Below are positions 1 to 64,000 of a stretch of 64,000 nucleotides of DNA, one piece after another. The stretch spans positions 7,378,001 to 7,442,000 of the forward strand of contig NZ_CP036274.1 of the NCBI RefSeq assembly GCF_007747655.1, read 5' to 3'. The notes under the pieces are model-generated. The model was not told the DNA's origin and searched no databases. It saw only the letters and a list, made by a program, of their open reading frames with translations. Numbering within the stretch: the stretch's first letter is position 1; the number at the start of each line of letters is the position of its first letter. Origin of the DNA: Anatilimnocola aggregata. Lineage in GTDB: Bacteria > Planctomycetota > Planctomycetia > Pirellulales > Pirellulaceae. Made by a program: the position numbers and the translations under genes.

Positions 1-433
1 GCTTGAGGTCAGCTCCCATGAAGCCAACCTTGATTCCGCCCGCGGTTAGCTTTTTGGTTGCCGCGCCGTTGGCCATCAGCATGAACAACAAACCAACGCA
101 GGGAACAAACGAAACTAAGGCAAGCCCAATGGCACTGGCCGAGCCATAAACCCGCTTTCCCAATCCGTACATGGCGACCGACTGCAACACTGAAATCACC
201 AGCTGAAACCCCAGGATAATGTAAACGCCAAAACTCTCACCCAAGCCGCTAATGAACCGAGCCAGCACACCGAACAACAGCCCGGTGAGCAAGACATAAA
301 TCAAGAATCGCTGCGCCTTGGCAATTTCCAATAATCTCGCGCGATGGGACGCGTCTGACAGCTTGGGAAATTCCTCGACCGAAACTGGCGATGCGTACGG
401 ATTGAAGGGCTCTTGAGACATAGAACTGGCCAT
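1..433 (-). CDS. NPYxSP-type small membrane protein (partial, 3' end off window)
   Basis: An open frame begins at an ATG at 433 (a second in-frame ATG lies at 421) and runs off the left edge without a stop, giving 144 residues. The N-terminus carries the short motif NPYASP after about a dozen residues, followed by a charged linker. Three hydrophobic segments follow, at roughly residues 44-60, 68-85 and 98-115. The visible end (about residues 125-144) is polar. Small membrane proteins opening with NPY-A/S-P are common in planctomycetes; their function is unknown. The hydrophobicity pattern supports a real gene. It is transcribed in the same direction as ahcY but lies downstream of the ahcY terminator. 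Confidence 0.75.
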   Translation of the reverse strand, partial: MASSMSQEPFNPYASPVSVEEFPKLSDASHRARLLEIAKAQRFLIYVLLTGLLFGVLARFISGLGESFGVYIILGFQLVISVLQSVAMYGLGKRVYGSASAIGLALVSFVPCVGLLFMLMANGAATKKLTAGGIKVGFMGADLK

Positions 434-522
434 AACCTGATGGGTGAAGACTTGAAGACCAGCATCGTAGTCCACTGCTCGATGCTTCGCCAATGATCCC
501 TCAACTTCAGCCACCGCGCAGC

Positions 523-558
523 AAAAAGCCCGGCAGCATGCACTCACACCACCGGGCT
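523..558 (-). terminator. Rho-independent terminator downstream of ahcY
   Basis: On the minus strand a 7-bp stem (AGCCCGG, 552-558, pairing with 527-533) encloses an 18-nt loop and is followed by a run of five T. It lies 66 bases past the ahcY stop codon, in the right orientation to end that transcript. A perfect small palindrome (CCGGCT-TT-AGCCGG, 573-586) sits just before it. Confidence 0.65.
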
Positions 559-623
559 TCCCTGTTGGAGTTCCGGCTTTAGCCGGTCTTTCGCATTTAC
601 ATCTTCCTAATTCTGCCTTGGCA

Positions 624-1964
<1,341 letters not shown>

Positions 1965-2081
1965 AGGCAAAACTCCTAAGCAAACAAACGGGCCGCGCGG
2001 CAGACTCGCCCGCGGAACAGATCCCTGCCATGCCAACCGTTCGCAATCGAGCCAGTTAACGCAGGCGGTGAGTACGGCACT

Positions 2082-2111
2082 ATCATAGGGTTGAGGCAAG
2101 CAGATCGACAA
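2082..2111 (-). promoter_or_regulatory. Candidate sigma70-type promoter for ahcY
   Basis: On the minus strand TTGTCG (2106-2111) and TATGAT (2082-2087) are separated by 18 bases, close to the -35/-10 consensus. Transcription from here would give a leader of about 110 bases before the GTG start of ahcY. This rests on sequence match only. Confidence 0.45.
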
Positions 2112-2162
2112 CCCGGAAGGCCCCCAGCAAAACCCCCAATACAGGTGGACTGAATTAGCGGT

Positions 2163-2225
2163 CCGGAGTCTTTGGCGAGCAGTCGCTCACCCAACTGAAA
2201 AAGCGCTTTTCGCCAAAGCCCCCCG
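2163..2225. repeat. Imperfect inverted repeat, degenerate copy of the 13345-13417 element
   Basis: Arms at 2163-2178 and 2210-2225 pair over 16 bases with three mismatches around a 31-base centre. The core, GTCTTTGGCGA and its complement, is the same as in the better-preserved element at 13345-13417, so the two appear to be copies of one dispersed family. It sits between the HTH gene and ahcY. Confidence 0.6.
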
Positions 2226-2244
2226 TCTTCTCTCACCCGTTTAC

Positions 2245-2961
2245 TCATTCCTGCGTCCGCCGTCGTCGCCGCGCCCCCGGCCGCGGTTGCCGAAAAGACT
2301 TTGCCGCTTCCTCTTTCCCGTGCTCCACGAACGCGCACATTTCGATCGCCGTGCGGCGATCGTCGGCCAGCTTGGCCTGATGGCGTTCTTCCTTCTCTTC
2401 TTCGCTCAACGGTCGCGGATTTTTCGCCCGATGCGTCAAGTACCAGGCTGCCGCCCGCCAGTTCTTGCGCGCTTCCGTCATCAGCGTCAATTCGGGCTGC
2501 AAATCACTCAGTTCTTCTGCCCGGCGCAGTTCGAGCGCCAGATTGGGATCCCGCTTTACAGCGCGAGAAATCGAACTCTTATCGATTCCTAAATGGGCAG
2601 CTGCCTGATTCCGCGAGAACCCGATCGAAAGGAGCAACCACAACTGCTCGATGAGACTTTCAGTGAAGACGGTTAGCCGTCCCCCTTTGCAAAACGGCGC
2701 AGAATTGGGCAGTGACAGTGGCGGCCCTTCATTGGGCTTGCGCGGGATGAGATTCTCCGGCAGTGCGGGCGTGGCAATCGCAGAAGTTCCGGACTGACTT
2801 ACGTCGATCTGGGCCAAACTCAATACATCCTGTTTGTTGATTTTCTCAGGGAGGCTATCACCACTAAACTCGCGATTTCCTGGGGAAATCGCTACTTTTT
2901 GCCCCTTGGACTCAGCAGGTTTATCAACACCCCCCTTTTGCGGTTCTGGACGTAACTCCAT
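2245..2961 (-). CDS. Helix-turn-helix protein, function unknown
   Basis: A 238-residue protein starting at ATG 2961. Residues 1-100 are low-complexity and polar. An HTH unit follows at about 115-137 (GFSRNQAAAHLGIDKSSISR), then a charged helical region and a very basic C-terminus (ARRRRRTQE). HTH units of this type occur in DNA-binding regulators and in phage terminase small subunits; nothing else here identifies the role. The frame stays open up to 3129, but a consensus promoter lies inside that extension (3065-3093), so translation must begin downstream of it. The ATG at 2961 has a weak GGTGG ahead of it. It is divergent from nothing; trpF lies upstream on the same strand behind a palindrome-rich gap. 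Confidence 0.7.
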   Translation of the reverse strand: MELRPEPQKGGVDKPAESKGQKVAISPGNREFSGDSLPEKINKQDVLSLAQIDVSQSGTSAIATPALPENLIPRKPNEGPPLSLPNSAPFCKGGRLTVFTESLIEQLWLLLSIGFSRNQAAAHLGIDKSSISRAVKRDPNLALELRRAEELSDLQPELTLMTEARKNWRAAAWYLTHRAKNPRPLSEEEKEERHQAKLADDRRTAIEMCAFVEHGKEEAAKSFRQPRPGARRRRRTQE

Positions 2962-3064
2962 TCCGCAGACCACCACCTTTCCACCATTTTCGCTCGTATT
3001 AATGACAATCTCCCAACAACAGGCGCACCTACTCCGCAGCAACACCTTGTTAACTGCTGACGAA

Positions 3065-3093
3065 ATTGTACACATGCACACCTCGCCTGCCAA
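3065..3093 (-). promoter_or_regulatory. Strong sigma70-type promoter for the HTH gene
   Basis: Minus strand: TTGGCA (3088-3093), 17 bases, TACAAT (3065-3070). Both hexamers and the spacing are near consensus. The predicted start of transcription near 3058 lies inside the longest open frame of the HTH gene, which argues for the internal start at 2961. Confidence 0.6.
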
Positions 3094-3161
3094 CAACTTT
3101 TTATCAGGTGTTGTCAACTTTGTGGACAAGAGACTGCGGCCTGTGCTGAACCCAAATCATT

Positions 3162-3302
3162 GGCAGCACCGAAGGTGCGACCCTGCCAGTTGAACTATCG
3201 ATGGATGTCAGGGTGCCAGATCCGGTTAACCGGGCCGCTTGCGGCCGTTGAACTGGTGGTTCGTTTGTTTTGCAGTTCACCCGCGCAAGCGCGTGGGTGA
3301 AC
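3162..3302. repeat. Cluster of four palindromes between trpF and the HTH gene
   Basis: Four independent dyads lie within 140 bases. They are a GCACC-GAA-GGTGC hairpin with GGCA/TGCC outer pairs (3162-3187), a perfect 12-base palindrome CCGGTTAACCGG (3222-3233), GGCCGC-TT-GCGGCC (3233-3246), and a long TTCACCCGCGC/GCGCGTGGGTGAA arm pair (3276-3302). No open frame or RNA gene explains them. They may serve as trpF transcript ends or be mobile palindromic elements. Confidence 0.6.
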
Positions 3303-3392
3303 CAGATTTTAATGAACGCTAGCCGGACGCCTACGTCAGCCAAGGGCCGGGAGCCGAAAATGCTGATCGCAGTGGTGCGCTCAAGTGTGTTG

Positions 3393-4082
3393 TTAAATGG
3401 CCGCTAACGCCGCCTTCGCGGCGGCAATAAAGTCACGCACTTTGGCCGAATCCTTCTTGCCCGGCGAACTTTCGACGCCGCTGGCGACGTCGACCGCGTC
3501 GGGCTGAGCGATCCGAACTGCCTCGGCAACGTTTTCGGCGGTCAGCCCACCGGCCAAGATCACCGGCAGGCCAAAGAGTTGGTCGCGTTCGTCGCGGACC
3601 ACGTTCCAGTCGACTACTTTGCCCGTCCCGCCGAAGGCATCCGGGGCATAAGCGTCGAGCAACACGGCAGAAGGGAGGGCAACTGCCGCATCGCAGGCGA
3701 GCAGGTCGTTGGCAATCGCCGATAGATCCCGCTCTTTGCAGCGATAGGCCCGAATCATGCTCACGCGCACGTCAGGATGCGTCGAGAGGGCCGCCAGAAA
3801 CTGCACCGGCTCATCGCCGTGCAGCTGCCAGGCATCGAGCTTCAACTGCTCTTGCAGCGTCATCAGCCCGGGCTGACTTTCGTTGACAAACACCCCCACA
3901 ATGGTCACGCCCCGCCCGGCAGGCGACGTTCGCACAGCCCGCACAATTTCGGCTGCCTGTTCCGGCGTCACATAGCGCGGGCTCCGCTTGTAAAAATTGA
4001 GTCCCAGCGCATCCGCGCCAGCTTCAATTGCCTGCAAGGCGTCGTCAACGTTCGTAATGCCACAAATCTTAATGCGAAACAA
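3393..4082 (-). CDS. trpF: Phosphoribosylanthranilate isomerase
   Basis: Catalyses the Amadori rearrangement of phosphoribosylanthranilate in tryptophan synthesis, as a cytosolic TIM barrel. At 229 residues the length is normal. The catalytic cysteine is C7 in KICGIT, the SPRYV segment supplies R36, QLHGDE lies at 86-91, the general acid is D143 in LLDAY, and the phosphate loop GGTGK is at 151-155. The start ATG has GGAG eight bases upstream. No other trp gene is adjacent, so the pathway is dispersed in this genome. A divergent TrpF-like paralogue at 27360-28055 lacks the SPRYV segment, so this copy is the likely authentic enzyme. Confidence 0.95.
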   Translation of the reverse strand: MFRIKICGITNVDDALQAIEAGADALGLNFYKRSPRYVTPEQAAEIVRAVRTSPAGRGVTIVGVFVNESQPGLMTLQEQLKLDAWQLHGDEPVQFLAALSTHPDVRVSMIRAYRCKERDLSAIANDLLACDAAVALPSAVLLDAYAPDAFGGTGKVVDWNVVRDERDQLFGLPVILAGGLTAENVAEAVRIAQPDAVDVASGVESSPGKKDSAKVRDFIAAAKAALAAI

Positions 4083-4228
4083 AGGGAACTCCGGGAGAAA
4101 GCTGAACAGGCACGTCGGGGAGAGGTTGAAATCGGGAGGGCAAGGCTCCCAAAACTCATTCTAATGGACAACTGCTACTTCGTAGGATTGGCAGACCGCA
4201 TCACGACCATTGTTTGGGCAACGCGCCT

Positions 4229-5023
4229 ATGACTCCCAATCCACTTGTCACTTCACAACGATACGGGCTATTCCTGTTCGGTATGGGACAGTTTGTGGCA
4301 CCCTTTCTTTGTAATACAGAAGGAGTTCGAGAATCGATGATCTTGGCTCAAGTTGCCTTGGTGGCAGTCTTTGCCGGGCTGAGTGGACTGGATTGGGCTC
4401 GATTATTTCTGCTGGCACCAATCGTCCCCGCTACTTTCGTTCTTTGGCTGGGACAGACTCCGTTGCTGTACCAAGGGTACATGAATCAGCTTGTGTTTTC
4501 GCATGCCCTCTTTAGTTCACTCGCCATACTGGGGGTACGGCTGAGCGGAATCCGCGGTGGCTGGCCAAACCCGCCTAGTTCAGAGGGGAAATGTTGGCAG
4601 ATTTCGATAAAACAACTGCTGATCGTGACGACCGTTGTCGCGGTGGTGGTTTCAGGGGCCACCTCATTGCGCCGACTTGTCGAGGGACAAGCAGAAACAG
4701 AATCCTATGTGCCGCTCTATGCCTTGGTTGATGCACTCGCTACTAGCCTGCTAACTCTCTCGATTGTTTGGGCACTAGGAACTTCGTGGCGGTGGTTGAA
4801 CTTCAGCCTGATGCTAGTGTTGGCAGTTTTCGTCTACACGATTCAGGTTTTTGCCTTTCGCATGGAGAAAAGTTGGGATTCCCATGCCCTTCAGTTTACG
4901 GCGTGGCAAGCATTCATGATTGCCTCACTAATGGTTCTGCGGCTTGCCGGCTGGCGATTGATTCGCCCTCACCAGCAACTTAACGAATCAAGAAACTTGG
5001 ACGGCGAGTACTCCATCGAATGA
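4229..5023 (+). CDS. Polytopic membrane protein, planctomycete family, tandem copy 1
   Basis: A 264-residue protein starting at ATG 4229; a TTG five codons upstream is less likely. It has about seven hydrophobic segments and no known catalytic motif. A conserved central block, ISIKQLLIVTTVVAVVVSGA, and a C-terminal RLAGWRLI are matched in the neighbour at 5091-5960 (ISIRGLLIATTLIAITLAGA; RLAGWQLI), so the two are tandem paralogues. The I/S-R/K-x-LL-x-TT pattern just before a membrane helix recurs in many planctomycete membrane proteins without assigned function. It is divergent from trpF. Confidence 0.8.
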   Translation: MTPNPLVTSQRYGLFLFGMGQFVAPFLCNTEGVRESMILAQVALVAVFAGLSGLDWARLFLLAPIVPATFVLWLGQTPLLYQGYMNQLVFSHALFSSLAILGVRLSGIRGGWPNPPSSEGKCWQISIKQLLIVTTVVAVVVSGATSLRRLVEGQAETESYVPLYALVDALATSLLTLSIVWALGTSWRWLNFSLMLVLAVFVYTIQVFAFRMEKSWDSHALQFTAWQAFMIASLMVLRLAGWRLIRPHQQLNESRNLDGEYSIE

Positions 5024-5090
5024 AATGGGGCGATCGTCGATGGCCCCGTGAAACGATCGGCCGAGTCTTTCGTCTAACTAGCAGGTAGTA

Positions 5091-5960
5091 ATGTCCGCCG
5101 AGAACGAATCTGAGAACGAACCCGTGAACGCGGTTGCCACCATCTCGACCAGTGAACCCAACCCGTTATCCTTGGCGATCATCTGGCTCCAGCGCGCGAT
5201 GATCGGCCTGTTACTCGTCGGCCACCTTCTGCTGCCTCTTTGTGCAAACGGCGATTTGTTGCGGGATGCGGCGTTTTGCGCTCAACTGGGTTTGTTCACG
5301 AGCGTCGTTTTTCTCGGTGGACTCTCCTGGCGGACAGCGGTTCCGTTTCTGCTAGTTGGGCTCTTGGTTGGCGCCATTTGGATTCGCGTCTTTCCTGCGG
5401 AATATATTCGCGATTACGTCGTTCCCGCACTGCTCGTTCCGCAGATTCTGGCGGTTGTTTGCCTCCTGCTCGCGGCCCTGTTCTGGGTCCAAGGAACTTG
5501 GAACGCTGTTGAGACTCGCGACTTGGGACCGCTGCAGGTTTCGATTCGCGGACTGCTAATCGCGACGACCCTGATCGCAATCACACTCGCCGGTGCGAAT
5601 TGGCTGCAGACGATTGCCAGCTTTTACGATGGCTCGCCAACGTACTACGTTCTCGTTTGCCTTGTCGACGGCTTCGGTTCAGCGCTCCTCAGCCTGGCCG
5701 CGGTCTGGGCGATAGGCACTCGCGGAGCAACTGTCGTGAAGTCGCTGATTCTGCTCCTGCTCACCGCGTTTCTCGCGCTGGTGCAGATCATTGCGTTTGG
5801 GATGGCGGATTTTTGGCAATACGTCGCCGTCTATTGGGGCTGGTATGCGCTGCTGACATTCGGTTCGCTCTGGACGATGCGTCTGGCGGGCTGGCAACTT
5901 ATTCCTTCGGACCGCACTCTTCTCTCTCGTCTGCGAGGTTCATCATGGTCAGCCAGCTGA
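5091..5960 (+). CDS. Polytopic membrane protein, planctomycete family, tandem copy 2
   Basis: A 289-residue paralogue of the gene at 4229-5023. It shares the ISIRGLLIATT block before a helix, a V-D-x-x-x-S-x-L-L-x-L-x-x-V-W-A motif and the C-terminal RLAGWQLI. The first 30 residues are acidic and cytosolic in character, and seven or so hydrophobic helices follow. Its 3' end overlaps the start of the next gene by 16 bases, which suggests co-translation with it. Function unknown. Confidence 0.8.
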   Translation: MSAENESENEPVNAVATISTSEPNPLSLAIIWLQRAMIGLLLVGHLLLPLCANGDLLRDAAFCAQLGLFTSVVFLGGLSWRTAVPFLLVGLLVGAIWIRVFPAEYIRDYVVPALLVPQILAVVCLLLAALFWVQGTWNAVETRDLGPLQVSIRGLLIATTLIAITLAGANWLQTIASFYDGSPTYYVLVCLVDGFGSALLSLAAVWAIGTRGATVVKSLILLLLTAFLALVQIIAFGMADFWQYVAVYWGWYALLTFGSLWTMRLAGWQLIPSDRTLLSRLRGSSWSAS

Positions 5961-6502
5961 AATCCGTCGCCAAACATCCTTCGCTCGATCTGATTGAAGT
6001 CGCTTCTCCCTGCACGGCCGATTGGAACGCGATGCAAGGAGAAGAGCGGAAGCGATTTTGCTCGCAGTGCAACTTGAATGTCTTCAATCTCTCCGAGATG
6101 ACGCGCGAAGAGGCGTTCGCGTTCGTCGCAAAAAGTGAAGGGCGCACCTGCATTCGCATGTACAAGCGGGCCGACGGCACGCTCATCACGCGGGACTGCC
6201 CCGTTGGCCTCGCTGCGGTCCGGGCGAAGTTCGTTCGCCTGGTCGCAGCCTCCGTCGGTTTATCGGTGGCCCTGTTCGCGAGTCTACTAACTGCAGCGGG
6301 CGCGATTCCCGGCATCCGCGCCTTCACGGCGCAATCAAAAGTCTGTCGCCTGAAAAGTCACAACATGCCCGTTACCGGCAAAATGGTGATGGGCAACGTC
6401 GCTCCGCCGGTGATGGGAGTCATGCCAGCAGGTGCCGTCATGGCGCAGGGGGGCATGCAACCACCGCCCCTGCCGCCAGCACCGATCGCACCCGCAAAGT
6501 AG
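5945..6502 (+). CDS. Small membrane protein with W-x-x-M...R-F-C-x-x-C motif
   Basis: A 185-residue protein whose ATG lies inside the end of the preceding gene. The N-terminal domain carries C-x-x-x-W-x-x-M followed by RKRFCSQCNLNVFNLSEMT, a two-cysteine motif (C-x-x-C) that recurs in uncharacterised planctomycete and Bacteroidetes proteins. A single membrane helix follows at about residues 95-118. The tail is rich in Met, Pro and Gly (repeated PVMG and PPPLPPAP-type stretches). The cysteine pair could bind a metal or be redox-active, but that is inference. The overlap with the upstream membrane protein implies a joint role. Confidence 0.8.
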   Translation: MVSQLKSVAKHPSLDLIEVASPCTADWNAMQGEERKRFCSQCNLNVFNLSEMTREEAFAFVAKSEGRTCIRMYKRADGTLITRDCPVGLAAVRAKFVRLVAASVGLSVALFASLLTAAGAIPGIRAFTAQSKVCRLKSHNMPVTGKMVMGNVAPPVMGVMPAGAVMAQGGMQPPPLPPAPIAPAK

Positions 6503-6601
6503 GGTGGGTCGACGTCGCGCCCGTTGTCACTTCCGAATTGATCGACCCTCCCGCGACGAGGCCCAGCAGCACGGCGGGATGACTGGCGCTCTCGCGTTCC
6601 T

Positions 6602-6707
<106 letters not shown>

Positions 6708-6911
6708 CAGTTTCCATGGAAGCCACGCTAGCAAACGAGTCCACTTGTAGCGGTCCTGACAGCATGGCCACCTGCCTTGAAGGGCGAGGATGGTCTGCGT
6801 CGATACCACCGGAGGATTCTCCCCACAGGTCGAACAAGCCAGGATGCGCTTGCGATGCACGATGGACCGTATGCCGCGCGAAGTGAGCCCGGGTTTGCTG
6901 ACCCGTCGGCA

Positions 6912-8333
6912 ATGTCGCGGAAATATGCGCCGATTCTGCTCGTTGCCACGGCTGTCTTCCTGCTGGTGTTGGTTCTGGCTCGCTCGCCCCTCGAAGGGTA
7001 TATAGTCAGCCAGAAGATTCAGGCGGCCGATGACCGCGCGATGACGACCGCGCCGCTCGCGACGGAACAGGTAGCCGCCTGGATCAAGACCGATGCCGTT
7101 TTGGCTGCCACCGTGCAGCAAGTCTGTCCGCGGGACTCGCTCGCATCGCAGAACGACCTGATTCGGCAATTGCAAAGCGGTCTATCGGTGAAGCCCCTCT
7201 CCGCTGAGGCTGCGAATTCTAGCTGGCAGTTGGCCCTGCAACATCGCGATCGCCAATTGGCTTCGCGCTTGATTACGAAGCTCAGCCAGTCGCTCACCGA
7301 ACAGCTGAAGCATCTCGATCAAAGCGAAGCTCAGTTGCTCGTGCAGCACTATCAAAAAGTGCTGACCCAGGCCCGCGATGAAGAAGAATTCGCTCGGCAA
7401 ACGCTCGAACGGGCCCGCCACGAGCAACTTGCCGCCGCAATGCAGGCCGCCGAGCGCGAAACCAAAAGTTCCAGCGCGGTGGCCGCCAATCAAGTGAATC
7501 CCGCCTGGCAAGCTTTGCAGCAGAAGTTGCAATTGGCTAAAGCCCGGCTCGACCAATTGCTCTCCGCTCGCACGCCCGAGCATCCGCAAGTGATCGAAGC
7601 CGAAGCTCAACTCGGTGCGCTGCAGTCGCAACTCAATGCCACGCCGCAAACACTGGACGGAAGTCGCGCAGAAGAAGGTCAACATGCCCCCGCCTTGCGC
7701 GGTCCACAATTGCAAGAAGCGGCCCGCAACGACTCGCGCCTGAGTGTGCGACTGATCAGTTCGGCCGGTGAGTCGGCTGATGTAAATTCACTCTCGAGCG
7801 TCGGTCACATTCAACAACTAACGGCCGCCTGGTCGACCGCGACTGGCAAGCGAACCATGGCCGAACGGCAGTGGAGCGAAGCTCAGCAGCAATGGGTTCG
7901 CGGACTGAATACGACGGGCTGGCAAACTTCGCCCGCCTGGACGCAGCTGCAAGTTGGCGGTCGCGTGCAGCCGTTTCAATGTTTGCTGGCAGGAGCGCTC
8001 GCCCTGTGCGCTGGTCTTGGTACCTGGCGGATCAGTTATCTGGTCGCCAGCGATGGCTCGCTGATGAGCGTCGCGCAATTGGCCGAGACCTTGCCCCTGC
8101 CGGTGTTGGGCGAAGTCCCGCTCACAACCGAGTTGCCCCGCCGCACGCCAGAACGCATGAGCTGGCACTTGCAGCGCCTCACGCAGTTAAGCCTGGCCAT
8201 CATTGCGGCCGTGATCCTCGTCTCGGCCTGGGCTTCGGCCGCTGATAGCAACCTGAGTGCCCAGTGGACCAGCGATCCGGCCTCGACACTCGGCCAGGCT
8301 TTCGACCTGCTGCATCACCGCGTACTGGGCTGA
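6912..8333 (+). CDS. Wzz-like chain-length/polysaccharide co-polymerase-type protein
   Basis: Starting at ATG 6912 (MSRKYAP) the protein has 473 residues. It has a membrane helix at about 6-24, a long Gln/Ala/Leu-rich periplasmic coiled coil (about 120-290), a second helix near 360-380 and a third near 435-455. It contains SARTPEHPQVIEAEAQL, the short segment typical of Wzz/GumC-type proteins just after the coiled coil. Family members regulate polysaccharide chain length or couple polymerisation to export in the inner membrane. The frame is open to 6777, but the extension is polar and repeat-adjacent. It is followed by an ExeA-type ATPase and a CpsD-like protein, the usual companions of such a protein. 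No outer-membrane export protein is present in the window. Confidence 0.75.
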   Translation: MSRKYAPILLVATAVFLLVLVLARSPLEGYIVSQKIQAADDRAMTTAPLATEQVAAWIKTDAVLAATVQQVCPRDSLASQNDLIRQLQSGLSVKPLSAEAANSSWQLALQHRDRQLASRLITKLSQSLTEQLKHLDQSEAQLLVQHYQKVLTQARDEEEFARQTLERARHEQLAAAMQAAERETKSSSAVAANQVNPAWQALQQKLQLAKARLDQLLSARTPEHPQVIEAEAQLGALQSQLNATPQTLDGSRAEEGQHAPALRGPQLQEAARNDSRLSVRLISSAGESADVNSLSSVGHIQQLTAAWSTATGKRTMAERQWSEAQQQWVRGLNTTGWQTSPAWTQLQVGGRVQPFQCLLAGALALCAGLGTWRISYLVASDGSLMSVAQLAETLPLPVLGEVPLTTELPRRTPERMSWHLQRLTQLSLAIIAAVILVSAWASAADSNLSAQWTSDPASTLGQAFDLLHHRVLG

Positions 8334-8611
8334 TTCAATCGCTAGAGTTCGTTGAGCCGGTCTGTTTCCGAAAAGTTCAACCAACTCCCGGCCGAAATTA
8401 ACCTCTCCACCCTGCAGTCAGCTGCAATGTTTGGTCGATGCAGAAGGTGATTCGATTGAACGCGAGTGGTGGTGATGCGCTGCCCAGGGCCCGCTAGCAG
8501 CTGGCAGCCAGCAGTTCCCCGCTCGCGCGATGGCGTCTCTCCCGCCTGAGTCGTTTGCACTTCCGCCGTGGATTCACTGACGCCTGACAACGATGCTTCC
8601 AGGATAGGCCG

Positions 8612-10210
8612 ATGTACGAAAGCTCCTTTCAGATGGCACAACGTCCCTTCGCCTCCGCACCCACGGCAGCCGCCTATGTGCGCACCGGCACGCACCAGGC
8701 AGCGCTCGAAAACCTGGTTCGGTGCATCGAGCGGGCTGAAGGTGTGGGGCTGGTCGTGGGCCCCGCAGGATCGGGTAAATCGCTGCTACTGCAATTGCTG
8801 GCCGCCGGTTTCCGCAGCAAGTTTCACATCGCCATGCTCAACAGCGCTCAGCTTTGCACCCGCAAGGCACTGCTGCAAAGCATTCTGTTCGAACTGAAAC
8901 TCCCCTATCGCGAGATGGACGAGGGTGAACTCCGCCTGTCGCTCTTGCAGCATTTGGAACCGCGCGAAGGTGGTCCGCTGGGGTTGTTGCTCCTCGTCGA
9001 TGAAGCCCACTCGTTGCCGCTTCGTTTGCTGGAAGAAATTCGTCAGTTGACGAACACAGTTCGCGATGGTCAGCCGCGCGTGCGACTGGTGCTGGCCGGC
9101 AATGCGTCGATGGAAGAACGCCTGGCCAGCCCCAAGCTCGAATCGTTTCAACAACGACTCGCAACCCGCTGTTACTTGCAACCCTTGACCCGCGAAGAAA
9201 CGCTGCACTACGTGCGCGAACAAGTGCGCAACATTGGCGGCAAGCCCGAGGCGATGTTCACTGCCAGCGCGCTCGAGGCGGTCTTCATCGCCACCGATGG
9301 CATTCCCCGGCTAATCAATCAGTTGTGCGATCACGCGCTCGTCCTCGCCGCGCTCGGCGGTCATCAGCAGTTGGACGACTCGGGCATCGAAGAAGCCTGG
9401 GCCGATCTGCAGCAGCTGCCGCTTCCTTGGAGCGAAAAGAGCGTCCCCGTTGCCGAAGAAACCGGCAACATCATCGAGTTCGGGCAACTCGACGAGCCCG
9501 GCCTGCAAGTGACCGCCCCAATCGCCGACATGCTCAACAGCGATCCAGCCGCCGAAGCTGCCGCACTCATCGATCAGATCGATGATGAAATCGCCGCGCT
9601 CGATCTGCCCGAAGGTGTTCTCGCGCAAGCTGCCGGCCCCGGTGCCTATTCGCGCGACTTTTTACCGCTGCACGCTAGTAGCACCGAAGTGGAAGTGATC
9701 TTCCAGTCGGCCGCTGATCCGTTCGGCAAAGACTTCTCCGAAGAAGAAATTATCATCGACCGTTATGCTTCGCTCGAAGCGGCTGCCATGCGTGCTCGGC
9801 CGCAAGTCTATAGCGAAGAAGGTCGTCAAATCGCCGCAGCCTTGTTCAGCATTCAAGAAATGCAGGCTGCGACCGCGCCGCAAATTGCCCGCACCGAAAG
9901 CACGCCAATCGTGCAGCCGATGATTGTCGCCTCGAAGCCCGTCGAAATCAGCGAAGAGATGTACGCGGAGCCCGAGCCGGTGATTTCGCGCATCGAACCT
10001 TCGCCCGCGGCCAACGATCCGGTCTATCCGGAGCACGATCTCGCGGCCAGTGGCCAACGCGCCACTCTGCCACTCAAAGATTTTGGTAGCGACGATCGCG
10101 ACATGATCATCATCGAAGAAGAAGCTCCGCGGCGTAAGACGCACTCGGCTCCCGGCAAGCCGAAGCGGGCCGAGTATCGTCAATTGTTCAGTTCGTTGCG
10201 GCGAGGTTAG
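8612..10210 (+). CDS. ExeA/GspA-type AAA ATPase of a polysaccharide locus
   Basis: A 532-residue P-loop ATPase. It opens with MYESSFQMAQRPF, the usual start of the ExeA-like ATPases found in exopolysaccharide/PEP-CTERM loci. Walker A GPAGSGKS is at 50-57 and Walker B LLLLVDEAH at 125-133. The AAA/lid region ends near residue 275. The remaining 250 residues are acidic, low in complexity and probably disordered, which is longer than usual. A putative role is energising or regulating envelope polysaccharide assembly from the cytosolic side. It lies 278 bases after the Wzz-like gene and 51 bases before the CpsD-like gene. Confidence 0.85.
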   Translation: MYESSFQMAQRPFASAPTAAAYVRTGTHQAALENLVRCIERAEGVGLVVGPAGSGKSLLLQLLAAGFRSKFHIAMLNSAQLCTRKALLQSILFELKLPYREMDEGELRLSLLQHLEPREGGPLGLLLLVDEAHSLPLRLLEEIRQLTNTVRDGQPRVRLVLAGNASMEERLASPKLESFQQRLATRCYLQPLTREETLHYVREQVRNIGGKPEAMFTASALEAVFIATDGIPRLINQLCDHALVLAALGGHQQLDDSGIEEAWADLQQLPLPWSEKSVPVAEETGNIIEFGQLDEPGLQVTAPIADMLNSDPAAEAAALIDQIDDEIAALDLPEGVLAQAAGPGAYSRDFLPLHASSTEVEVIFQSAADPFGKDFSEEEIIIDRYASLEAAAMRARPQVYSEEGRQIAAALFSIQEMQAATAPQIARTESTPIVQPMIVASKPVEISEEMYAEPEPVISRIEPSPAANDPVYPEHDLAASGQRATLPLKDFGSDDRDMIIIEEEAPRRKTHSAPGKPKRAEYRQLFSSLRRG

Positions 10211-10261
10211 TCCGGCGAAAAAGCAAGCGGGCAGTTTTGGTTTAACAGGCGAGGAACAGTC

Positions 10262-11263
10262 ATGAGTCGGATGCGGCAAGCGCTAAAGAATCTCGAAGCG
10301 CGCTTTCCCAGCGCCGGCTCGCAGTTGCCCTACGGAACCGAATCGACCATTCCACATTATGTCGGCCCGCTCCAAGGACTCGTCGATTCGTCCTGCGCAC
10401 ATTTGGTCGTCCAGCCTGTCATTGCGGAAAACGTGCGTGTGGCCCTCGCCGAGCCCGCCTCGCGCCCGCCACAACCAAGCTTGGAAGACTATTTGCAGCA
10501 GCGGACCATGCCGCGCCCCGAAGTAATGGAAGCCCCCGCGCCCGTTGTTCCTCCAGCGCCGACCGCGGCCCCTGTCAGCAATGCTCCGCTCGCGACCGAT
10601 GCCGACGCCCCAGCTTGGAAATTGAACGGACCGAAGCAAGAACTTTCCGCACTTGAGCAAACAATGGTCCGCCTGCTCGCCGATCCGCGGTTTGCCGGCG
10701 CGTATGGCGACCTGGCCGAACGCTTGTCGCAAGACTATGCGGAGCGAGCCGTTTCCAGCTTTGCCCTGGCAGCGATCGAACCGTGGCGCGGGCACACCGA
10801 ACTCGCCTTGGGCATTGCCGGGATGATCGCCGATCGTGGCGGAGATATCCTGCTCGTCGATGGTGGCGGATCAGGTTCCACGCTCTCGTTCGAAATGGGC
10901 TTGCCCCGCGCGCCTGGTTTGGCCCAATGGCTGGCCGCGCCGAACAGTTGGTCCAAATGGGTTCAACCCACGGGCCTGCGGAATCTTTATTTTCTTCCTG
11001 CAGGTACCGGTGAACCGGCCGCCGATCGCGACTGGGGATTAGTCCTGCCGTCGTTGCGGAATACTTTCCGCCAGGTAGTTTTTCACACTATCGAATCGCC
11101 GCCAGCGCGGCTCGAACTCTTAACGCGCGCGGCAACTGCGACCTATCTGACAGTTCCGCTGGGCATCGCTGAGACAATTCCTGCCCAACAAATGCTGACT
11201 CGGCTGCGCAGCAAGGGAGCCCGGGTGTTAGGCTGTATTGCCGCTCAGGCATCTGGCTCCTAA
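10262..11263 (+). CDS. CpsD/BY-kinase-like protein with degenerate nucleotide-binding motifs
   Basis: A 333-residue protein with a Pro/Ala-rich linker (about 60-120) and a C-terminal domain laid out like the MinD-type fold of bacterial tyrosine kinases. The place of Walker A is taken by EPWRGHTE (173-180), with no lysine where the G-K-T would be. The DxD motif is replaced by LLVDGGGSGST (197-207). No terminal tyrosine cluster is present. The order Wzz-like, ATPase, CpsD-like matches exopolysaccharide loci, so I infer a non-catalytic or altered partner of the Wzz-like protein. GAGGAA precedes the start ATG at a suitable distance. Confidence 0.7.
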   Translation: MSRMRQALKNLEARFPSAGSQLPYGTESTIPHYVGPLQGLVDSSCAHLVVQPVIAENVRVALAEPASRPPQPSLEDYLQQRTMPRPEVMEAPAPVVPPAPTAAPVSNAPLATDADAPAWKLNGPKQELSALEQTMVRLLADPRFAGAYGDLAERLSQDYAERAVSSFALAAIEPWRGHTELALGIAGMIADRGGDILLVDGGGSGSTLSFEMGLPRAPGLAQWLAAPNSWSKWVQPTGLRNLYFLPAGTGEPAADRDWGLVLPSLRNTFRQVVFHTIESPPARLELLTRAATATYLTVPLGIAETIPAQQMLTRLRSKGARVLGCIAAQASGS

Positions 11264-11308
11264 CTTTCGAATATGGTCCGGCAAACCGCCCCCCGCGCAT
11301 CCCAGCAC

Positions 11309-12238
11309 ATGGCAAAAATACTCGTCACCGGCGGCTGTGGCTTTATTGGCTCGCATCTGGTCGATGCCCTCGTCAAACGCGGCGATCAGGTTCGCGTGCT
11401 CGATCTGCCAGATTCGGATAAACGCGAAAACCTCGGGGCGAATCGGCATCGCGTGCAATTGTTCGTCGGTGATGTCGCCGACCTGCAAATCGTGAAGCAA
11501 GCGGTGGACGGCGTCGACATCGTCTTCCATCAGGCAGCCTTGGCATCGGTGCCCCGCAGCGTCGAAGATCCGCTCGCCACGCATTCGGCCTGCGTCACCG
11601 GCACCCTTGTGGTTTTGCATGCCGCCCAGCAAGCGGGCGTCAAGCGAGTGGTCTATGCCGCCTCGAGCAGCGCTTACGGCAATCAGCCCACACCGCTGAA
11701 GAAAGAAACGGACTTGCCGTCGCCTATATCGCCTTATGCTGCTGCGAAACTGGCGGCCGAACACTATTGCCATTCGTTCTATCACAGCTATGGCCTGGAG
11801 ACCGTTTCGCTGCGGTACTTCAACGTGTTTGGTCCGCAGCAGGATCCGAATGGTCCCTACGCAGCCGTAGTTCCCCTCTTTGCGCAAAAGCTGCTCGCCG
11901 GCCAGGCACCCACCATCTATGGCGATGGTAAACAAACTCGCGATTTCACCTACATCGATAACGTGGTGCAAGCGAACCTACTCGCCTCGCAAGTGCCCGC
12001 AGCAGCTGGGCAAACCTTCAACGTCGGTAGCGGACAGGCCACCAGTTTGCTCGACATGCTCGGCATGCTGCAGCCCATTATCGGCACCAATCTCAAGCCC
12101 AACTTCGCCCCTTCCCGCGCGGGCGATGTGCGCGATAGCCTCGCCGATATTTCTCTCGCCCGCCAAGTGCTCGGATATAACCCGACCATTGATCTGAAAG
12201 AAGGGATGCTGCGAACCGTCGCCGCGATGAAGGGCTAA
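11309..12238 (+). CDS. NAD-dependent epimerase/dehydratase, UDP-sugar 4-epimerase type
   Basis: An extended short-chain dehydrogenase of 309 residues from ATG 11309 (MAKILVTGG); an ATG twelve codons upstream is possible. The Rossmann glycine motif GGCGFIGSH is at 8-16, a serine sits in ASSSAYG near 118, and the catalytic Y-x-x-x-K is in SPYAAAK near 143-147. The R-Y-F-N-V-F-G-P-Q-Q-D-P block is typical of UDP-GlcNAc/UDP-glucose 4-epimerases (WbpP/GalE group). It would supply activated sugar for the polysaccharide made by this locus. It follows the CpsD-like gene by 45 bases and is probably in the same transcript. The downstream inverted repeat at 12252-12388 separates it from a convergent gene. 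Confidence 0.9.
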   Translation: MAKILVTGGCGFIGSHLVDALVKRGDQVRVLDLPDSDKRENLGANRHRVQLFVGDVADLQIVKQAVDGVDIVFHQAALASVPRSVEDPLATHSACVTGTLVVLHAAQQAGVKRVVYAASSSAYGNQPTPLKKETDLPSPISPYAAAKLAAEHYCHSFYHSYGLETVSLRYFNVFGPQQDPNGPYAAVVPLFAQKLLAGQAPTIYGDGKQTRDFTYIDNVVQANLLASQVPAAAGQTFNVGSGQATSLLDMLGMLQPIIGTNLKPNFAPSRAGDVRDSLADISLARQVLGYNPTIDLKEGMLRTVAAMKG

Positions 12239-12251
12239 CCTAAACCCACTT

Positions 12252-12388
12252 AGCGCGACGCGTCAGCGAGGGGACATTCGCTGCCGGGTTCTAATTCAGC
12301 CGCGCATGCTTTCTTGCGCAATTGATTGACCGTGGTCCCTCACGCCTGAACGCTGGTTCACAAAATCCCCTCGTTGACGCGTCGGGCT
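12252..12388. repeat. Long inverted repeat (family B) between convergent genes
   Basis: Arms at 12252-12274 and 12366-12388 match in 21 of 23 positions (core CGACGCGTCAGCGAGGGGA). They enclose about 90 bases with no open frame. The element fills the gap between the convergent epimerase and glycosyltransferase genes, so it may act as a two-way transcript end. Confidence 0.75.
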
Positions 12389-12424
12389 GTGTAAGGCGTG
12401 CAATTCGAGGCAAGAGCGGGAGTA

Positions 12425-13192
12425 TTAAACGCCCAGCCAATTCTTTACGCCGAGGCGAAAGATGATCCAGAGCGCTGCGAGAGCTTCGCGACTGTTGATC
12501 TTCGACTGACCACGCTCGCGATCGGCGAACAGAATGGGGGACTCAGCAAACCTCGCCCCCACTCGTTTCAAGTGCCACAGAATCTCTTCTTGAAACGAGT
12601 AGCCCCGACTGCGAATCTGCTCGAACACTATTTTCTTCAGCGTAGCAACACGGAAGCAGCGGAAGGCACCGCTGCAATCGCGGGGCTTAAGTCCGAGCGA
12701 AGTGCGGGCATAAAAGTTGACTGCCTTGCTCATCAGTTGCCGTTTAAGCGGCCAATCTTTCACGCCGCCGCCGGGGCAATAGCGCGAGCCGATCATCACG
12801 TCGGTTGTTTCCATCCCTGCGATCAGTGCCGGAATGTACCGCGGATGATGACTGAAGTCGGCATCCATGTTCAGCAGGTAGTCGTAGTCGTGGGCAATTG
12901 CGTACTGCATTCCCGCAATAATCGCGGTTCCCAAGCCAAGTTTGCCAGCCCGATGCAGTACGTGCACGCGCGGGTCCGCACTTGCTCGCTCATCGGCCCA
13001 CTGACCAGTTCCATCGGGCGAGTTGTCGTCGATCACGAGGATGTCGACGTGCGGCGCGACGGCAAAGATTTCATCGACCAACTGCGGTAAGTTGGCCAGT
13101 TCGTTGTACGTGGCCACACTCACGAGCGTGCGTGCCGAACTCTGCGCGGGAGGAATTTCGTCGACGGGCATGGGGAGAGTCGAAGTGGTCAT
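12425..13192 (-). CDS. Family 2 glycosyltransferase, polyprenol-phosphate mannosyltransferase type
   Basis: A 255-residue GT2 enzyme of the Dpm1 group, transferring a sugar from a GDP/UDP donor to polyprenyl phosphate. The GT-A signature is clear: YNELAN near 29-34, VIDDNSPDGTG at 53-63, the DxD region MDADFSHHP at 109-117, and GSRYCPGGGV in the acceptor loop. It lacks the C-terminal membrane helices seen in some relatives, so it is probably membrane-associated through its lipid acceptor. It is convergent with the epimerase gene and close to the polysaccharide locus, which suggests a role in lipid-linked sugar supply for glycan or glycoprotein synthesis. Confidence 0.92.
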   Translation of the reverse strand: MTTSTLPMPVDEIPPAQSSARTLVSVATYNELANLPQLVDEIFAVAPHVDILVIDDNSPDGTGQWADERASADPRVHVLHRAGKLGLGTAIIAGMQYAIAHDYDYLLNMDADFSHHPRYIPALIAGMETTDVMIGSRYCPGGGVKDWPLKRQLMSKAVNFYARTSLGLKPRDCSGAFRCFRVATLKKIVFEQIRSRGYSFQEEILWHLKRVGARFAESPILFADRERGQSKINSREALAALWIIFRLGVKNWLGV

Positions 13193-13344
13193 CGGGCGTA
13201 GCTTCCTCAGAAGAAATCGCCCTTTTTTGTGGCGATATTTCGATTCTACGTCCGCAATTTCTCACTCCGCAAAAGTTGCTTCGCTGCCAGGCAATTCGAT
13301 CCGCACAGCCCGCACATTCCGAACTGCGGCCAACGCAATCGAGT

Positions 13345-13417
13345 GGGGTCGGGAGTCTTCGGCGATTAATGGCTCAACGATGTGGTGGCCGGTTGCTCGC
13401 CAAAGACTCCCGACCCC
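13345..13417. repeat. Inverted repeat (family C), 21-base arms
   Basis: Arms at 13345-13365 and 13397-13417 match with a single mismatch (core GGGGTCGGGAGTCTTYGGCGA) around a 31-base centre. A degenerate copy is at 2163-2225 with the same centre length. It lies between the small coiled-coil gene and the glycosyltransferase gene. Confidence 0.8.
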
Positions 13418-13433
13418 GGACCAACGGTGCTTC

Positions 13434-13601
13434 TTAACCGCGCAGCTTGGTTGCTTCCGCTTCCATGGCCGCAATGTCTTTTTCCAGTTTGCGAACTTCT
13501 TCCACGTCGTCCATTTGCTTTTTCGCGCCCGCCAATTGCTGCTTCAGCATCGGCAGCTTCTGGCGAATCACTTCCAACCGCTTCTTGGCTTTGCCATCCA
13601 T
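13434..13601 (-). CDS. Small coiled-coil protein, function unknown
   Basis: A 55-residue protein starting at ATG 13601, with GAGG nine bases upstream. The frame is open to 13769 but that extension overlaps apbE and looks non-coding. Nearly the whole protein is a charged heptad-like helix (Lys, Glu, Leu, Met), ending in KLRG. There is no cysteine, no signal peptide and no known motif. It lies downstream of apbE on the same strand. I cannot assign a function. Confidence 0.55.
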   Translation of the reverse strand: MDGKAKKRLEVIRQKLPMLKQQLAGAKKQMDDVEEVRKLEKDIAAMEAEATKLRG

Positions 13602-13707
13602 CTTCGTTGTACCTCGCACTGATTCTGATCGCTCGTCTGTTTGTAAATTACTTGACGACTTAGCCGTTTGATAGAGCCTGGCGAAAGAGCGCCAGAGAAT
13701 ACATCGC

Positions 13708-14751
13708 TTATTCGTTGGCGACAGTTGCAAACCTCGCCGAAGCATGCTTTTGCACATTCGTGCCGTCATCGGCGGCCGTGATCATCAGCGCGCTGGTTTC
13801 AGGGCAACTGTCGATGAGCTTGTTTCCCTGCTCGGGCCCCAGCACGGCAACAGCGGAGGCGAGTGCATCGGCTTCGATGCCGCGCGGGGCGATCACAGTC
13901 ACGCTCAAGCGGCCGCTTAGCGGTTGGCCAGTGCGTGGGTCAATCAGGTGCGAATAGCGCCGCCCGTTCACAATCAGGTGCTGACGTGCTTCGCCCGAAG
14001 TGGAGATCGCCTGCTGTTTGAGGTAAACGAATGTCGTGGGTTCCTCGGTGGGATTGAGCGGAGCGAGGCCCACCTTCCAGCCCATTTCACCGGGGGGCGG
14101 ATCACCAGCGGCGATGTCGCCGCTGGCGCGCACGAGTGCGCGGGCAATGCCACTCTTCGCCAGTGTTTTCAGCCCTTCGTCCGCCGCGAACCCCTTGGCG
14201 ATGCCACCCAAGTCCAACCTCATTTTCTCGTGGTGCAAAGAGACGCGTCGCTGCTTCGAGTCGGTTTGCAGTTTTCGATAGCCGACGCTGGCAAAAGCCT
14301 CTTTCAATTGCGCTTCGTCAGGAAGTTGGTGCTGCCGACGAGCACGCCGCCACAACTTGGTGAGGGGTCCAATGGTGGCATCAAAGGCCCCGCCCGAAAG
14401 CGAAGCCACCTGCTCGGCCTTGGAAAGGACGTGGAAGAGATCGTCGCTAACCGGAACCGGTTGGGGTGTTGGCGCAGAAGCGCTCAACTTCGAGAGCTCG
14501 CTCTCCAAGTTGTAGTCGTTGAGTTTTCCATCGAGTTCGGCAATCCGGGCAAAAGCCGCAGCAATTCCCTGGTCGGCAAGCGACTTTTCGGCGGCATACA
14601 CGACAATCTCAAACTCAACCCCCATATGGACTTGAGTTTGATTGAAACGGGCCAGTTCGGCAGCCTTCGCCGGTTCCCAGGGGCAAACGATGGCCCAGCA
14701 GCAGATGGCGAGGCCCAGCCATCGCTGCCCCGCAAAGTTTGCCAGGTTCAT
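13708..14751 (-). CDS. apbE: ApbE family FAD:protein FMN transferase
   Basis: A periplasmic flavinyltransferase that attaches FMN to a Thr of target proteins such as Rnf/Nqr subunits. The start at ATG 14751 has AGGA nine bases upstream and yields an N-terminal signal sequence (hydrophobic to about residue 30, ending AKAAE). Family motifs follow in order: SGGAFDATIGPL, LDLGGIAKGFAAD, GDIAA, and SHLIDPRTGQPL near the C-terminus. At 347 residues the length is normal. No Rnf or Nqr gene is in the window, so its substrate is elsewhere. It is divergent from the disordered protein gene at 14886. Confidence 0.93.
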   Translation of the reverse strand: MNLANFAGQRWLGLAICCWAIVCPWEPAKAAELARFNQTQVHMGVEFEIVVYAAEKSLADQGIAAAFARIAELDGKLNDYNLESELSKLSASAPTPQPVPVSDDLFHVLSKAEQVASLSGGAFDATIGPLTKLWRRARRQHQLPDEAQLKEAFASVGYRKLQTDSKQRRVSLHHEKMRLDLGGIAKGFAADEGLKTLAKSGIARALVRASGDIAAGDPPPGEMGWKVGLAPLNPTEEPTTFVYLKQQAISTSGEARQHLIVNGRRYSHLIDPRTGQPLSGRLSVTVIAPRGIEADALASAVAVLGPEQGNKLIDSCPETSALMITAADDGTNVQKHASARFATVANE

Positions 14752-14885
14752 GCCAACGGTCCTCTTCGACGGGCTCACTGCAATTTGCGCAAGTTTAAGC
14801 GGAGAAACGACTTCCCTGCCGTGATTGCAGCCGCTATATTAAGCAGCTTGGCAGAAAATCTTCTCCTTACAAACTGTACCACGGC

Positions 14886-16457
14886 ATGGCTGATACACCA
14901 AGAAAAGACCACTGGGCATCGTTGCTTGAAAGCATCGGTCTCGCTTCCTCGTCTCCAGCAGCAGCTGCTGCTGCTCCCGAGGCCCCGCCAGTCGAGCCGC
15001 CACCGGCACCTGTCGCGCCCGAGCCCGTCGCTGCTACTCCAGTGGCAGCTGCGCCAACGGTCGCTGCGCCAGCTCCGGTAGCTGAAGTTGCCAAGCCCAT
15101 CGCCAAAAAGCCCGCCAAGACCTCCGGTCATTGGGGCAAACTAGCTGGCATGCTAGGACTTTCGGTCGCCCAGGCCGAACCCGAGCCAGAGCCAGAGCCT
15201 GAACCAGAGCCCGCGCCAGCGCCAGTGCCCACTCCGGTGGCCAAGGTCGAAATTCAACAACGTGAAGTCGCGCGGATGGCACCCGTCGCCGACGATCTTC
15301 CTGCCGACCTGTTTGCTCCGCCCGCACGAGCCGAAGCCGATACTCGTCCCGCACGACCAGAACGCGAAGACCGCGGGCGCGGCAATCGCGAGCGGGCAGA
15401 CCGCGATCGCAGTGAGCCACGCCGCGAAAATCGTGGTGGCGAACGAGGCGAACCACGTCGCGAACGTGAGCCACGCAGCAGCGAAACACGTGAAACCCGC
15501 GAGCCTCGCGGAGCTGAACCACGCAGTGCCGAACCTCGGGCTGCCGAACCTCGCGACTCGCGCGGTCCAGATTCACGCGGGCGCGATCATCGCGGCCACG
15601 ATGCCGGTCGTCGTCCCCCACGCGAGACTCCCACTCCACGTCGCGGCTTTGGCGATGGCGTGATTGAAGATTGGCCGCCAGAAACACATCCCGAGCCTGT
15701 GAGCGAAGCCGTCGATCACGAAGATGACTTTGTGCCCGCCCGCGAACCACTCGATGAACCAGCTGCCGACGATCGTTTGGGCTTTGATCGCCCGAGCGAA
15801 GAAGGTGGTGAAGGTAGCGATCCACGTCGCCGCCGCCGTCGTCGTCGCCGTGGTGGCCGCCGCGATGAAGTCGAAGCAAGTGCCGCACCGGCACGCGCGC
15901 CGCGCGACGAGGATTTCGATTTCGCACCAGTCCCCGATGCTTTTGTCGACGACGAGTTTGCTCCTGAACCCCTCGCAGATGACGACCACCTGGCTGCCGA
16001 AGATCGCCCCAGTCGGCCCGAACCACGCGAAGGCGAAAGTGAAGACCGGGGGCCGCGCCGTCGTCGCCGTCGTCGCCGTGGTGGCTCGCCGCGCGAAGAA
16101 GGTGCCGAAGCTCCCCGCAGTGCAGCACCTGCACGCAGTGTGGATCGTGACGATTCCGATTCTGATCTGGACGATGAATTCATTAGCCCGGCACCTCCCC
16201 GTCCAACTTCCGCTTCACGTGGTCGCCCCCAGCGCGACGCGCGACACAATCCCGAAGATGATGAAGTCGACGAATCCCTGGCCGCCGAGTTGGGCGAAGG
16301 GGGCGATGAGGGTGAAGAAGGCCACGCTCACAAGAAAATTCCCACCTGGCAAGATACCGTGGGAATGCTGATCGACGGCAACATGAACGCTCGCTCCGAA
16401 CGGCCCGAACATCGCGGTGGCGGTGGGCGCGGTCGTCGTCCGCCAAATCGGCGATAG
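14886..16457 (+). CDS. Large disordered Arg/Glu/Pro-rich protein with conserved short ends
   Basis: A 523-residue protein, almost entirely low-complexity. Two short related motifs, DHWASLLESIGL near residue 8 and GHWGKLAGMLGL near 78, flank an Ala/Pro block. A long R/E/P-rich region (about 150-260) repeats REPR and AEPR units. Two Arg-only runs ending in RGG occur near 315-325 and 392-402, separated by acidic stretches. The C-terminus contains IPTWQDTVGMLIDGNMNAR, the one segment that looks folded and conserved in planctomycete proteins of this sort. Arg/RGG runs suggest binding to RNA or to polyanions, but this is inference. The reading frame is supported by the alternation of conserved motifs, not by homology to a known enzyme. 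Confidence 0.7.
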   Translation: MADTPRKDHWASLLESIGLASSSPAAAAAAPEAPPVEPPPAPVAPEPVAATPVAAAPTVAAPAPVAEVAKPIAKKPAKTSGHWGKLAGMLGLSVAQAEPEPEPEPEPEPAPAPVPTPVAKVEIQQREVARMAPVADDLPADLFAPPARAEADTRPARPEREDRGRGNRERADRDRSEPRRENRGGERGEPRREREPRSSETRETREPRGAEPRSAEPRAAEPRDSRGPDSRGRDHRGHDAGRRPPRETPTPRRGFGDGVIEDWPPETHPEPVSEAVDHEDDFVPAREPLDEPAADDRLGFDRPSEEGGEGSDPRRRRRRRRRGGRRDEVEASAAPARAPRDEDFDFAPVPDAFVDDEFAPEPLADDDHLAAEDRPSRPEPREGESEDRGPRRRRRRRRGGSPREEGAEAPRSAAPARSVDRDDSDSDLDDEFISPAPPRPTSASRGRPQRDARHNPEDDEVDESLAAELGEGGDEGEEGHAHKKIPTWQDTVGMLIDGNMNARSERPEHRGGGGRGRRPPNRR

Positions 16458-16488
16458 TTCGCACCGCTCTGTTCTGAAGTTACGATTG

Positions 16489-16525
16489 AGAGACAGGTAA
16501 GCCTTGCATTTGCTTTCCTGTCTCT
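16489..16525. terminator. Inverted repeat after the disordered protein gene, possible terminator
   Basis: Perfect 9-base arms AGAGACAGG (16489-16497) and CCTGTCTCT (16517-16525) enclose 19 bases. It lies 32 bases after the stop codon at 16457 and 33 bases before the next start. There is no T run, so it could be a weak terminator or a leader structure for the decarboxylase gene. Confidence 0.4.
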
Positions 16526-16557
16526 TCACTCAAAACAATTAGCTCAGAACCTCTCCC

Positions 16558-18201
16558 ATGTCTCGTTATCACGAGCTGCTCGAGCAATTGAGGCAGGCAT
16601 TTCCGGCACCGGTTTCGAATCCGGTGCACGACGGTTATGTCGTCTTCTCGTTACTGAAAGCACTTGATCGCGTCGATGCCCTGAAGACGCAGGCTCCCAT
16701 TCTGGGGACGCCGCGACTTCCCGACTATGCAGCAGCGGGCCTCTCGCAGTTGCCGGCCTGCGGCTCATCGCTGGAAGAAGTGATTCCTGAATTGGTCCGC
16801 TGCCTTGATGGCCAGCTGATCTTTGGCCATCCGCGCAGCCAGGTGAACGTCGTCGCACATCCTTCGATCGCCAGCATTATCGGCGTCGTCCTGCCGTCGA
16901 TGTACAACCCGAATCTTTGCAGCGATGAAACCAATCTCGGATTCTCCGAAGCGGAAGTTCGCGTAGCCGCGATGACGGCTCAACTGGTGGGTTACGACGC
17001 GGCGAATGCCGGCGGGCTGTTCACCTTTGGCGGCACCGGCACGCTGCTGTACGGCATCAAGATCGGCCTGGAAAAGGCGATTCCGGACGTCTTCGAGCGC
17101 GGGCTTCAGCAGCCGGCGGTCGTGCTTTGTTCCCAGCAAAGCCACTATGCCGCCGCCACAGCTGCCGGCTGGCTGGGACTCGGGCAGCAAAGCGTGGTGC
17201 GAGTCAAAACGCATCCGAACAATTCACTTGAGATTGCAGCACTCGAAGTTGCCTTTCGCGACGCACATGCTGCTGGTCAGCGCATCGCCGCGATTGTGGC
17301 GACAATGGGCACGACTGATGCCTTCGGTGTCGACGACCTGGCAGGCATCTATGGCCTGCGCGAACGATTGATCGACGAGCTAAAACTCGACTATCGGCCC
17401 CACATTCATGCCGACGCGGTCATCGGCTGGGCCTGGGCGGTGTTCAACGACTACGACTTCTCCGCCAATACGCTTGGCTTTCGCGGGCGAACATTGCGGG
17501 CCCTCGCGGCCACTCAACATGCCATGCAGCACCTCAAGCTGGCAGACTCCGTTGGTATCGACTTCCATAAAACCGGGTTTGCACCTTATATCTCGTCGTT
17601 GTTCCTGCTGCGCGACCGCGCCGACTTCAGCCAGATTGTTCGCGATCGCGCGACGACTCCGTATTTGTTTCATTCGGGTGAGTATCATCCGGGGCTATTC
17701 TCGCTCGAAACATCCCGCAGCGCGACAGGGGTGATGGCAGCCCTTGCGAACCTGCTGCTCTTAGGTCGTGAGGGTTTTCAAACGCTCATTGGCCATGCTG
17801 TCGAAATGGCCGAACTGCTGCGCGAGCAGATCGGCGCTCGGCCAGAACTATCGGTGATGAACGACCAGAACTACGGGCCGGTCACGCTGTTCCGCGCTTA
17901 TCCGCGCGGGACCGATACCTTCTTGGTCAAGCAGCGCGAGCAGCACGACCCGACCTATCGCGAGCAACTGCGGCAGAACAACGAGCTGAACCGGCTAATC
18001 TACGAACGGGTGCATGCAGAAGCGATGGCCGGACGCGGTGTGGCTTTGGGCTATACCGGCGAATATCGCACGGCCGATTGCGGCGAACCGATCTCCGCGC
18101 TCAAGAGTTACGTGCTATCACCCTTTGCCGACGAGGGTCGCATGGGCTCGGTCATCTCGCATGTGCTGGCAGCGCGCGAGCAGTTGCTCACCAGTTCTTA
18201 G
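16558..18201 (+). CDS. PLP-dependent group II amino-acid decarboxylase
   Basis: A 547-residue fold-type I enzyme. The glycine-rich GGLFTFGGTGTLLYG segment near 150-165 is typical of cofactor phosphate binding. The internal-aldimine lysine is in GIDFHKTGFAPY near 335-346, and HIHADAVIGWAW contains the Asp that contacts the pyridine ring. The closest recognisable group comprises the L-2,4-diaminobutyrate, glutamate and aromatic-amino-acid decarboxylases; I cannot read substrate specificity. It lacks a signal peptide and would be cytosolic. The gene stands alone between a hairpin and the lpxA-like gene, and no transporter is next to it. Confidence 0.88.
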   Translation: MSRYHELLEQLRQAFPAPVSNPVHDGYVVFSLLKALDRVDALKTQAPILGTPRLPDYAAAGLSQLPACGSSLEEVIPELVRCLDGQLIFGHPRSQVNVVAHPSIASIIGVVLPSMYNPNLCSDETNLGFSEAEVRVAAMTAQLVGYDAANAGGLFTFGGTGTLLYGIKIGLEKAIPDVFERGLQQPAVVLCSQQSHYAAATAAGWLGLGQQSVVRVKTHPNNSLEIAALEVAFRDAHAAGQRIAAIVATMGTTDAFGVDDLAGIYGLRERLIDELKLDYRPHIHADAVIGWAWAVFNDYDFSANTLGFRGRTLRALAATQHAMQHLKLADSVGIDFHKTGFAPYISSLFLLRDRADFSQIVRDRATTPYLFHSGEYHPGLFSLETSRSATGVMAALANLLLLGREGFQTLIGHAVEMAELLREQIGARPELSVMNDQNYGPVTLFRAYPRGTDTFLVKQREQHDPTYREQLRQNNELNRLIYERVHAEAMAGRGVALGYTGEYRTADCGEPISALKSYVLSPFADEGRMGSVISHVLAAREQLLTSS

Positions 18202-18498
18202 AACGCTTGCCGAGCATACTTTCAGGTCGAGATCGGTCTCTGCTAGCGTCGATGCGGAAAGCTAGGCAGAGCGTGTGCCGTGGGAAGAAAAAATTGATGT
18301 CGACAGGTTCAGCAAACTTGGCATAATCCGCACCTGCGCTTCAACGCGCAGACCGGGTTTTTCCGATTTCATTGCTAGACACGGAACGATGTGGGGCGGC
18401 GACGAGCGTCGCAATGAGTGCGACTGTTCGGCCCACTACTGCAACTGACCCAAAACCCCCATGAGCGACGACCCAGCTGTCGCGAGAAAAGAGCACCT

Positions 18499-19362
18499 GT
18501 GGCCCACATTCATCCAACGGCGATTGTCGATCCCCGCGCGGAACTTGGCCAGAATGTAACCATCGGGCCGTTCTGTGTGGTCGAAGCCGAAGTGCGCATT
18601 GGCGACGATTGCAAGCTGGAAGCCCGCTCGGTGGTCAAGAATCGCACCACCATGGGTGTGAATAACGAACTGGGCGAAGGGGCCGTGCTCGGCGCGAAAG
18701 CTCAGCACCTGGTCGAAATGCAGCCCGGTGGCGTGCTGATTATCGGCGATCATAACCGCATTCGCGAAAACGCCACGTTTCATCGCGGCCACGCCAACGA
18801 CGCGTCGACGGTTGTCGGCAATCACAATTTGATGATGGTCAACTCCCACGTTGGTCACGATGTGCGCATTGGCAATAACTGCGTCCTCGTAAACAACGCC
18901 ATGATCGGCGGCCACTGCCACCTGGAAGATCGCGCGTACATCTCGGGCGGTGTTGGCGTTCATCAGTTCTGCCGCATCGGCCGTCTGGCCATGGTCGGCG
19001 CACTGGCCAAAATTGTGCAAGACGTGCCTCCCTTCATGATGGTCGAAGGTGGCGGTTCGACCGAAATCGTCGGCCTGAATCGCGTCGGCCTGCGGCGCAA
19101 CGGTTACACTCCCGATCAAATCCTGCAACTGAAAAAAGCCTATCGCGTCATCTATCGCCAGGGTCTGCGGTGGACCGAAGTGCTGCACATTCTCAAGGCC
19201 GAGTTCAACGAAGGACCAGCTGCCGAGTTCTTCGAGTTCCTCAAACAGGGCAAGCGTGGCTTCGTCCAAGAGCGCCGCATCAGCCGCCGGGCGACACTGA
19301 AAATCGTGGGTGCCGACGAAGACGATCTCGACGAAGTCGGCGACAAGCGCGAAGCTGCCTGA
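18499..19362 (+). CDS. lpxA: Acyl-ACP--UDP-N-acetylglucosamine O-acyltransferase
   Basis: Transfers a hydroxyacyl chain to UDP-GlcNAc in the first step of lipid A synthesis. The protein is a left-handed beta helix of hexapeptide repeats from residue 1 (HIHPTAIVDPRAELG) to about 190, with a C-terminal helical domain. The catalytic histidine lies in FHRGHAND near residue 99, and the NSHVGHDVRIGNNCVL and GGVGVHQFCRIG blocks match LpxA. Homology begins at VAHIHPTA, so I use the GTG at 18499 (287 residues) although a longer frame is open. LpxA usually sits with lpxD/fabZ; here it stands alone. Residues beyond about 260 are an unusual charged tail. Confidence 0.9.
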   Translation: MAHIHPTAIVDPRAELGQNVTIGPFCVVEAEVRIGDDCKLEARSVVKNRTTMGVNNELGEGAVLGAKAQHLVEMQPGGVLIIGDHNRIRENATFHRGHANDASTVVGNHNLMMVNSHVGHDVRIGNNCVLVNNAMIGGHCHLEDRAYISGGVGVHQFCRIGRLAMVGALAKIVQDVPPFMMVEGGGSTEIVGLNRVGLRRNGYTPDQILQLKKAYRVIYRQGLRWTEVLHILKAEFNEGPAAEFFEFLKQGKRGFVQERRISRRATLKIVGADEDDLDEVGDKREAA

Positions 19363-19392
19363 AGCGCTCAGTCAGCAGGAAACTAGCCGCTA

Positions 19393-19836
19393 CTATTCAG
19401 GCAGCGGCACCAGTTCCTGCAACATGCTAACCGCGATCGCCTGAAACACCGGCTCGCGGCGTTCGAACTCGCGGCTTTCTGCCTGATAGTGCCAAATCAG
19501 CGTCGCTGAAGGGGTGCGCAAGGTCCGAATTCTGGCTTCGACCAGCAGGTCGAGATAGAAGAAGGCCAGGTCGACTCCCTTGGTCTTGGCATCGCCGATG
19601 ATCTCTTCCCGCGGCAGCACTTCAATTTCTTTATACTCGGCTTCGAGGCTTTCGCAGATCTCTTTGACCTTCGGCCGCACTTCGTGGCCGGGCGGATAGA
19701 TGTACAGCGTCCAGTAGGCCGTTTCTTCGCTTTGCAGAGTGAAGGCGTAGGGCTGTCCCTCTGCATCGAGATCGGTGATTTGCCAATTCTCGGGGTACAT
19801 CAACTTGACCCCGAACTTTTCGAAAACCGCCGGCAT
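19393..19836 (-). CDS. Conserved protein of unknown function
   Basis: A 147-residue protein without signal peptide or membrane helix. It starts FEKFGVKLMYPENWQI, then has alternating strand-like segments (YAFTLQS, YWTLYIYPPG, VDLAFFYLDLLVEARIRT) and ends with a helix (PVFQAIAVSMLQELVP). The W...YP.W and stress on aromatic residues resemble small alpha/beta domains used for binding, but I do not recognise the family. It is convergent with lpxA, 30 bases apart. Confidence 0.7.
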   Translation of the reverse strand: MPAVFEKFGVKLMYPENWQITDLDAEGQPYAFTLQSEETAYWTLYIYPPGHEVRPKVKEICESLEAEYKEIEVLPREEIIGDAKTKGVDLAFFYLDLLVEARIRTLRTPSATLIWHYQAESREFERREPVFQAIAVSMLQELVPLPE

Positions 19837-20108
19837 ATTCAGCTACCAATAACGAGCAAACGAAACCTCAAACACCATTGCCAACCTAACCCGCGTGTTG
19901 CCAGCTGAATAGTGCCCGGTGCTGGCAGGCTGTTCGCTGTCGCTAGCAATTGGCCGCGCGGTTCTTCTTCTTTTCAATTCGCCGAGAATTTGTTATTCCC
20001 CGTTACTACCGGTTCCGACCTTTCCGCGCTCAATGATTGATCGCGGCCTGCCGATACCATCGATACCCGGCAGTAGGTCTTGAAGTTCCATTCAGCAGAC
20101 AGGCACGG

Positions 20109-21071
20109 ATGCCCAAGTCGTTTCCGCCTTGCACGACGCTGCGCGAGCGCGCTCCTCACAGGTGTGCCTGCGGGATCGTTGTTTCTATGCTGATCGCTGC
20201 CGGGCTGGTCGGTTGTCGCTCGCTGCCTTGCAAGAAGGAATCGGACGAGACCATTTCCCTCACGCGGCAACTCTCGCTGCGGGGAAAAGACGCTCAGCAA
20301 AAGGGACGTTGGGATCAGGCCGAGACCTACTTCGCGCAGGCCGTGCAGAATTCACCCAAGGACGAACGGGCCCGGTGCGGTTATGCCGAATCGCTCTGGC
20401 GTCGTGGTGCTCAAGACCAGGCTGTCAGTCACATGGTCGAAGCTGTCAAGCTTTCGGGTGACGATCCCGAACGGCTAGTGCAGCTTGGGCAGATGTATCT
20501 AGAGCAGAACAATCTTCCGGCAGCTGGTCGCCAGGCAGACAAAGCGATTATCGCGAACAAGCATCTGCCGAGCGCTTGGGCGCTGCGCGGCAACGTGCAC
20601 CGAGCCGCTGGCCAGCGAGAAGAAGCGCTGGCCGCCTATCACCGGGCGCTCAGTTATCACCCCCACTTTCCCGAAGTGCAGGTGGCTCTCGCCGAGATTT
20701 ATAGCCAAAGTCATCGTCCGCAACGTGCGCTCGCAACGTTGCAGTCGTTGTCCGATCAGTTCCCGCCGGGATCTGTTCCCGCCGATGTGCTTTTTCGGCA
20801 AGGTCTGGTGCTGCGGCAGTTGAATCGCAATCACGATGCGGCCGAATGCCTGGCCAAGGCCGCCAATCAGGGCCAGCCGTCGGCAGAGCTTTTGTACGAA
20901 CTGGCCCAAACGCGGATGGCAATTGGCGATCAGACTGGCGCAGCGATCGCTTTGAATGGCGCGCTGCAGATTGATCCGCGCCATGCCAGTTCGCTGCAGA
21001 TGCAAAGCGAACTTTCTCTCCAGCAAAAGCGGCTCACGGCCGCTTTGATGCCGGTCAACATCGAGCGTTAA
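20109..21071 (+). CDS. TPR-repeat lipoprotein
   Basis: From ATG 20109 the 320-residue product has a basic N-terminus, a hydrophobic stretch and a lipobox (LVGC, cysteine near residue 36). It is therefore probably anchored as a lipoprotein. The rest consists of about six to seven tetratricopeptide-like repeats: GKDAQQKGRWDQAETYFAQA, ALRGNVHRAAGQREEALAAY and others. TPR lipoproteins act as scaffolds in envelope complexes. An upstream in-frame ATG at 20037 would place non-hydrophobic sequence before the signal, so it is unlikely. It is convergent with the helicase gene at 21086, only 14 bases apart. Confidence 0.85.
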   Translation: MPKSFPPCTTLRERAPHRCACGIVVSMLIAAGLVGCRSLPCKKESDETISLTRQLSLRGKDAQQKGRWDQAETYFAQAVQNSPKDERARCGYAESLWRRGAQDQAVSHMVEAVKLSGDDPERLVQLGQMYLEQNNLPAAGRQADKAIIANKHLPSAWALRGNVHRAAGQREEALAAYHRALSYHPHFPEVQVALAEIYSQSHRPQRALATLQSLSDQFPPGSVPADVLFRQGLVLRQLNRNHDAAECLAKAANQGQPSAELLYELAQTRMAIGDQTGAAIALNGALQIDPRHASSLQMQSELSLQQKRLTAALMPVNIER

Positions 21072-21085
21072 ACCGCTCCGTCAAA

Positions 21086-22750
21086 CTAGCCCCGCCCAGC
21101 AGTTGCCGGACGTCGCTTGCTCTTGAACTTGAACTTACTGGCGCCCCCAAACGACTTGGCCGGTCGATCGCCCTGCGGACGTGGACCATTGCTGGGGCGC
21201 GATTCACCAGAACGCGATTCGCTGGATCGCTGGGGCCGCTCGGCACCGAACGGACGTTCGCTCCGCGACCGACTTTGATCGGCCGAAGGACGATCGCCTT
21301 GCGGGCGATCCTTCTGAGGGCGATCTCCGCCAAAACTGCTCGGCCGACCTTCACGGGGCGGTGCCGATCGGTCGCCGCCATTGCTGGCTGGACCGCGCGA
21401 CGACTTGCCGAATGGCTTGCGATTACGAACAGCACCACCGAAGCGGAACTTACCGGGTGGATTGGCCGGAGCCGACTTCACCTGGGCAGCTTGCAGAACT
21501 TCGACACCGTCCGGATGATCTTTCTGCACGTCCAAGCGGCGATTGATCAGCCGTTCGATATCGCGCAGTTCGGTCCGTTGTTCCTGATCGCAGAACGAAA
21601 TCGCCAGACCAGCAGCCCCCGCGCGGCCGGTGCGGCCAATGCGGTGAACGTAGGTCTCTGGTTCGTTCGGCAGATCGAACTGAATCACGTGCGTGATGTT
21701 ATCGACATCGATACCGCGTGCGGCGACATCGGTGGCCACGAGCACTTGAATCTGGTTCGACTTGAACGCGTTCAGGGCTCGCTGGCGAGCATTCTGGCTC
21801 TTGTTGCCGTGAATGGCTTCCGAGCGAATGTTCGCGCGATCCAACTGCTTGCAAACGCGATCGGCTCCATGCTTCGTCTGCGTGAAGACAATCACGCGCG
21901 AGAAATCGGGGCGTTGCAGCAGGCCAGTCAGCAAGTCGGCCTTCTGCCCCTTCGCAACGTGATAGACCTGTTGCTCGATCAGTTCCGTCGTCGCCTTTTC
22001 GGGAGCGATCTTCACGTGCGCGGGATTGCGCAAAATCTGATCAGCCAGGCGTTGAATCGGGTCCGGCATCGTGGCCGAGAAGAGCAACGTCTGCCGTTCG
22101 GAGGGCAAGCAATCGCTGATCCGCTTCAAGTCGGGCAAAAAGCCCATATCGAGCATGCGGTCGGCTTCGTCGAGGACGAACATTTCGATGGTGCTGATGT
22201 CGATCCAACCTTGCTGAATCAAATCGACAAGGCGACCCGGCGTGGCGATGATGATATCGACGCCTTGCTGCAACATGCGCACTTGCGGACCTTGGCTCAC
22301 ACCACCATAGACAGTGACGAACCGCAGTCGCGTATTGCGACCATAGGTATCGAGGCTATCGGCAATTTGCGAAGCCAATTCGCGGGTGGGCGAAAGGATC
22401 AAAGCGCGCGTCGGACGACGGTGCTTGGGGGCATGCCGCGTGCGAGAAAACGCATTGAGCATGTGCCCGTGCTGCGGACGATCGTCATGAAAACGACCTT
22501 CGCGCGACGGGGTAACTTCGCCGCGAGCCGGTTCGGGCTGCTGCTTGGGTTTCGTCGTGGACAGGCGATGCAAAATCGGCAGCGCGAACGCAGCGGTCTT
22601 GCCGGTACCGGTCTGAGCGCAGCCGAGCAAATCTCGGCCAGCTAACAGATGTGGGATCGCCTGAGCCTGGATAGGAGTAGGAATTGTGTAGCCTTCGGCT
22701 AACACGGCGCGCAGAATCTCTGGCGCTAACGAGAGCGATTCAAAGGACAT
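21086..22750 (-). CDS. DEAD-box RNA helicase (RhlE-like)
   Basis: An ATP-dependent RNA helicase of 554 residues from ATG 22750. The motifs appear in order: Q motif (TPIQAQAIP), motif I AQTGTGKT, PTRELA, TPGR, motif II DEAD, SAT, then in the second domain ATDVAARGID and HRIGRTGRAG. The C-terminal 130 residues are basic and disordered (repeated R-S-S-x, R-P-x-x-D units, ending KFKFKSKRRP), a usual RNA-binding extension in RhlE/CsdA-like helicases. A longer frame to 22840 adds only non-homologous residues. It likely acts in RNA decay, ribosome assembly or cold adaptation. It is separated from the TPR gene by 14 bases, convergent. Confidence 0.95.
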   Translation of the reverse strand: MSFESLSLAPEILRAVLAEGYTIPTPIQAQAIPHLLAGRDLLGCAQTGTGKTAAFALPILHRLSTTKPKQQPEPARGEVTPSREGRFHDDRPQHGHMLNAFSRTRHAPKHRRPTRALILSPTRELASQIADSLDTYGRNTRLRFVTVYGGVSQGPQVRMLQQGVDIIIATPGRLVDLIQQGWIDISTIEMFVLDEADRMLDMGFLPDLKRISDCLPSERQTLLFSATMPDPIQRLADQILRNPAHVKIAPEKATTELIEQQVYHVAKGQKADLLTGLLQRPDFSRVIVFTQTKHGADRVCKQLDRANIRSEAIHGNKSQNARQRALNAFKSNQIQVLVATDVAARGIDVDNITHVIQFDLPNEPETYVHRIGRTGRAGAAGLAISFCDQEQRTELRDIERLINRRLDVQKDHPDGVEVLQAAQVKSAPANPPGKFRFGGAVRNRKPFGKSSRGPASNGGDRSAPPREGRPSSFGGDRPQKDRPQGDRPSADQSRSRSERPFGAERPQRSSESRSGESRPSNGPRPQGDRPAKSFGGASKFKFKSKRRPATAGRG

Positions 22751-23030
22751 GCTTGGTCTCTGGAGAGCAGGTGCTCTCGCTGGGAGAATCCCAGGACCGT
22801 AAGGTGGCGACCGCAAAACACGCGGCAGCGAAAAAACCATTGGACCTGGCGGAAATCCGATGGCTAAAAACCGAAAGGATCAATCCGTAGTTCGTTCTAA
22901 CATCCGCCCCGGCGAGTGGTCTAGGGGAGAAAATGAATCTGAGGACGAATTTCTCAAAAAGTGTGAAACTGCCATCCACGCAACCTAACTCGCCATGGCA
23001 GCAGCCGCACTCTTAAGCCGGAAGTGCCGG

Positions 23031-24059
23031 TTATTGCGGTGATTTCGGCGGCCCGCTGGCCGAATGCACAATCGGCTTTTCGAGCAGGAATTTCCAGGTC
23101 CACGTTGGGTTTTCGAGTATCGCGGGGTCCATTTTCACGTGGTAGCCCAGACGCATCCGCTGCTCCGAGACTTCAACCACGAAGAAGCCCTTTTCGGTCT
23201 GTCCCGTATTTACCCCATCGAGCGGCCGGTCCTCTGCTGTGGGCTGCCATTTGCGATAGCCAGTCCCGCTGTGACCGTAGCAATAGGCAATCACGTTGTA
23301 TGGCTTCACTGCTTGATAGAAGGCGGTCCAGTCTTCAGCCACCCACCAATCGGTATCGAACCCACAATGGGCCACGATTACCACCGGGCGGCCACTGTTG
23401 CCAACCTGGGCTGCCAGATCGTCCTTCACAAATTGCAGCGCCATCTGCGGGTCGTGCCAGGGGAGCGAATAGCGAACTTTTGCATTCTGCTTATCGGCCG
23501 GGTAGAGATTCGTTTGAATGAAATGCACACCATTCCAGTCCCAGGAGTAATGCAGGCCATTCGGACTAACCGCGGTAATCAACTTTTTCTCGAGTCGCAG
23601 GAGATTGCGCCGCTTAATCTCCGCCTGCACACTACGTCGCTGTTTAATGAACTTCTCGGGCGGCCCATCGTGATTGCCCCATCCTTCAAACACGGGAAAC
23701 TTGAGCAAGCCATCGGTTCCATCGAGCCCAAATTGCTTTTCGAAGTGCTGCCATTCGATCTCGGTCTCGCCGTTCTTGTCGCCGTCGTCAATCAAGTCCC
23801 CCAGGACCAAGACGCCTAGCGGTTTACCAATCTTCCCACCGCCAATTTTCTCCGGCCAACTTTGTTCGGCAATCGAGTTCATTCTCTCGATTGTCACACG
23901 ATTCCGGTCATTTCGTTCCACCTTCTCGACCGCTTCGTAATGCGAATCGGAGGTAACAATAAACGTGAATGGCTCGGCCGCAGTGAGCGGCGAAACAACT
24001 GCAGTGATGGCCAATAACAGGAGATTTGATCTTGTCAGCGCACGAAGAGGCTTCAGCAT
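23031..24059 (-). CDS. Secreted calcineurin-like metallophosphoesterase
   Basis: A 342-residue protein with an N-terminal signal peptide (hydrophobic about 12-28, ending LTAAE). Metal-binding motifs are complete: SDSHY (37-41) in place of the usual D-x-H, GDLIDDGD (87-94), GNHDGP (128-133), HCGFD near 231 and GHSG near 264. Two metals would be bound, consistent with a periplasmic phosphoesterase. The first motif has S-D-S-H, which keeps the Asp and His. The substrate is not readable. It is transcribed in the same direction as the sensor kinase upstream but 145 bases apart, with no clear promoter seen. Confidence 0.88.
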   Translation of the reverse strand: MLKPLRALTRSNLLLLAITAVVSPLTAAEPFTFIVTSDSHYEAVEKVERNDRNRVTIERMNSIAEQSWPEKIGGGKIGKPLGVLVLGDLIDDGDKNGETEIEWQHFEKQFGLDGTDGLLKFPVFEGWGNHDGPPEKFIKQRRSVQAEIKRRNLLRLEKKLITAVSPNGLHYSWDWNGVHFIQTNLYPADKQNAKVRYSLPWHDPQMALQFVKDDLAAQVGNSGRPVVIVAHCGFDTDWWVAEDWTAFYQAVKPYNVIAYCYGHSGTGYRKWQPTAEDRPLDGVNTGQTEKGFFVVEVSEQRMRLGYHVKMDPAILENPTWTWKFLLEKPIVHSASGPPKSPQ

Positions 24060-24204
24060 TTCGGCTCACTCGGAGAGGTGGAGGCGGGCACTTACAGGTG
24101 AGGTACTTGCAACAGCGACTTATTTTCACTCTGCAAGTAACTCGACTAAATGATAATCGCCGCAGCGACGTAAGAGTACTCAGAGAACTCTTCTTTTCTC
24201 ATTT

Positions 24205-27147
24205 TCACGAGTTAACCACCAGCGAATTCAGCAGCTTCTCGAGCATCCCCGGGTCGACTGGCTTGACCAGGTGATAGTTAAAGCCAGCTTCCTTCGAACG
24301 TTGGCGGTCTTCATCTTGCCCCCAGCCAGTGAGAGCGACGAGATAGATCTTCTTGCCCCACTCTTGTTCGCGAATGCGGCGGCAGGCCTCGTAACCATTT
24401 AAGTTTGGCATGCCGATATCGAGCAGGATCACTTCGGGGCGAAACTCCTCCGCGGCAGCAACAGCTTGCAGGCCATCGTGCGCCATCCGCATTTCATTCC
24501 CCATGTACTTGAGCATGAGGGAGAGACTGGTGGCAGAGTCGACATTGTCGTCGGCCACCAGAATCTTCCGTTTAGGCCTGTTGCTGGCCGACTTGATTGC
24601 CGCCGCGGGTGCGGCCTTTTTCGCGATCGGATCGACGACTGGCAAACGAACCGTGAATACGCTGCCGCGATCGTCCCCTTCGCTGAGCGCCGTGACTGTG
24701 CCGCCATGCATGTCGACCAGTCGGCGCACGAGCGTGAGGCCAATGCCCAAACCACCCTGCGCGCGTTCGAGAGTGCGGTCAACCTGCGTGAACATGTCAA
24801 AGACTTTGGGGAGCATGGCGGCAGGAATGCCCAGGCCGTTGTCGGTGACGGTGACGACAACCTCATCGCCGCGACGCTCGGCGTGCAATTGAATCTTGCC
24901 GCCGCGGGTGGTGTACTTGGCTGCATTGTTCAGCAGGTTCGAAAACACCTGAGCTAGGCGCACCAGGTCGGCGTCGAGCAAGATTGGTTCACTTGGCATT
25001 TCGACCGTCAGGTTGTGACCGCAGGATTCAATTAACGGGCGACTTGTTTCGACCGCGCTGCTGATGACTGTGGCCAGTTCAACGCGATCTTTCCGCAATT
25101 CCAGCTTGTTGCGTGTAATACGGCTGACGTCGAGTAAGTCATCGACCAGCCGCACCATCTGGCCGAGTTGCCGTTCCATCATCGTCCGCGTTTGAATGAC
25201 GGTGCTATCGGCCGAACCGGCAATTTTCAGCACCTGCAGGCCGTTGCTGATGGGTGCGAGTGGATTGCGCAGTTCGTGAGCCAAGGTAGCGAGAAACTCA
25301 TCCTTGCGACGATCGGCCTCAGACAAGTCAGCAGCCAGCTGTCGCAGTTCGTCGGCCATCTTACGCTGCTCGGTCACATCGGTATTGGTGCCGAACCAAT
25401 GCAACACTCGACCCGTTTCATCGCGAATCGGTACAGCCCGAGAAAGAAACCAGCGGTATTCGCCCTCCTTGCTCCGCAGTGGAAACGTATCCTCCCACTG
25501 CTCGCCCTCAGCGACCGCCTGCTTGTATTTGGCAACAACGCGGTCCAGATGATCGGGATGATGGACCTGCTGCCAACCCCAGCCCTGCATCTCTGCGGGC
25601 GTGGTGCCGGTGTAGTCGTACCAGCGCTGGTTGTACCAGAACAACGCGCCGTCCGAGTCGGCCATCCACGCTAGCTGAGAGATGTTATCGGCCAGCGTGC
25701 GGAAGTGCTCTTCGCTTTGCTTGAGCGCTGCCATGGCCGTTGTGAGGTCAGCCATTCGCCGTTGCACACGATCTTCCAGATCGTCGTTGATCCGCTTCAA
25801 TTCAGCTTCGGCCTGCTTGCGGAATGTGATGTCGTGCATGGCGACCACCGCGCCAAGCAACTCGCCGCGATCATCGTGAAACGCTCTACCACTCGCGGCC
25901 AGAGTGCGGGGCGCTCCTTGCTTGGGAGCAATCACCATTTCGACGTCGACCAGGTTCTCGCCCCGCAATGCGCGAAACAGGGGAACCTGATCCATCGCCA
26001 TTCGCGACGCTCCATCCGCCTGGAATAAGTCGTAGTGGTCGGCCCATTGCTCGGCCGGAATTTGCGTGAGTGGCAAACCATGAAACTCACGCGTGGCTCT
26101 GTTGAACAGAGTGAGAACTCCCTGCTGATCGCAGGCCACAATCCCGACCTGAATACTTTCGAGCAATGCCTGCTGAAACCGATTGGTAGTAGCCAGTTCT
26201 TTGGTCCGCATCTCGACTCTGCGTTCCAGTTCTGCGTGAGCGCGAATTAGCTCGTTCTCTTGTTCCTTGCGCTCGGTGATATCGCGGAATACCAGCACTG
26301 CGCCTGCAATGCCGCCGCGGGGATCGCGAATTGGTGCTGCGCTATCATCGATTGGCCGCTCGGTGCCATCCTTGGCAATGAGCACAGTATGATTCGCCAG
26401 CCCCACGATGACTCCCTCACGCAGGGCGCGCAGCGCCGGGTTGTCGACCGGTTGGCGAGTCGACTCGTTGACGATGTTGAACACCGTTTCGAGCTGAACC
26501 CCCCGGGCTTCCTCGTTGGTCCAGGCGGTTAATTGTTCGGCCACCGAGTTGAGAAACGTCACTTTGCTGTTGATATCGGTGGCGATTACCGCATCTCCAA
26601 TACTCGCCAGCGTCGTGTGCAGCAGCTCGCGTTCGGCTGCCAGTTCGGTCATGGCTTGCGATAATTCGAGTGTCCGTTTCTCGACCCGCTGTTCCAACTC
26701 AGCATTGGTCAGTTGAAGTTCGTTCTCGGCCTTGGTACGGGCGGCAATCTCTCGTTCCAGTTCCTCTGGCGCGCGCATCGCTAAGACGCGCGGCACCACT
26801 TGCACGAGTGCCACCACAGTTCCCCACGAGACCACGGCCGTCACAAACTTCAGCACGCCGGCGAAGCGATAGATGGGCCACCAGAAAATGGCTGCATCGA
26901 CGAGATGGGTCGCCCCACACAACAAAATGAACGCGCCGAACAAGACGAAGATGCGGCGAAAGGGAAGATCCTTCCGTTGCACAATAAAGTAGATCAGCAC
27001 CAGGGGAATGGCGAAATAAGCAGACCAAATTCCCAGGTCCGAAAGGATATGCAGCCAGCCCAGCCAGGGAGACTCCGACCAGCCAGGCCCGCAGCTCCAA
27101 CGGGCTGGGAATCCCGCGGAGTCGAAGAGCCGAAACAAAAAGGACAT
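24205..27147 (-). CDS. Hybrid sensor histidine kinase with an ethylene-receptor-type N-terminal domain
   Basis: A 980-residue hybrid kinase; the start ATG 27147 has AGGGG five bases upstream. Three membrane helices occupy about residues 34-56, 63-88 and 95-117. They reproduce the plant ETR1 ethylene-binding residues at identical spacing: D37, Y44, I47, P48, I74, C77 and H81. A coiled coil (about 125-168) leads to three PAS domains (about 170-292, 322-442, 475-594). HisKA follows with H624 in AHELRNP, then HATPase_c (N741, DNGLG 769-773, GGLGIGL 798-804) and a receiver (D866/D867, phospho-accepting D910, T940, K962). C77 and H81 coordinate Cu(I) in ETR1, so ethylene or a similar small ligand is the suggested signal. 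There is no output domain or adjacent response regulator. It is divergent from the TrpF-like gene. Confidence 0.95.
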   Translation of the reverse strand: MSFLFRLFDSAGFPARWSCGPGWSESPWLGWLHILSDLGIWSAYFAIPLVLIYFIVQRKDLPFRRIFVLFGAFILLCGATHLVDAAIFWWPIYRFAGVLKFVTAVVSWGTVVALVQVVPRVLAMRAPEELEREIAARTKAENELQLTNAELEQRVEKRTLELSQAMTELAAERELLHTTLASIGDAVIATDINSKVTFLNSVAEQLTAWTNEEARGVQLETVFNIVNESTRQPVDNPALRALREGVIVGLANHTVLIAKDGTERPIDDSAAPIRDPRGGIAGAVLVFRDITERKEQENELIRAHAELERRVEMRTKELATTNRFQQALLESIQVGIVACDQQGVLTLFNRATREFHGLPLTQIPAEQWADHYDLFQADGASRMAMDQVPLFRALRGENLVDVEMVIAPKQGAPRTLAASGRAFHDDRGELLGAVVAMHDITFRKQAEAELKRINDDLEDRVQRRMADLTTAMAALKQSEEHFRTLADNISQLAWMADSDGALFWYNQRWYDYTGTTPAEMQGWGWQQVHHPDHLDRVVAKYKQAVAEGEQWEDTFPLRSKEGEYRWFLSRAVPIRDETGRVLHWFGTNTDVTEQRKMADELRQLAADLSEADRRKDEFLATLAHELRNPLAPISNGLQVLKIAGSADSTVIQTRTMMERQLGQMVRLVDDLLDVSRITRNKLELRKDRVELATVISSAVETSRPLIESCGHNLTVEMPSEPILLDADLVRLAQVFSNLLNNAAKYTTRGGKIQLHAERRGDEVVVTVTDNGLGIPAAMLPKVFDMFTQVDRTLERAQGGLGIGLTLVRRLVDMHGGTVTALSEGDDRGSVFTVRLPVVDPIAKKAAPAAAIKSASNRPKRKILVADDNVDSATSLSLMLKYMGNEMRMAHDGLQAVAAAEEFRPEVILLDIGMPNLNGYEACRRIREQEWGKKIYLVALTGWGQDEDRQRSKEAGFNYHLVKPVDPGMLEKLLNSLVVNS

Positions 27148-27359
27148 GATCGCCCCTGTTTACTTGAAAATACGTTGGACTGCGGACTCACATGAGTACG
27201 GCGGGGCAGGCTACCGCGACCCGGAATAACAGGTGTGTGTTTCCAGAATACACAAATCTGCCTTGAACCGGGGAGGGATGAACCTTGGCCAACTCAAGTT
27301 GTCTTTGATTTAAAATCGGCCGGCCACTACAAACACGACATTCGGGCGAGAAAGACCAG

Positions 27360-28055
27360 ATGTTTCGACCACCTCGTGCCAAAATCTGTTGCATTGCCAG
27401 TGTGCAAGAGGCGGCCCTTGCCGTGCGCTGCGGTGCCTCAGCAGTGGGACTCGTCTCGCAAATGCCCAGCGGTCCGGGGCCGATTGAGGAAACGTTGATT
27501 GCGCAGATTGCCGCCACGATTCCCCCGGCAATTGGCTCCTTCCTGCTCACCAGTCAGCAAAGCGTCGAGCAGATTGTTATCCAGCAGCGCCGGTGTGGAG
27601 TGAATACGCTGCAAATCGTCGATCGACTGGAAGTGGGCGACTATCACGACCTGCGGACTGCGTTGCCCGGTATCTCGCTGGTGCAAGTGATTCACGTCAC
27701 GGGGGAAGAATCACTCGTAGAGGCTTGCCAGATTGCCGAGCGCGGTGTCGATGCTCTGCTGCTCGATTCCGGAAACCAAAGCCTGGCGATCAAAGAACTC
27801 GGTGGTACGGGCCGGACCCACGATTGGTCCATCAGCGCGCGAATTGTAGCCGCCGTGCAGATTCCTGTCTTTCTCGCCGGGGGCTTGAATGAGCACAACG
27901 TCGCAGCTGCGATCCACGCGGTTCGTCCCTTTGGCATCGACGTATGCTCCGGCGTACGGACGTTGGGGAAATTGGACGAAGTCAAACTGCGAGCCTTCGT
28001 TGCCGCAATCGCAGGCAGCAGTCCTTCTACAGGCAGAGATGCAGATAGAACATAG
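27360..28055 (+). CDS. TrpF-like TIM-barrel protein, divergent second copy
   Basis: A 231-residue protein related to phosphoribosylanthranilate isomerase. The catalytic cysteine is kept (C10 in KICCIAS), as are D136 in LLLDS and the phosphate loop GGTG (148-151, with THDW after it). The segment that supplies R36 in real TrpF (SPRYV) is replaced by QMPSGPGP (34-41). A canonical TrpF is encoded at 3393-4082. So this is either an isomerase with altered substrate binding or an enzyme of a related pathway; the sequence does not decide. The start has GAGAAAG upstream. It is divergent from the sensor kinase and 60 bases before the serine hydrolase gene. Confidence 0.75.
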   Translation: MFRPPRAKICCIASVQEAALAVRCGASAVGLVSQMPSGPGPIEETLIAQIAATIPPAIGSFLLTSQQSVEQIVIQQRRCGVNTLQIVDRLEVGDYHDLRTALPGISLVQVIHVTGEESLVEACQIAERGVDALLLDSGNQSLAIKELGGTGRTHDWSISARIVAAVQIPVFLAGGLNEHNVAAAIHAVRPFGIDVCSGVRTLGKLDEVKLRAFVAAIAGSSPSTGRDADRT

Positions 28056-28114
28056 AATCTCTGCGGACTATATTCAGCAACGATCTTCTGACGACGCTCA
28101 CCCAAGGCTTTGCA

Positions 28115-29383
28115 ATGAAGCACTACATCCTGCTGCTGGCTGCCGGTCTCTGCTTCCTGCAATCTGCCACCGCTGCGGAGCCCACCGGACCGGCTACGAA
28201 CGTCTCGCTCGATCAACTGTTTGAAAGATTCATCACCGAGCAAGAGGTTGCCGGTTGCAGCGTCGCCATCACTGAACAAGGACGGCTCGTTTATGCCCGC
28301 GGCTTTGGCTGGGCTGATGTCGCCGCTCGCAAGCCCGTTGAGCCCACCAGCCTGTTTCGCATCGCCAGCATTTCCAAGCCCATCACAGCGGTCGCGATCC
28401 TGCAATTGATTGAACAGCGCCGACTGAAACTCAATAGTCGGGTCTTTGATATTCTCGAGTATGAACCGCTACTGCTGGGTGATGCCAAACTCGACGAGCG
28501 GCAGACGAAGATCACGATTCGCCACCTGCTCGAACATCGCGGGGGCTGGGACCGCGCGAAGTCATTCGACGGCATGTTTCAATCCGTGCGGTTTGCCGAT
28601 GCCTTGAAGAAGCCCGCCCCGGCCAAACCCGACGACATCATTCGAAACATGCTCGGGCTGCCGCTCGATTTTGAACCGGGCGAGCGCTATGCCTATTCCA
28701 ACTACGGCTACTGCCTGCTTGGCCGAGTGATCGAGAAGCTCAGTCGGCAACCGTACGAAGAGTATGTGAAGGAGCATGTACTTGCTCCGCTTCAGATTCG
28801 TACGATGCGAATCGGCGCATCTCACCTTGAGGGGCGCGCCAAGCACGAAGTTCGTTATTACGACTCTAAAGAGTCCCCCTCAGTTATTGAGGCGACGCGC
28901 GGCAAACCCGTTCCGTCGCCCTACGGCGGGTTCTATCTCGAATCGCTCGACTCCCACGGCGGTTGGATTGCCTCGGCTGTCGATCTCGTGCGATTCGCCA
29001 GCGCATTCGATGCACCGCAAAAATGCCAGATTCTGAAACCGGACTCCATTCGAGCGATGTTCGCCCGCCCCGAACAGATTGCGACGGATCAATCGACCAG
29101 CAACTCAGCTGAAACCTACTATGCTCTGGGCTGGAATGTGCGGCCTATCGATGGCAAGCTCACCACCTGGCATACCGGTTCGCTTCCTGGCACCGCAACA
29201 ATCTTGATTCGCCGCTATGACGGCCTGAATATCGCGGTGCTCTTTAACGGTCGTACGGGCATCAAAACCGAAAACCTCGTGCGGGCGATCGAAGGGCCGC
29301 TGCATCAGGCCCTGGATGACGTTCGCGATTGGCCGCGTAAAGACTACTTTCCTCAATTTCAACGCATCCCGCCCGAGATGTAG
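28115..29383 (+). CDS. Secreted serine hydrolase, class C beta-lactamase family
   Basis: A 422-residue protein with a cleavable signal peptide (hydrophobic to about residue 20, ending ATAAE). The S-x-x-K motif is S85-I-S-K88, the Y-x-N motif is YSN near 194-196, and the third motif is HTGS near 352. This order defines the class C beta-lactamase/D-peptidase/esterase superfamily; most environmental members are esterases or peptidases, not antibiotic-degrading enzymes. It lies downstream of the TrpF-like gene and could share its transcript. Its 3' end overlaps the convergent SDR gene by 25 bases. Confidence 0.9.
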   Translation: MKHYILLLAAGLCFLQSATAAEPTGPATNVSLDQLFERFITEQEVAGCSVAITEQGRLVYARGFGWADVAARKPVEPTSLFRIASISKPITAVAILQLIEQRRLKLNSRVFDILEYEPLLLGDAKLDERQTKITIRHLLEHRGGWDRAKSFDGMFQSVRFADALKKPAPAKPDDIIRNMLGLPLDFEPGERYAYSNYGYCLLGRVIEKLSRQPYEEYVKEHVLAPLQIRTMRIGASHLEGRAKHEVRYYDSKESPSVIEATRGKPVPSPYGGFYLESLDSHGGWIASAVDLVRFASAFDAPQKCQILKPDSIRAMFARPEQIATDQSTSNSAETYYALGWNVRPIDGKLTTWHTGSLPGTATILIRRYDGLNIAVLFNGRTGIKTENLVRAIEGPLHQALDDVRDWPRKDYFPQFQRIPPEM

Positions 29384-30111
29384 AGCGTTTCACCGGTCAC
29401 CCAAGCCGAGTCGCTCGACGCCAGATAGACCACTGCCGGGGCGATGTCTTGTGGCTGGCCGATTCGACCGAGGGGCGTTTGCGATTCGACCTGTTTGCGG
29501 AAGTCGCTTTCAGCGATCCCCGTTGTGTGAACCCCTTCGGTTTCGACCATGCCGGGATTCACAGCATTGACGCGAATCTTACGCGCACCGAGTTCTTGAG
29601 CCAATGCGCGAGTGATCGAGTTCACTGCAGCCTTGGTCGCACTGTAAACCGAGCCCTGAGGAAGACCGGCAGCTGCGACGGAACTGATATTCACTAAACT
29701 GCCACCCTCCGAATCGAAATGCTTAACGGCTTCTTGGGTCGTCAGTAGCAAACCGAGCACGTTCAGGTCGAACTGTTTGTGAAAGTGGGGAGCGGTGACT
29801 TGTTCGAGTGGAGCGAACTCGTAGATTCCTGCGTTGTTGACCAGCACATCAACGCGACCGAAGGCCTTCTTGGTTTCGGCGAACAAGTTTTGAATATCCT
29901 GCTCCTTCGAAACGTCTCCTTGTACGGCAACTGCCCGCCCGCCAGCCGATTCAATATCGGAGACAACCTTGTCGGCCCCGGCCTTGCTCGAAGCGTAATT
30001 CACTACGACAGCAGCCCCTGCGGCCGCCAGTTGACGGGCGATTTCGGCCCCAATCCCTTTCGAAGCTCCGGTGACGACAGCGACTTTTCCACTCAATTTA
30101 TTGGCGGACAT
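29359..30111 (-). CDS. Short-chain dehydrogenase/reductase, FabG-like
   Basis: A 250-residue classical SDR. The cofactor motif TGASKGIGAE is at 14-23, NNAG near 91, the catalytic Ser in ISSVAAAG near 142 and Y-x-x-x-K (YSATK) near 155-159. The C-terminus ends in GETLYISGG, as in 3-oxoacyl-ACP reductases and glucose dehydrogenases. NADPH use is likely because a positively charged residue follows the motif region. There is no fab cluster around it, so it may be a general oxidoreductase. It is convergent with and overlaps the serine hydrolase gene by 25 bases. Confidence 0.9.
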   Translation of the reverse strand: MSANKLSGKVAVVTGASKGIGAEIARQLAAAGAAVVVNYASSKAGADKVVSDIESAGGRAVAVQGDVSKEQDIQNLFAETKKAFGRVDVLVNNAGIYEFAPLEQVTAPHFHKQFDLNVLGLLLTTQEAVKHFDSEGGSLVNISSVAAAGLPQGSVYSATKAAVNSITRALAQELGARKIRVNAVNPGMVETEGVHTTGIAESDFRKQVESQTPLGRIGQPQDIAPAVVYLASSDSAWVTGETLYISGGMR

Positions 30112-30481
30112 GGCTTCATTCCTTCAAGCTGAGGTGTTAATGTCGCAGCCGATTCAGCCGCGGCAGGTGTTTGACACAGGGGACTACCGGCCAACGCGAA
30201 CGATCCAACACGAATTGGGACTTTTTCTCAGCTCGAGTTGTAACTCGTGCTGCAGCTTGGTTCTTCGCTCCTTATATCCCATTGTTCCCACAAGAACACG
30301 CGGGAAGCACGGTTTGGAACGTCATCGTACCGGCTGCAACTTGCTACGAAGATGAAGATCGATCACGATCCGTTGGTGTTTAGCTTGCAATTCGCCCCGG
30401 AAAGAGTCTAAATGGTGCCGCTGAGAAGTTGTTTTGCCCCTGCTCAGCGCCTGAACCATTATTAGTTTCCGGAGAGTTCGC
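30112..30481. other. Intergenic region, 370 bases, no gene seen
   Basis: This gap separates the divergent SDR and sialate esterase genes and must hold promoters for both. The short open frames in it have no recognisable features. I see a small palindrome (GAGTT-GT-AACTC near 30235) but no clear consensus promoter. Confidence 0.5.
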
Positions 30482-32077
30482 ATGCATCTGATTCGCACCT
30501 GCGCGGCGCTCGCTATGGGATTGCTGCTTGCTGCGGCCGCTGGTTCCGTTCAAGCAGACGTCAAGCTGCCTCCCTTCTTCAGCGATCACATGGTCTTGCA
30601 GCGCGAGGGAAAGGCCCCGTTGTGGGGCACTGCCGACGCGGGCGAAAAGGTGACTGTTCGCTTTCGCAACCAAGAGCAGCAAGCAACGGCAGACGACAAA
30701 GGTGCGTGGCGTATTGAGTTTCAAGGCCTGAAGGCCGGGGGACCGGATGAATTGAACATTGAGGGAAAGAACAAAATCACGCTAAAGGACGTGCTCGTCG
30801 GCGAAGTGTGGGTCGGCTCGGGACAATCGAACATGGCAGGCACCGTCGGGGGCTATGCCAAGAACGATCCGACGCTCGCCAAATTGGCCGCCACAGGTTA
30901 TCCCCAGATTCGTGGCTGCAAAGCCACCGGGGGCTGGACCGTATCCGCAACTGGCACGAATGGAGCCTATTCTGCTCTCCTCTTTCCGATGGCTGTTCGC
31001 TTGCATGAAAAACTGAATGTTCCCATCGGGATGATGCTCGGTGCGGAAGGCGGCACACCATCGGGAGCTTGGCTCAGTCCCGAGGCAGTCGCAGCTGATG
31101 TTCCGACCCAAAATCTGATGGCCGAATATGTCAAAGCCTATCCGGCTCTTGCCAAGAAATTTGAAGAAGTCGATCTGCCCCATTGGAAGCAAGGCGCAGA
31201 AAAGGCCAAGGCCGCTGGCAAAACGGTGGGACGCTTACCAGCTGCGCCTCCCGTTCCAGGCACGGTGAGGGGCAAGCCCATCGGCTACCTTTATGCCGCC
31301 CACATCAAGCCGTTTGTCGGGTACGGCATTCGCGGCGTACTGTGGGACCAAGGCGAAGCCCGTACGCAGGTCGGTGGCGTCGACCAGTACACAATGATGG
31401 GCGCACTGATTCGTGGTTGGCGGAATGAATGGAACGTCGGCGAATTCCCCTTCATCTACGTGCAAAAACCAAGCGGCATGGGATGTGCCTGGGAAGCTCC
31501 GCCCGCTGTCGCGACAACACCGGCAACGACCGCCGCCCCTGCCAATCCACTACCTCCGGTGATTCAAGCCTTCACTCCCTTGCCGGCGGCAGTTCCCAGC
31601 ACTCAAGAGGGCATTTACAACGAAGACTACCTCAAGCTGATGAAACTCCCCAATGCTGGAATGGTCATCAGCACTGACCTCGGCCCTGGAATTCACCCCA
31701 TCATCAAATCTGGCTATGGTGCCCGCGCCGCGAACGTGGCCCTTGGCATTGCCTATGGCAAGCCAGTCGAATACTACGGGCCGGTTTACGAATCACATGC
31801 CATTGAAGGCAATACCGCGCGCGTGAAGTTCAGCCACGCCGGGAAGGGGCTGACCGCCCGTCACAGCGACAAGTTGCAAGGCTTCGCCATTGCCGGCGAT
31901 GACAAGGTCTTCCACTGGGCCGATGCCAAGATCGACGGCGACACAGTTGTTGTCTCGTCAGCAGCAGTCCCCAAGCCCGTCGCCATCCGTTACGCCTGGG
32001 GCAACAACCGCACCTGGGCCAATCTGTTCAATAACGACAAACTCCCCGCCGTCACCTTCCGCACTGACGCTTGGTAA
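30482..32077 (+). CDS. Sialate O-acetylesterase family protein, secreted
   Basis: A 531-residue SGNH-fold esterase with signal peptide (ending SVQAD). The N-terminal beta domain has the typical LPPFFSDHMVLQR start. The nucleophile lies in GSGQSNM near residue 114, the YGIRGVLWDQGEA segment near 283 matches the family, and the D-x-x-x-x-x-H-P motif (DLGPGIHP) near 400 supplies Asp and His. Family members remove acetyl groups from sialic acids or plant xylans; in planctomycetes they accompany polysaccharide degradation. GGAGAG precedes the start. The insertion rich in Pro/Ala/Thr around residues 343-360 is unusual. Confidence 0.9.
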   Translation: MHLIRTCAALAMGLLLAAAAGSVQADVKLPPFFSDHMVLQREGKAPLWGTADAGEKVTVRFRNQEQQATADDKGAWRIEFQGLKAGGPDELNIEGKNKITLKDVLVGEVWVGSGQSNMAGTVGGYAKNDPTLAKLAATGYPQIRGCKATGGWTVSATGTNGAYSALLFPMAVRLHEKLNVPIGMMLGAEGGTPSGAWLSPEAVAADVPTQNLMAEYVKAYPALAKKFEEVDLPHWKQGAEKAKAAGKTVGRLPAAPPVPGTVRGKPIGYLYAAHIKPFVGYGIRGVLWDQGEARTQVGGVDQYTMMGALIRGWRNEWNVGEFPFIYVQKPSGMGCAWEAPPAVATTPATTAAPANPLPPVIQAFTPLPAAVPSTQEGIYNEDYLKLMKLPNAGMVISTDLGPGIHPIIKSGYGARAANVALGIAYGKPVEYYGPVYESHAIEGNTARVKFSHAGKGLTARHSDKLQGFAIAGDDKVFHWADAKIDGDTVVVSSAAVPKPVAIRYAWGNNRTWANLFNNDKLPAVTFRTDAW

Positions 32078-32146
32078 GTCCATTCTAAGCTGGTGGTGCA
32101 GAATCAGCCTGAAGAACGCTCGCCAATTCGGACTAGAACTCAGGTG

Positions 32147-34201
32147 CTAGTCCAGAGTCTTGTCCGGCGGAGCGACGGTGCCTTGTTGTGCCGCAGCACC
32201 AACGGCCGGCAGGACCTCGCGGCGTTCGGTTGGCGTCATCCAAAATCGGTAGCCGAAGTCACGTTCGAGGTCGCGCTGCAGGAGAGCCTCAACGGCATCA
32301 TGCGCAAATTGCCGATGAACCAGCTTGGGTGCGTCGAGTTCCTTGATGATCTCCGGTAAGAGCCACTTGGCCTGTTGGCGCTTGGCGGCAGCGAGACCGG
32401 AGAATCGCACAGTTGCAATCGGACTGCTTAAGTATTCGCGCCCGGCAAGATTGTCGGGAGCAATCCCTTTGACATCGTCCTTTGAAAAAGTGCGGCCGTA
32501 CCAGTCGTTTAGCCGCGACAAAGTCCAGGCGGTGCTCTTGTCTAAGTGGCAAAGATTGCACGCATTTGCGCTGCCAGTCAGGACATTGGCAGTATCGGTT
32601 GGAGATGAAATGCGATGCGTTCGCACAACATCTTCCAGCCCCTCAGTCGTGTGTGGCATATGGCAGTTCATGCACCGGTCTCCCCTACTGCCGGCCGAAT
32701 GATGAGTATGAGCCGCGCGCGCGCCTGGCGACGAGAGTTTTTCGTGGCAGCGGAGGCAGCTGTTGTCGTCTTGTTCTGCTGTCTTACCCCATTTAGTACC
32801 AGTCGCCGTGTGGGGTTCATGACAGTCGGTGCACTTAAGCTGCGAATAGCAAGAACCGGCGATCGCGTCTCGAAACTCCGCCGAATTCTTATGCGATTCA
32901 CCGCTGGGATGCAGATCTCGAACGGCCGAGTGGCAACGCCCACAAACATGGTTAATGTTACTGGGCGTGCGACCAAGTTGATTCGCAACGCGCGAAGCTT
33001 CGACGAGATGCGGCGAACATGGAACGAAACGCGGGGGTGCCTTCCCATTCGCCTGCGCATGTTCGCGGCCGCCGAAATGGCATGCCTCGCAACTAATCCC
33101 CAGTGAGACGGTGCGTTCCGCTGATATCTGTCTGCGCATTTCATCGAGCAGCGGCAATAGCTCCTGCTCGTTTAGCGCGGGATGAGTGTTCCCATTGGCA
33201 ACCAATCGAGGCAGCGACTGTTCCAATAGCGGCCAGAGACTCACTTGCAATGGCGACCGATTGCCGGCTGGTGGATAAGTATCAAGCAGCAGGCGATCGG
33301 CCTCGGGCAGAGTAGTGTGGCAGAGGCTACAACGCTCGTAATAACGCACCGGCTTGAAGCGGTCGTACAAATCGAATCCGCTGGTCGGTTGGTCGTGATC
33401 GATGAAGTCGAACACATCGTAGGCCGGCACCCACTTCTTTCTGGTAATCCAATAGCCGACCGGCAGGACAACTTCTTGATCAGGCAACGCACTTTGATCC
33501 ACCGACTGGTCGGGTAGCGGCGCGCCAGCGACGAGCTTCCCCACGTAAAATTGAAAGATGCGGGAACCAATTGTGCGAGAAACGCAGAATGTGCGGTCGA
33601 GGTCGCCGCGTTGTAAGCGTACAAAGCGTTCCTTGTCGCGAGTGAACATCGAGATCACTCCGCCTTGCAATGACAATCGATCGCCCTGGAAGCTGCCAAC
33701 TACCGTCTGGTCGTTCGCCGCGGCGTTCATTCGCGCATGCGGATGTTGCTGCCATTGACGGAACTGCTCAGCATGACACTTCCCGCAACTTTCCGGGCGT
33801 ACATAGTCCTGAAACAGCACATTGCTGAATTCGCTATGAGTCGCATCGGCACGGGCGACTTCGTCTGGAAGATACTTGTAGCACTCCAGCCGTTCATTCA
33901 GAGTGGCCACAATCGGCGATTTTTCAATCGGGAGTGAGACCTGCTCCCCCAGCAGTTGCGGATCCGGGGCGCGAAACATTTGCCAGGCGATGATCGCCAC
34001 GGCCATGCTGACTGCAATTGCCAATATGCCGGTGACTGTTGGCTGATTTAGCTGACGAGGTGTATTTTGACTCGGCGACGATTGCTTGTCAGGCGCAGAA
34101 CTAAGTGCTTTGCCTTTAGCACGTCGAGATTGGGACAAGTTAGACCTCCGAATCAACCCGCCCGAATCAGGACCAACTCTTGAAATTATCCGTGCGACCA
34201 T
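32147..34201 (-). CDS. Eight-haem cytochrome c with membrane anchor
   Basis: A multihaem c-type cytochrome with eight C-x-x-C-H motifs (CGKCH, CSLCH, CEACH, CGRCH, CTDCH, CLRCH, CMNCH, CNLCH). An N-terminal membrane helix (TVTGILAIAVSMAVAIIAW, about 54-72 from the ATG at 34201) anchors it, with the haem domain outside. The C-terminal part after the last haem (about 110 residues) has helical, HEAT-like character and no haem. The motif spacing resembles cytochrome c554/nitrite-reductase-like proteins, but the catalytic haem ligand of those (C-x-x-C-K) is absent, so electron transfer is more likely than catalysis. The start is uncertain: frames are open to 34375 but the extra residues look non-coding. 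Confidence 0.85.
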   Translation of the reverse strand: MVARIISRVGPDSGGLIRRSNLSQSRRAKGKALSSAPDKQSSPSQNTPRQLNQPTVTGILAIAVSMAVAIIAWQMFRAPDPQLLGEQVSLPIEKSPIVATLNERLECYKYLPDEVARADATHSEFSNVLFQDYVRPESCGKCHAEQFRQWQQHPHARMNAAANDQTVVGSFQGDRLSLQGGVISMFTRDKERFVRLQRGDLDRTFCVSRTIGSRIFQFYVGKLVAGAPLPDQSVDQSALPDQEVVLPVGYWITRKKWVPAYDVFDFIDHDQPTSGFDLYDRFKPVRYYERCSLCHTTLPEADRLLLDTYPPAGNRSPLQVSLWPLLEQSLPRLVANGNTHPALNEQELLPLLDEMRRQISAERTVSLGISCEACHFGGREHAQANGKAPPRFVPCSPHLVEASRVANQLGRTPSNINHVCGRCHSAVRDLHPSGESHKNSAEFRDAIAGSCYSQLKCTDCHEPHTATGTKWGKTAEQDDNSCLRCHEKLSSPGARAAHTHHSAGSRGDRCMNCHMPHTTEGLEDVVRTHRISSPTDTANVLTGSANACNLCHLDKSTAWTLSRLNDWYGRTFSKDDVKGIAPDNLAGREYLSSPIATVRFSGLAAAKRQQAKWLLPEIIKELDAPKLVHRQFAHDAVEALLQRDLERDFGYRFWMTPTERREVLPAVGAAAQQGTVAPPDKTLD

Positions 34202-34790
34202 GAAGATTTGGCCGGCAAATGATGAAAATACGGTGAGCTTCAGACTATTTGCTCGGTGCAGCCCTGGTAACGATGGCTGATCCAGCGAAGTCTTACCTCC
34301 GCAAGCGAGCGGCCTCAGTCCCATAGCGTTTGATTCGCGTAGATCGGCGCGCGAAGAACTAAGCCTCGAAAGCAACTAATACTGAATTGATTGCCGATCA
34401 AGCTTGGCGGGAAGGGCCGCGCGTCAAGGCAATCGAATCTTATTCTCCGCAAAAACCGTAGAGAATCCGTTCCAGGAAGTCTTCGTTCCAGCCTGCTTGG
34501 AGTCTTTTGCCCCGCAGGCTTCCTTTTGGAGAAGTGTCACGCTGGAGCACCATCAGCGCCAGCTTGCGAAAGATCGAGGCGACATCTGACGCGTTGCCGG
34601 AGCGGATGCGCGAGCGGTCGTCTGAAAAAATTACATCGAGCGTCCGGTGCAATCTCTCGGTCGGAACCCGAGAGGCCGTCCTCGGAGAGGATTTACTTAT
34701 AGGCGCCTGGTAAACTGCAAAGCCTGTTCAAACTCACCGTCAGCAACGATGGATCACCTCGGAACTAGATTCCGGACAAGCCGTTGACCT
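34202..34790. other. Intergenic region holding only a transposase remnant
   Basis: Between the cytochrome and heparinase genes I find one recognisable element, the ISAs1-type fragment at 34440-34652. The rest shows no gene. I do not see terminal inverted repeats around the fragment. Confidence 0.5.
34440..34652 (-). pseudogene. C-terminal fragment of an ISAs1-family transposase
   Basis: Seventy in-frame residues read HRTLDVIFSDDRSRIRSGNA, then an FRKLALMVLQ helix and GSLRGKRLQAGWNEDFLERIL before a stop. This is the end of ISAs1-type DDE transposases (usual pattern LDVxFxEDxSRxRxGxA, then KRLKAGWDxDYLxxxL). Upstream of the L-H-R start the frame no longer resembles the transposase, so about four fifths of the gene is missing. 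It is a decayed insertion sequence. Confidence 0.75.
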
Positions 34791-37427
34791 ATGACGATTG
34801 ATTCGGCGACATATCCAATGTGTTTCAAAAGAGACGAGACTGTGAATACAAAAACTGCTCGCGCTGCTCATTTCGTCCCAGGTTTGTTAACTGGAAAGCT
34901 CGGGGCACGACTGGGCATGATGATTATCGTTTGGTTCGCGACCGGGATGGTACGAGCCGACACGCGGGTCTCTGAAGATTACAAGGCAAGGACCTGGCAA
35001 AAGCTGGCCGACGGCGGGCTGGAGTACCGTTTCAGCTTCAAGTTGCAAGGTGATAGCGAAAGCCATACTCGGGTGATTGCCCAAACCGGCCCGACGGAAC
35101 ATTTCAAGATCAACGTTTCCCCGCCCGCCGACGTTCCCGCAAATAAAGAGGTCGCGTTTGAGGTCATCGCCACGCTCGATGCAACCTCGGCCAAGAATCT
35201 GCCTCCCTTCACATTGGATCAATGTGAATTGACATTCTTCAGTCAGGAGAAGCGTTTGCGTGAACTGAAGCGCGGGACCTTCGTCTTGCGTCTGGCGACG
35301 CCGGCGGAACTCACGCCCCCCGGTGAAGAATTCGTCAAAACCATTAGGCACAAGGTAGCGACGGAGGAATGGGCGCAAAGAAAATTCAGGGCAATCACTA
35401 AAAGCATGGATGAGAAACTCAAAGAGTTGGGAAGTCCCATCCTACCGCCTGCCGAAGGTCAGTGGATCAAGGGCGACTTTCACGTCTGGCATAGCCCCAA
35501 GAAAGTGAAGCTCATCCAAGGGGAAAACGGCGTCGTTACATGCCAGGAATGCGAGAGGAGTTGGACGCCGGAACAGATCAAAATGGGGAGCGAACGCGTC
35601 GGCCTGTTTCGAGCCACGCTGGCGGAGTTGGGGATGGCCGCCATGGTCAGCGGCGACCAGCGATATGGCCAAGCGGCTCGCCAAATGCTGCTGGGAATGG
35701 CTGACGTTTATCCGAATCTGCCGCAGTGTAAGTATGGAACCCGTTTAATTTGGTTGGTCGGCGATGAAGCGCGGTTCTCCCTCGAAGGGCTCCTGTGTAT
35801 CAGGCGTCTGCGGGCGGCCAACATGCTTTCGGATGAAGATCTGAAAACCATTGGTGCCGGATGGATCATTCCCAGCCTGGAGGAAGCCATGCAGCGGGGA
35901 TCCGGCACTCCCAATCTGGCGATGGCTACCGCCTGCGCAGTCTCCATGGCGGGGCTAGCGTTGGATTGGCCTCCCTTCGTCGCGTGGTCCTTAAGGGACA
36001 GGAGGGGGATCATGAACATCGTCGAGAAGAGGATTGGAGATGACGGAGGATGGCTGGAAAACAGCCTTTCCTACCACATCACCACGGAGATCTTCTTCAC
36101 GCCCATGCTGGCCGAATTAAAACTCTACGGGTTTGATTTGCTGCAAATCGACGAAGCGCTAGGTGAGCGGCTACGGCGGTTCTATCGCTTTCCCATTTTG
36201 GCCATGCGTCCCGATGAAAAATTGGTTTCCATCGCCGATGGCGGCCTAGGAAACCCGTATCCGGCCAGCAACATTGCCGCCTACTGGGTCACTCGCGATC
36301 CACACCTCATACCGTTCATTAAAGGCAAGGATCTGGAATTCGGCGTAACGGATCTGCCGCCGGCGCAGAAAGTCGAGATGAAGTCGCGAAATTATCCCGA
36401 CTTTGGGATCACGATTCTCCACGACGGAGGGCCGCCGGGTGAGGAGAACTGGGCCCTCATTCGCCACGGCAAACAGCACGGCGGCCATTGCCACTACGAT
36501 ATGCTCGGCATGGTCAGCTATGCGGGCGGGCAACCTCTGCACGACGACTGCGGATCGAGCTATAGGAACCCGCTGCATTACAGTTGGGCCAGAAACACGA
36601 TCAGTCACAACACCATCACCGTCGACAAAGCTTGCCAGCAGAAAAGCGAGGGGAAGGTCGAATATCTCAGCACACCGGCGAAAGGGCCGCAGGTGGTGGT
36701 CATATCTGACGAAAGCGCGTATCCCGGAGTTCGCCTAGAACGGGCGCTGATATTCGTTGAGGGAATCCAGTTGTTGGTCGACCGGGCGACTTCCGACACC
36801 GAACACACCTATGACTGGACTTTTGCCTGCTACGGCGATGTTCGCGGAACGAGCGCCGAGTCCAAGGCCATCCCGCCGCTTGAGGGCACAGCCCTTTCGG
36901 AGTCCGTCTATCAGAACAGCGATGTCAGTCCGACGCCGCCGGGCGTCGGCTACGATGTTCCCCGCAATCTGAAGGAAATGAACGTCAGCGGTGATTGGTG
37001 GATCGATTGGGGCAACATTCAAGCCCCCTACAAGAGCATTCTCAAAAGTCCCCCGTTGTCGATGAAATGGCTCTGCCACAGTTCGAATCCCGTCCGGGTC
37101 GTTTGGGGCGACGCTCCAGGCGTCGGACTCGTTCCCGATCGGCAACGGTGGGTAATGGCCCGGCAGGTAGGCAACGAGGCGCTGTGGGTGACGGCGCTGA
37201 TTCCCGAAAGCCGACCGGCGAAGGTGGAAGGCATGAAAGTCGTGCCGGCCACCGTGGGAAGAGGCATCGCTATTCAACTGAAGTCCGCCTCATCCGAGAC
37301 CTGGGTGGGCGTGAACTGGCAAGCGGGGAAACCTCTCACTGCGGGCCCTGTCAGCACTGTTGACAAGGTGGTCGTTCAACCGAGTCACTCTAGAAAGACA
37401 ATTTCTGGTTCACCCGGTTCCCCATAA
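34791..37427 (+). CDS. Heparinase II/III-like polysaccharide lyase, secreted
   Basis: An 878-residue protein, probably exported (hydrophobic segment about 36-56 from the ATG at 34791; GTG at 34842 is an alternative start). Residues about 230-440 form a helical toroid domain with YGTRLIWLVGDEARFS. The centre contains NSLSYH near 424 and HGKQHGGHCHYDMLG near 559, corresponding to the catalytic Tyr/His region of heparinase II/III lyases. The C-terminal beta domain follows. Such enzymes cleave uronic-acid polysaccharides by beta elimination; alginate, heparin-like or other substrates cannot be distinguished. It is flanked by a transposase remnant and a recombinase remnant, suggesting acquisition by transfer. 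Confidence 0.85.
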   Translation: MTIDSATYPMCFKRDETVNTKTARAAHFVPGLLTGKLGARLGMMIIVWFATGMVRADTRVSEDYKARTWQKLADGGLEYRFSFKLQGDSESHTRVIAQTGPTEHFKINVSPPADVPANKEVAFEVIATLDATSAKNLPPFTLDQCELTFFSQEKRLRELKRGTFVLRLATPAELTPPGEEFVKTIRHKVATEEWAQRKFRAITKSMDEKLKELGSPILPPAEGQWIKGDFHVWHSPKKVKLIQGENGVVTCQECERSWTPEQIKMGSERVGLFRATLAELGMAAMVSGDQRYGQAARQMLLGMADVYPNLPQCKYGTRLIWLVGDEARFSLEGLLCIRRLRAANMLSDEDLKTIGAGWIIPSLEEAMQRGSGTPNLAMATACAVSMAGLALDWPPFVAWSLRDRRGIMNIVEKRIGDDGGWLENSLSYHITTEIFFTPMLAELKLYGFDLLQIDEALGERLRRFYRFPILAMRPDEKLVSIADGGLGNPYPASNIAAYWVTRDPHLIPFIKGKDLEFGVTDLPPAQKVEMKSRNYPDFGITILHDGGPPGEENWALIRHGKQHGGHCHYDMLGMVSYAGGQPLHDDCGSSYRNPLHYSWARNTISHNTITVDKACQQKSEGKVEYLSTPAKGPQVVVISDESAYPGVRLERALIFVEGIQLLVDRATSDTEHTYDWTFACYGDVRGTSAESKAIPPLEGTALSESVYQNSDVSPTPPGVGYDVPRNLKEMNVSGDWWIDWGNIQAPYKSILKSPPLSMKWLCHSSNPVRVVWGDAPGVGLVPDRQRWVMARQVGNEALWVTALIPESRPAKVEGMKVVPATVGRGIAIQLKSASSETWVGVNWQAGKPLTAGPVSTVDKVVVQPSHSRKTISGSPGSP

Positions 37428-37465
37428 TTGCTGCCGAAATCCAAGCCTTAAAACTAAGAACCCTG

Positions 37466-37507
37466 GCCCGAAGTTAACTCGCATCGAGTCGGCTCCGGGC
37501 TTTTTCT
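37466..37507 (+). terminator. Terminator after the heparinase-like gene
   Basis: An outer stem GCCCG (37466-37470) with CGGGC (37496-37500) surrounds an inner hairpin ACTCG-CAT-CGAGT (37477-37489). A T-rich run follows at once. It is well placed 39 bases after the stop codon. Confidence 0.55.
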
Positions 37508-37514
37508 TTCCTAG

Positions 37515-37800
37515 GGCTTCGACGGGGGCGTCATATTCCCCGAAGAATATCGCAAGCGGGCCCAAGGGCCGGGCCGGTGGGCGAATGCGAACCTGCGGAC
37601 GACGCTGGAAAAGATCATTGGTCGCGCTGGACTCAAGAGTTCGACACGCTTGTGGCATTCCATGAGGGCAAGCGATCAGACAGATTTGGCTGGCGAGTAT
37701 CCCTTGCACGTTGTTGCAAAGTGGCTTGGCAACACTCAAGCGGTGGCGATGCGACACTATGTCGATGTGACGGATGCTGACTTTGAACGGGCAATAGTAG
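37515..37800 (+). pseudogene. C-terminal fragment of a tyrosine recombinase (integrase)
   Basis: After an in-frame stop at 37512-37514 the frame reads FPEEYRKRAQGPGRWANANL, RTTLEKIIGRAGLK, RLWHSMRAS, HVVAKWLGN and VAMRHYVDVTDADFERAI. This is the last quarter of planctomycete tyrosine recombinases, including the H-x-x-R box (WHSMR) and the nucleophile tyrosine (RHY). The N-terminal and core-binding parts are missing. The frame then runs without a stop through the tmRNA terminator and antisense to tmRNA until 38090, so the end is not native either. The position beside ssrA, a common integration site, suggests a relic of an integrated element. Confidence 0.75.
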
Positions 37801-37872
37801 GCGATGAAAAAGTGACGCAGTACACTGCCGTTTCGGGTGGCACCGAGTCGCATGGAGCTACCTCCGCGCACG

Positions 37873-37931
37873 AAAAAACCCTTGGTTTATTGGGAAATGC
37901 GGTAAATGCCGCAATTCAACAAACCAAGGGT
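37873..37931 (-). terminator. Terminator of the tmRNA gene
   Basis: On the minus strand, just after the tmRNA 3' end, arms 37921-37931 and 37878-37888 pair over 11 bases (ACCCTTGGTTT with AAACCAAGGGT). An inner hairpin (TGCGG with CCGCA) lies between them, and six T follow (37873-37878). Confidence 0.85.
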
Positions 37932-37932
37932 A

Positions 37933-38290
37933 TGGAGGCGGCGGGAATTGAACCCGCGTCCCGCGATCTTTCCACGGCAGCTTCTACGTGCGTAGCAATC
38001 AATTTAAGTCTCGTCGATCACGTCGTCTGTTTGCACACTACGTTCTCGACCAGCCAGAAACTTTTTGAACCGCGTGCGTTTCCGACATGACACGCGGCGA
38101 ACCGGAATTGGCAACGGATTTTTGGATCTCTCCGGTGAAGACCCGCAATCCGTGCAGACTATTTAACTAGGCTGCAAGGCTGAGATTGCTCTCGGCTAGT
38201 AAAGTGTGATCTGCTTTTAACGTGGCCAACAGATCAACCACGGCACGCCACTGACGCTTCTAGCGACCCGGTCGAATCCAGTTCGCCCCC
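37933..38290 (-). ncRNA. ssrA: Transfer-messenger RNA
   Basis: A 358-base gene. The 5' end reads GGGGGCGAACTGGATTCGAC, the hallmark of tmRNA, and the 3' end is a T arm (GGACGCGGGTTCAATTCCC) followed by GCCGCCTCCA. The 5' GGGGGCG pairs with CGCCTCC over seven bases (one G-T). The terminal CCA is not encoded. The tag reading frame, with the resume codon GCA at 38212-38214, spells ADHTLLAESNLSLAA and stops at TAG (38167-38169), ending in the L-A-A expected for ClpXP recognition. tmRNA with SmpB rescues stalled ribosomes. A terminator follows directly. Confidence 0.95.
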
Positions 38291-38557
38291 AGTGCTGCGA
38301 GTGGTAATTCCTCGCAACGTTCATTCTAGCGACATTCGGCGGGAAGAGAAGGTTCGCTTGAGTGCGGAGTTCAGATTGTGGAATGGGTAATGGAAAGGCA
38401 GGAATTGGGAGTTAGGAAATGAACTGAGCGTCGCCGTACGTTTTCTCCTTCACTCCCTCTCTGGCTCTGCCCTGTCTCACCTCGTTGCGCCAGCGGCTAA
38501 ACTAGTGAACTGACTCCAGAGCACCGCACACGCCTCATTGGCTGCAAGGTTTCACCG

Positions 38558-39124
38558 ATGCAATCGTTGCAAGGCAAGTTACTCGTTGCTTCGCCTCACT
38601 TGGGAGATGGCAACTTCTTCCGCTCTGTCGTACTAATGGTGAAACACGACGATGAAGGGGCGTTTGGGTTGATCTTGAATCGCCCTCTGAATAACTCGCT
38701 GGCGGAAGTTTGGGAGTCGATTGCCAAGGAGTATGGCATCGACGGGACCGTCGCCTCCGATCGACCCATTCACTACGGCGGGCCTGTGCAGGGCCCACTC
38801 GTCGTTGTCCATACGCAAAAAAAGCAGTCGGAAGCGCAGATCATCAATGGCGTCTACTTTGCAGCTCGCGAAGATCACTTGCGCGAAGTAATCACACACT
38901 CCAAGAAGCCGTTTCGCGTTTTTAATGGCTACGCGGGCTGGGGTTCCGGTCAATTGGAAGGGGAGCTTGAAGCCGGGGGCTGGCTTGTGACTGAAGCGGG
39001 CAAAGAGTTGATTTTCTACGAGGCCGACGACCTGTGGGAACGAGTCGTGCAAGGCATTGCCGAGCAGATTATGGCACCAGCGATGAAGACAAAGCATGTG
39101 CCGCCCGATGCCTCGCTGAATTAG
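38558..39124 (+). CDS. yqgE: YqgE/AlgH family protein
   Basis: A 188-residue member of the YqgE/AlgH family. It starts MQSLQGKLLVASPHLGDGNF and contains the conserved FNGYAGWGSGQLEGELEAGGW block near residues 127-147. GLILNRPL near 37 is also typical. AAGG stands eight bases before the ATG. The family is widespread and its biochemical function is not established; AlgH was named from alginate regulation in Pseudomonas. It is convergent with the LysR gene. Confidence 0.93.
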   Translation: MQSLQGKLLVASPHLGDGNFFRSVVLMVKHDDEGAFGLILNRPLNNSLAEVWESIAKEYGIDGTVASDRPIHYGGPVQGPLVVVHTQKKQSEAQIINGVYFAAREDHLREVITHSKKPFRVFNGYAGWGSGQLEGELEAGGWLVTEAGKELIFYEADDLWERVVQGIAEQIMAPAMKTKHVPPDASLN

Positions 39125-39142
39125 TCGTTCATTGGTAAGACG

Positions 39143-40039
39143 TCACTTTCTCATCGTATATCGGAACGACTTTACGAAGTCGCGAAACAGCTTCACCAGC
39201 CGGCTCTCGAAGCGGTAGGGATTGGAAACGAGCGCTACGGTACGCGTTGGCTGAGTGCCGGCCAGGTGGCGGTAGATGCGGCGAGGACTATCGTCGAGAT
39301 TGCAGGCCATGGCTGGGACGAGCGAAACTCCATGACCTAGTGAGACCAATTCCTGAACCGTGGCGAGTTGGCTGGTCCGTTCGACTGAGACTGGCTGAAG
39401 CGACCGCTGGCGACAGAACGAGACGATGTCGTTCGACAGGCAGTGCGTTTCGTCCAACAGCACGAACGAATAAGGCTGCAAGTCATCGAGTACGATCTGC
39501 TTCTTCTTGCTCAGCGGATGATCGACGGGAAGTACCAGTCGCAATTCCTCTTCAAACAATGTTTCGACATGCAGGTACTGCTTGGGAACCGGTAGCGCGA
39601 GAATTGCCAGATCAATCTCGCCATGCAGTACTCGCTGCAGCAGTTTCTCGGTTACTTCCTCGTAGACTATCACATTCGACTGTGGACACTTAGTGGCGAA
39701 CCCGCGCAAGAGGGGTGGCAACAGGTAGGGAGCGATGGTGGGAATCGTCCCCAGCCTGATTCGCCCGGTTCGACCATCATCGGTGATCTCGGCAACCGTA
39801 TCGTCGACAAGCGTCAAAATCTGCTCAGCCCGTGCGAGGAGCAATTTGCCGGAGTCGGTAAGTTCCACTGTCCGCGCATGTCGTTCGAACACGGGCTGGC
39901 CCAGTTCCGCCTCGAGCTTGGCAATCGACCTGCTCAGCGCCGGTTGGGTGATCAACAAATCCTCTGCTGCGCGGGTAAAATTTCCACGTTCGGCCAGCTT
40001 GAGGAAGTAGCGGAGTTGAGTGATTTCCATGTTTCCCAT
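39143..40039 (-). CDS. LysR family transcriptional regulator, OxyR-like position
   Basis: A 298-residue LysR protein. The winged HTH is at the N-terminus ([20 protein letters not shown], then [20 protein letters not shown]). The effector-binding domain follows, with [15 protein letters not shown] near 100. It contains C203-type and other cysteines ([12 protein letters not shown]) in the region where OxyR senses peroxide, though not in the exact OxyR arrangement, so redox sensing is only a suggestion. It is divergent from the catalase gene, with dyads in the 137-base gap, which fits a regulator of that gene. A start three codons in (40030) is also possible. Confidence 0.9.
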
Positions 40040-40074
40040 CCCATCTATGCTTTTTGTGCATAGTAACTAGGATT

Positions 40075-40109
40075 GCAATGAATTGGAATCATTGCTTGCC
40101 CTAAGGCAA
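40075..40109. promoter_or_regulatory. Paired dyads between the LysR gene and catalase, candidate operator
   Basis: A perfect dyad GCAATGA-N7-TCATTGC (40075-40095) is directly followed by TTGCC-CTAA-GGCAA (40096-40109). The first has the T-N11-A-like layout of LysR-type sites. The location between the divergent regulator and catalase genes supports an operator. Confidence 0.5.
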
Positions 40110-40176
40110 TAATGCTTCACGAAGCTGGAGCCGCGCGCTGCTGGCAAGCCTTTCCCTAAACCAGAAGGAATTTGAC

Positions 40177-41796
40177 ATGACTCTCACCAAATATTTGACC
40201 GCAATGGCGGTGGCTGTTGCCATGGCCACGAATACGCTTCCGGCAATAAGTGCGGCGGAACCCGGCCGCGTTTTGACGGAAGATGGCGGGCAGCCCGTGG
40301 GAGACAACCAGAACTCGCGCACGGCTGGTCCCCGCGGCAGCGTGCTGCTCGATAATTTTCACCTGATTCAGAAGCTATCGCGATTCGATCGCGAACGTAT
40401 CCCCGAACGAGTTGTGCATGCCCGCGGCGTTGGTGCGCATGGCGAATTCGTCAGCTATGGCGACTATTCGCAGCACACCAGGGCAAAACTTTTCGGAGCC
40501 AAGGGAAAGAGGACGCCAGTCTTCGTCCGATTCTCGACGGTGATTCATCCCGGCGGTTCGCCCGAATCGCTGCGCGACCCGCGCGGCTTCGCCGTGAAGT
40601 TCTACACCGAAGACGGCAACTGGGACTTGGTCGGCAACAACCTGCCGGTGTTCTTCATTCGCGATGCGATGAAGTTTCCCGATATGGTTCACTCGCTGAA
40701 GCCTTCGCCGGTGACGAACCAACAGGATCCGAACCGCTTCTTCGATTTCTTTAGCCATGTGCCCGAGAGCACACAGATGTTGACGTTTGTCTACTCAGAC
40801 CAGGGAACGCCAGCCAATCTGCGGCAAATGGACGGCTTTGGCGTGCATGCCTTTAAGTGGGTGAACGCCGATGGCCAAGTGACCTATGTGAAGTTCAACT
40901 GGCGATCAATGCAGGGACACAAGCGGCACACTGCCAAGGAAGCCGCCGAAGCGACAGCCATGAATCACAGCAATCACACCGAGGATCTTTATCAGGCGAT
41001 TGGCAAGGGTGAGTATCCCTCGTGGGAACTGGGCGTGCAGATGCTGAAGCCCGAACAACTCGATGGTTTTGATTTCGACCCGCTCGACGCGACGAAGGTC
41101 TGGATCGATGTGCCGGAATTGAAGGTCGGCAAGATGACGCTCAACCGCACGCCAGGTAACTTTTTCGAAGCAACCGAACAGGCAGCGTTTTCGCCGGGAA
41201 TGATTGTGCCGGGGATCGAGCCCTCGGAAGATCGTTTGTTGCAAGGGCGATTGTTTTCGTATGCCGATACGCAGCGCTATCGCATCGGGGTGAACTACTT
41301 GATGTTGCCTATCAATCGCCCCGTCGTTGATGTAGTGAATAACAGCCAACATGGGGCGATGAACTTCGGCGAAACTAAGTCGGACGTGAATTACGAACCA
41401 AGCGTGTCGGTGAACGTGCACGCAGACCCGGCGGCCAAGTACTCTCAAGCTAACCTTGTCGGCAGCGTCGAGCAGCAGCGAATTGCGAAAACGCTGAACT
41501 TTCAACAAGCGGGCGAACTCTATCGCAGCTTCTCGAAGTCGGAACAAGCGAACCTGATTTCGAATCTTGCGGGCGATATGAAAAAGGTCCGTGACAAGCA
41601 GGTTCGTCAGCGGATGGTGGGCTTCTTCTATCAGGCAGACGCCGACTACGGCTCTCGCCTGGCAGAAGCGCTCGGTGACGATCTGGGCGAAGTCAAAGCA
41701 CTCGTCAGCGCCACGAAAGACGTAGAACCAACCATGTGGAAGCGGGCACTCAATGCTGCTACTCCTGCCGCGCGGGCAACTGGCGGCGGCAAGTAA
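40177..41796 (+). CDS. katA: Catalase, exported
   Basis: A 539-residue haem catalase with an N-terminal signal peptide (about 28 residues, ending AISAAEPG), so it probably acts in the periplasm. Catalytic His81 lies in ERVVHARG, Asn154 in LVGNNLPVFF, and the proximal haem Tyr in FSYADTQRYRIG near 364. Family length without signal is normal (small-subunit clade). AGAAGGAA lies ahead of the ATG. An ankyrin protein follows 107 bases downstream on the same strand, and a LysR regulator is divergent. Confidence 0.95.
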   Translation: MTLTKYLTAMAVAVAMATNTLPAISAAEPGRVLTEDGGQPVGDNQNSRTAGPRGSVLLDNFHLIQKLSRFDRERIPERVVHARGVGAHGEFVSYGDYSQHTRAKLFGAKGKRTPVFVRFSTVIHPGGSPESLRDPRGFAVKFYTEDGNWDLVGNNLPVFFIRDAMKFPDMVHSLKPSPVTNQQDPNRFFDFFSHVPESTQMLTFVYSDQGTPANLRQMDGFGVHAFKWVNADGQVTYVKFNWRSMQGHKRHTAKEAAEATAMNHSNHTEDLYQAIGKGEYPSWELGVQMLKPEQLDGFDFDPLDATKVWIDVPELKVGKMTLNRTPGNFFEATEQAAFSPGMIVPGIEPSEDRLLQGRLFSYADTQRYRIGVNYLMLPINRPVVDVVNNSQHGAMNFGETKSDVNYEPSVSVNVHADPAAKYSQANLVGSVEQQRIAKTLNFQQAGELYRSFSKSEQANLISNLAGDMKKVRDKQVRQRMVGFFYQADADYGSRLAEALGDDLGEVKALVSATKDVEPTMWKRALNAATPAARATGGGK

Positions 41797-41903
41797 CAAT
41801 GTTTGCTGGAGGTTCAAAGTTCGAAGGTTGTCCTTCGAACTTTGATGCCCGTTTGTAGTTTGAATATCGCCTTTTGAAATCTCTTCCGTTTGAGGAATTG
41901 GTC

Positions 41904-42530
41904 ATGCGTCGTACTCTCCTTCGCGCAGCAATCGCCGTTATCACAATCGTGGTGATCGCGTCAGCTGTTGGGGGTGGCTACTACTATTCGCTGCCTACTC
42001 CTCATTCGCCACAATTGGCAGATCAACAAGGCGTCGTGCTCGATGAGGCGACGCAGGCCAAGCTCACCGAGATCGTGTTTCAAGCTGCTCGCGACGATGA
42101 CGCCGTGACAATTGCCGAGTACCTGAAAGAGGGCTTCACGCCCAACGTTCGTAGTCCACGGGGCGACACGCTTTTGACCGTCGCTGCCTATCACGATAGC
42201 CGGCAAGTGATGGAGCAACTGCTTACGCAACCGACGATCGAGCTTGAAGGGCGCAACCGCATGGGACTGACCGCGGTTGCAGCGGCGGCGTTTAAGGGAC
42301 ACGACGAAGCACTGCGCCTGTTGCTCGGGCACGGCGCGCAGGTCGATTCGCCCAACAGCACCAATCAAACGGCCATCATGTTCGCCGCGCTCGCCGGCCG
42401 TTCTTCGACGGTTCAATTGCTCAAAGAGGCCGGTGCCAATACTGCCCGCCAGGACGAACTCGGCAACTCGGCCGCTTCGCTGGCCAGTTCGCAAGGGGCC
42501 GACGAAGTGCTCGAAGTGCTGGCGAAGTAG
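41904..42530 (+). CDS. Ankyrin-repeat protein with N-terminal membrane anchor
   Basis: A 208-residue protein from ATG 41904, where GAGGA lies seven bases upstream; an in-frame ATG at 41874 lacks a site. One N-terminal helix (about 8-30) anchors it, and four ankyrin repeats follow (GDTLLTVAAYHDSRQVMEQLL, GLTAVAAAAFKGHDEALRLLL and others). Ankyrin genes adjacent to catalase genes are known from Pseudomonas (ankB beside katB), where the protein supports catalase activity or export. The same neighbourhood here points to the same role, as inference. Confidence 0.88.
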   Translation: MRRTLLRAAIAVITIVVIASAVGGGYYYSLPTPHSPQLADQQGVVLDEATQAKLTEIVFQAARDDDAVTIAEYLKEGFTPNVRSPRGDTLLTVAAYHDSRQVMEQLLTQPTIELEGRNRMGLTAVAAAAFKGHDEALRLLLGHGAQVDSPNSTNQTAIMFAALAGRSSTVQLLKEAGANTARQDELGNSAASLASSQGADEVLEVLAK

Positions 42531-42631
42531 TTTCGCCGACGATAGTGCGAGTCTCGACCGTGCCCAAGGCGAAGCGTATCATCGGAGCTTGTTTGGCTCC
42601 CGTGAACACCTCCCGCCGAAGGATGCTGCCG

Positions 42632-43363
42632 ATGTTGCTCGCCTCATGGATTCGAATGCTTGCTGCCGCTCTGCTGATTGCCAGCAGTTCAATTGGTGGA
42701 GTAATGGCCCAGGATGCTTTACCCAAGGCGACCATCGATGGCACGAGTGGTCCGGGCTGGGTTGCACTCGGCGAAGCGGATTTCAAAAACGTCAACTGTG
42801 CGGATGATACTTGGTCGTGGAAAGACGGGGTCGCTCACTGCACCGGCAAGCCGGTCGGCGTGATTCGCACCGAGAAACAGTACAAGAATTTTGAACTCGT
42901 CGTGCAATGGCAGCACCTGAAGAGTGCCGGTAACAGCGGCGTGTTCGTATGGGCGATTCCCGAATCGCTCGAAGGGCTGAAGCCGAACTCCCTGCCGCAG
43001 GGAGTTGAGGTGCAAGTGCTCGATCATGGCTATACCGAGAACTACGAAAAAGCGACCGGCAAGAAGGCCGATTGGTTCAGCACCAACGGCGACGTGTTTC
43101 CCGTCGGCAAAGTGAAAATGAAGCCGTTCCCGCCGACATCGCCCAATGGTCAGCGGAGCTTTCCGACGAAGAATCTAAGCAAGGGAATCAACGAGTGGAA
43201 CCACTATTATATTCGCGCGATCAACGGTGAAGTCCGCCTCTGGGTCAATGGCGAAGAGGTCTCCGGCGGCACCGACATCACTCCGAGCAGTGGTTTTCTT
43301 TGTCTCGAATCGGAAGGTTCGCCGGTCGAGTTCAAGGGAATCAAGATTCGGGAACTCCCTTGA
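42632..43363 (+). CDS. DUF1080 family secreted protein
   Basis: A 243-residue secreted protein of the DUF1080 family (concanavalin-like beta sandwich; some members are 3-keto-disaccharide hydrolases). The ATG at 42632 follows AAGGA by eight bases, and a signal peptide ends at VMAQD. Typical segments are DDTWSWKDGVAHCTGKPVG, NFELVVQWQHLKSAGNSGVF and INEWNHYYIRAINGEVRLWVNG. The longer frame from 42545 is not supported. Such proteins are abundant in planctomycetes and often linked to glycan breakdown. Confidence 0.9.
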   Translation: MLLASWIRMLAAALLIASSSIGGVMAQDALPKATIDGTSGPGWVALGEADFKNVNCADDTWSWKDGVAHCTGKPVGVIRTEKQYKNFELVVQWQHLKSAGNSGVFVWAIPESLEGLKPNSLPQGVEVQVLDHGYTENYEKATGKKADWFSTNGDVFPVGKVKMKPFPPTSPNGQRSFPTKNLSKGINEWNHYYIRAINGEVRLWVNGEEVSGGTDITPSSGFLCLESEGSPVEFKGIKIRELP

Positions 43364-43379
43364 TCCGCGGTTAATTCCC

Positions 43380-43405
43380 GTAGCGTGGGCTGAAGCCCAC
43401 GCTAC
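43380..43405. repeat. Perfect 26-base palindrome
   Basis: GTAGCGTGGGCT and AGCCCACGCTAC pair perfectly around a 2-base loop. It follows the DUF1080 stop by 16 bases. Nothing else in the window repeats it, but its form is that of a dispersed palindromic element. Confidence 0.8.
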
Positions 43406-43454
43406 TCGGAACGCGCTACTCCGACCACACTATCTTTCGACGCGAGTCGTTCCC

Positions 43455-43790
43455 TTGGACCCACTCATCATCGGAGTGCTGATCGTCACCCTTGTCGTTG
43501 GCTGGTTGCTATACAAGAGCAAGCCGGCGGCCCAATTTGTCGTGGAGATACAAGCAGGCGTGGCGCGGGCGAAAGACGGCAAGGTGACCGAGGCATTCTT
43601 GAACGAACTGACCGAGCAATGCAGGGAAGCAGGGATTCGAACGGGTGAGGTTCGTGGCCTGCCGCGGGGGCCAAGGATCGGGCTCTGGTTCTCGCCGGAG
43701 TTTCCCGCTGAGGTTTGTCAGCGACTGCGAAACTGGTGGGGGATGAACGGCTGGCTGGTTGTGCCGCGTAGTTCGCAACGAAGAAAGTAG
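43455..43790 (+). CDS. DUF3634 family protein
   Basis: A 111-residue protein, most likely from a TTG at 43455 (L/M-D-P-L-I-I), since homology starts there and no ATG is near. One N-terminal membrane helix is followed by a small domain with VEIQAGVARAKDGKVTEAFL and QRLRNWWG, as in DUF3634 proteins. Function unknown. It follows the palindrome at 43380-43405. Confidence 0.7.
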   Translation: MDPLIIGVLIVTLVVGWLLYKSKPAAQFVVEIQAGVARAKDGKVTEAFLNELTEQCREAGIRTGEVRGLPRGPRIGLWFSPEFPAEVCQRLRNWWGMNGWLVVPRSSQRRK

Positions 43791-43917
43791 CACCGGGAGG
43801 GAGGTCGCTAGCACCCGCGACAACCTGACGTTGTCCCCTCAGATGCACATTGCTAAAGTGCGGCGAGCGGGCATTGCCCGATCGATTGCCGTCAGAATTT
43901 TCAGGATTCGATTTCTC

Positions 43918-44379
43918 ATGATGTTTGCGTACGTTCGTCGTTTCGTCGTGCTGACTGGTCTTGGCTGCCTGACGCTATTGACCACTGGCTGTAGTCCGGC
44001 ACAGCAAGTGGTGGGAACGTGGAATATCGATCCCAGTAAGCCGATTCCCGCGGAGTTCTTTGATGCCAATCCGCTGGTGGCCTCCCTCATGTCTGTCGGC
44101 AGCCCGGAAGTTCGAGTGACGATGAACGGCGACGGAGCGTTCAGCTCGATTGCCGGCATTGGCCCCATCAAGCAAGAGAGAACGGGGTCGTGGCGTTTCG
44201 TAAAAACCGAAGGGAAAACGTTACTTTTAATGGTCAAAGAATCAGGAAAAGACGAAGAAACAGAATTAAGATTCACACCGCTCGATGCCGAACATGCCGA
44301 TCTTCGCATGGAGTTGGATATCAACGGTAAAAAAATCAAGCCCGCGTTTTCGTTTGTCAAAGCGAAACCCGGAAGTTAG
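43918..44379 (+). CDS. Small lipoprotein, function unknown (1)
   Basis: A 153-residue lipoprotein. Start at 43918 (ATG ATG), with AGGA eleven bases before it. The signal ends in LTTGC with the cysteine at about residue 26. The mature part begins VVGTWNIDPSKP and contains VTMNGDGAFSSI, TGSWRFVKTEGKTLLLMV, and LRMELDI. The G-x-W opening and beta strands suggest a small lipocalin-like barrel. The next gene encodes a protein of the same layout, so they are probably related tandem genes. Confidence 0.75.
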   Translation: MMFAYVRRFVVLTGLGCLTLLTTGCSPAQQVVGTWNIDPSKPIPAEFFDANPLVASLMSVGSPEVRVTMNGDGAFSSIAGIGPIKQERTGSWRFVKTEGKTLLLMVKESGKDEETELRFTPLDAEHADLRMELDINGKKIKPAFSFVKAKPGS

Positions 44380-44501
44380 GTCGATAATCTTAGTGGAGCT
44401 TCGCGCAGCAGGCAGCGATCGGTTAAACGCTCGATAGCTGACAGCTCGCCAGCATCCGCTGAGCTACAGCTCATCACCCTGGTCGATCAAGGAGGATCAC
44501 C

Positions 44502-44948
44502 ATGCTACGGTTCGTTCAATCCACAGTTCTCGGTTCTTTTCTCGCCGCCCTGGCGGTTGCTTCCGTTGGCTGTGGCTCTGGCAGCCCACCACCGGCACAG
44601 CGTCTGCCTGGTGCCTGGCACGGCAAGATGGTCGTCGACAAGGAGTCGGTCGGCTCATCGCTCACGCCGCTGCAAATTGCCGATCTCGAAAGAATGGAGA
44701 TGGGCATTGAGTTCACCAAGGAAGGCGCGATGGTCCTTTCGGGCGTGAACAACAATCAGCCCTACAAGAGCGAAGGAAAGTGGCAGTTCATCTCGCAAGA
44801 AGGTGATCAGCTGACGATCAAGTCGCTGGAAAGCGACGGCACGCAGAAGGACGTCATCATCCTGTTCGATGGGACCGACAAGTTCCACATGCCACTGAAG
44901 ACCGAAGTGGCTAACATCGGTGCGATGACGTTTGAACGGCTGCGATAG
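44502..44948 (+). CDS. Small lipoprotein, function unknown (2)
   Basis: A 148-residue lipoprotein with a near-perfect ribosome site (AAGGAGG, six bases before ATG). The signal ends at SVGC (cysteine near 24). The mature part has PGAWHGKMVVD, MGIEFTKEGAMVLSG, SEGKWQFISQEGDQLTIKSL and IGAMTFERL. The arrangement parallels the preceding lipoprotein. No enzyme motif is visible. Confidence 0.8.
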   Translation: MLRFVQSTVLGSFLAALAVASVGCGSGSPPPAQRLPGAWHGKMVVDKESVGSSLTPLQIADLERMEMGIEFTKEGAMVLSGVNNNQPYKSEGKWQFISQEGDQLTIKSLESDGTQKDVIILFDGTDKFHMPLKTEVANIGAMTFERLR

Positions 44949-45004
44949 GAGAAGGGGTGAGGGACGAGAGGCGAGGGAGAATCGCTCGCCTTCTTACCTC
45001 TGAC

Positions 45005-46072
45005 TCACTCGGGTTTCTTCACGCGATCGATTTGCGGCGGTTCTGATTTATCCCACTTGGCAGCCCGTTCGGCTGCAGTGGGTTCGGTCAGCGGACGCAC
45101 GACGCGAAAGCCTACACCGAGAGCATCGGTCAGATACCAGATGCTCTGCGGCAGTTGTGGATCTTGTTGTTTCCAATCGGCGTGCGAAGCCACCCGAGAC
45201 GCAGATCGAAGAGCCACTGCATCGCTATCCCACGAGCCGCCGCGGACCACGCGGTTGTATTCAGTGAGCGGAATAGCCAGCGGGTTCACGGCGATCTTAC
45301 CCATCAGCTTGCCATAAAAATCGGTCGAGTGCTGATCGAGCACCCACTCGGCAACATTGCCGTGCATATCGTGCAAGCCCCACGGATTGGGCTTCTTCAG
45401 GCCGATTTTCTGATACTTCTCTTCGCTATTGTCGGTGTACCAAGCGTAGTCGCCAAGATCTGCCGGATCGTCGCCAAATGAATAGGCCGTGGTTGTTCCC
45501 GCGCGGCACGCATATTCCCACTCCGCCTCGGTGGGCAAGCGATAGTAACGTCCGGTTTTCACACTCAGCCATTGGCAAAACACGCGGGCTGAATGCTGAG
45601 TCATGCAAATGGCGGGATAGCCGCGTTTGCCCATGCCGAAGCTCATATCGGTGTACGGTTTGGTCGGCTGTGTAAGTTGATACTTATCGGCCGCTTTGTC
45701 CCGCGCGTTGGGAGCTGTCCCCAGTGCCTCGCGGCGAAAGATATCGAGGTCCGAGGCCCAAACGTCGTAAACGTCCCATGAGATCTCGAATTTGGCCATC
45801 CAGAAGGGATCGACTTGCACCTCGTGCTGCGGACCTTCGTCGGGCTTTCGCCCCTTTTCGGTCGGCGGGCTCCCCATCAAGAACTTGCCACCTTTGATCG
45901 GCAGCATTTGAAACTTCCCCTCCGCATGTTCGAGCACTTCGGTGTAGGGTTTCATCTCCGCTTCGGTCTTTGCCGTTGAATCGGGCACATCAAACGGCGG
46001 AGGCAGTGCCTCTTGGGCGATGGCAACTAGCGGAAGCAGTCCAAGAACGAACAACGAACATATACGTCGCAT
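45005..46072 (-). CDS. SUMF1/FGE-sulfatase-modifying-factor-like secreted protein
   Basis: A 355-residue protein from ATG 46072, where a signal peptide begins ([20 protein letters not shown]); upstream frame is non-coding. The formylglycine-generating-enzyme-type fold shows [10 protein letters not shown] near 60, [42 protein letters not shown] and [10 protein letters not shown] near the end. The active cysteines of true FGE (in the G-G-S-Y-x-C segment) are absent. It is therefore not a sulfatase activase but one of the many SUMF1-fold proteins with other functions. Confidence 0.88.
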
Positions 46073-46220
46073 CGGTGCCGGCACTCTCAATGGAAGAAGA
46101 AACACTCGCCAAGTTGATGGTCCAGCGCGGCGGGCAACGTTGTTGCGACCTGTCGCGCCGGACCAGCTTCTCATTAGAACATGGAAGCAGGCGAGATTTC
46201 GAGGGTGCGGCTTCGGGAAA

Positions 46221-46421
46221 TTAGCTGAGGCCAATCGCCATGTCTTCGAACGACAGGTCGGCCACGGCCGCATGCGGTTCGAGTTCTTCGCGGAGGACGA
46301 CAATATTTGCGGGTGCATCGATGCCCAGTCGGACCTTGTCGCCCGAGACCCGGACCACAGTCACGACAATCGAATCGCCCAGACGAATTCTCTCGGCCTC
46401 TTTACGCGATAGTACAAGCAT
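46221..46421 (-). CDS. csrA: Carbon storage regulator CsrA
   Basis: A 66-residue RNA-binding translational regulator. It opens [20 protein letters not shown] and contains VRLGIDAP and the arginine after VVLRE, which are the RNA-contacting regions. GGAGG stands eight bases before the ATG. CsrA dimers bind GGA motifs in mRNA leaders. No fliW or flagellar gene is adjacent, unlike in many bacteria. A small conserved gene lies upstream on the same strand. Confidence 0.96.
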
Positions 46422-46523
46422 GGAACATACCTCCGTGTATGAAATGGTTTTTGTTATTGTGATTCAGAAAGCTGAGCACTGAACATTAGTCAGCACTGGT
46501 TGAAAATCTGTGTCGATCTGCGA

Positions 46524-46847
46524 TTACGCACCAGCGCCAACGGCGGACAGTTCCGCTTCTGGCATGGCAAACTTCGGGGCGCGAAGCAAACTAGTCTTAT
46601 GAATCCGTTCGCCTTGAGAGTTGTAAAACAGGATCGTGTTACGATCCGTTTCCCAGATGGCCGTGAGCTTCACGCTACGGGGGCCATGCAGGCAAAAGAA
46701 CAGACCGCAGGGCCGCTTGCCGCGGATCAGAATCCGTTCCGAAATCTCAAAGGCACCGGGTTCTAAGTGATTTTGTTCGCACAGGGTCTGTTGGACGTAA
46801 CTTCGCAGGCCGCTCAAATCTTCAATGGGGAGAACGCTGGCCACCAT
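46524..46847 (-). CDS. Small conserved protein upstream of csrA
   Basis: A 107-residue protein; GGAG lies six bases before the ATG. It contains LRSYVQQTLCEQNHLEPGAFEI, then GLFFCLHGPRSVKLTAIWE and TILFYNSQGERIHKTSL, which look like an alpha-beta unit with alternating strands. No signal peptide or membrane helix. I do not recognise the family. It is 102 bases upstream of csrA on the same strand and may be cotranscribed, possibly as an accessory factor. Confidence 0.7.
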   Translation of the reverse strand: MVASVLPIEDLSGLRSYVQQTLCEQNHLEPGAFEISERILIRGKRPCGLFFCLHGPRSVKLTAIWETDRNTILFYNSQGERIHKTSLLRAPKFAMPEAELSAVGAGA

Positions 46848-47112
46848 GTTGGCTCCGCAAGGATGTGGGGCAGAGGGAAGGTTATCACTGGGGAATTTGG
46901 ATAACCTGGCGGGGTGTTGATAGAGTTACTATCGGCAAGCTGCGCGGACTGCGTTAAGAAACGAGACTCTGCGGACTGGTAAATGTGTGCTTGCGACGCA
47001 AGACGAAACGAATACGCGCAGGCCGGCCACAGGCGCATCAGCATGTTGAACACGTTGCAAAATCGCGGAATAATCGAACCTTGAATCTCCGCCAAACCTG
47101 GTGAGCCCCATC

Positions 47113-47673
47113 ATGAAGCTTTTGAGCATTTTTCTGCCAGTGGCTGCTCTGTTTCTGCAGGCGACAACTGGCCACGCTCAAACACTGTTCGATCAGACCC
47201 TCAACACTTGCTTGCATCCCAAGAGCGAATGGGAGCGCTGGTCGAGCACAAAAGCCGGAGACTTCGTCGAGTTCAGCGATGAGACTAGGTTGTGCTTACG
47301 ATTCGAAGCGGTGAACGTTGGCGATCACGAATTGTCCGTTCAAACGAAGACATATCATCATCATCCAAATCACCTCGGCCATATACCTGGGCCAAGCTTG
47401 AACGTGATTAAGCACGTCTTTAAGCTCGCAGAGCGCAAATCCGTCAAGCCGACGAAGGTGACCGACGACACACTGAAACTGGGCAATCGCGAATTCTCGA
47501 CAAAGCTCGAAGAGTTCATCTACCAAAAGCGAACCGTAAAGAAGTTTTGGTTCAGCGAAGCAGCGCCCTTCGACGGTATTCTCCAGCACCAGCAATATGT
47601 GCTCGGCAAGGTCGGCCAGACTTACGTTGCCACCCGTTTCAAAAAAGGTGACACGACGTTTGGCAAAGAGTAG
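47113..47673 (+). CDS. Secreted protein of unknown function
   Basis: A 186-residue protein from ATG 47113 with a signal peptide (ending GHAQT). The mature part contains two cysteines near the N-terminus, a His-rich patch (TYHHHPNHLGH) near 80, and an Arg/Lys-rich C-terminus. The His cluster could bind a metal, as inference. No known domain is visible. It is transcribed in the same direction as the following TolB-like gene. Confidence 0.65.
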   Translation: MKLLSIFLPVAALFLQATTGHAQTLFDQTLNTCLHPKSEWERWSSTKAGDFVEFSDETRLCLRFEAVNVGDHELSVQTKTYHHHPNHLGHIPGPSLNVIKHVFKLAERKSVKPTKVTDDTLKLGNREFSTKLEEFIYQKRTVKKFWFSEAAPFDGILQHQQYVLGKVGQTYVATRFKKGDTTFGKE

Positions 47674-47740
47674 TCTTGTGCATGCTTGTCGGGCAGCGAG
47701 TGCCGTTTCGAAACCTATCGTAAAAAGTTAAGGCGGACCC

Positions 47741-48946
47741 ATGCGCAGTGTAGTCCTTGTCGCACTTGTAGCGTTTCTACGGCTTCACTCTGCCAGTTTT
47801 GCGGTTGCTGCGGAACCGGCATCGCCCAACTCACTCGCAACTTGGGAACAGAAGGATAATGTTAAAGTCTCGCTCGTCTCTGACAACGAACGCCATTCGC
47901 TGCATACTTACTTCAACACCTCGCCCGAAAGTCCCGACGGTAAGTGGGTGCTGTTCTTTGCCTCGACAGCTGCGCACGGACATGCGGGGGAGATTCGCAT
48001 TCGCGAGCGCCAGTCGGGTGAAGAAATTGTGTTGGCGACGGACATCGCCACCGAAGATGCTCACCGCGCGGCCTGTCAGCAATGGGCCTGCGGCGGCAAA
48101 CAGGTCGTCTTTCACAACGTACTGCCCGATGGTCAATGGGCAGTGATGGCTGTCGATGTGCCAACGAGCGATGGAAAAGTCGGCAAACCGCGCGTCGTCA
48201 CCCTCGGTCGGCAACTGGGGTTTGGTCAGCCCGGTCACGCGGTGTTCCCCATCTATGGTCCCCATTGGAACCCCGGCGATCATCGCGACCTGGAATTGGT
48301 GAACATCGAATCGGGAGACGTAATCAAAACCGGCATGACGGCAACCGGTGTGCGCGAGCAGTTTCCCGAATTCATTGAGAAGAAATTCGGCGACAAGCCG
48401 ATTTCGATCTTCTTTCCCATTCTCAGTCCCGATAGGAACCGCGTCTTCTGCAAAATCGCTTCGCCCGCCGGTGGCGATTTCCGCAGCAAGGCGGCCAGCT
48501 TTCGTTTTGGTCAGGTCGCCTATGACCTGAAGGAACAAAAATTCCTTAGTTTGACCGAACAATGGGGCCATCCCTCGTGGCATCCAAACTCGCGCGACAT
48601 TCTCGACTGCGGCCGTGTAATCGACTGCACGACCGGCAAATGGCAGAAGATACCCGATTATGCGAAGTATCGCGGCGACCACCCCACCTACAATCCAGCT
48701 GCGACACTATTTACTACCGACACAATTTCCGAGGGCTTCGGCGGACCAGCTGGATACTGGGACGTAGTTGTCGGCGACGTCATCACCGGAAAAACCGCGC
48801 TCGTGCATCGCTTCGATCATTCGAAGGGCGCACGCTCCTGGCGAGTTAGCCATCCGCATCCCGCCTTCAGCGCCGATGGGAAGCGACTGTACTTCAACGT
48901 GAGCGATGGACCATGGACGCGGGTGCATGTGGCGGAAGTAAAGTAA
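47741..48946 (+). CDS. Secreted propeller-type protein resembling oligogalacturonide lyase/TolB
   Basis: A 401-residue secreted protein (signal ending AVAAEP). Repeated units typical of TolB-like beta propellers are seen: SPDGKWVLFFAS, SPDRNRVFCKI, GHPSWHPNSRDIL, HPAFSADGKRLYFNVSDG. The H-x-x-x-F and pectin-lyase family 22 proteins share this fold, and histidines near HPHPAF and NERHSLHTYF are where PL22 metal ligands would be. So an oligogalacturonide-lyase-like function is possible but unproven. It ends just before a family A inverted repeat. Confidence 0.75.
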   Translation: MRSVVLVALVAFLRLHSASFAVAAEPASPNSLATWEQKDNVKVSLVSDNERHSLHTYFNTSPESPDGKWVLFFASTAAHGHAGEIRIRERQSGEEIVLATDIATEDAHRAACQQWACGGKQVVFHNVLPDGQWAVMAVDVPTSDGKVGKPRVVTLGRQLGFGQPGHAVFPIYGPHWNPGDHRDLELVNIESGDVIKTGMTATGVREQFPEFIEKKFGDKPISIFFPILSPDRNRVFCKIASPAGGDFRSKAASFRFGQVAYDLKEQKFLSLTEQWGHPSWHPNSRDILDCGRVIDCTTGKWQKIPDYAKYRGDHPTYNPAATLFTTDTISEGFGGPAGYWDVVVGDVITGKTALVHRFDHSKGARSWRVSHPHPAFSADGKRLYFNVSDGPWTRVHVAEVK

Positions 48947-48955
48947 ATATTTCTT

Positions 48956-49037
48956 CTGAGCCGGAAGCGTCAGCGCCCGGAGGGTATTTGGAACTTATAT
49001 GCGGTGTACTCTCCGAACGCTGACGCTTCCGGCTCAG
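48956..49037. repeat. Long inverted repeat (family A) between convergent genes
   Basis: Arms 48956-48982 and 49011-49037 match in 25 of 27 positions. The arm is the same as at 6602-6628. It fills the gap between the convergent propeller and ALDH genes, 9 and 8 bases from the respective stop codons, so it probably acts as a two-way terminator. Confidence 0.85.
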
Positions 49038-49044
49038 ATAGGAC

Positions 49045-50568
49045 TCACACACCCACATCAAACTTAACACCCTGCGCTAGCGGCAAAGTCTTGCCGAAGT
49101 TGAGCGTGCAAGTTTGGCGACGCATGTAGGTCTTCCAGGCATCGCTGCCCGCTTCGCGACCGCCGCCAGTTTCTTTTTCGCCGCCGAAGGCTCCGCCAAT
49201 TTCGGCGCCACTGGGGCCGAGATTGACGTTCGCAATGCCGCAGTCGCTGCCCCAGGGCGATAAGAACTGTTCCGCTTCGCGAAAACGATCCGTGAAAATA
49301 GCGCTGGAAAGACCTTGGGGCACACCATTATGCAGGGCGATGGCCTCCTCGAGTTCGCGGTAGGTGAGCACATACAGAATCGGGGCGAAGGTCTCGTGCT
49401 TGATGATCTCCATCGCAGGCTTCGCGCGCACGATGGTCGGCTGCACGTAGTAACCGGCTCGGTCGATCTGCTTACCGCCACAAAGAACTTCGCCCCCTTG
49501 CTGTTTGATTGTGGTAATCGCTGTGGTGTATTGCTTAACCGCTGACTCACTGATGAGCGGCCCAAGTAGCGTACCCTCTTCCCAGGGCAACCCAACGGTA
49601 ATATTTTGATAAGCCTTGGTCAGGCGAGTTACAAGCTGCTCGGCATGAGACTCGTGAACGATCAGCCGCCGCAATGTCGTGCAGCGCTGACCAGCAGTGC
49701 CGACGGCAGCAAAGAGAATCGCTCGCAGAGCCAAATCGAGATCAGCCGATTCAGTAACGATGCAGCCGTTGTTGCCGCCGAGTTCCAACAAGCTTCGTCC
49801 GAGTCTTTCCGCGACTGTCTTCGCCACACTCTTGCCCATAGCAGTGCTGCCGGTCGCACTGACCAGAGGCAGCCGCCCATCCGCAGCCATCTGCTCGCCA
49901 ACATCACGATCCGCAGCACATAAGTTGAGTACGCCGGCCAATCCGCGCGGTTCGAGAATGTCGTTCACCAGTTGCTGCACGGCAATCGCAGTGAGAGGCG
50001 TAAGCTGCGAAGGCTTCCAGATGACCGGATCTCCACAGACCAGCGCGAGCGCGGCATTCCAAGCCCACACAGCGACGGGAAAATTAAAGGCTGTGATGAC
50101 ACCAACAGGCCCGAGCGGATGCCATTGCTCGAACAGTCGATGCTCGGGGCGTTCGCTGGCGATGGTCAGGCCGTAGAGTTGTCGCGACAGCCCGACGGCG
50201 AAGTCGCACATGTCAATCATCTCTTGAACTTCGCCCAGACCCTCGCTGCGGATTTTGCCTGCTTCGAGCGTGACGAGCATGCCGAGGTCATCTTTGTGTT
50301 TGCGCAATTGCTCGCCGATCAGCCGAACAATCTCGCCTCGTTGGGGAGGTGGCATTTTTCGCCAGGCTGCAAACGCAGCCAGCGAATTGCCGGCCACAAC
50401 GTCGTAATCGTTCTCGCCGCCCAGAAGCACCCGCGCAAGCACTTCACCCGTCGCCGGGTTGAGCGATTCAATCGTCTCACCACTCGGACGATCGAGCCAA
50501 CGACCGCCATAGACACCCGAATTGATATCACGCAGTCGCAGGCGGCCAAGCAAGGATTGCCACATCAC
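49045..50568 (-). CDS. Aldehyde dehydrogenase, ALDH7 type
   Basis: A 507-residue NAD-dependent aldehyde dehydrogenase closest to the ALDH7 (alpha-aminoadipic semialdehyde dehydrogenase) group. Landmarks are FNFPVAVWAWNAALALVCGD, the catalytic Glu in ELGGNNG, the catalytic Cys in GTAGQRCTT, and FAPILYVL near the C-terminus. The start codon overlaps the stop of the upstream aminotransferase (GTG/ATG at 50563-50568 over TGA), so they are translationally coupled. With that partner it would oxidise a semialdehyde formed by transamination, for example in lysine breakdown. Confidence 0.92.
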   Translation of the reverse strand: MMWQSLLGRLRLRDINSGVYGGRWLDRPSGETIESLNPATGEVLARVLLGGENDYDVVAGNSLAAFAAWRKMPPPQRGEIVRLIGEQLRKHKDDLGMLVTLEAGKIRSEGLGEVQEMIDMCDFAVGLSRQLYGLTIASERPEHRLFEQWHPLGPVGVITAFNFPVAVWAWNAALALVCGDPVIWKPSQLTPLTAIAVQQLVNDILEPRGLAGVLNLCAADRDVGEQMAADGRLPLVSATGSTAMGKSVAKTVAERLGRSLLELGGNNGCIVTESADLDLALRAILFAAVGTAGQRCTTLRRLIVHESHAEQLVTRLTKAYQNITVGLPWEEGTLLGPLISESAVKQYTTAITTIKQQGGEVLCGGKQIDRAGYYVQPTIVRAKPAMEIIKHETFAPILYVLTYRELEEAIALHNGVPQGLSSAIFTDRFREAEQFLSPWGSDCGIANVNLGPSGAEIGGAFGGEKETGGGREAGSDAWKTYMRRQTCTLNFGKTLPLAQGVKFDVGV

Positions 50569-51962
50569 CAGGTCCTGGAAGCTGAAGGAGAGTTCGTATG
50601 GGCCGCCAGCTCAGCTGGACTGCTGAGCACGGAATCGATGATCTGCACGGCAGTATCAACTTCGTCACGCGTGACGACCAGCGGCGGACAGAAGCGCAGG
50701 GTACTCGTGCCGCAGCCCAACATCAGTAGGCCGCGGTGAAAGCAGGCTTGAACCACGGCATCGCGAATCGATGCCGCCGGTTCCTTCGTTTCGCGATCCT
50801 TCACCAACTCGGCCCCGACCATTAAGCCCAGACCGCGCACGTCACCAATGATTGCATGTCGGCTCATCAGTTCGCGCAGTCGCTGTTGAAGGTAGTTACC
50901 CACTTCGGTCGCGTTAACCATCAACGACTCTTCCAGCAGCTCAATAGTTGTGAGAGCGGCCACACAGGAAATGGGATTGCCGCCAAACGTACTGGCATGC
51001 GAACCGGGGCCCCAGTCCATCAGATCGGCCCGAGCGATAATAGCACCCAGAGGCAAACCCGAAGCAATTCCTTTCGCCAGGCAGATGATATCGGGCACCA
51101 CGCCCCAATGCTCGATGGCGAACATCTTGCCAGTGCGTCCCATACCCGATTGCACTTCGTCGACGATATACAGAATGCCGTGTTTCTCAGCGAGGGCCTT
51201 GAGTTCACGATGAAATTCTGGGGGCGGCACAACGTAGCCACCTTCACCTTGAATGGGCTCGACGATGATACCGGCCACTTCGGTTGGCGGCACAGTGCGA
51301 CGGAAGAGATCCTCCAATTGATTGAGTGTGTTCAAGCAACAAGATGTTGCTTTTTGATGGCACTCGCCGCGCTGTGGGCAGCGATAGCAATTGGCATAGT
51401 CGATATGCGTAACTTGCGGGATCAGCGGAGCAAAGCCGCGGCGCTGAATCATTTTGCTGCCGGTGAGTGACAACGCTCCCATCGTGCGACCATGAAAGGC
51501 ACCGAAGAAGGCGATCATGTGCTGCCGACCCGTATGAAAGCGGGCCAGCTTGAACGCCGCTTCGACACTTTCGGCACCACTGTTGGTAAAGAAGACTCGC
51601 TTGTCGCCCGAGCCGGGCGCAAGTTCGGCGAGCTTCTGCGCCAGGTTGCCTTGGGGTGCATAATAGAAGTCTGTCCCCGACATGTGGATCAGCTTCCTGG
51701 TCTGCGTTTCAATCGCAGCCACGACGCGGGGATGGCAATGTCCGGTGGAACAAACGGCAATCCCGGAAGTGAAATCGAGAAAACGATTCCCATCGACATC
51801 CTCAATCGTCGAGCCTTCGCCCCGTTCAACCGCCAACGGATAAGCGCGAGTGTACGACGGGGACGTGTACCGCTCGTCGTTGGCAATCAGCTGCTTTCCC
51901 TTGGGGCCGGGTAACTCAGTAAGAATCCATGGCGTTGGCAAGGTGCTTTTGGGAATGTTCAT
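50565..51962 (-). CDS. Class III aminotransferase (ornithine/lysine/4-aminobutyrate type)
   Basis: A 465-residue PLP enzyme from ATG 51962 (GAGGG nine bases before it). It has the class III landmarks: NSGAESVEAAFKLAR, FHGRTMGAL, DEVQSGMGRTG with the Asp for the pyridine nitrogen, and the lysine in CLAKGIASG. A cysteine-rich insert (CYRCPQRGECHQK followed by CC) resembles the CYRCP insert of some archaeal and bacterial class III enzymes. Coupled to ALDH7, it may be a lysine epsilon- or GABA-type aminotransferase; the substrate is inferred from the pairing. Confidence 0.92.
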   Translation of the reverse strand: MNIPKSTLPTPWILTELPGPKGKQLIANDERYTSPSYTRAYPLAVERGEGSTIEDVDGNRFLDFTSGIAVCSTGHCHPRVVAAIETQTRKLIHMSGTDFYYAPQGNLAQKLAELAPGSGDKRVFFTNSGAESVEAAFKLARFHTGRQHMIAFFGAFHGRTMGALSLTGSKMIQRRGFAPLIPQVTHIDYANCYRCPQRGECHQKATSCCLNTLNQLEDLFRRTVPPTEVAGIIVEPIQGEGGYVVPPPEFHRELKALAEKHGILYIVDEVQSGMGRTGKMFAIEHWGVVPDIICLAKGIASGLPLGAIIARADLMDWGPGSHASTFGGNPISCVAALTTIELLEESLMVNATEVGNYLQQRLRELMSRHAIIGDVRGLGLMVGAELVKDRETKEPAASIRDAVVQACFHRGLLMLGCGTSTLRFCPPLVVTRDEVDTAVQIIDSVLSSPAELAAHTNSPSASRTW

Positions 51963-52310
51963 GGCAATGTTCCCTCGTTGCAAATCCCGGTGAATGGCCC
52001 GCAAAGGGCAAGGCTGGCGGTCTCTGCCAGCAGTCTTTCACTGAATCGTACGCGGTTGAAAGGTTGGGGCAAGCGATTGCGCGCCGAATGGGCGATTTAC
52101 GGCTGTTTGCCCCGGCGAACCGGGTCTTGGCAGCCGGTTGTTCCCCTACCATCACTGCAAGCGGCGAGTCTTCACACAAATCCCAACAGAACTGCATGAG
52201 ATATTTTCAGCCGAGCGGCAAAGTTTACCGATATAGAAAGAGTTCGCGCGCTGCGAAGCGTCACTTTGACGCTATCAGCCTGTCGATACGATGGGAGCTA
52301 ATTCGTACTT

Positions 52311-52532
52311 ATGCCGCTTTTCGATGCTACTCTGGCTGAACGTGTAGGTTCCGCCATCCAGACCAATCCCTATCTGAGTGGCAGGACGCTGCGGTTTGAA
52401 GCCCATGAAGGGCGAATCACCTTGAACGGGGTCGTCGCCTCGTACTTCCAAAAGCAGATGGCTCAGGAAGTTCTCAAGCGTGTTGAAGGAGTCGAGCAGA
52501 TCGAGAATCAGCTCGAAGTCTCCTGGTGCTAA
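52311..52532 (+). CDS. Small BON-domain protein
   Basis: A 73-residue protein that is almost exactly one BON domain. It ends GRITLNGVVASYFQKQMAQE, then VLKRVEGVEQIENQLEV, the canonical domain end. No signal peptide, so it would be cytosolic, unlike OsmY. BON domains bind phospholipid or other membranes. GGAG is thirteen bases before the ATG. Confidence 0.85.
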   Translation: MPLFDATLAERVGSAIQTNPYLSGRTLRFEAHEGRITLNGVVASYFQKQMAQEVLKRVEGVEQIENQLEVSWC

Positions 52533-52623
52533 CCAGAGAGTTCAGCGGTCACAGGATAGACGTCAGAGATCGCAGTTCCGATCTCTGACTCCTCACCTTC
52601 GACTTCTACCTTTCTCGATATTC

Positions 52624-53004
52624 CTAACGAGGCTGCTTCGGTCGATGCCCCATCACGGCATCGCCGCGTGTGGCATACTGTGGAAAGCGCTCATCCAGCC
52701 GGACCATGTGCAGCACTTGCTGATTGCTGTCATTCATTCCAGCTAGTCGCATCAACCCTTCGTGGGCGACCACGCGTTTGTGAAGCATCACCAACTGGCT
52801 AATGAGCCAGCTGCGCAACAACGTCACCTGGTCCATCTCCAGCACGACGCGATGATTGAACTGTTGCTGCATGCGATCCCAAATCGCTTCGGCCAGTTCT
52901 ACCTCGGCGATCTCTCCGCCCGCTGGCGGCACCACCTTGATAAATAGCCAATCGGGCCCGCGATCCATCTCCAAATTCCAGCCTGGCGCAAGATCAACCA
53001 GCAT
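52624..53004 (-). CDS. STAS-domain-like anti-anti-sigma protein
   Basis: A 126-residue protein from ATG 53004, with GGGAG before it. The longer frame to 53022 lacks a site. The C-terminal part follows the STAS pattern: HRVVLEMDQVTLLRSWLISQL, then LHKRVVAHEGLMRLAGM and RFPQYATRGDAV. The phosphorylatable serine of SpoIIAA would lie near the SWLIS segment. The first 45 residues are an added domain. It probably takes part in partner switching of a sigma factor, but no kinase or sigma factor is nearby. Confidence 0.7.
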   Translation of the reverse strand: MLVDLAPGWNLEMDRGPDWLFIKVVPPAGGEIAEVELAEAIWDRMQQQFNHRVVLEMDQVTLLRSWLISQLVMLHKRVVAHEGLMRLAGMNDSNQQVLHMVRLDERFPQYATRGDAVMGHRPKQPR

Positions 53005-53273
53005 GGCGATGCTCCCATGCAAAGGGTTCAGAACGAACCCGCCTAAGAATTACCCTAACCCCTAACGGTTCATCTTAGGGGGTGCCTTTCGGAACGCAAT
53101 TCTTTTTGCCCGCTTCCCAGCGAGTTTGTCATGAAGTCGTCAGCCGTCATGCGCGGCCGCTAGCAAACGGCGTTCATCCCCTCTACGACAATTGCTCGCG
53201 GCGTTAGAATGGGCACTCCGATCGCCATGCTAATCAGGCAATCTCCACATCCCATTCTATAGAGGAAAACACC

Positions 53274-53792
53274 ATGTCCCGAGCCGCTGCTGTTACATTC
53301 AAGGGCACCCCGATGACACTCGCCGGCGAGGCAGTGAAAGTCGGTCAAGCAGCCCCCGACTTCACCATCCACTACTTCGAAGGTGGCCTGAAGGCCATCA
53401 CGCTGGCCGACCTCAAGGGCAAGGCCACGATCCTGAGCGTGATCCCGTCGCTCGATACCGGCGTCTGCAAGATCCAAACGAAGAAGTTCAACGAAGAACT
53501 ATCGGCCCTGGCCGGCAACGTGAACGCCGTCGCCGTCAGCTTGGATCTTCCCTTTGCGATGAACCGCTTTTGTGGTGCCGAAGAGATCAAGAACCTGCGC
53601 GTCGGCAGCGACTATCAGAATCGCAACTTCGGCGAGGCCTATGGTGTGCTGATCGAAGAGTTGAAGCTGCTCGCCCGCAGCGTGTTCGTCATCGACAAGG
53701 ATGGCAAGGTTGCCTATGCCGAAGTCGTGCCCGAAGTAACCAGCGAACCCAACTACGCCGCGGCGGTCGAAGCTTTGAAGAAGGCTCAGTAG
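53274..53792 (+). CDS. tpx: Thiol peroxidase
   Basis: A 172-residue atypical 2-Cys peroxiredoxin that reduces hydroperoxides with thioredoxin. The peroxidatic Cys65 lies in SLDTGVCKIQT (usual D-T-P-V-C, Pro replaced by Gly), and the resolving Cys100 in RFCGAE. A strong AGAGGA ribosome site precedes the ATG. It is monocistronic, ended by a clear terminator at 53834-53864. Confidence 0.95.
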   Translation: MSRAAAVTFKGTPMTLAGEAVKVGQAAPDFTIHYFEGGLKAITLADLKGKATILSVIPSLDTGVCKIQTKKFNEELSALAGNVNAVAVSLDLPFAMNRFCGAEEIKNLRVGSDYQNRNFGEAYGVLIEELKLLARSVFVIDKDGKVAYAEVVPEVTSEPNYAAAVEALKKAQ

Positions 53793-53833
53793 AACCGAGC
53801 ACTTATTACTAATGGTATAGCCGTTTGTATGAA

Positions 53834-53864
53834 TGACCCTGCTCAAAGCAGGGTCATTTTTTTT
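53834..53864 (+). terminator. Rho-independent terminator of tpx
   Basis: A perfect 10-bp stem TGACCCTGCT with AGCAGGGTCA around a 3-base loop is followed by eight T (53857-53864). Confidence 0.9.
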
Positions 53865-53952
53865 GCAACCAAGCTTTTGCAGACCAATTACGGATTGGCT
53901 AAAATCGCTCCGAATGTCGCTGGCGATTCGAACTTATGTGAAGTGAATTCTT

Positions 53953-56181
53953 ATGCGTAACTGCTTCAAATCGGCTGCAGTCATTAATCTTTTTTGGCTT
54001 TGCACTTTGCAATGCTTGAGCTTCGCGCAGGTTCCTAACCAGGCGGCCCCAGCGATTCCGCCGTCGGGAACGGAAGTAGAGTATCTCGATCTGCGTGGAG
54101 CCCTGAAACGGGGTAAGTTTGTCGACGTAGCGCCGAATGGAGCGGTACGAATTCGAATTGAAGATGGCTCGACTCGGTTAATGCCACCAAATCGCGTGCG
54201 CGTGGTCGGTGGAACCGTTCCTCCTCCCATGAACGCCCCTGCGGCGCAACCGGCAGCACCCGCGCCGGGTGTCGACGCGAAGTCAAGAACCTGGGCAGAT
54301 GCGAGCGGCATGTTCAAGATCGAAGCGGAGTTTATCAGCCTGAAGGACGACACGGTCGAACTTAAAAGGCCAGATGGAAAGGTGATCACGTTAACTCTCG
54401 ACAAACTGTCCGTCGCCGATCAGGCCATTGCCAAGTCACTTGGGGAAGCCACGAAGATTTCAGGAGATCAACCGGTTGCTAGTACTCCGTTTAAAGCAAG
54501 TCAAGGTATTCAAAGTGACTCGGGAGTTGTAAACGTCACTGTTCAAGAAAACGAGACCAAAGTCAGCTTTCAGGGAGCAACACAGGTTTCGCTCACACCT
54601 CCTCCAACATGGAACGTCACACCAGATCCAGCAACCACCGCACCTTCGCAGCTGAAGCTGCGGAAGATATCAATCCCAGCACGACTTCAGGCTTCCAATC
54701 AACCTGGACATGTACAGGCAATGCTTAGCGACCCGCGGCGAAATTGGATGTGGCTGGGAATTGCGCCAGATTCAAACTCCTTTAAGACCTATCGGTTCGA
54801 ACGCGTAGATTTGGAAAGCGGCAAAGTGTTGCCCGCCGTCGAGCTTTCCATTGCCTCAATACCACTCGCCATCGATCCGACGGGAAAGTTCATGGCGAGC
54901 CTCCGCTGTACACGTTACTACTCGCACTACCGGGACCAGATAGATCTTTGGCAAATTGACGGCGAATCGGTCAACTATTCTCAGTCCTTCCGCCCCTATC
55001 CGCCGAGCGAAGTTGCTGTTTTTTCGACAGATACCATCAAGAAGGCAGAGTTCATCGATGCCGAAAATTTGATTACGGTGAGCACGAAAGGACGTCTAGT
55101 TGTCTGGTCTCTCCCTTCGCTGACGGCGAAGTACCAGGTTAACTTAGGCCGCGATTTCTCGACGTTCGCCCTAAGCCCTGGACGTAGGCAACTTGCCATT
55201 TCAACATCGACCGGACAGTACGTGCTCGAGGCACTAACGGGTAAGGTGCTCGGTAAGTTCGCCGCAAAAACCAATGAAGTGCGTTTTTCGCATGTCAGAG
55301 TGTTGCACTTTAAAGATGATGGTTCCCAGCTTGCTGGCTACGACTCCTACACAGGAGGCGGATTGACGGATCTGCGAGTTTGGGACGTCAAGAGTGGCGG
55401 TGAACTGGTGCATCTAACAGGCCACGTGAATGCGGGGCCAACCGAAGGAGACAACTCTGCCATCTGGCTGAGTTCGGGCCACCTGCTGGTGGGAAGCCAC
55501 TGGGCCGTCGACCTCGAGCGAAGAGTTTCGACAGCGGTTTTTCGCGGCTCCTGGTTTGCATCTACCAGCGTTGGCGAAGCATCGTGGTATTTGTTTGCCG
55601 ACGAGAGAAGCAGCACTTTCCAGCTCGTGAACTGTTCGCCAATCACCGACCAACTTGTTCAGCGCGCCCGGGCGGTGCCTGTCGATCAACTTCTGGCCAT
55701 CAAGCCGGGTGATAAAGTAGCTCTGTCACTTGAGTTTCCCACCGACCACCCAACCGATGAAATTCGCGCGGCGTTTACCGCGAGAATCGAAGCCAATGGC
55801 TGGAAAGTTGGAAGTCCCAATGATCCTTGTCGGGTATTGATTCATTGCATCAAGCGACTTGCGGGGTCTAGGGAAGTGACCTATCGAAGTGCCGGCCAGG
55901 TAAGTCGTGGCAACCTAGAATTGAGCGACACTCGTGTCGAAATTTACTCACTTCCAGACAGGAGACTTCTGTGGTGTTCATACGTTAACTACGTCGAACG
56001 ATACAAAACCTACGAGCTCGCGCCGGGTGCAACGTTAGCTGAATATGGGCGGAACTTTCCTGGGCCGGCCGATTTTCAGAACTTTGAACTTCCCAGCCGC
56101 ATTCTTGACTACCAACGAATCAATCCGGGCATTTTTGATGGCACAATTAGTTTGCAGCGTGGAGTCACGTTCTCGAAATAG
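53953..56181 (+). CDS. Secreted SHD1-domain and WD-like propeller protein
   Basis: A 742-residue protein with a signal peptide (ending LSFAQ). Residues about 35-160 contain two SHD1 (SLA1 homology domain 1) units: one with YLDLRGALKRGKFVDV, the second with RTWADASGMFKIEAEFISLK and TLTLDKLSVADQ. SHD1 domains are widespread in planctomycetes. The rest (about 230-560) has WD-like strands, such as NWMWLGIAPDS, GKFMASLRC and RLVVWSLPSL, and a tail to 742. Its role is unknown; a periplasmic scaffold is a guess. Confidence 0.85.
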   Translation: MRNCFKSAAVINLFWLCTLQCLSFAQVPNQAAPAIPPSGTEVEYLDLRGALKRGKFVDVAPNGAVRIRIEDGSTRLMPPNRVRVVGGTVPPPMNAPAAQPAAPAPGVDAKSRTWADASGMFKIEAEFISLKDDTVELKRPDGKVITLTLDKLSVADQAIAKSLGEATKISGDQPVASTPFKASQGIQSDSGVVNVTVQENETKVSFQGATQVSLTPPPTWNVTPDPATTAPSQLKLRKISIPARLQASNQPGHVQAMLSDPRRNWMWLGIAPDSNSFKTYRFERVDLESGKVLPAVELSIASIPLAIDPTGKFMASLRCTRYYSHYRDQIDLWQIDGESVNYSQSFRPYPPSEVAVFSTDTIKKAEFIDAENLITVSTKGRLVVWSLPSLTAKYQVNLGRDFSTFALSPGRRQLAISTSTGQYVLEALTGKVLGKFAAKTNEVRFSHVRVLHFKDDGSQLAGYDSYTGGGLTDLRVWDVKSGGELVHLTGHVNAGPTEGDNSAIWLSSGHLLVGSHWAVDLERRVSTAVFRGSWFASTSVGEASWYLFADERSSTFQLVNCSPITDQLVQRARAVPVDQLLAIKPGDKVALSLEFPTDHPTDEIRAAFTARIEANGWKVGSPNDPCRVLIHCIKRLAGSREVTYRSAGQVSRGNLELSDTRVEIYSLPDRRLLWCSYVNYVERYKTYELAPGATLAEYGRNFPGPADFQNFELPSRILDYQRINPGIFDGTISLQRGVTFSK

Positions 56182-56280
56182 CCACTGGCTACTATGCACC
56201 GGGCATTGTGAAACTCGTCATCGGCTGCGACGATTTAGCGATTGATTCCTGTTCGCTCGGCCACTCGAAAACTCCATTCC

Positions 56281-57273
56281 ATGCGCCAACTGACTACTTT
56301 CAAGGATGAGGCCACTGCCCAGCGGTTCGCGGCGTGGCTGGTGACGCAGAAGATCGAATCGCATGCCGAGAAGGAAGGGGAGCAGTGGGCCGTCTGGGTG
56401 CGTGAGGAAGATCAACTTGCCAAGGCTAAAACTGAACTCGCCGCGTATCAAGCTGAGCCCAATAGTGCCCGCTATCAGGGGGCCGAACGTCAGGCAGCAG
56501 CGCTCAGGCTCGAAGAACAGAAGAAGCGCGACCAGGCGCAGAAAAATCTGATCGAGATGAGCGGCAAGTGGGGCAAAGGAATGGCCCAAACCCGCTCCAG
56601 CCCCATCACGCTCGCGATGATCGCCGCTTGCGTGCTGGTCGCCGTCCTGACCAGCCTGGGCGAATCGCGCGACCCGCGCATCCTGGGCACATTACAGTTT
56701 TCTGGCGGCCGGTTAGCTGCCGTCCAAGATGCCGACGGTGAATTGCGTATGCCTGTAGTGCCGGTTTGGCAAAGCGTGAAGTCGGGCGAAGTCTGGCGAC
56801 TCGTCACGCCGATTTTCATTCACTTCGGCATTATGCATCTGGTTTTCAACCTGATGTGGCTGTACGACCTGGGGGGCCAGGCCGAATCGATTATGAAGAG
56901 CGGACGTTTCATCCTGTTCGTGCTGATCGTCGCTGTGATCTCCAATATAACTGAGGTCTTCACTGGTTCGTTTTTGAACCGACCTTTTTTCCCAGCCGCC
57001 GGCAATTTCGGCGGTATGTCGGGTGTGAACTACGGGCTATTCGGCTTCATTTACATCCGGTCGGCGGTCCTGCACCGAGGCAACTACATGCTCCGCCCGG
57101 GCACTGCCTTGATGATGTTCCTCTGGCTCTTTTTCTGCATTGGTCGCGACTTTATGTCCGCTGACTTCGCTGGCGGCATGTCATACGTCGCGAATGGCGC
57201 GCACGTTGGCGGCCTGCTCATTGGCATGGCACTCGCCTATGTGCCGAAGCTCTTCGATCCGCCCGGCCAGTAA
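56281..57273 (+). CDS. Rhomboid family intramembrane serine protease
   Basis: A 330-residue protein from ATG 56281. The N-terminal cytosolic part (about 1-100) resembles the GlpG N-terminal domain, with the TTFKDEATAQRFAAWL start. The membrane core has H186/N190 in HFGIMHLVFN, the nucleophile S247 in GGMSGVNYG, and the catalytic H308 in NGAHVGGLLIG, so the Ser-His dyad is intact. At least six helices. It cleaves membrane protein segments; targets are unknown. It follows the SHD1 gene by about 100 bases on the same strand. Confidence 0.93.
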   Translation: MRQLTTFKDEATAQRFAAWLVTQKIESHAEKEGEQWAVWVREEDQLAKAKTELAAYQAEPNSARYQGAERQAAALRLEEQKKRDQAQKNLIEMSGKWGKGMAQTRSSPITLAMIAACVLVAVLTSLGESRDPRILGTLQFSGGRLAAVQDADGELRMPVVPVWQSVKSGEVWRLVTPIFIHFGIMHLVFNLMWLYDLGGQAESIMKSGRFILFVLIVAVISNITEVFTGSFLNRPFFPAAGNFGGMSGVNYGLFGFIYIRSAVLHRGNYMLRPGTALMMFLWLFFCIGRDFMSADFAGGMSYVANGAHVGGLLIGMALAYVPKLFDPPGQ

Positions 57274-57643
57274 GCCGCGAACTGAACGCCGACTTGTCGA
57301 CACATAATTGACAATTACCTTACAACTAATTAAAATATTGCTCGGTTATTTGACATCTTGGTTGCGGAGTTGCGCGCACAAATCGCGGCCATTTGTGCTG
57401 AGTTAAGTCATTGTCGCGATTGAAAACGGGGGGGGTAGTTCAAGGCGGTTACTCGCGGGCTTAGTTGGAATTTTTCAACAAACAGGCTGTTTCCGGCATC
57501 CGCAAATTCACCGCAAGTCGGTGCTGCTGAATCACTTCTCGCGAAGACCGAAAACATACCCCTGTTGATAAATTCCACGAACTGCCCGGCTCGCTATCGA
57601 GGGGCAGCGGCTGGGCGACAGCTGCAAACCGGCTGCGTGCCAG
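57274..57643. other. Intergenic region with an orphan promoter and hairpin, possible small RNA
   Basis: This gap between convergent genes contains a near-perfect promoter (57308-57336) on the plus strand, a strong hairpin (57376-57398) and an eight-G run near 57430. There is no open frame of plausible length on the plus strand and no clear terminator. A small RNA or an antisense transcript to the AsmA-like gene is possible. Confidence 0.4.
57308..57336 (+). promoter_or_regulatory. Consensus sigma70 promoter with no downstream plus-strand gene
   Basis: TTGACA (57308-57313), 17 bases, TAAAAT (57331-57336). The -35 is exact, the -10 differs by one base and the spacing is optimal. The nearest plus-strand gene is more than 4 kb away. 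Confidence 0.55.
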
Positions 57644-60600
57644 TTACTTCTTGAAGATGTTGCGGAACTGATCGAGCGGGTTGACCGCTGGAGCGGGAGT
57701 TGTACCAGGGGCAACTGGTGTGGTGCCTGGGGCTGCAGCGCCGGGATTGAAGCCGGGGAGGAACTTGTTGATTGCTTCGCCGGCTTTGTCTTGGAAGATG
57801 CCGGTTGCTGCGCGGCCGGCGAGGTCTTTCGTCAAGTTCGCAATGACGCGCAGGTCGGGCGATGGTGCCGCGAGAGTGCCACGAATGGGAATCTGCAGCG
57901 ATTGTCCCTTCAGCCCGGCGAGTGCCGAATTCTGTTTCAACCAACTGTCTTGAATGGGGACATCGGCCACAATTTCCATCGTCTGATCGAGTCCGACGCT
58001 GCCGCGGGTCGTGATCGTGACGTTACTCACATTCATCTTTAGCCCATGATGATGCACGCGGCCGTCGATCAGTTCGAACTTCACTTGTTGTTCGGGCATG
58101 GTGAGAACGCCACGCGTGGGCGAGTTGGCGGTTTCCGTGAGCGCGGCTCCCGCAGCGCCGGGAAACAGATTGGCAATGCCCGCATAGTTCCCTTCAGCAA
58201 TGTCTTTCAACTGCTTGGCCAGGTTGATGTATTGCTGCGATAGCGGACCGGGGCCCACTTCGGCCGTGTGAATGGTCATCACGCCGCCGATGCTGCTCTG
58301 CATGGTCTGGGTGAGCGGTACCTTCGCGCCATCAAGATCGATCGAGAACTTTCCTTCCGCGCGAGTAACGCCGGCGAGCATCGGGGCCACGAACTTCATC
58401 CAGCCGTCGCACAACTCGGGAGAGATGCGCAGGTTTTGAATCACCGGCCCCTTGTCCATTTCCAATACCGGCGTGCTGCTGGTTAGATTCAAGCGCGGAG
58501 CACCGAGAACTTTACCTTCGTTCACGGTGAGGTCGAGCGGGCCGACGAAGACAATGCTTTTTTCCAGCTTCGCTGGAATTGCCCCCTGGCCCATATCCAG
58601 CCCCATGTAGCGGGCGGTCTTCCAGCCGATTTCGACCTGCGCGCCAAGTTCAGAACTCACCAGGCCGCCATCACCGGCCGATCCAATCAGCGGGCCACGA
58701 ATAGCGAACGGGCGGGTCTCTTGGCCCGTGAGTTCAGGAGTTAAGAGCGGCGATGCCTTTGTTGTCGTGTTATTTGCGCCGGGGATGTAACCGTACTGGG
58801 CAGCTTCGCGAGTGAGGACAGCCCAGTCGTAGGCAATATTGCCCTTGATATCGGCCACGCAGTTTTTGGTCAGTTGGTTGATCGTACCATCGGCATTGAA
58901 GCTGGCTGCCGATGACTGCAACTGCGCTGTCGTCAGGACGAGCACATCGGTGGCCGGATCGTAGCTGGCTTGAGCCCCGACCTTTACCAATTGCTCGGTG
59001 CGCCGAACCACGAACGGCCCAGCCGTCGAACCCGAGACGAGTGTTGCAGGCCGAGCGCCCGCGACCGGTGCATCCGGCGTGGCATAGGTGAGATTCTTGA
59101 TATCGTTCGACCAGACTGCTTCGACCTTGCCATTTCTAAGTGCGGCTTCGAGGCGACCCTCGAGCATGCCGGTCACTTGATAGGTGGGTGGCTCGGCAGA
59201 GGGTATCCAGGTCATCAGCCGGGCAAGATCGCCGCGGTAATCGACCACACCTTGCACGGTGGGTGTACCGCCGCTGAGAACGGCTTTCACATTTTCCGCA
59301 CGCAGCGCGACGGCCGAACTGGCGAGAGTAGTCGAGGTGCTGGTGAATGTCAGATTTTGCTGATCCCAAGTGCCGCTCGTTTCGAGTACGACCTGCGGCT
59401 CGGACATCGCCAGACCAGGCCCCGAGAGAGACAACTTGCTGAGCACCAGCTTGCCGGTTTGCAGCTCGGCAGTTTGGAGAGAGAACGTTCCCGCGCCTTG
59501 CAGATCAATTCCGCCGGCCGTTCGCCAACCAGCAAGGGGAACGAAAGCTTGTACGCGAGGTTGCCAGGTGGCGAGATCCCCCTTGAGTTTGAATTGCAGC
59601 GGCCAGGCAGTGGCCATGCTCGGTTCCGTAACTGGTTTGGTCAGGTTTGCGTCGAGTTGATCGGCCGACGACAGCACGCTGAGCGTCGCACTCGAAATCT
59701 CTTCGAGCGAAGTGCCCGAAATACGGCCGCCCACTTGCAATCCGACTTGCAGGTTCTCTTCTCGCCACGGCACCACGCCCGGCGCTTCGAGCGCGAACTG
59801 TTGCACCGAAGTAGCGGCAGTTGCCTGCCATTGTTCCCCTTGGGTCTGTTGCCAATTGAGTTTGGCAGACAGGTTGCCTGCGAGGCGAGTATCGCCAAAA
59901 TCGACGAATTGATCGAGCTCGGCGACCAGGCGATTCAGATCGGCGCTGGCGGTGATTTCACCTTTGGCAAGTGCGCCAGAGCCGTTGAGTTCGAAGAAGC
60001 TGGCCTTGCCGACGAGTTGCTCGATGGTGATGCCCGCAGCTGACTGCCGCGCAGTTCCTTCGAGCTTGAGTGGTTCATCCCAGCGGACTTGGCGACCGGC
60101 AGCTTCGGCGACGAGGTTATCGGTTTGCACCAGAACCTGCCAAATTCGGCCAGTCGGTTCGTTGCGACTGGCAAGGCCCAGGTTGACGCGGCCACTGGTG
60201 ATGCGAGTATCGTTTTTCAGATGGAGCGTGGCCGGTAATTGGGCAGCGATCGCAGCTAGATCGAGTTGACCCTGCAATTGAAGTTGCGAATCGCCGGCGA
60301 TCGCGCCGCCAGCAGTCGCGGCCTTCAGTTCGTCGACGACAGCTTGGCCGCTGCCGGCAATTTGCAGCAGGCTAGTGCGGATATCGAGACCAAGGACCGT
60401 TAGCTTGCCCCCGGCAAATTGCATCTGTCCCTGACCGGACTGAATGCTGACTAAAGGACGATCGGTGCTCAGATAAGTGGCCGAAGCAACTTGCAAGTTC
60501 GGCGCGCTGAGTTGCTTAAGGTTCAACTGATGATCTTGAGCGTCGCTGGCAAAATCGTATTGCAGATCGGTCGATAGCGCCCCAGCTGCCTGTATATCAA

Positions 60601-61414
60601 CTCCCGCGCGGCGCAGAGCACCTTGAGAGATATCGAGCGCGAGGCTATTGGCTTTGAGGAGTACTTTGCCCGAACCGAGTCCCGCTGCGGTGGGTTGCCA
60701 GGCGAACTCAGCCTGCAAATCACCGGTTGCGACCGCGACGGGAAGTTGACCAGCGGGCTGAATGCCTGCCGAGAGCTTTCCGGTGCGGGGAAGATTTGCA
60801 TCGGCGGGCCAATCGACATCGGCGTTGATGCCGGCGACGAGCCACTGTTTGCCGGCGATTTGATCATCTAACGTTACTTCGCCACGCAGTAGTTCCAGTT
60901 GAAATTGAATCGGCTGCCCAGGACCGGTGGGTTCCCCTTCGCTCTTGGGAAGGAGCTTCAAGAAGTCCTCCCAATTGCTTCCATCGGCCCGCAGCACGAC
61001 ACTCGCCTTGGGATCAAGCACGCGAAACTTGCCCAGTTGATTGCTATTGAGCGCCAGTGCATACAAGGGCTTCACGCTGGCCACCTCGGCCACTTGCGCG
61101 AGGACGCTTCCCTTGTCGTCTTTAAGGATCAGGCCTTTGATGCGGATATCGGAGAGCCAGCCAAGCGATAGCGAATCGATGTGAATGCGGTCTTTGAGTT
61201 CCGGCGCGGCGAAGCCTAGGCCCGCTTTCCAAACCGCGGGCTGCGAGATAATCGCCGGCAGAAAGAAGACGAGCACGCCCAATAGCAGTAGCATCACAAC
61301 GAGGCGACTGATGAACCAGCCTAGTCGCGAGGGGCGAACTCGTTCGCTTCGGTCTGAGGTGGTCGAAACTTCATCATCCAGGTCTTCGGGCGGGGCAACT
61401 TTGGTTTTGGCCAT
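57644..61414 (-). CDS. Large AsmA/TamB-like envelope protein
   Basis: A 1,256-residue protein from ATG 61414 (MAKTKVAPPEDL; an upstream start at 61432 adds six residues). A short cytosolic N-terminus is followed by one membrane helix (about 33-55) and then a very long periplasmic region. The latter is made of alternating strands with many G-x-x-x-L and A-S-L-Q motifs, as in AsmA, TamB and related lipid-transfer proteins. Near the C-terminus comes the AsmA-like stretch GVLTMPEQQVKFELIDG, then a Pro/Ala/Thr linker and NPLDQFRNIFKK. Members are thought to bridge inner and outer membranes for phospholipid transport or protein assembly. Confidence 0.85.
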   Translation of the reverse strand: MAKTKVAPPEDLDDEVSTTSDRSERVRPSRLGWFISRLVVMLLLLGVLVFFLPAIISQPAVWKAGLGFAAPELKDRIHIDSLSLGWLSDIRIKGLILKDDKGSVLAQVAEVASVKPLYALALNSNQLGKFRVLDPKASVVLRADGSNWEDFLKLLPKSEGEPTGPGQPIQFQLELLRGEVTLDDQIAGKQWLVAGINADVDWPADANLPRTGKLSAGIQPAGQLPVAVATGDLQAEFAWQPTAAGLGSGKVLLKANSLALDISQGALRRAGVDIQAAGALSTDLQYDFASDAQDHQLNLKQLSAPNLQVASATYLSTDRPLVSIQSGQGQMQFAGGKLTVLGLDIRTSLLQIAGSGQAVVDELKAATAGGAIAGDSQLQLQGQLDLAAIAAQLPATLHLKNDTRITSGRVNLGLASRNEPTGRIWQVLVQTDNLVAEAAGRQVRWDEPLKLEGTARQSAAGITIEQLVGKASFFELNGSGALAKGEITASADLNRLVAELDQFVDFGDTRLAGNLSAKLNWQQTQGEQWQATAATSVQQFALEAPGVVPWREENLQVGLQVGGRISGTSLEEISSATLSVLSSADQLDANLTKPVTEPSMATAWPLQFKLKGDLATWQPRVQAFVPLAGWRTAGGIDLQGAGTFSLQTAELQTGKLVLSKLSLSGPGLAMSEPQVVLETSGTWDQQNLTFTSTSTTLASSAVALRAENVKAVLSGGTPTVQGVVDYRGDLARLMTWIPSAEPPTYQVTGMLEGRLEAALRNGKVEAVWSNDIKNLTYATPDAPVAGARPATLVSGSTAGPFVVRRTEQLVKVGAQASYDPATDVLVLTTAQLQSSAASFNADGTINQLTKNCVADIKGNIAYDWAVLTREAAQYGYIPGANNTTTKASPLLTPELTGQETRPFAIRGPLIGSAGDGGLVSSELGAQVEIGWKTARYMGLDMGQGAIPAKLEKSIVFVGPLDLTVNEGKVLGAPRLNLTSSTPVLEMDKGPVIQNLRISPELCDGWMKFVAPMLAGVTRAEGKFSIDLDGAKVPLTQTMQSSIGGVMTIHTAEVGPGPLSQQYINLAKQLKDIAEGNYAGIANLFPGAAGAALTETANSPTRGVLTMPEQQVKFELIDGRVHHHGLKMNVSNVTITTRGSVGLDQTMEIVADVPIQDSWLKQNSALAGLKGQSLQIPIRGTLAAPSPDLRVIANLTKDLAGRAATGIFQDKAGEAINKFLPGFNPGAAAPGTTPVAPGTTPAPAVNPLDQFRNIFKK

Positions 61415-61616
61415 GGGGCGGCGCTCACTCACTGCACGAGGGATCCATCCATTCGACGGGCGGATTGTAGCGGCCAGACGCTGTTTCGCCCTAGATCGAC
61501 TTCAGCTGGCAACAATGACGAAGTGGTCAGGATTCAGGGGCAGTCTTCGACAGGCGCGCAACGTGCTTGCATGAGGGGCGGCTGCAACGACCTGACAGCA
61601 GAGAGTAGAGGAGACG

Positions 61617-62102
61617 ATGAAACGAGAGTCTTGGATTGGGCAGTTTGCTCGCTGGGCGACCGATTGGACGGGTAGCACGACAGCGTTTTTAATGGCGCTT
61701 GGCGTCATCGCAATCTGGCTCCTAACGGGTCCCATCTTCAACTATAACGACACCTGGCAACTGGTCATTAACACCAGTACCACGATCATTACCTTTTTGA
61801 TGGTCTTTCTGATTCAGCGCTCGCAGAACAAGGATTCGCGCGCGATTCACCTGAAATTGAACGAACTGGTGGCCGCGGTGCACGGTGCCAGCAACCGTTT
61901 GCTCAACGTCGAAGATCTCTCCGAGGAGGAGCTGAAGTTGCTTCACAGCCACTATTGCCACTTGGTGAAGTTGGCAAAAAAGGATGGGAGCCTTACCGTC
62001 TCCCATTCGGTCGAAGAAGCCGAAGACCGACACGAGCTGAAAAGATCTCAAACTCTATCGGCAAAAACAGACCGACATCGCTCGCGGGGCAAATCTGGCT
62101 GA
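61617..62102 (+). CDS. Low-affinity iron permease family membrane protein
   Basis: A 161-residue protein with two N-terminal helices (about 22-42 and 50-66) and a cytosolic tail. It shows WATDWTGSTTAFLMALGVIAIW and NTSTTIITFLMVFLIQRSQNKD, then AIHLKLNEL, the signature of the low-affinity iron permease (PF04120-type) family. GAGG precedes the ATG. The bacterial proteins are short and their transport role is inferred from yeast Fet4. It is divergent from the AsmA-like gene. Confidence 0.9.
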   Translation: MKRESWIGQFARWATDWTGSTTAFLMALGVIAIWLLTGPIFNYNDTWQLVINTSTTIITFLMVFLIQRSQNKDSRAIHLKLNELVAAVHGASNRLLNVEDLSEEELKLLHSHYCHLVKLAKKDGSLTVSHSVEEAEDRHELKRSQTLSAKTDRHRSRGKSG

Positions 62103-62415
62103 CTTTTTTCGCACTATGCCCCAATCCCAATCACGGGTAAATTCCCGCAGATAAGGCATCACGGCTACGGTCGGGGGCAGTGGAAGGCTCTTCCCAAGTC
62201 CTTTGAAGGCCTTGTCTTAGCCCAAACGAGGGGATGACTCGCGAGCGCTTACAAAGGTTTTACGCATGTGAACCGCTCGCAAAACTCAACTCTGGTCGAT
62301 GACCATTACAATTCTGCTGTAGAGACGATCCGGCACACTTCGTGTGGGAAAGTCGAAAATCGGAAATGACCCAGTGGCTGCTGCAAACAGCGCCGCGCAT
62401 TACAAGGGAACGACC
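62103..62415. other. Intergenic region, 313 bases, leader of the desaturase gene
   Basis: No gene is visible. A small hairpin CACAC-TTC-GTGTG (62335-62347) lies near the 3' part. The desaturase promoter should lie in here; I did not find a clear consensus. Confidence 0.4.
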
Positions 62416-63525
<1,110 letters not shown>

Positions 63526-63554
63526 CCGTCCCTGATTCGACAGTCTGAAATCTC

Positions 63555-63587
63555 GAACGGCCCGCAGCTAAAACTTGCGGGCTGTTC
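63555..63587 (+). terminator. Probable terminator of the desaturase gene
   Basis: A 12-bp stem (GAACGGCCCGCA with TGCGGGCTGTTC, one G-T pair) has a 9-base loop, followed by a modest T-rich stretch. It lies 29 bases after the stop codon. Confidence 0.6.
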
Positions 63588-63625
63588 TATTTCTTGATCC
63601 GGAAACTGCCGGATACGATTGATCC

Positions 63626-64000
63626 ATGCCACAACCGCGCAGCGTCATTGTCCTGGTTATCGACCGTTTGGGAGCCGGCTTTCTCGGCCCCTATGGCAAC
63701 ACCTGGTTGGAAACGCCAGCTTTCAATCAGCTCGCCAGCAAGTCGCTCCTCTGCGAACAGATGATCGGCAGTTCGCCTGACCTAGCGACCATCTACCGTG
63801 ACTACTGGTTGGGTGCTGACGCGTGCGGACAAACGAAATCTCTCCCAGCCATAGCCAAAGCAGCCGGCTGTAGTGCGATCCTGCTAACGGACGACGAAGA
63901 AGTTCAACGATTGGCGGGCTCGGCCGACTTTGACGAGTGTCATTTCATCAGCACCTCGAGGGACAACTCGCAGTTTCAACAGCCTGTTGACGATCCGGCG
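63626..64000 (+). CDS. Sulfatase/alkaline-phosphatase-superfamily protein (partial, runs off window)
   Basis: 125 codons are visible from ATG 63626 to the right edge with no stop. The start SVIVLVIDRLGAGFLGPYGN and TPAFNQLASKS match the opening of sulfatases (V-x-x-D-x-x-x-x-x-x-L-G-x-Y-G, then T-P-x-x-x-x-L-A). The formylglycine motif C-x-P-x-R that should follow is not present; the region reads LLCEQMIGSSPDL, with a lone cysteine. So it may be a non-catalytic or phosphodiesterase-like member. No signal peptide is visible. Confidence 0.75.
   Translation, partial: MPQPRSVIVLVIDRLGAGFLGPYGNTWLETPAFNQLASKSLLCEQMIGSSPDLATIYRDYWLGADACGQTKSLPAIAKAAGCSAILLTDDEEVQRLAGSADFDECHFISTSRDNSQFQQPVDDPA

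Follow-up and report, generated by a model that had tools for sequence, protein, structure and literature searches.

A putative copper-dependent ethylene sensor kinase in the planctomycete Anatilimnocola aggregata and two sequence classes of bacterial ETR1_N domains

The window analysed here, meaning the whole stretch of 64,000 nucleotides taken from inside a single 9.0-Mb contig of Anatilimnocola aggregata, encodes on its minus strand a membrane-bound hybrid histidine kinase that is probably a copper-dependent ethylene sensor of the bacterial ethylene-receptor kind, with ethylene as the ligand that its sequence suggests. The protein belongs to an already known kind of bacterial receptor, and putative ethylene receptors have been described from several bacterial phyla (PMC11819568). 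The new element reported here is that the bacterial ETR1_N domains examined fall mostly into two sequence classes, designated PRW and PHG. The gene, an open reading frame with an ATG start codon, and its parts are as follows.

24205..27147, minus strand: ethylene-receptor-type hybrid histidine kinase, 980 aa (open reading frame and Pfam domains)
27079..27111, minus strand: class-defining N-terminal motif FPARWSCGPGW, residues 13-23, including C19 (motif and class comparison)
26776..27063, minus strand: ETR1_N ethylene-binding-type membrane domain, residues 29-124 (Pfam PF25487, E 2.9e-37)
26263..26646, minus strand: PAS 1, about residues 168-295 (PAS_4; placed via a match to PDB chain 5xgb_A)
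25807..26178, minus strand: PAS 2, about residues 324-447 (PAS_8 at 324-375 and PAS_7 at 329-447)
25363..25689, minus strand: PAS 3, residues 487-595 (best PAS_4 stretch)
25114..25305, minus strand: HisKA, residues 615-678, with the phospho-acceptor box HELRNP at 624 (Pfam and residue check)
24637..24969, minus strand: HATPase_c, residues 727-837, with N, G1 and G2 boxes present (Pfam and residue check)
24229..24564, minus strand: receiver (Response_reg), residues 862-973, with LLDIGMP at 908, VADD at 864, ALT at 938 and KP at 962 (Pfam and residue check)

An earlier note, made from the sequence alone, had described an ethylene-receptor sensor domain on a bacterial hybrid kinase, followed by three PAS domains, HisKA, HATPase and a receiver, in a planctomycete, and all of this holds. 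The ETR1_N match is more than a chance resemblance: it reaches 127.3 bits where the cut-off is 27, and 14 control genomes searched for the family yielded none. Pfam recovers every downstream domain, with PAS_4 matching in three stretches, and the catalytic set is intact, comprising the H box, the N, G1 and G2 boxes, and the acidic pair, phospho-accepting Asp, Thr and Lys of the receiver. The protein therefore has the HisKA, HATPase and receiver of a hybrid histidine kinase, and carries its kinase module behind the membrane domain as members of the ethylene-receptor family do. Between membrane domain and kinase, Pfam found no GAF domain of the kind present in plant ETR1, with three PAS domains there instead. 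Only the extent of the sensor domain needs adjustment: the interval 26793-27147, taken earlier as the complete domain, corresponds to residues 1-118 and misses the last six residues of the Pfam domain.

The seven residues that ETR1 requires for ethylene binding are all in place. D37, Y44, I47, P48, I74, C77 and H81 each equal the ETR1 number plus 12 (D25, Y32, I35, P36, I62, C65 and H69, numbered as supplied in the earlier note), and the identical spacing asserted there is borne out by this constant offset. When the window domain is aligned to an AtETR1 sequence, all seven residues correspond, and K100, past a loop that is three residues shorter, presumably matches ETR1 K91. A conserved lysine paired with the conserved aspartate is described in a review (PMC13012798, section 6). 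Three hydrophobic segments account for the expected three N-terminal transmembrane helices, and an AlphaFold2 model built from 12 sequences places long helices at 27-57, 64-86 and 93-123, although the model is only moderate (mean pLDDT 75.2, pTM 0.58). Searches of solved structures gave a single insignificant match by sequence with the domain alone as query (E 1), and nothing below E 0.001 by fold (best E 1.3). Ahead of the first helix, all 52 proteins of one alignment, a set biased to the motif, have C19. This cysteine lies close to where N-terminal cysteines join plant receptors into dimers, and may form a disulphide bond.

As for the earlier suggestion that the planctomycete may sense ethylene, the domain with its seven residues on an intact kinase stands, and ethylene itself is the ligand we infer. 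Under this reading, each subunit of a dimer would coordinate Cu(I) through Cys77 and His81, and ethylene, a gas that crosses membranes, would bind the copper near D37 and Y44. The resulting change would reach the kinase by way of a coiled stretch and the PAS domains and would affect both autophosphorylation at H624 and the subsequent transfer to D910, the Asp of the fused receiver, which may in turn hand the phosphate on to, or bind, a partner encoded elsewhere in the genome.

ETR1_N domains were detected in 42 of 392 genomes drawn from the phylum of the window, in 18 of 60 relatives of its genome, and in 45 of 146 genomes of Cyanobacteriota, the phylum of a Brasilonema genome discussed below, with 44 of these over the cut-off. 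Scanning public genomes gave 230 confirmed relatives; the best 80 of these, which were retained, are biased to the PRW motif, since the scan used that motif. The genome of A. aggregata itself encodes a second ETR1_N-like kinase of 1031 aa (L132, 8648-11743; match at C1:1064659-1064928) that has four of the seven residues, the copper Cys and the Tyr being among those missing, and a counterpart of this divergent kinase is found in the sister species (L023). Zavarzinella formosa likewise carries a second divergent ETR1_N-like domain (L030, minus strand, 1-1185), with Ile in place of the copper Cys, approximately 7.8 kb from its PRW-class receptor.

The two classes were called from the sequence just ahead of helix 1, which reads RWxCG (FPxRWxCGxW) in PRW and PHGxC (PHGxCYLW) in PHG. 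The window domain, with PARWSCG and no PHGxC, is PRW. In the planctomycete draw, 54 of 56 places were classed (the other two being pieces of one short contig), giving 42 PRW, 5 PHG and 7 neither, whereas the 89 of 107 cyanobacterial places classed, 18 weak ones being set aside, comprise 79 PHG, 2 PRW and 8 neither; all 23 places in the relatives of the window genome were classed, as 15 PRW and 8 neither. This sample covers bacterial places other than SynEtr1, and fungal receptors lie outside it. Both cyanobacterial PRW domains come from one Brasilonema draft genome (L150, L151, L149), which holds two PRW domains, one of them with an internal stop, plus one PHG domain, and which may reflect either contamination or transfer.

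In a tree of 94 selected loci, inferred by a quick method from 98 columns that exclude the class motif and with SH-aLRT as the only support, 30 PHG rows and one unclassed row split from the rest (SH-aLRT 98) and 58 PRW rows with two unclassed form one set (SH-aLRT 96), while 51 of 88 inner branches are unresolved. When 128 PRW domains are compared with 84 PHG domains, the eight positions of the site are nearly alike (JS 0.00-0.04), whereas 19 other positions, some within the motif itself, differ with JS above 0.55. Among these differences are residues 85-88, just past the copper His, which read A, I/V/G/L, I, F in PRW and I/V, W, T, L in PHG; the ETR1 stretch at this place presumably resembles the PHG class. 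The copper Cys and His are retained in 128 of 128 distinct PRW domains and 83 of 84 PHG domains, and all seven residues occur together in 117 of the 128 PRW and 64 of the 84 PHG domains, with about half of the 128 PRW rows originating from the motif-biased scan. In an unbiased set, consisting of all 23 matches among the 60 relatives, 13 of 15 PRW domains carry every one of the seven residues and none of the 8 unclassed domains does. The seven residues thus go with the PRW class and are not merely a requirement of the fold, and the incomplete sets in the unclassed domains and in the second ETR1_N protein of the genome make a functional copper site in the window protein more likely.

The class assignment is also a point against the ethylene reading, as the window domain differs in class from AzoEtr1 and from most cyanobacterial domains. 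Further points against it are the moderate structural model, the lack of a solved-structure match, the absence of ACC deaminase from the genome and the unconserved flanking genes. Alternatively, PRW-class domains may have retained the Cu(I) site while responding to some other small copper ligand, such as a different alkene, an alkyne or carbon monoxide, in which case the protein would operate in the manner of an ethylene receptor but would not be one in the cell. The separation of the classes on columns outside the motif and the positions fixed differently between them, including those immediately past the copper His, are consistent with such a change of ligand, but the likeness of the copper and ethylene positions argues against it, and isolated copper sites of the ETR1 kind would probably bind ethylene anyway; we consider this reading unlikely. 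It is improbable, in our view, that sensing is left to the PAS domains and that the membrane domain serves as a plain anchor or a sensor of copper. Three such domains do follow the membrane domain, and the L132 kinase indicates that the fold can serve without the site. However, an anchor would need none of the seven residues, and the receptor of the sister species (L131), a 555-aa protein made up of membrane domain, kinase and receiver, keeps all seven and, by reading of its translation, has no room for PAS, implying that the membrane domain is the constant element and PAS the variable one. That the gene is a non-functional remnant is very improbable, as the sole point in favour is the lack of a neighbouring partner, against which stand an intact 980-codon frame with all catalytic residues and the intact relative in the sister species.

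The earlier note had remarked that no dedicated output protein lies beside the gene. This is true of the locus, where the neighbours encode a DEAD helicase, a metallophosphoesterase, a PRAI-like protein and a beta-lactamase-family protein and no adjacent regulator, but it is also usual for the receptors examined that carry a receiver of their own. With adjacency defined as the same strand and within 300 bases downstream, a receiver-containing ORF lies next to 1 of the 41 receptors that have a receiver themselves, compared to 16 of the 31 that lack one, and these ORFs are mostly 136-165 codons long. Of 84 loci, 12 were dropped because the frame was incomplete or fewer than 500 bases lay downstream, and the remaining 72 form the sample. 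The difference is significant with kinship ignored (Fisher p 9e-7 for the 72 loci; p 7e-5 within Planctomycetota plus the relatives of the window genome), a kinship-aware test having one usable pair only, and 15 of the 31 receiver-less receptors likewise have no adjacent regulator. By Pfam, Response_reg is present in 44 of 52 planctomycete ETR1_N proteins, the window protein included, and in 0 of 25 from other phyla. The fused receiver is the likely cause of the missing neighbour, and would replace the small adjacent regulator seen after many receiver-less receptors.

None of 11 neighbouring proteins tested matched the L131 locus of the sister species, and among 90 loci there were only stray matches of three of them (DEAD 2, SDR 4, g18418 1); with flanking genes unconserved in the sister species, nothing links the gene to a process. 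A putative multihaem cytochrome c protein with several CXXCH-type matches is encoded at 32147-34375 (minus strand) of the window. Copper ATPases were considered as support and rejected: four in the genome exceed the cut-off, yet they are also present in 13 of 14 controls and are thus non-discriminating.

Comparison with characterised systems places the window protein among known receptors while setting apart its class and architecture. AzoEtr1 of Azospirillum brasilense is a published ethylene binder (PMC11819568) and is our locus L152, recognised from the published initial codons and a length of 525 aa. In direct alignment, 42 of 96 core positions are identical to the window domain and, as with ETR1, the seven positions correspond (7 of 7 in common), and both proteins have an N-terminal ETR1_N domain with these residues followed by PAS and histidine kinase. 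AzoEtr1 differs in being a PHG-class protein of 525 aa with one PAS domain and, according to the same paper, a separate adjacent 135-aa regulator (PMC11819568), whereas the window protein has 980 aa, the PRW motif, three PAS domains and a fused receiver. In the plasmid-collection copy of the A. brasilense Sp7 record NZ_CP012915.1, the AzoEtr1 gene has no annotated feature. SynEtr1 of Synechocystis is likewise a bacterial ETR1_N kinase and published ethylene receptor (PMC6682694, PMC7700396), but combines a GAF domain with a separate regulator located downstream (PMC7700396), and cyanobacterial relatives differ in class, 79 of 89 being PHG in a sample to which SynEtr1 itself does not belong. 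Arabidopsis ETR1 shares the seven residues and the lysine, the three membrane helices, the kinase and the receiver, and differs in having GAF where the window protein has PAS (PMC13012798, PMC6586836). Kinases of the same class occur in other planctomycetes and in Bacteroidota, including locus L027, Zavarzinella formosa (L030), Blastopirellula marina (L057) and Mucilaginibacter (L067); these differ in the number of PAS or GAF domains, and the planctomycete ones are mostly hybrid kinases. Searches of openly accessible papers gave no binding test of any PRW-class protein.

Bacterial ethylene sensing has so far been published for few organisms. If the window protein binds ethylene, such sensing would extend to planctomycetes and to a class also found in Bacteroidota. 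If it fails to bind ethylene, PRW and PHG would constitute a natural experiment, with the same copper-site residues in different surroundings, that would reveal what makes a copper site ethylene-specific. A broader proposal, which we put forward tentatively and regard as doubtful, is that PRW-class ETR1_N domains may represent a second and ancient lineage of copper-based gas receptors in Planctomycetota and Bacteroidota, mainly on hybrid kinases in Planctomycetota, in which the site was kept and its surroundings were tuned to another ligand or affinity. Were this true, the receptor of the plant hormone would count as one side branch within a wider family of bacterial gas sensors.
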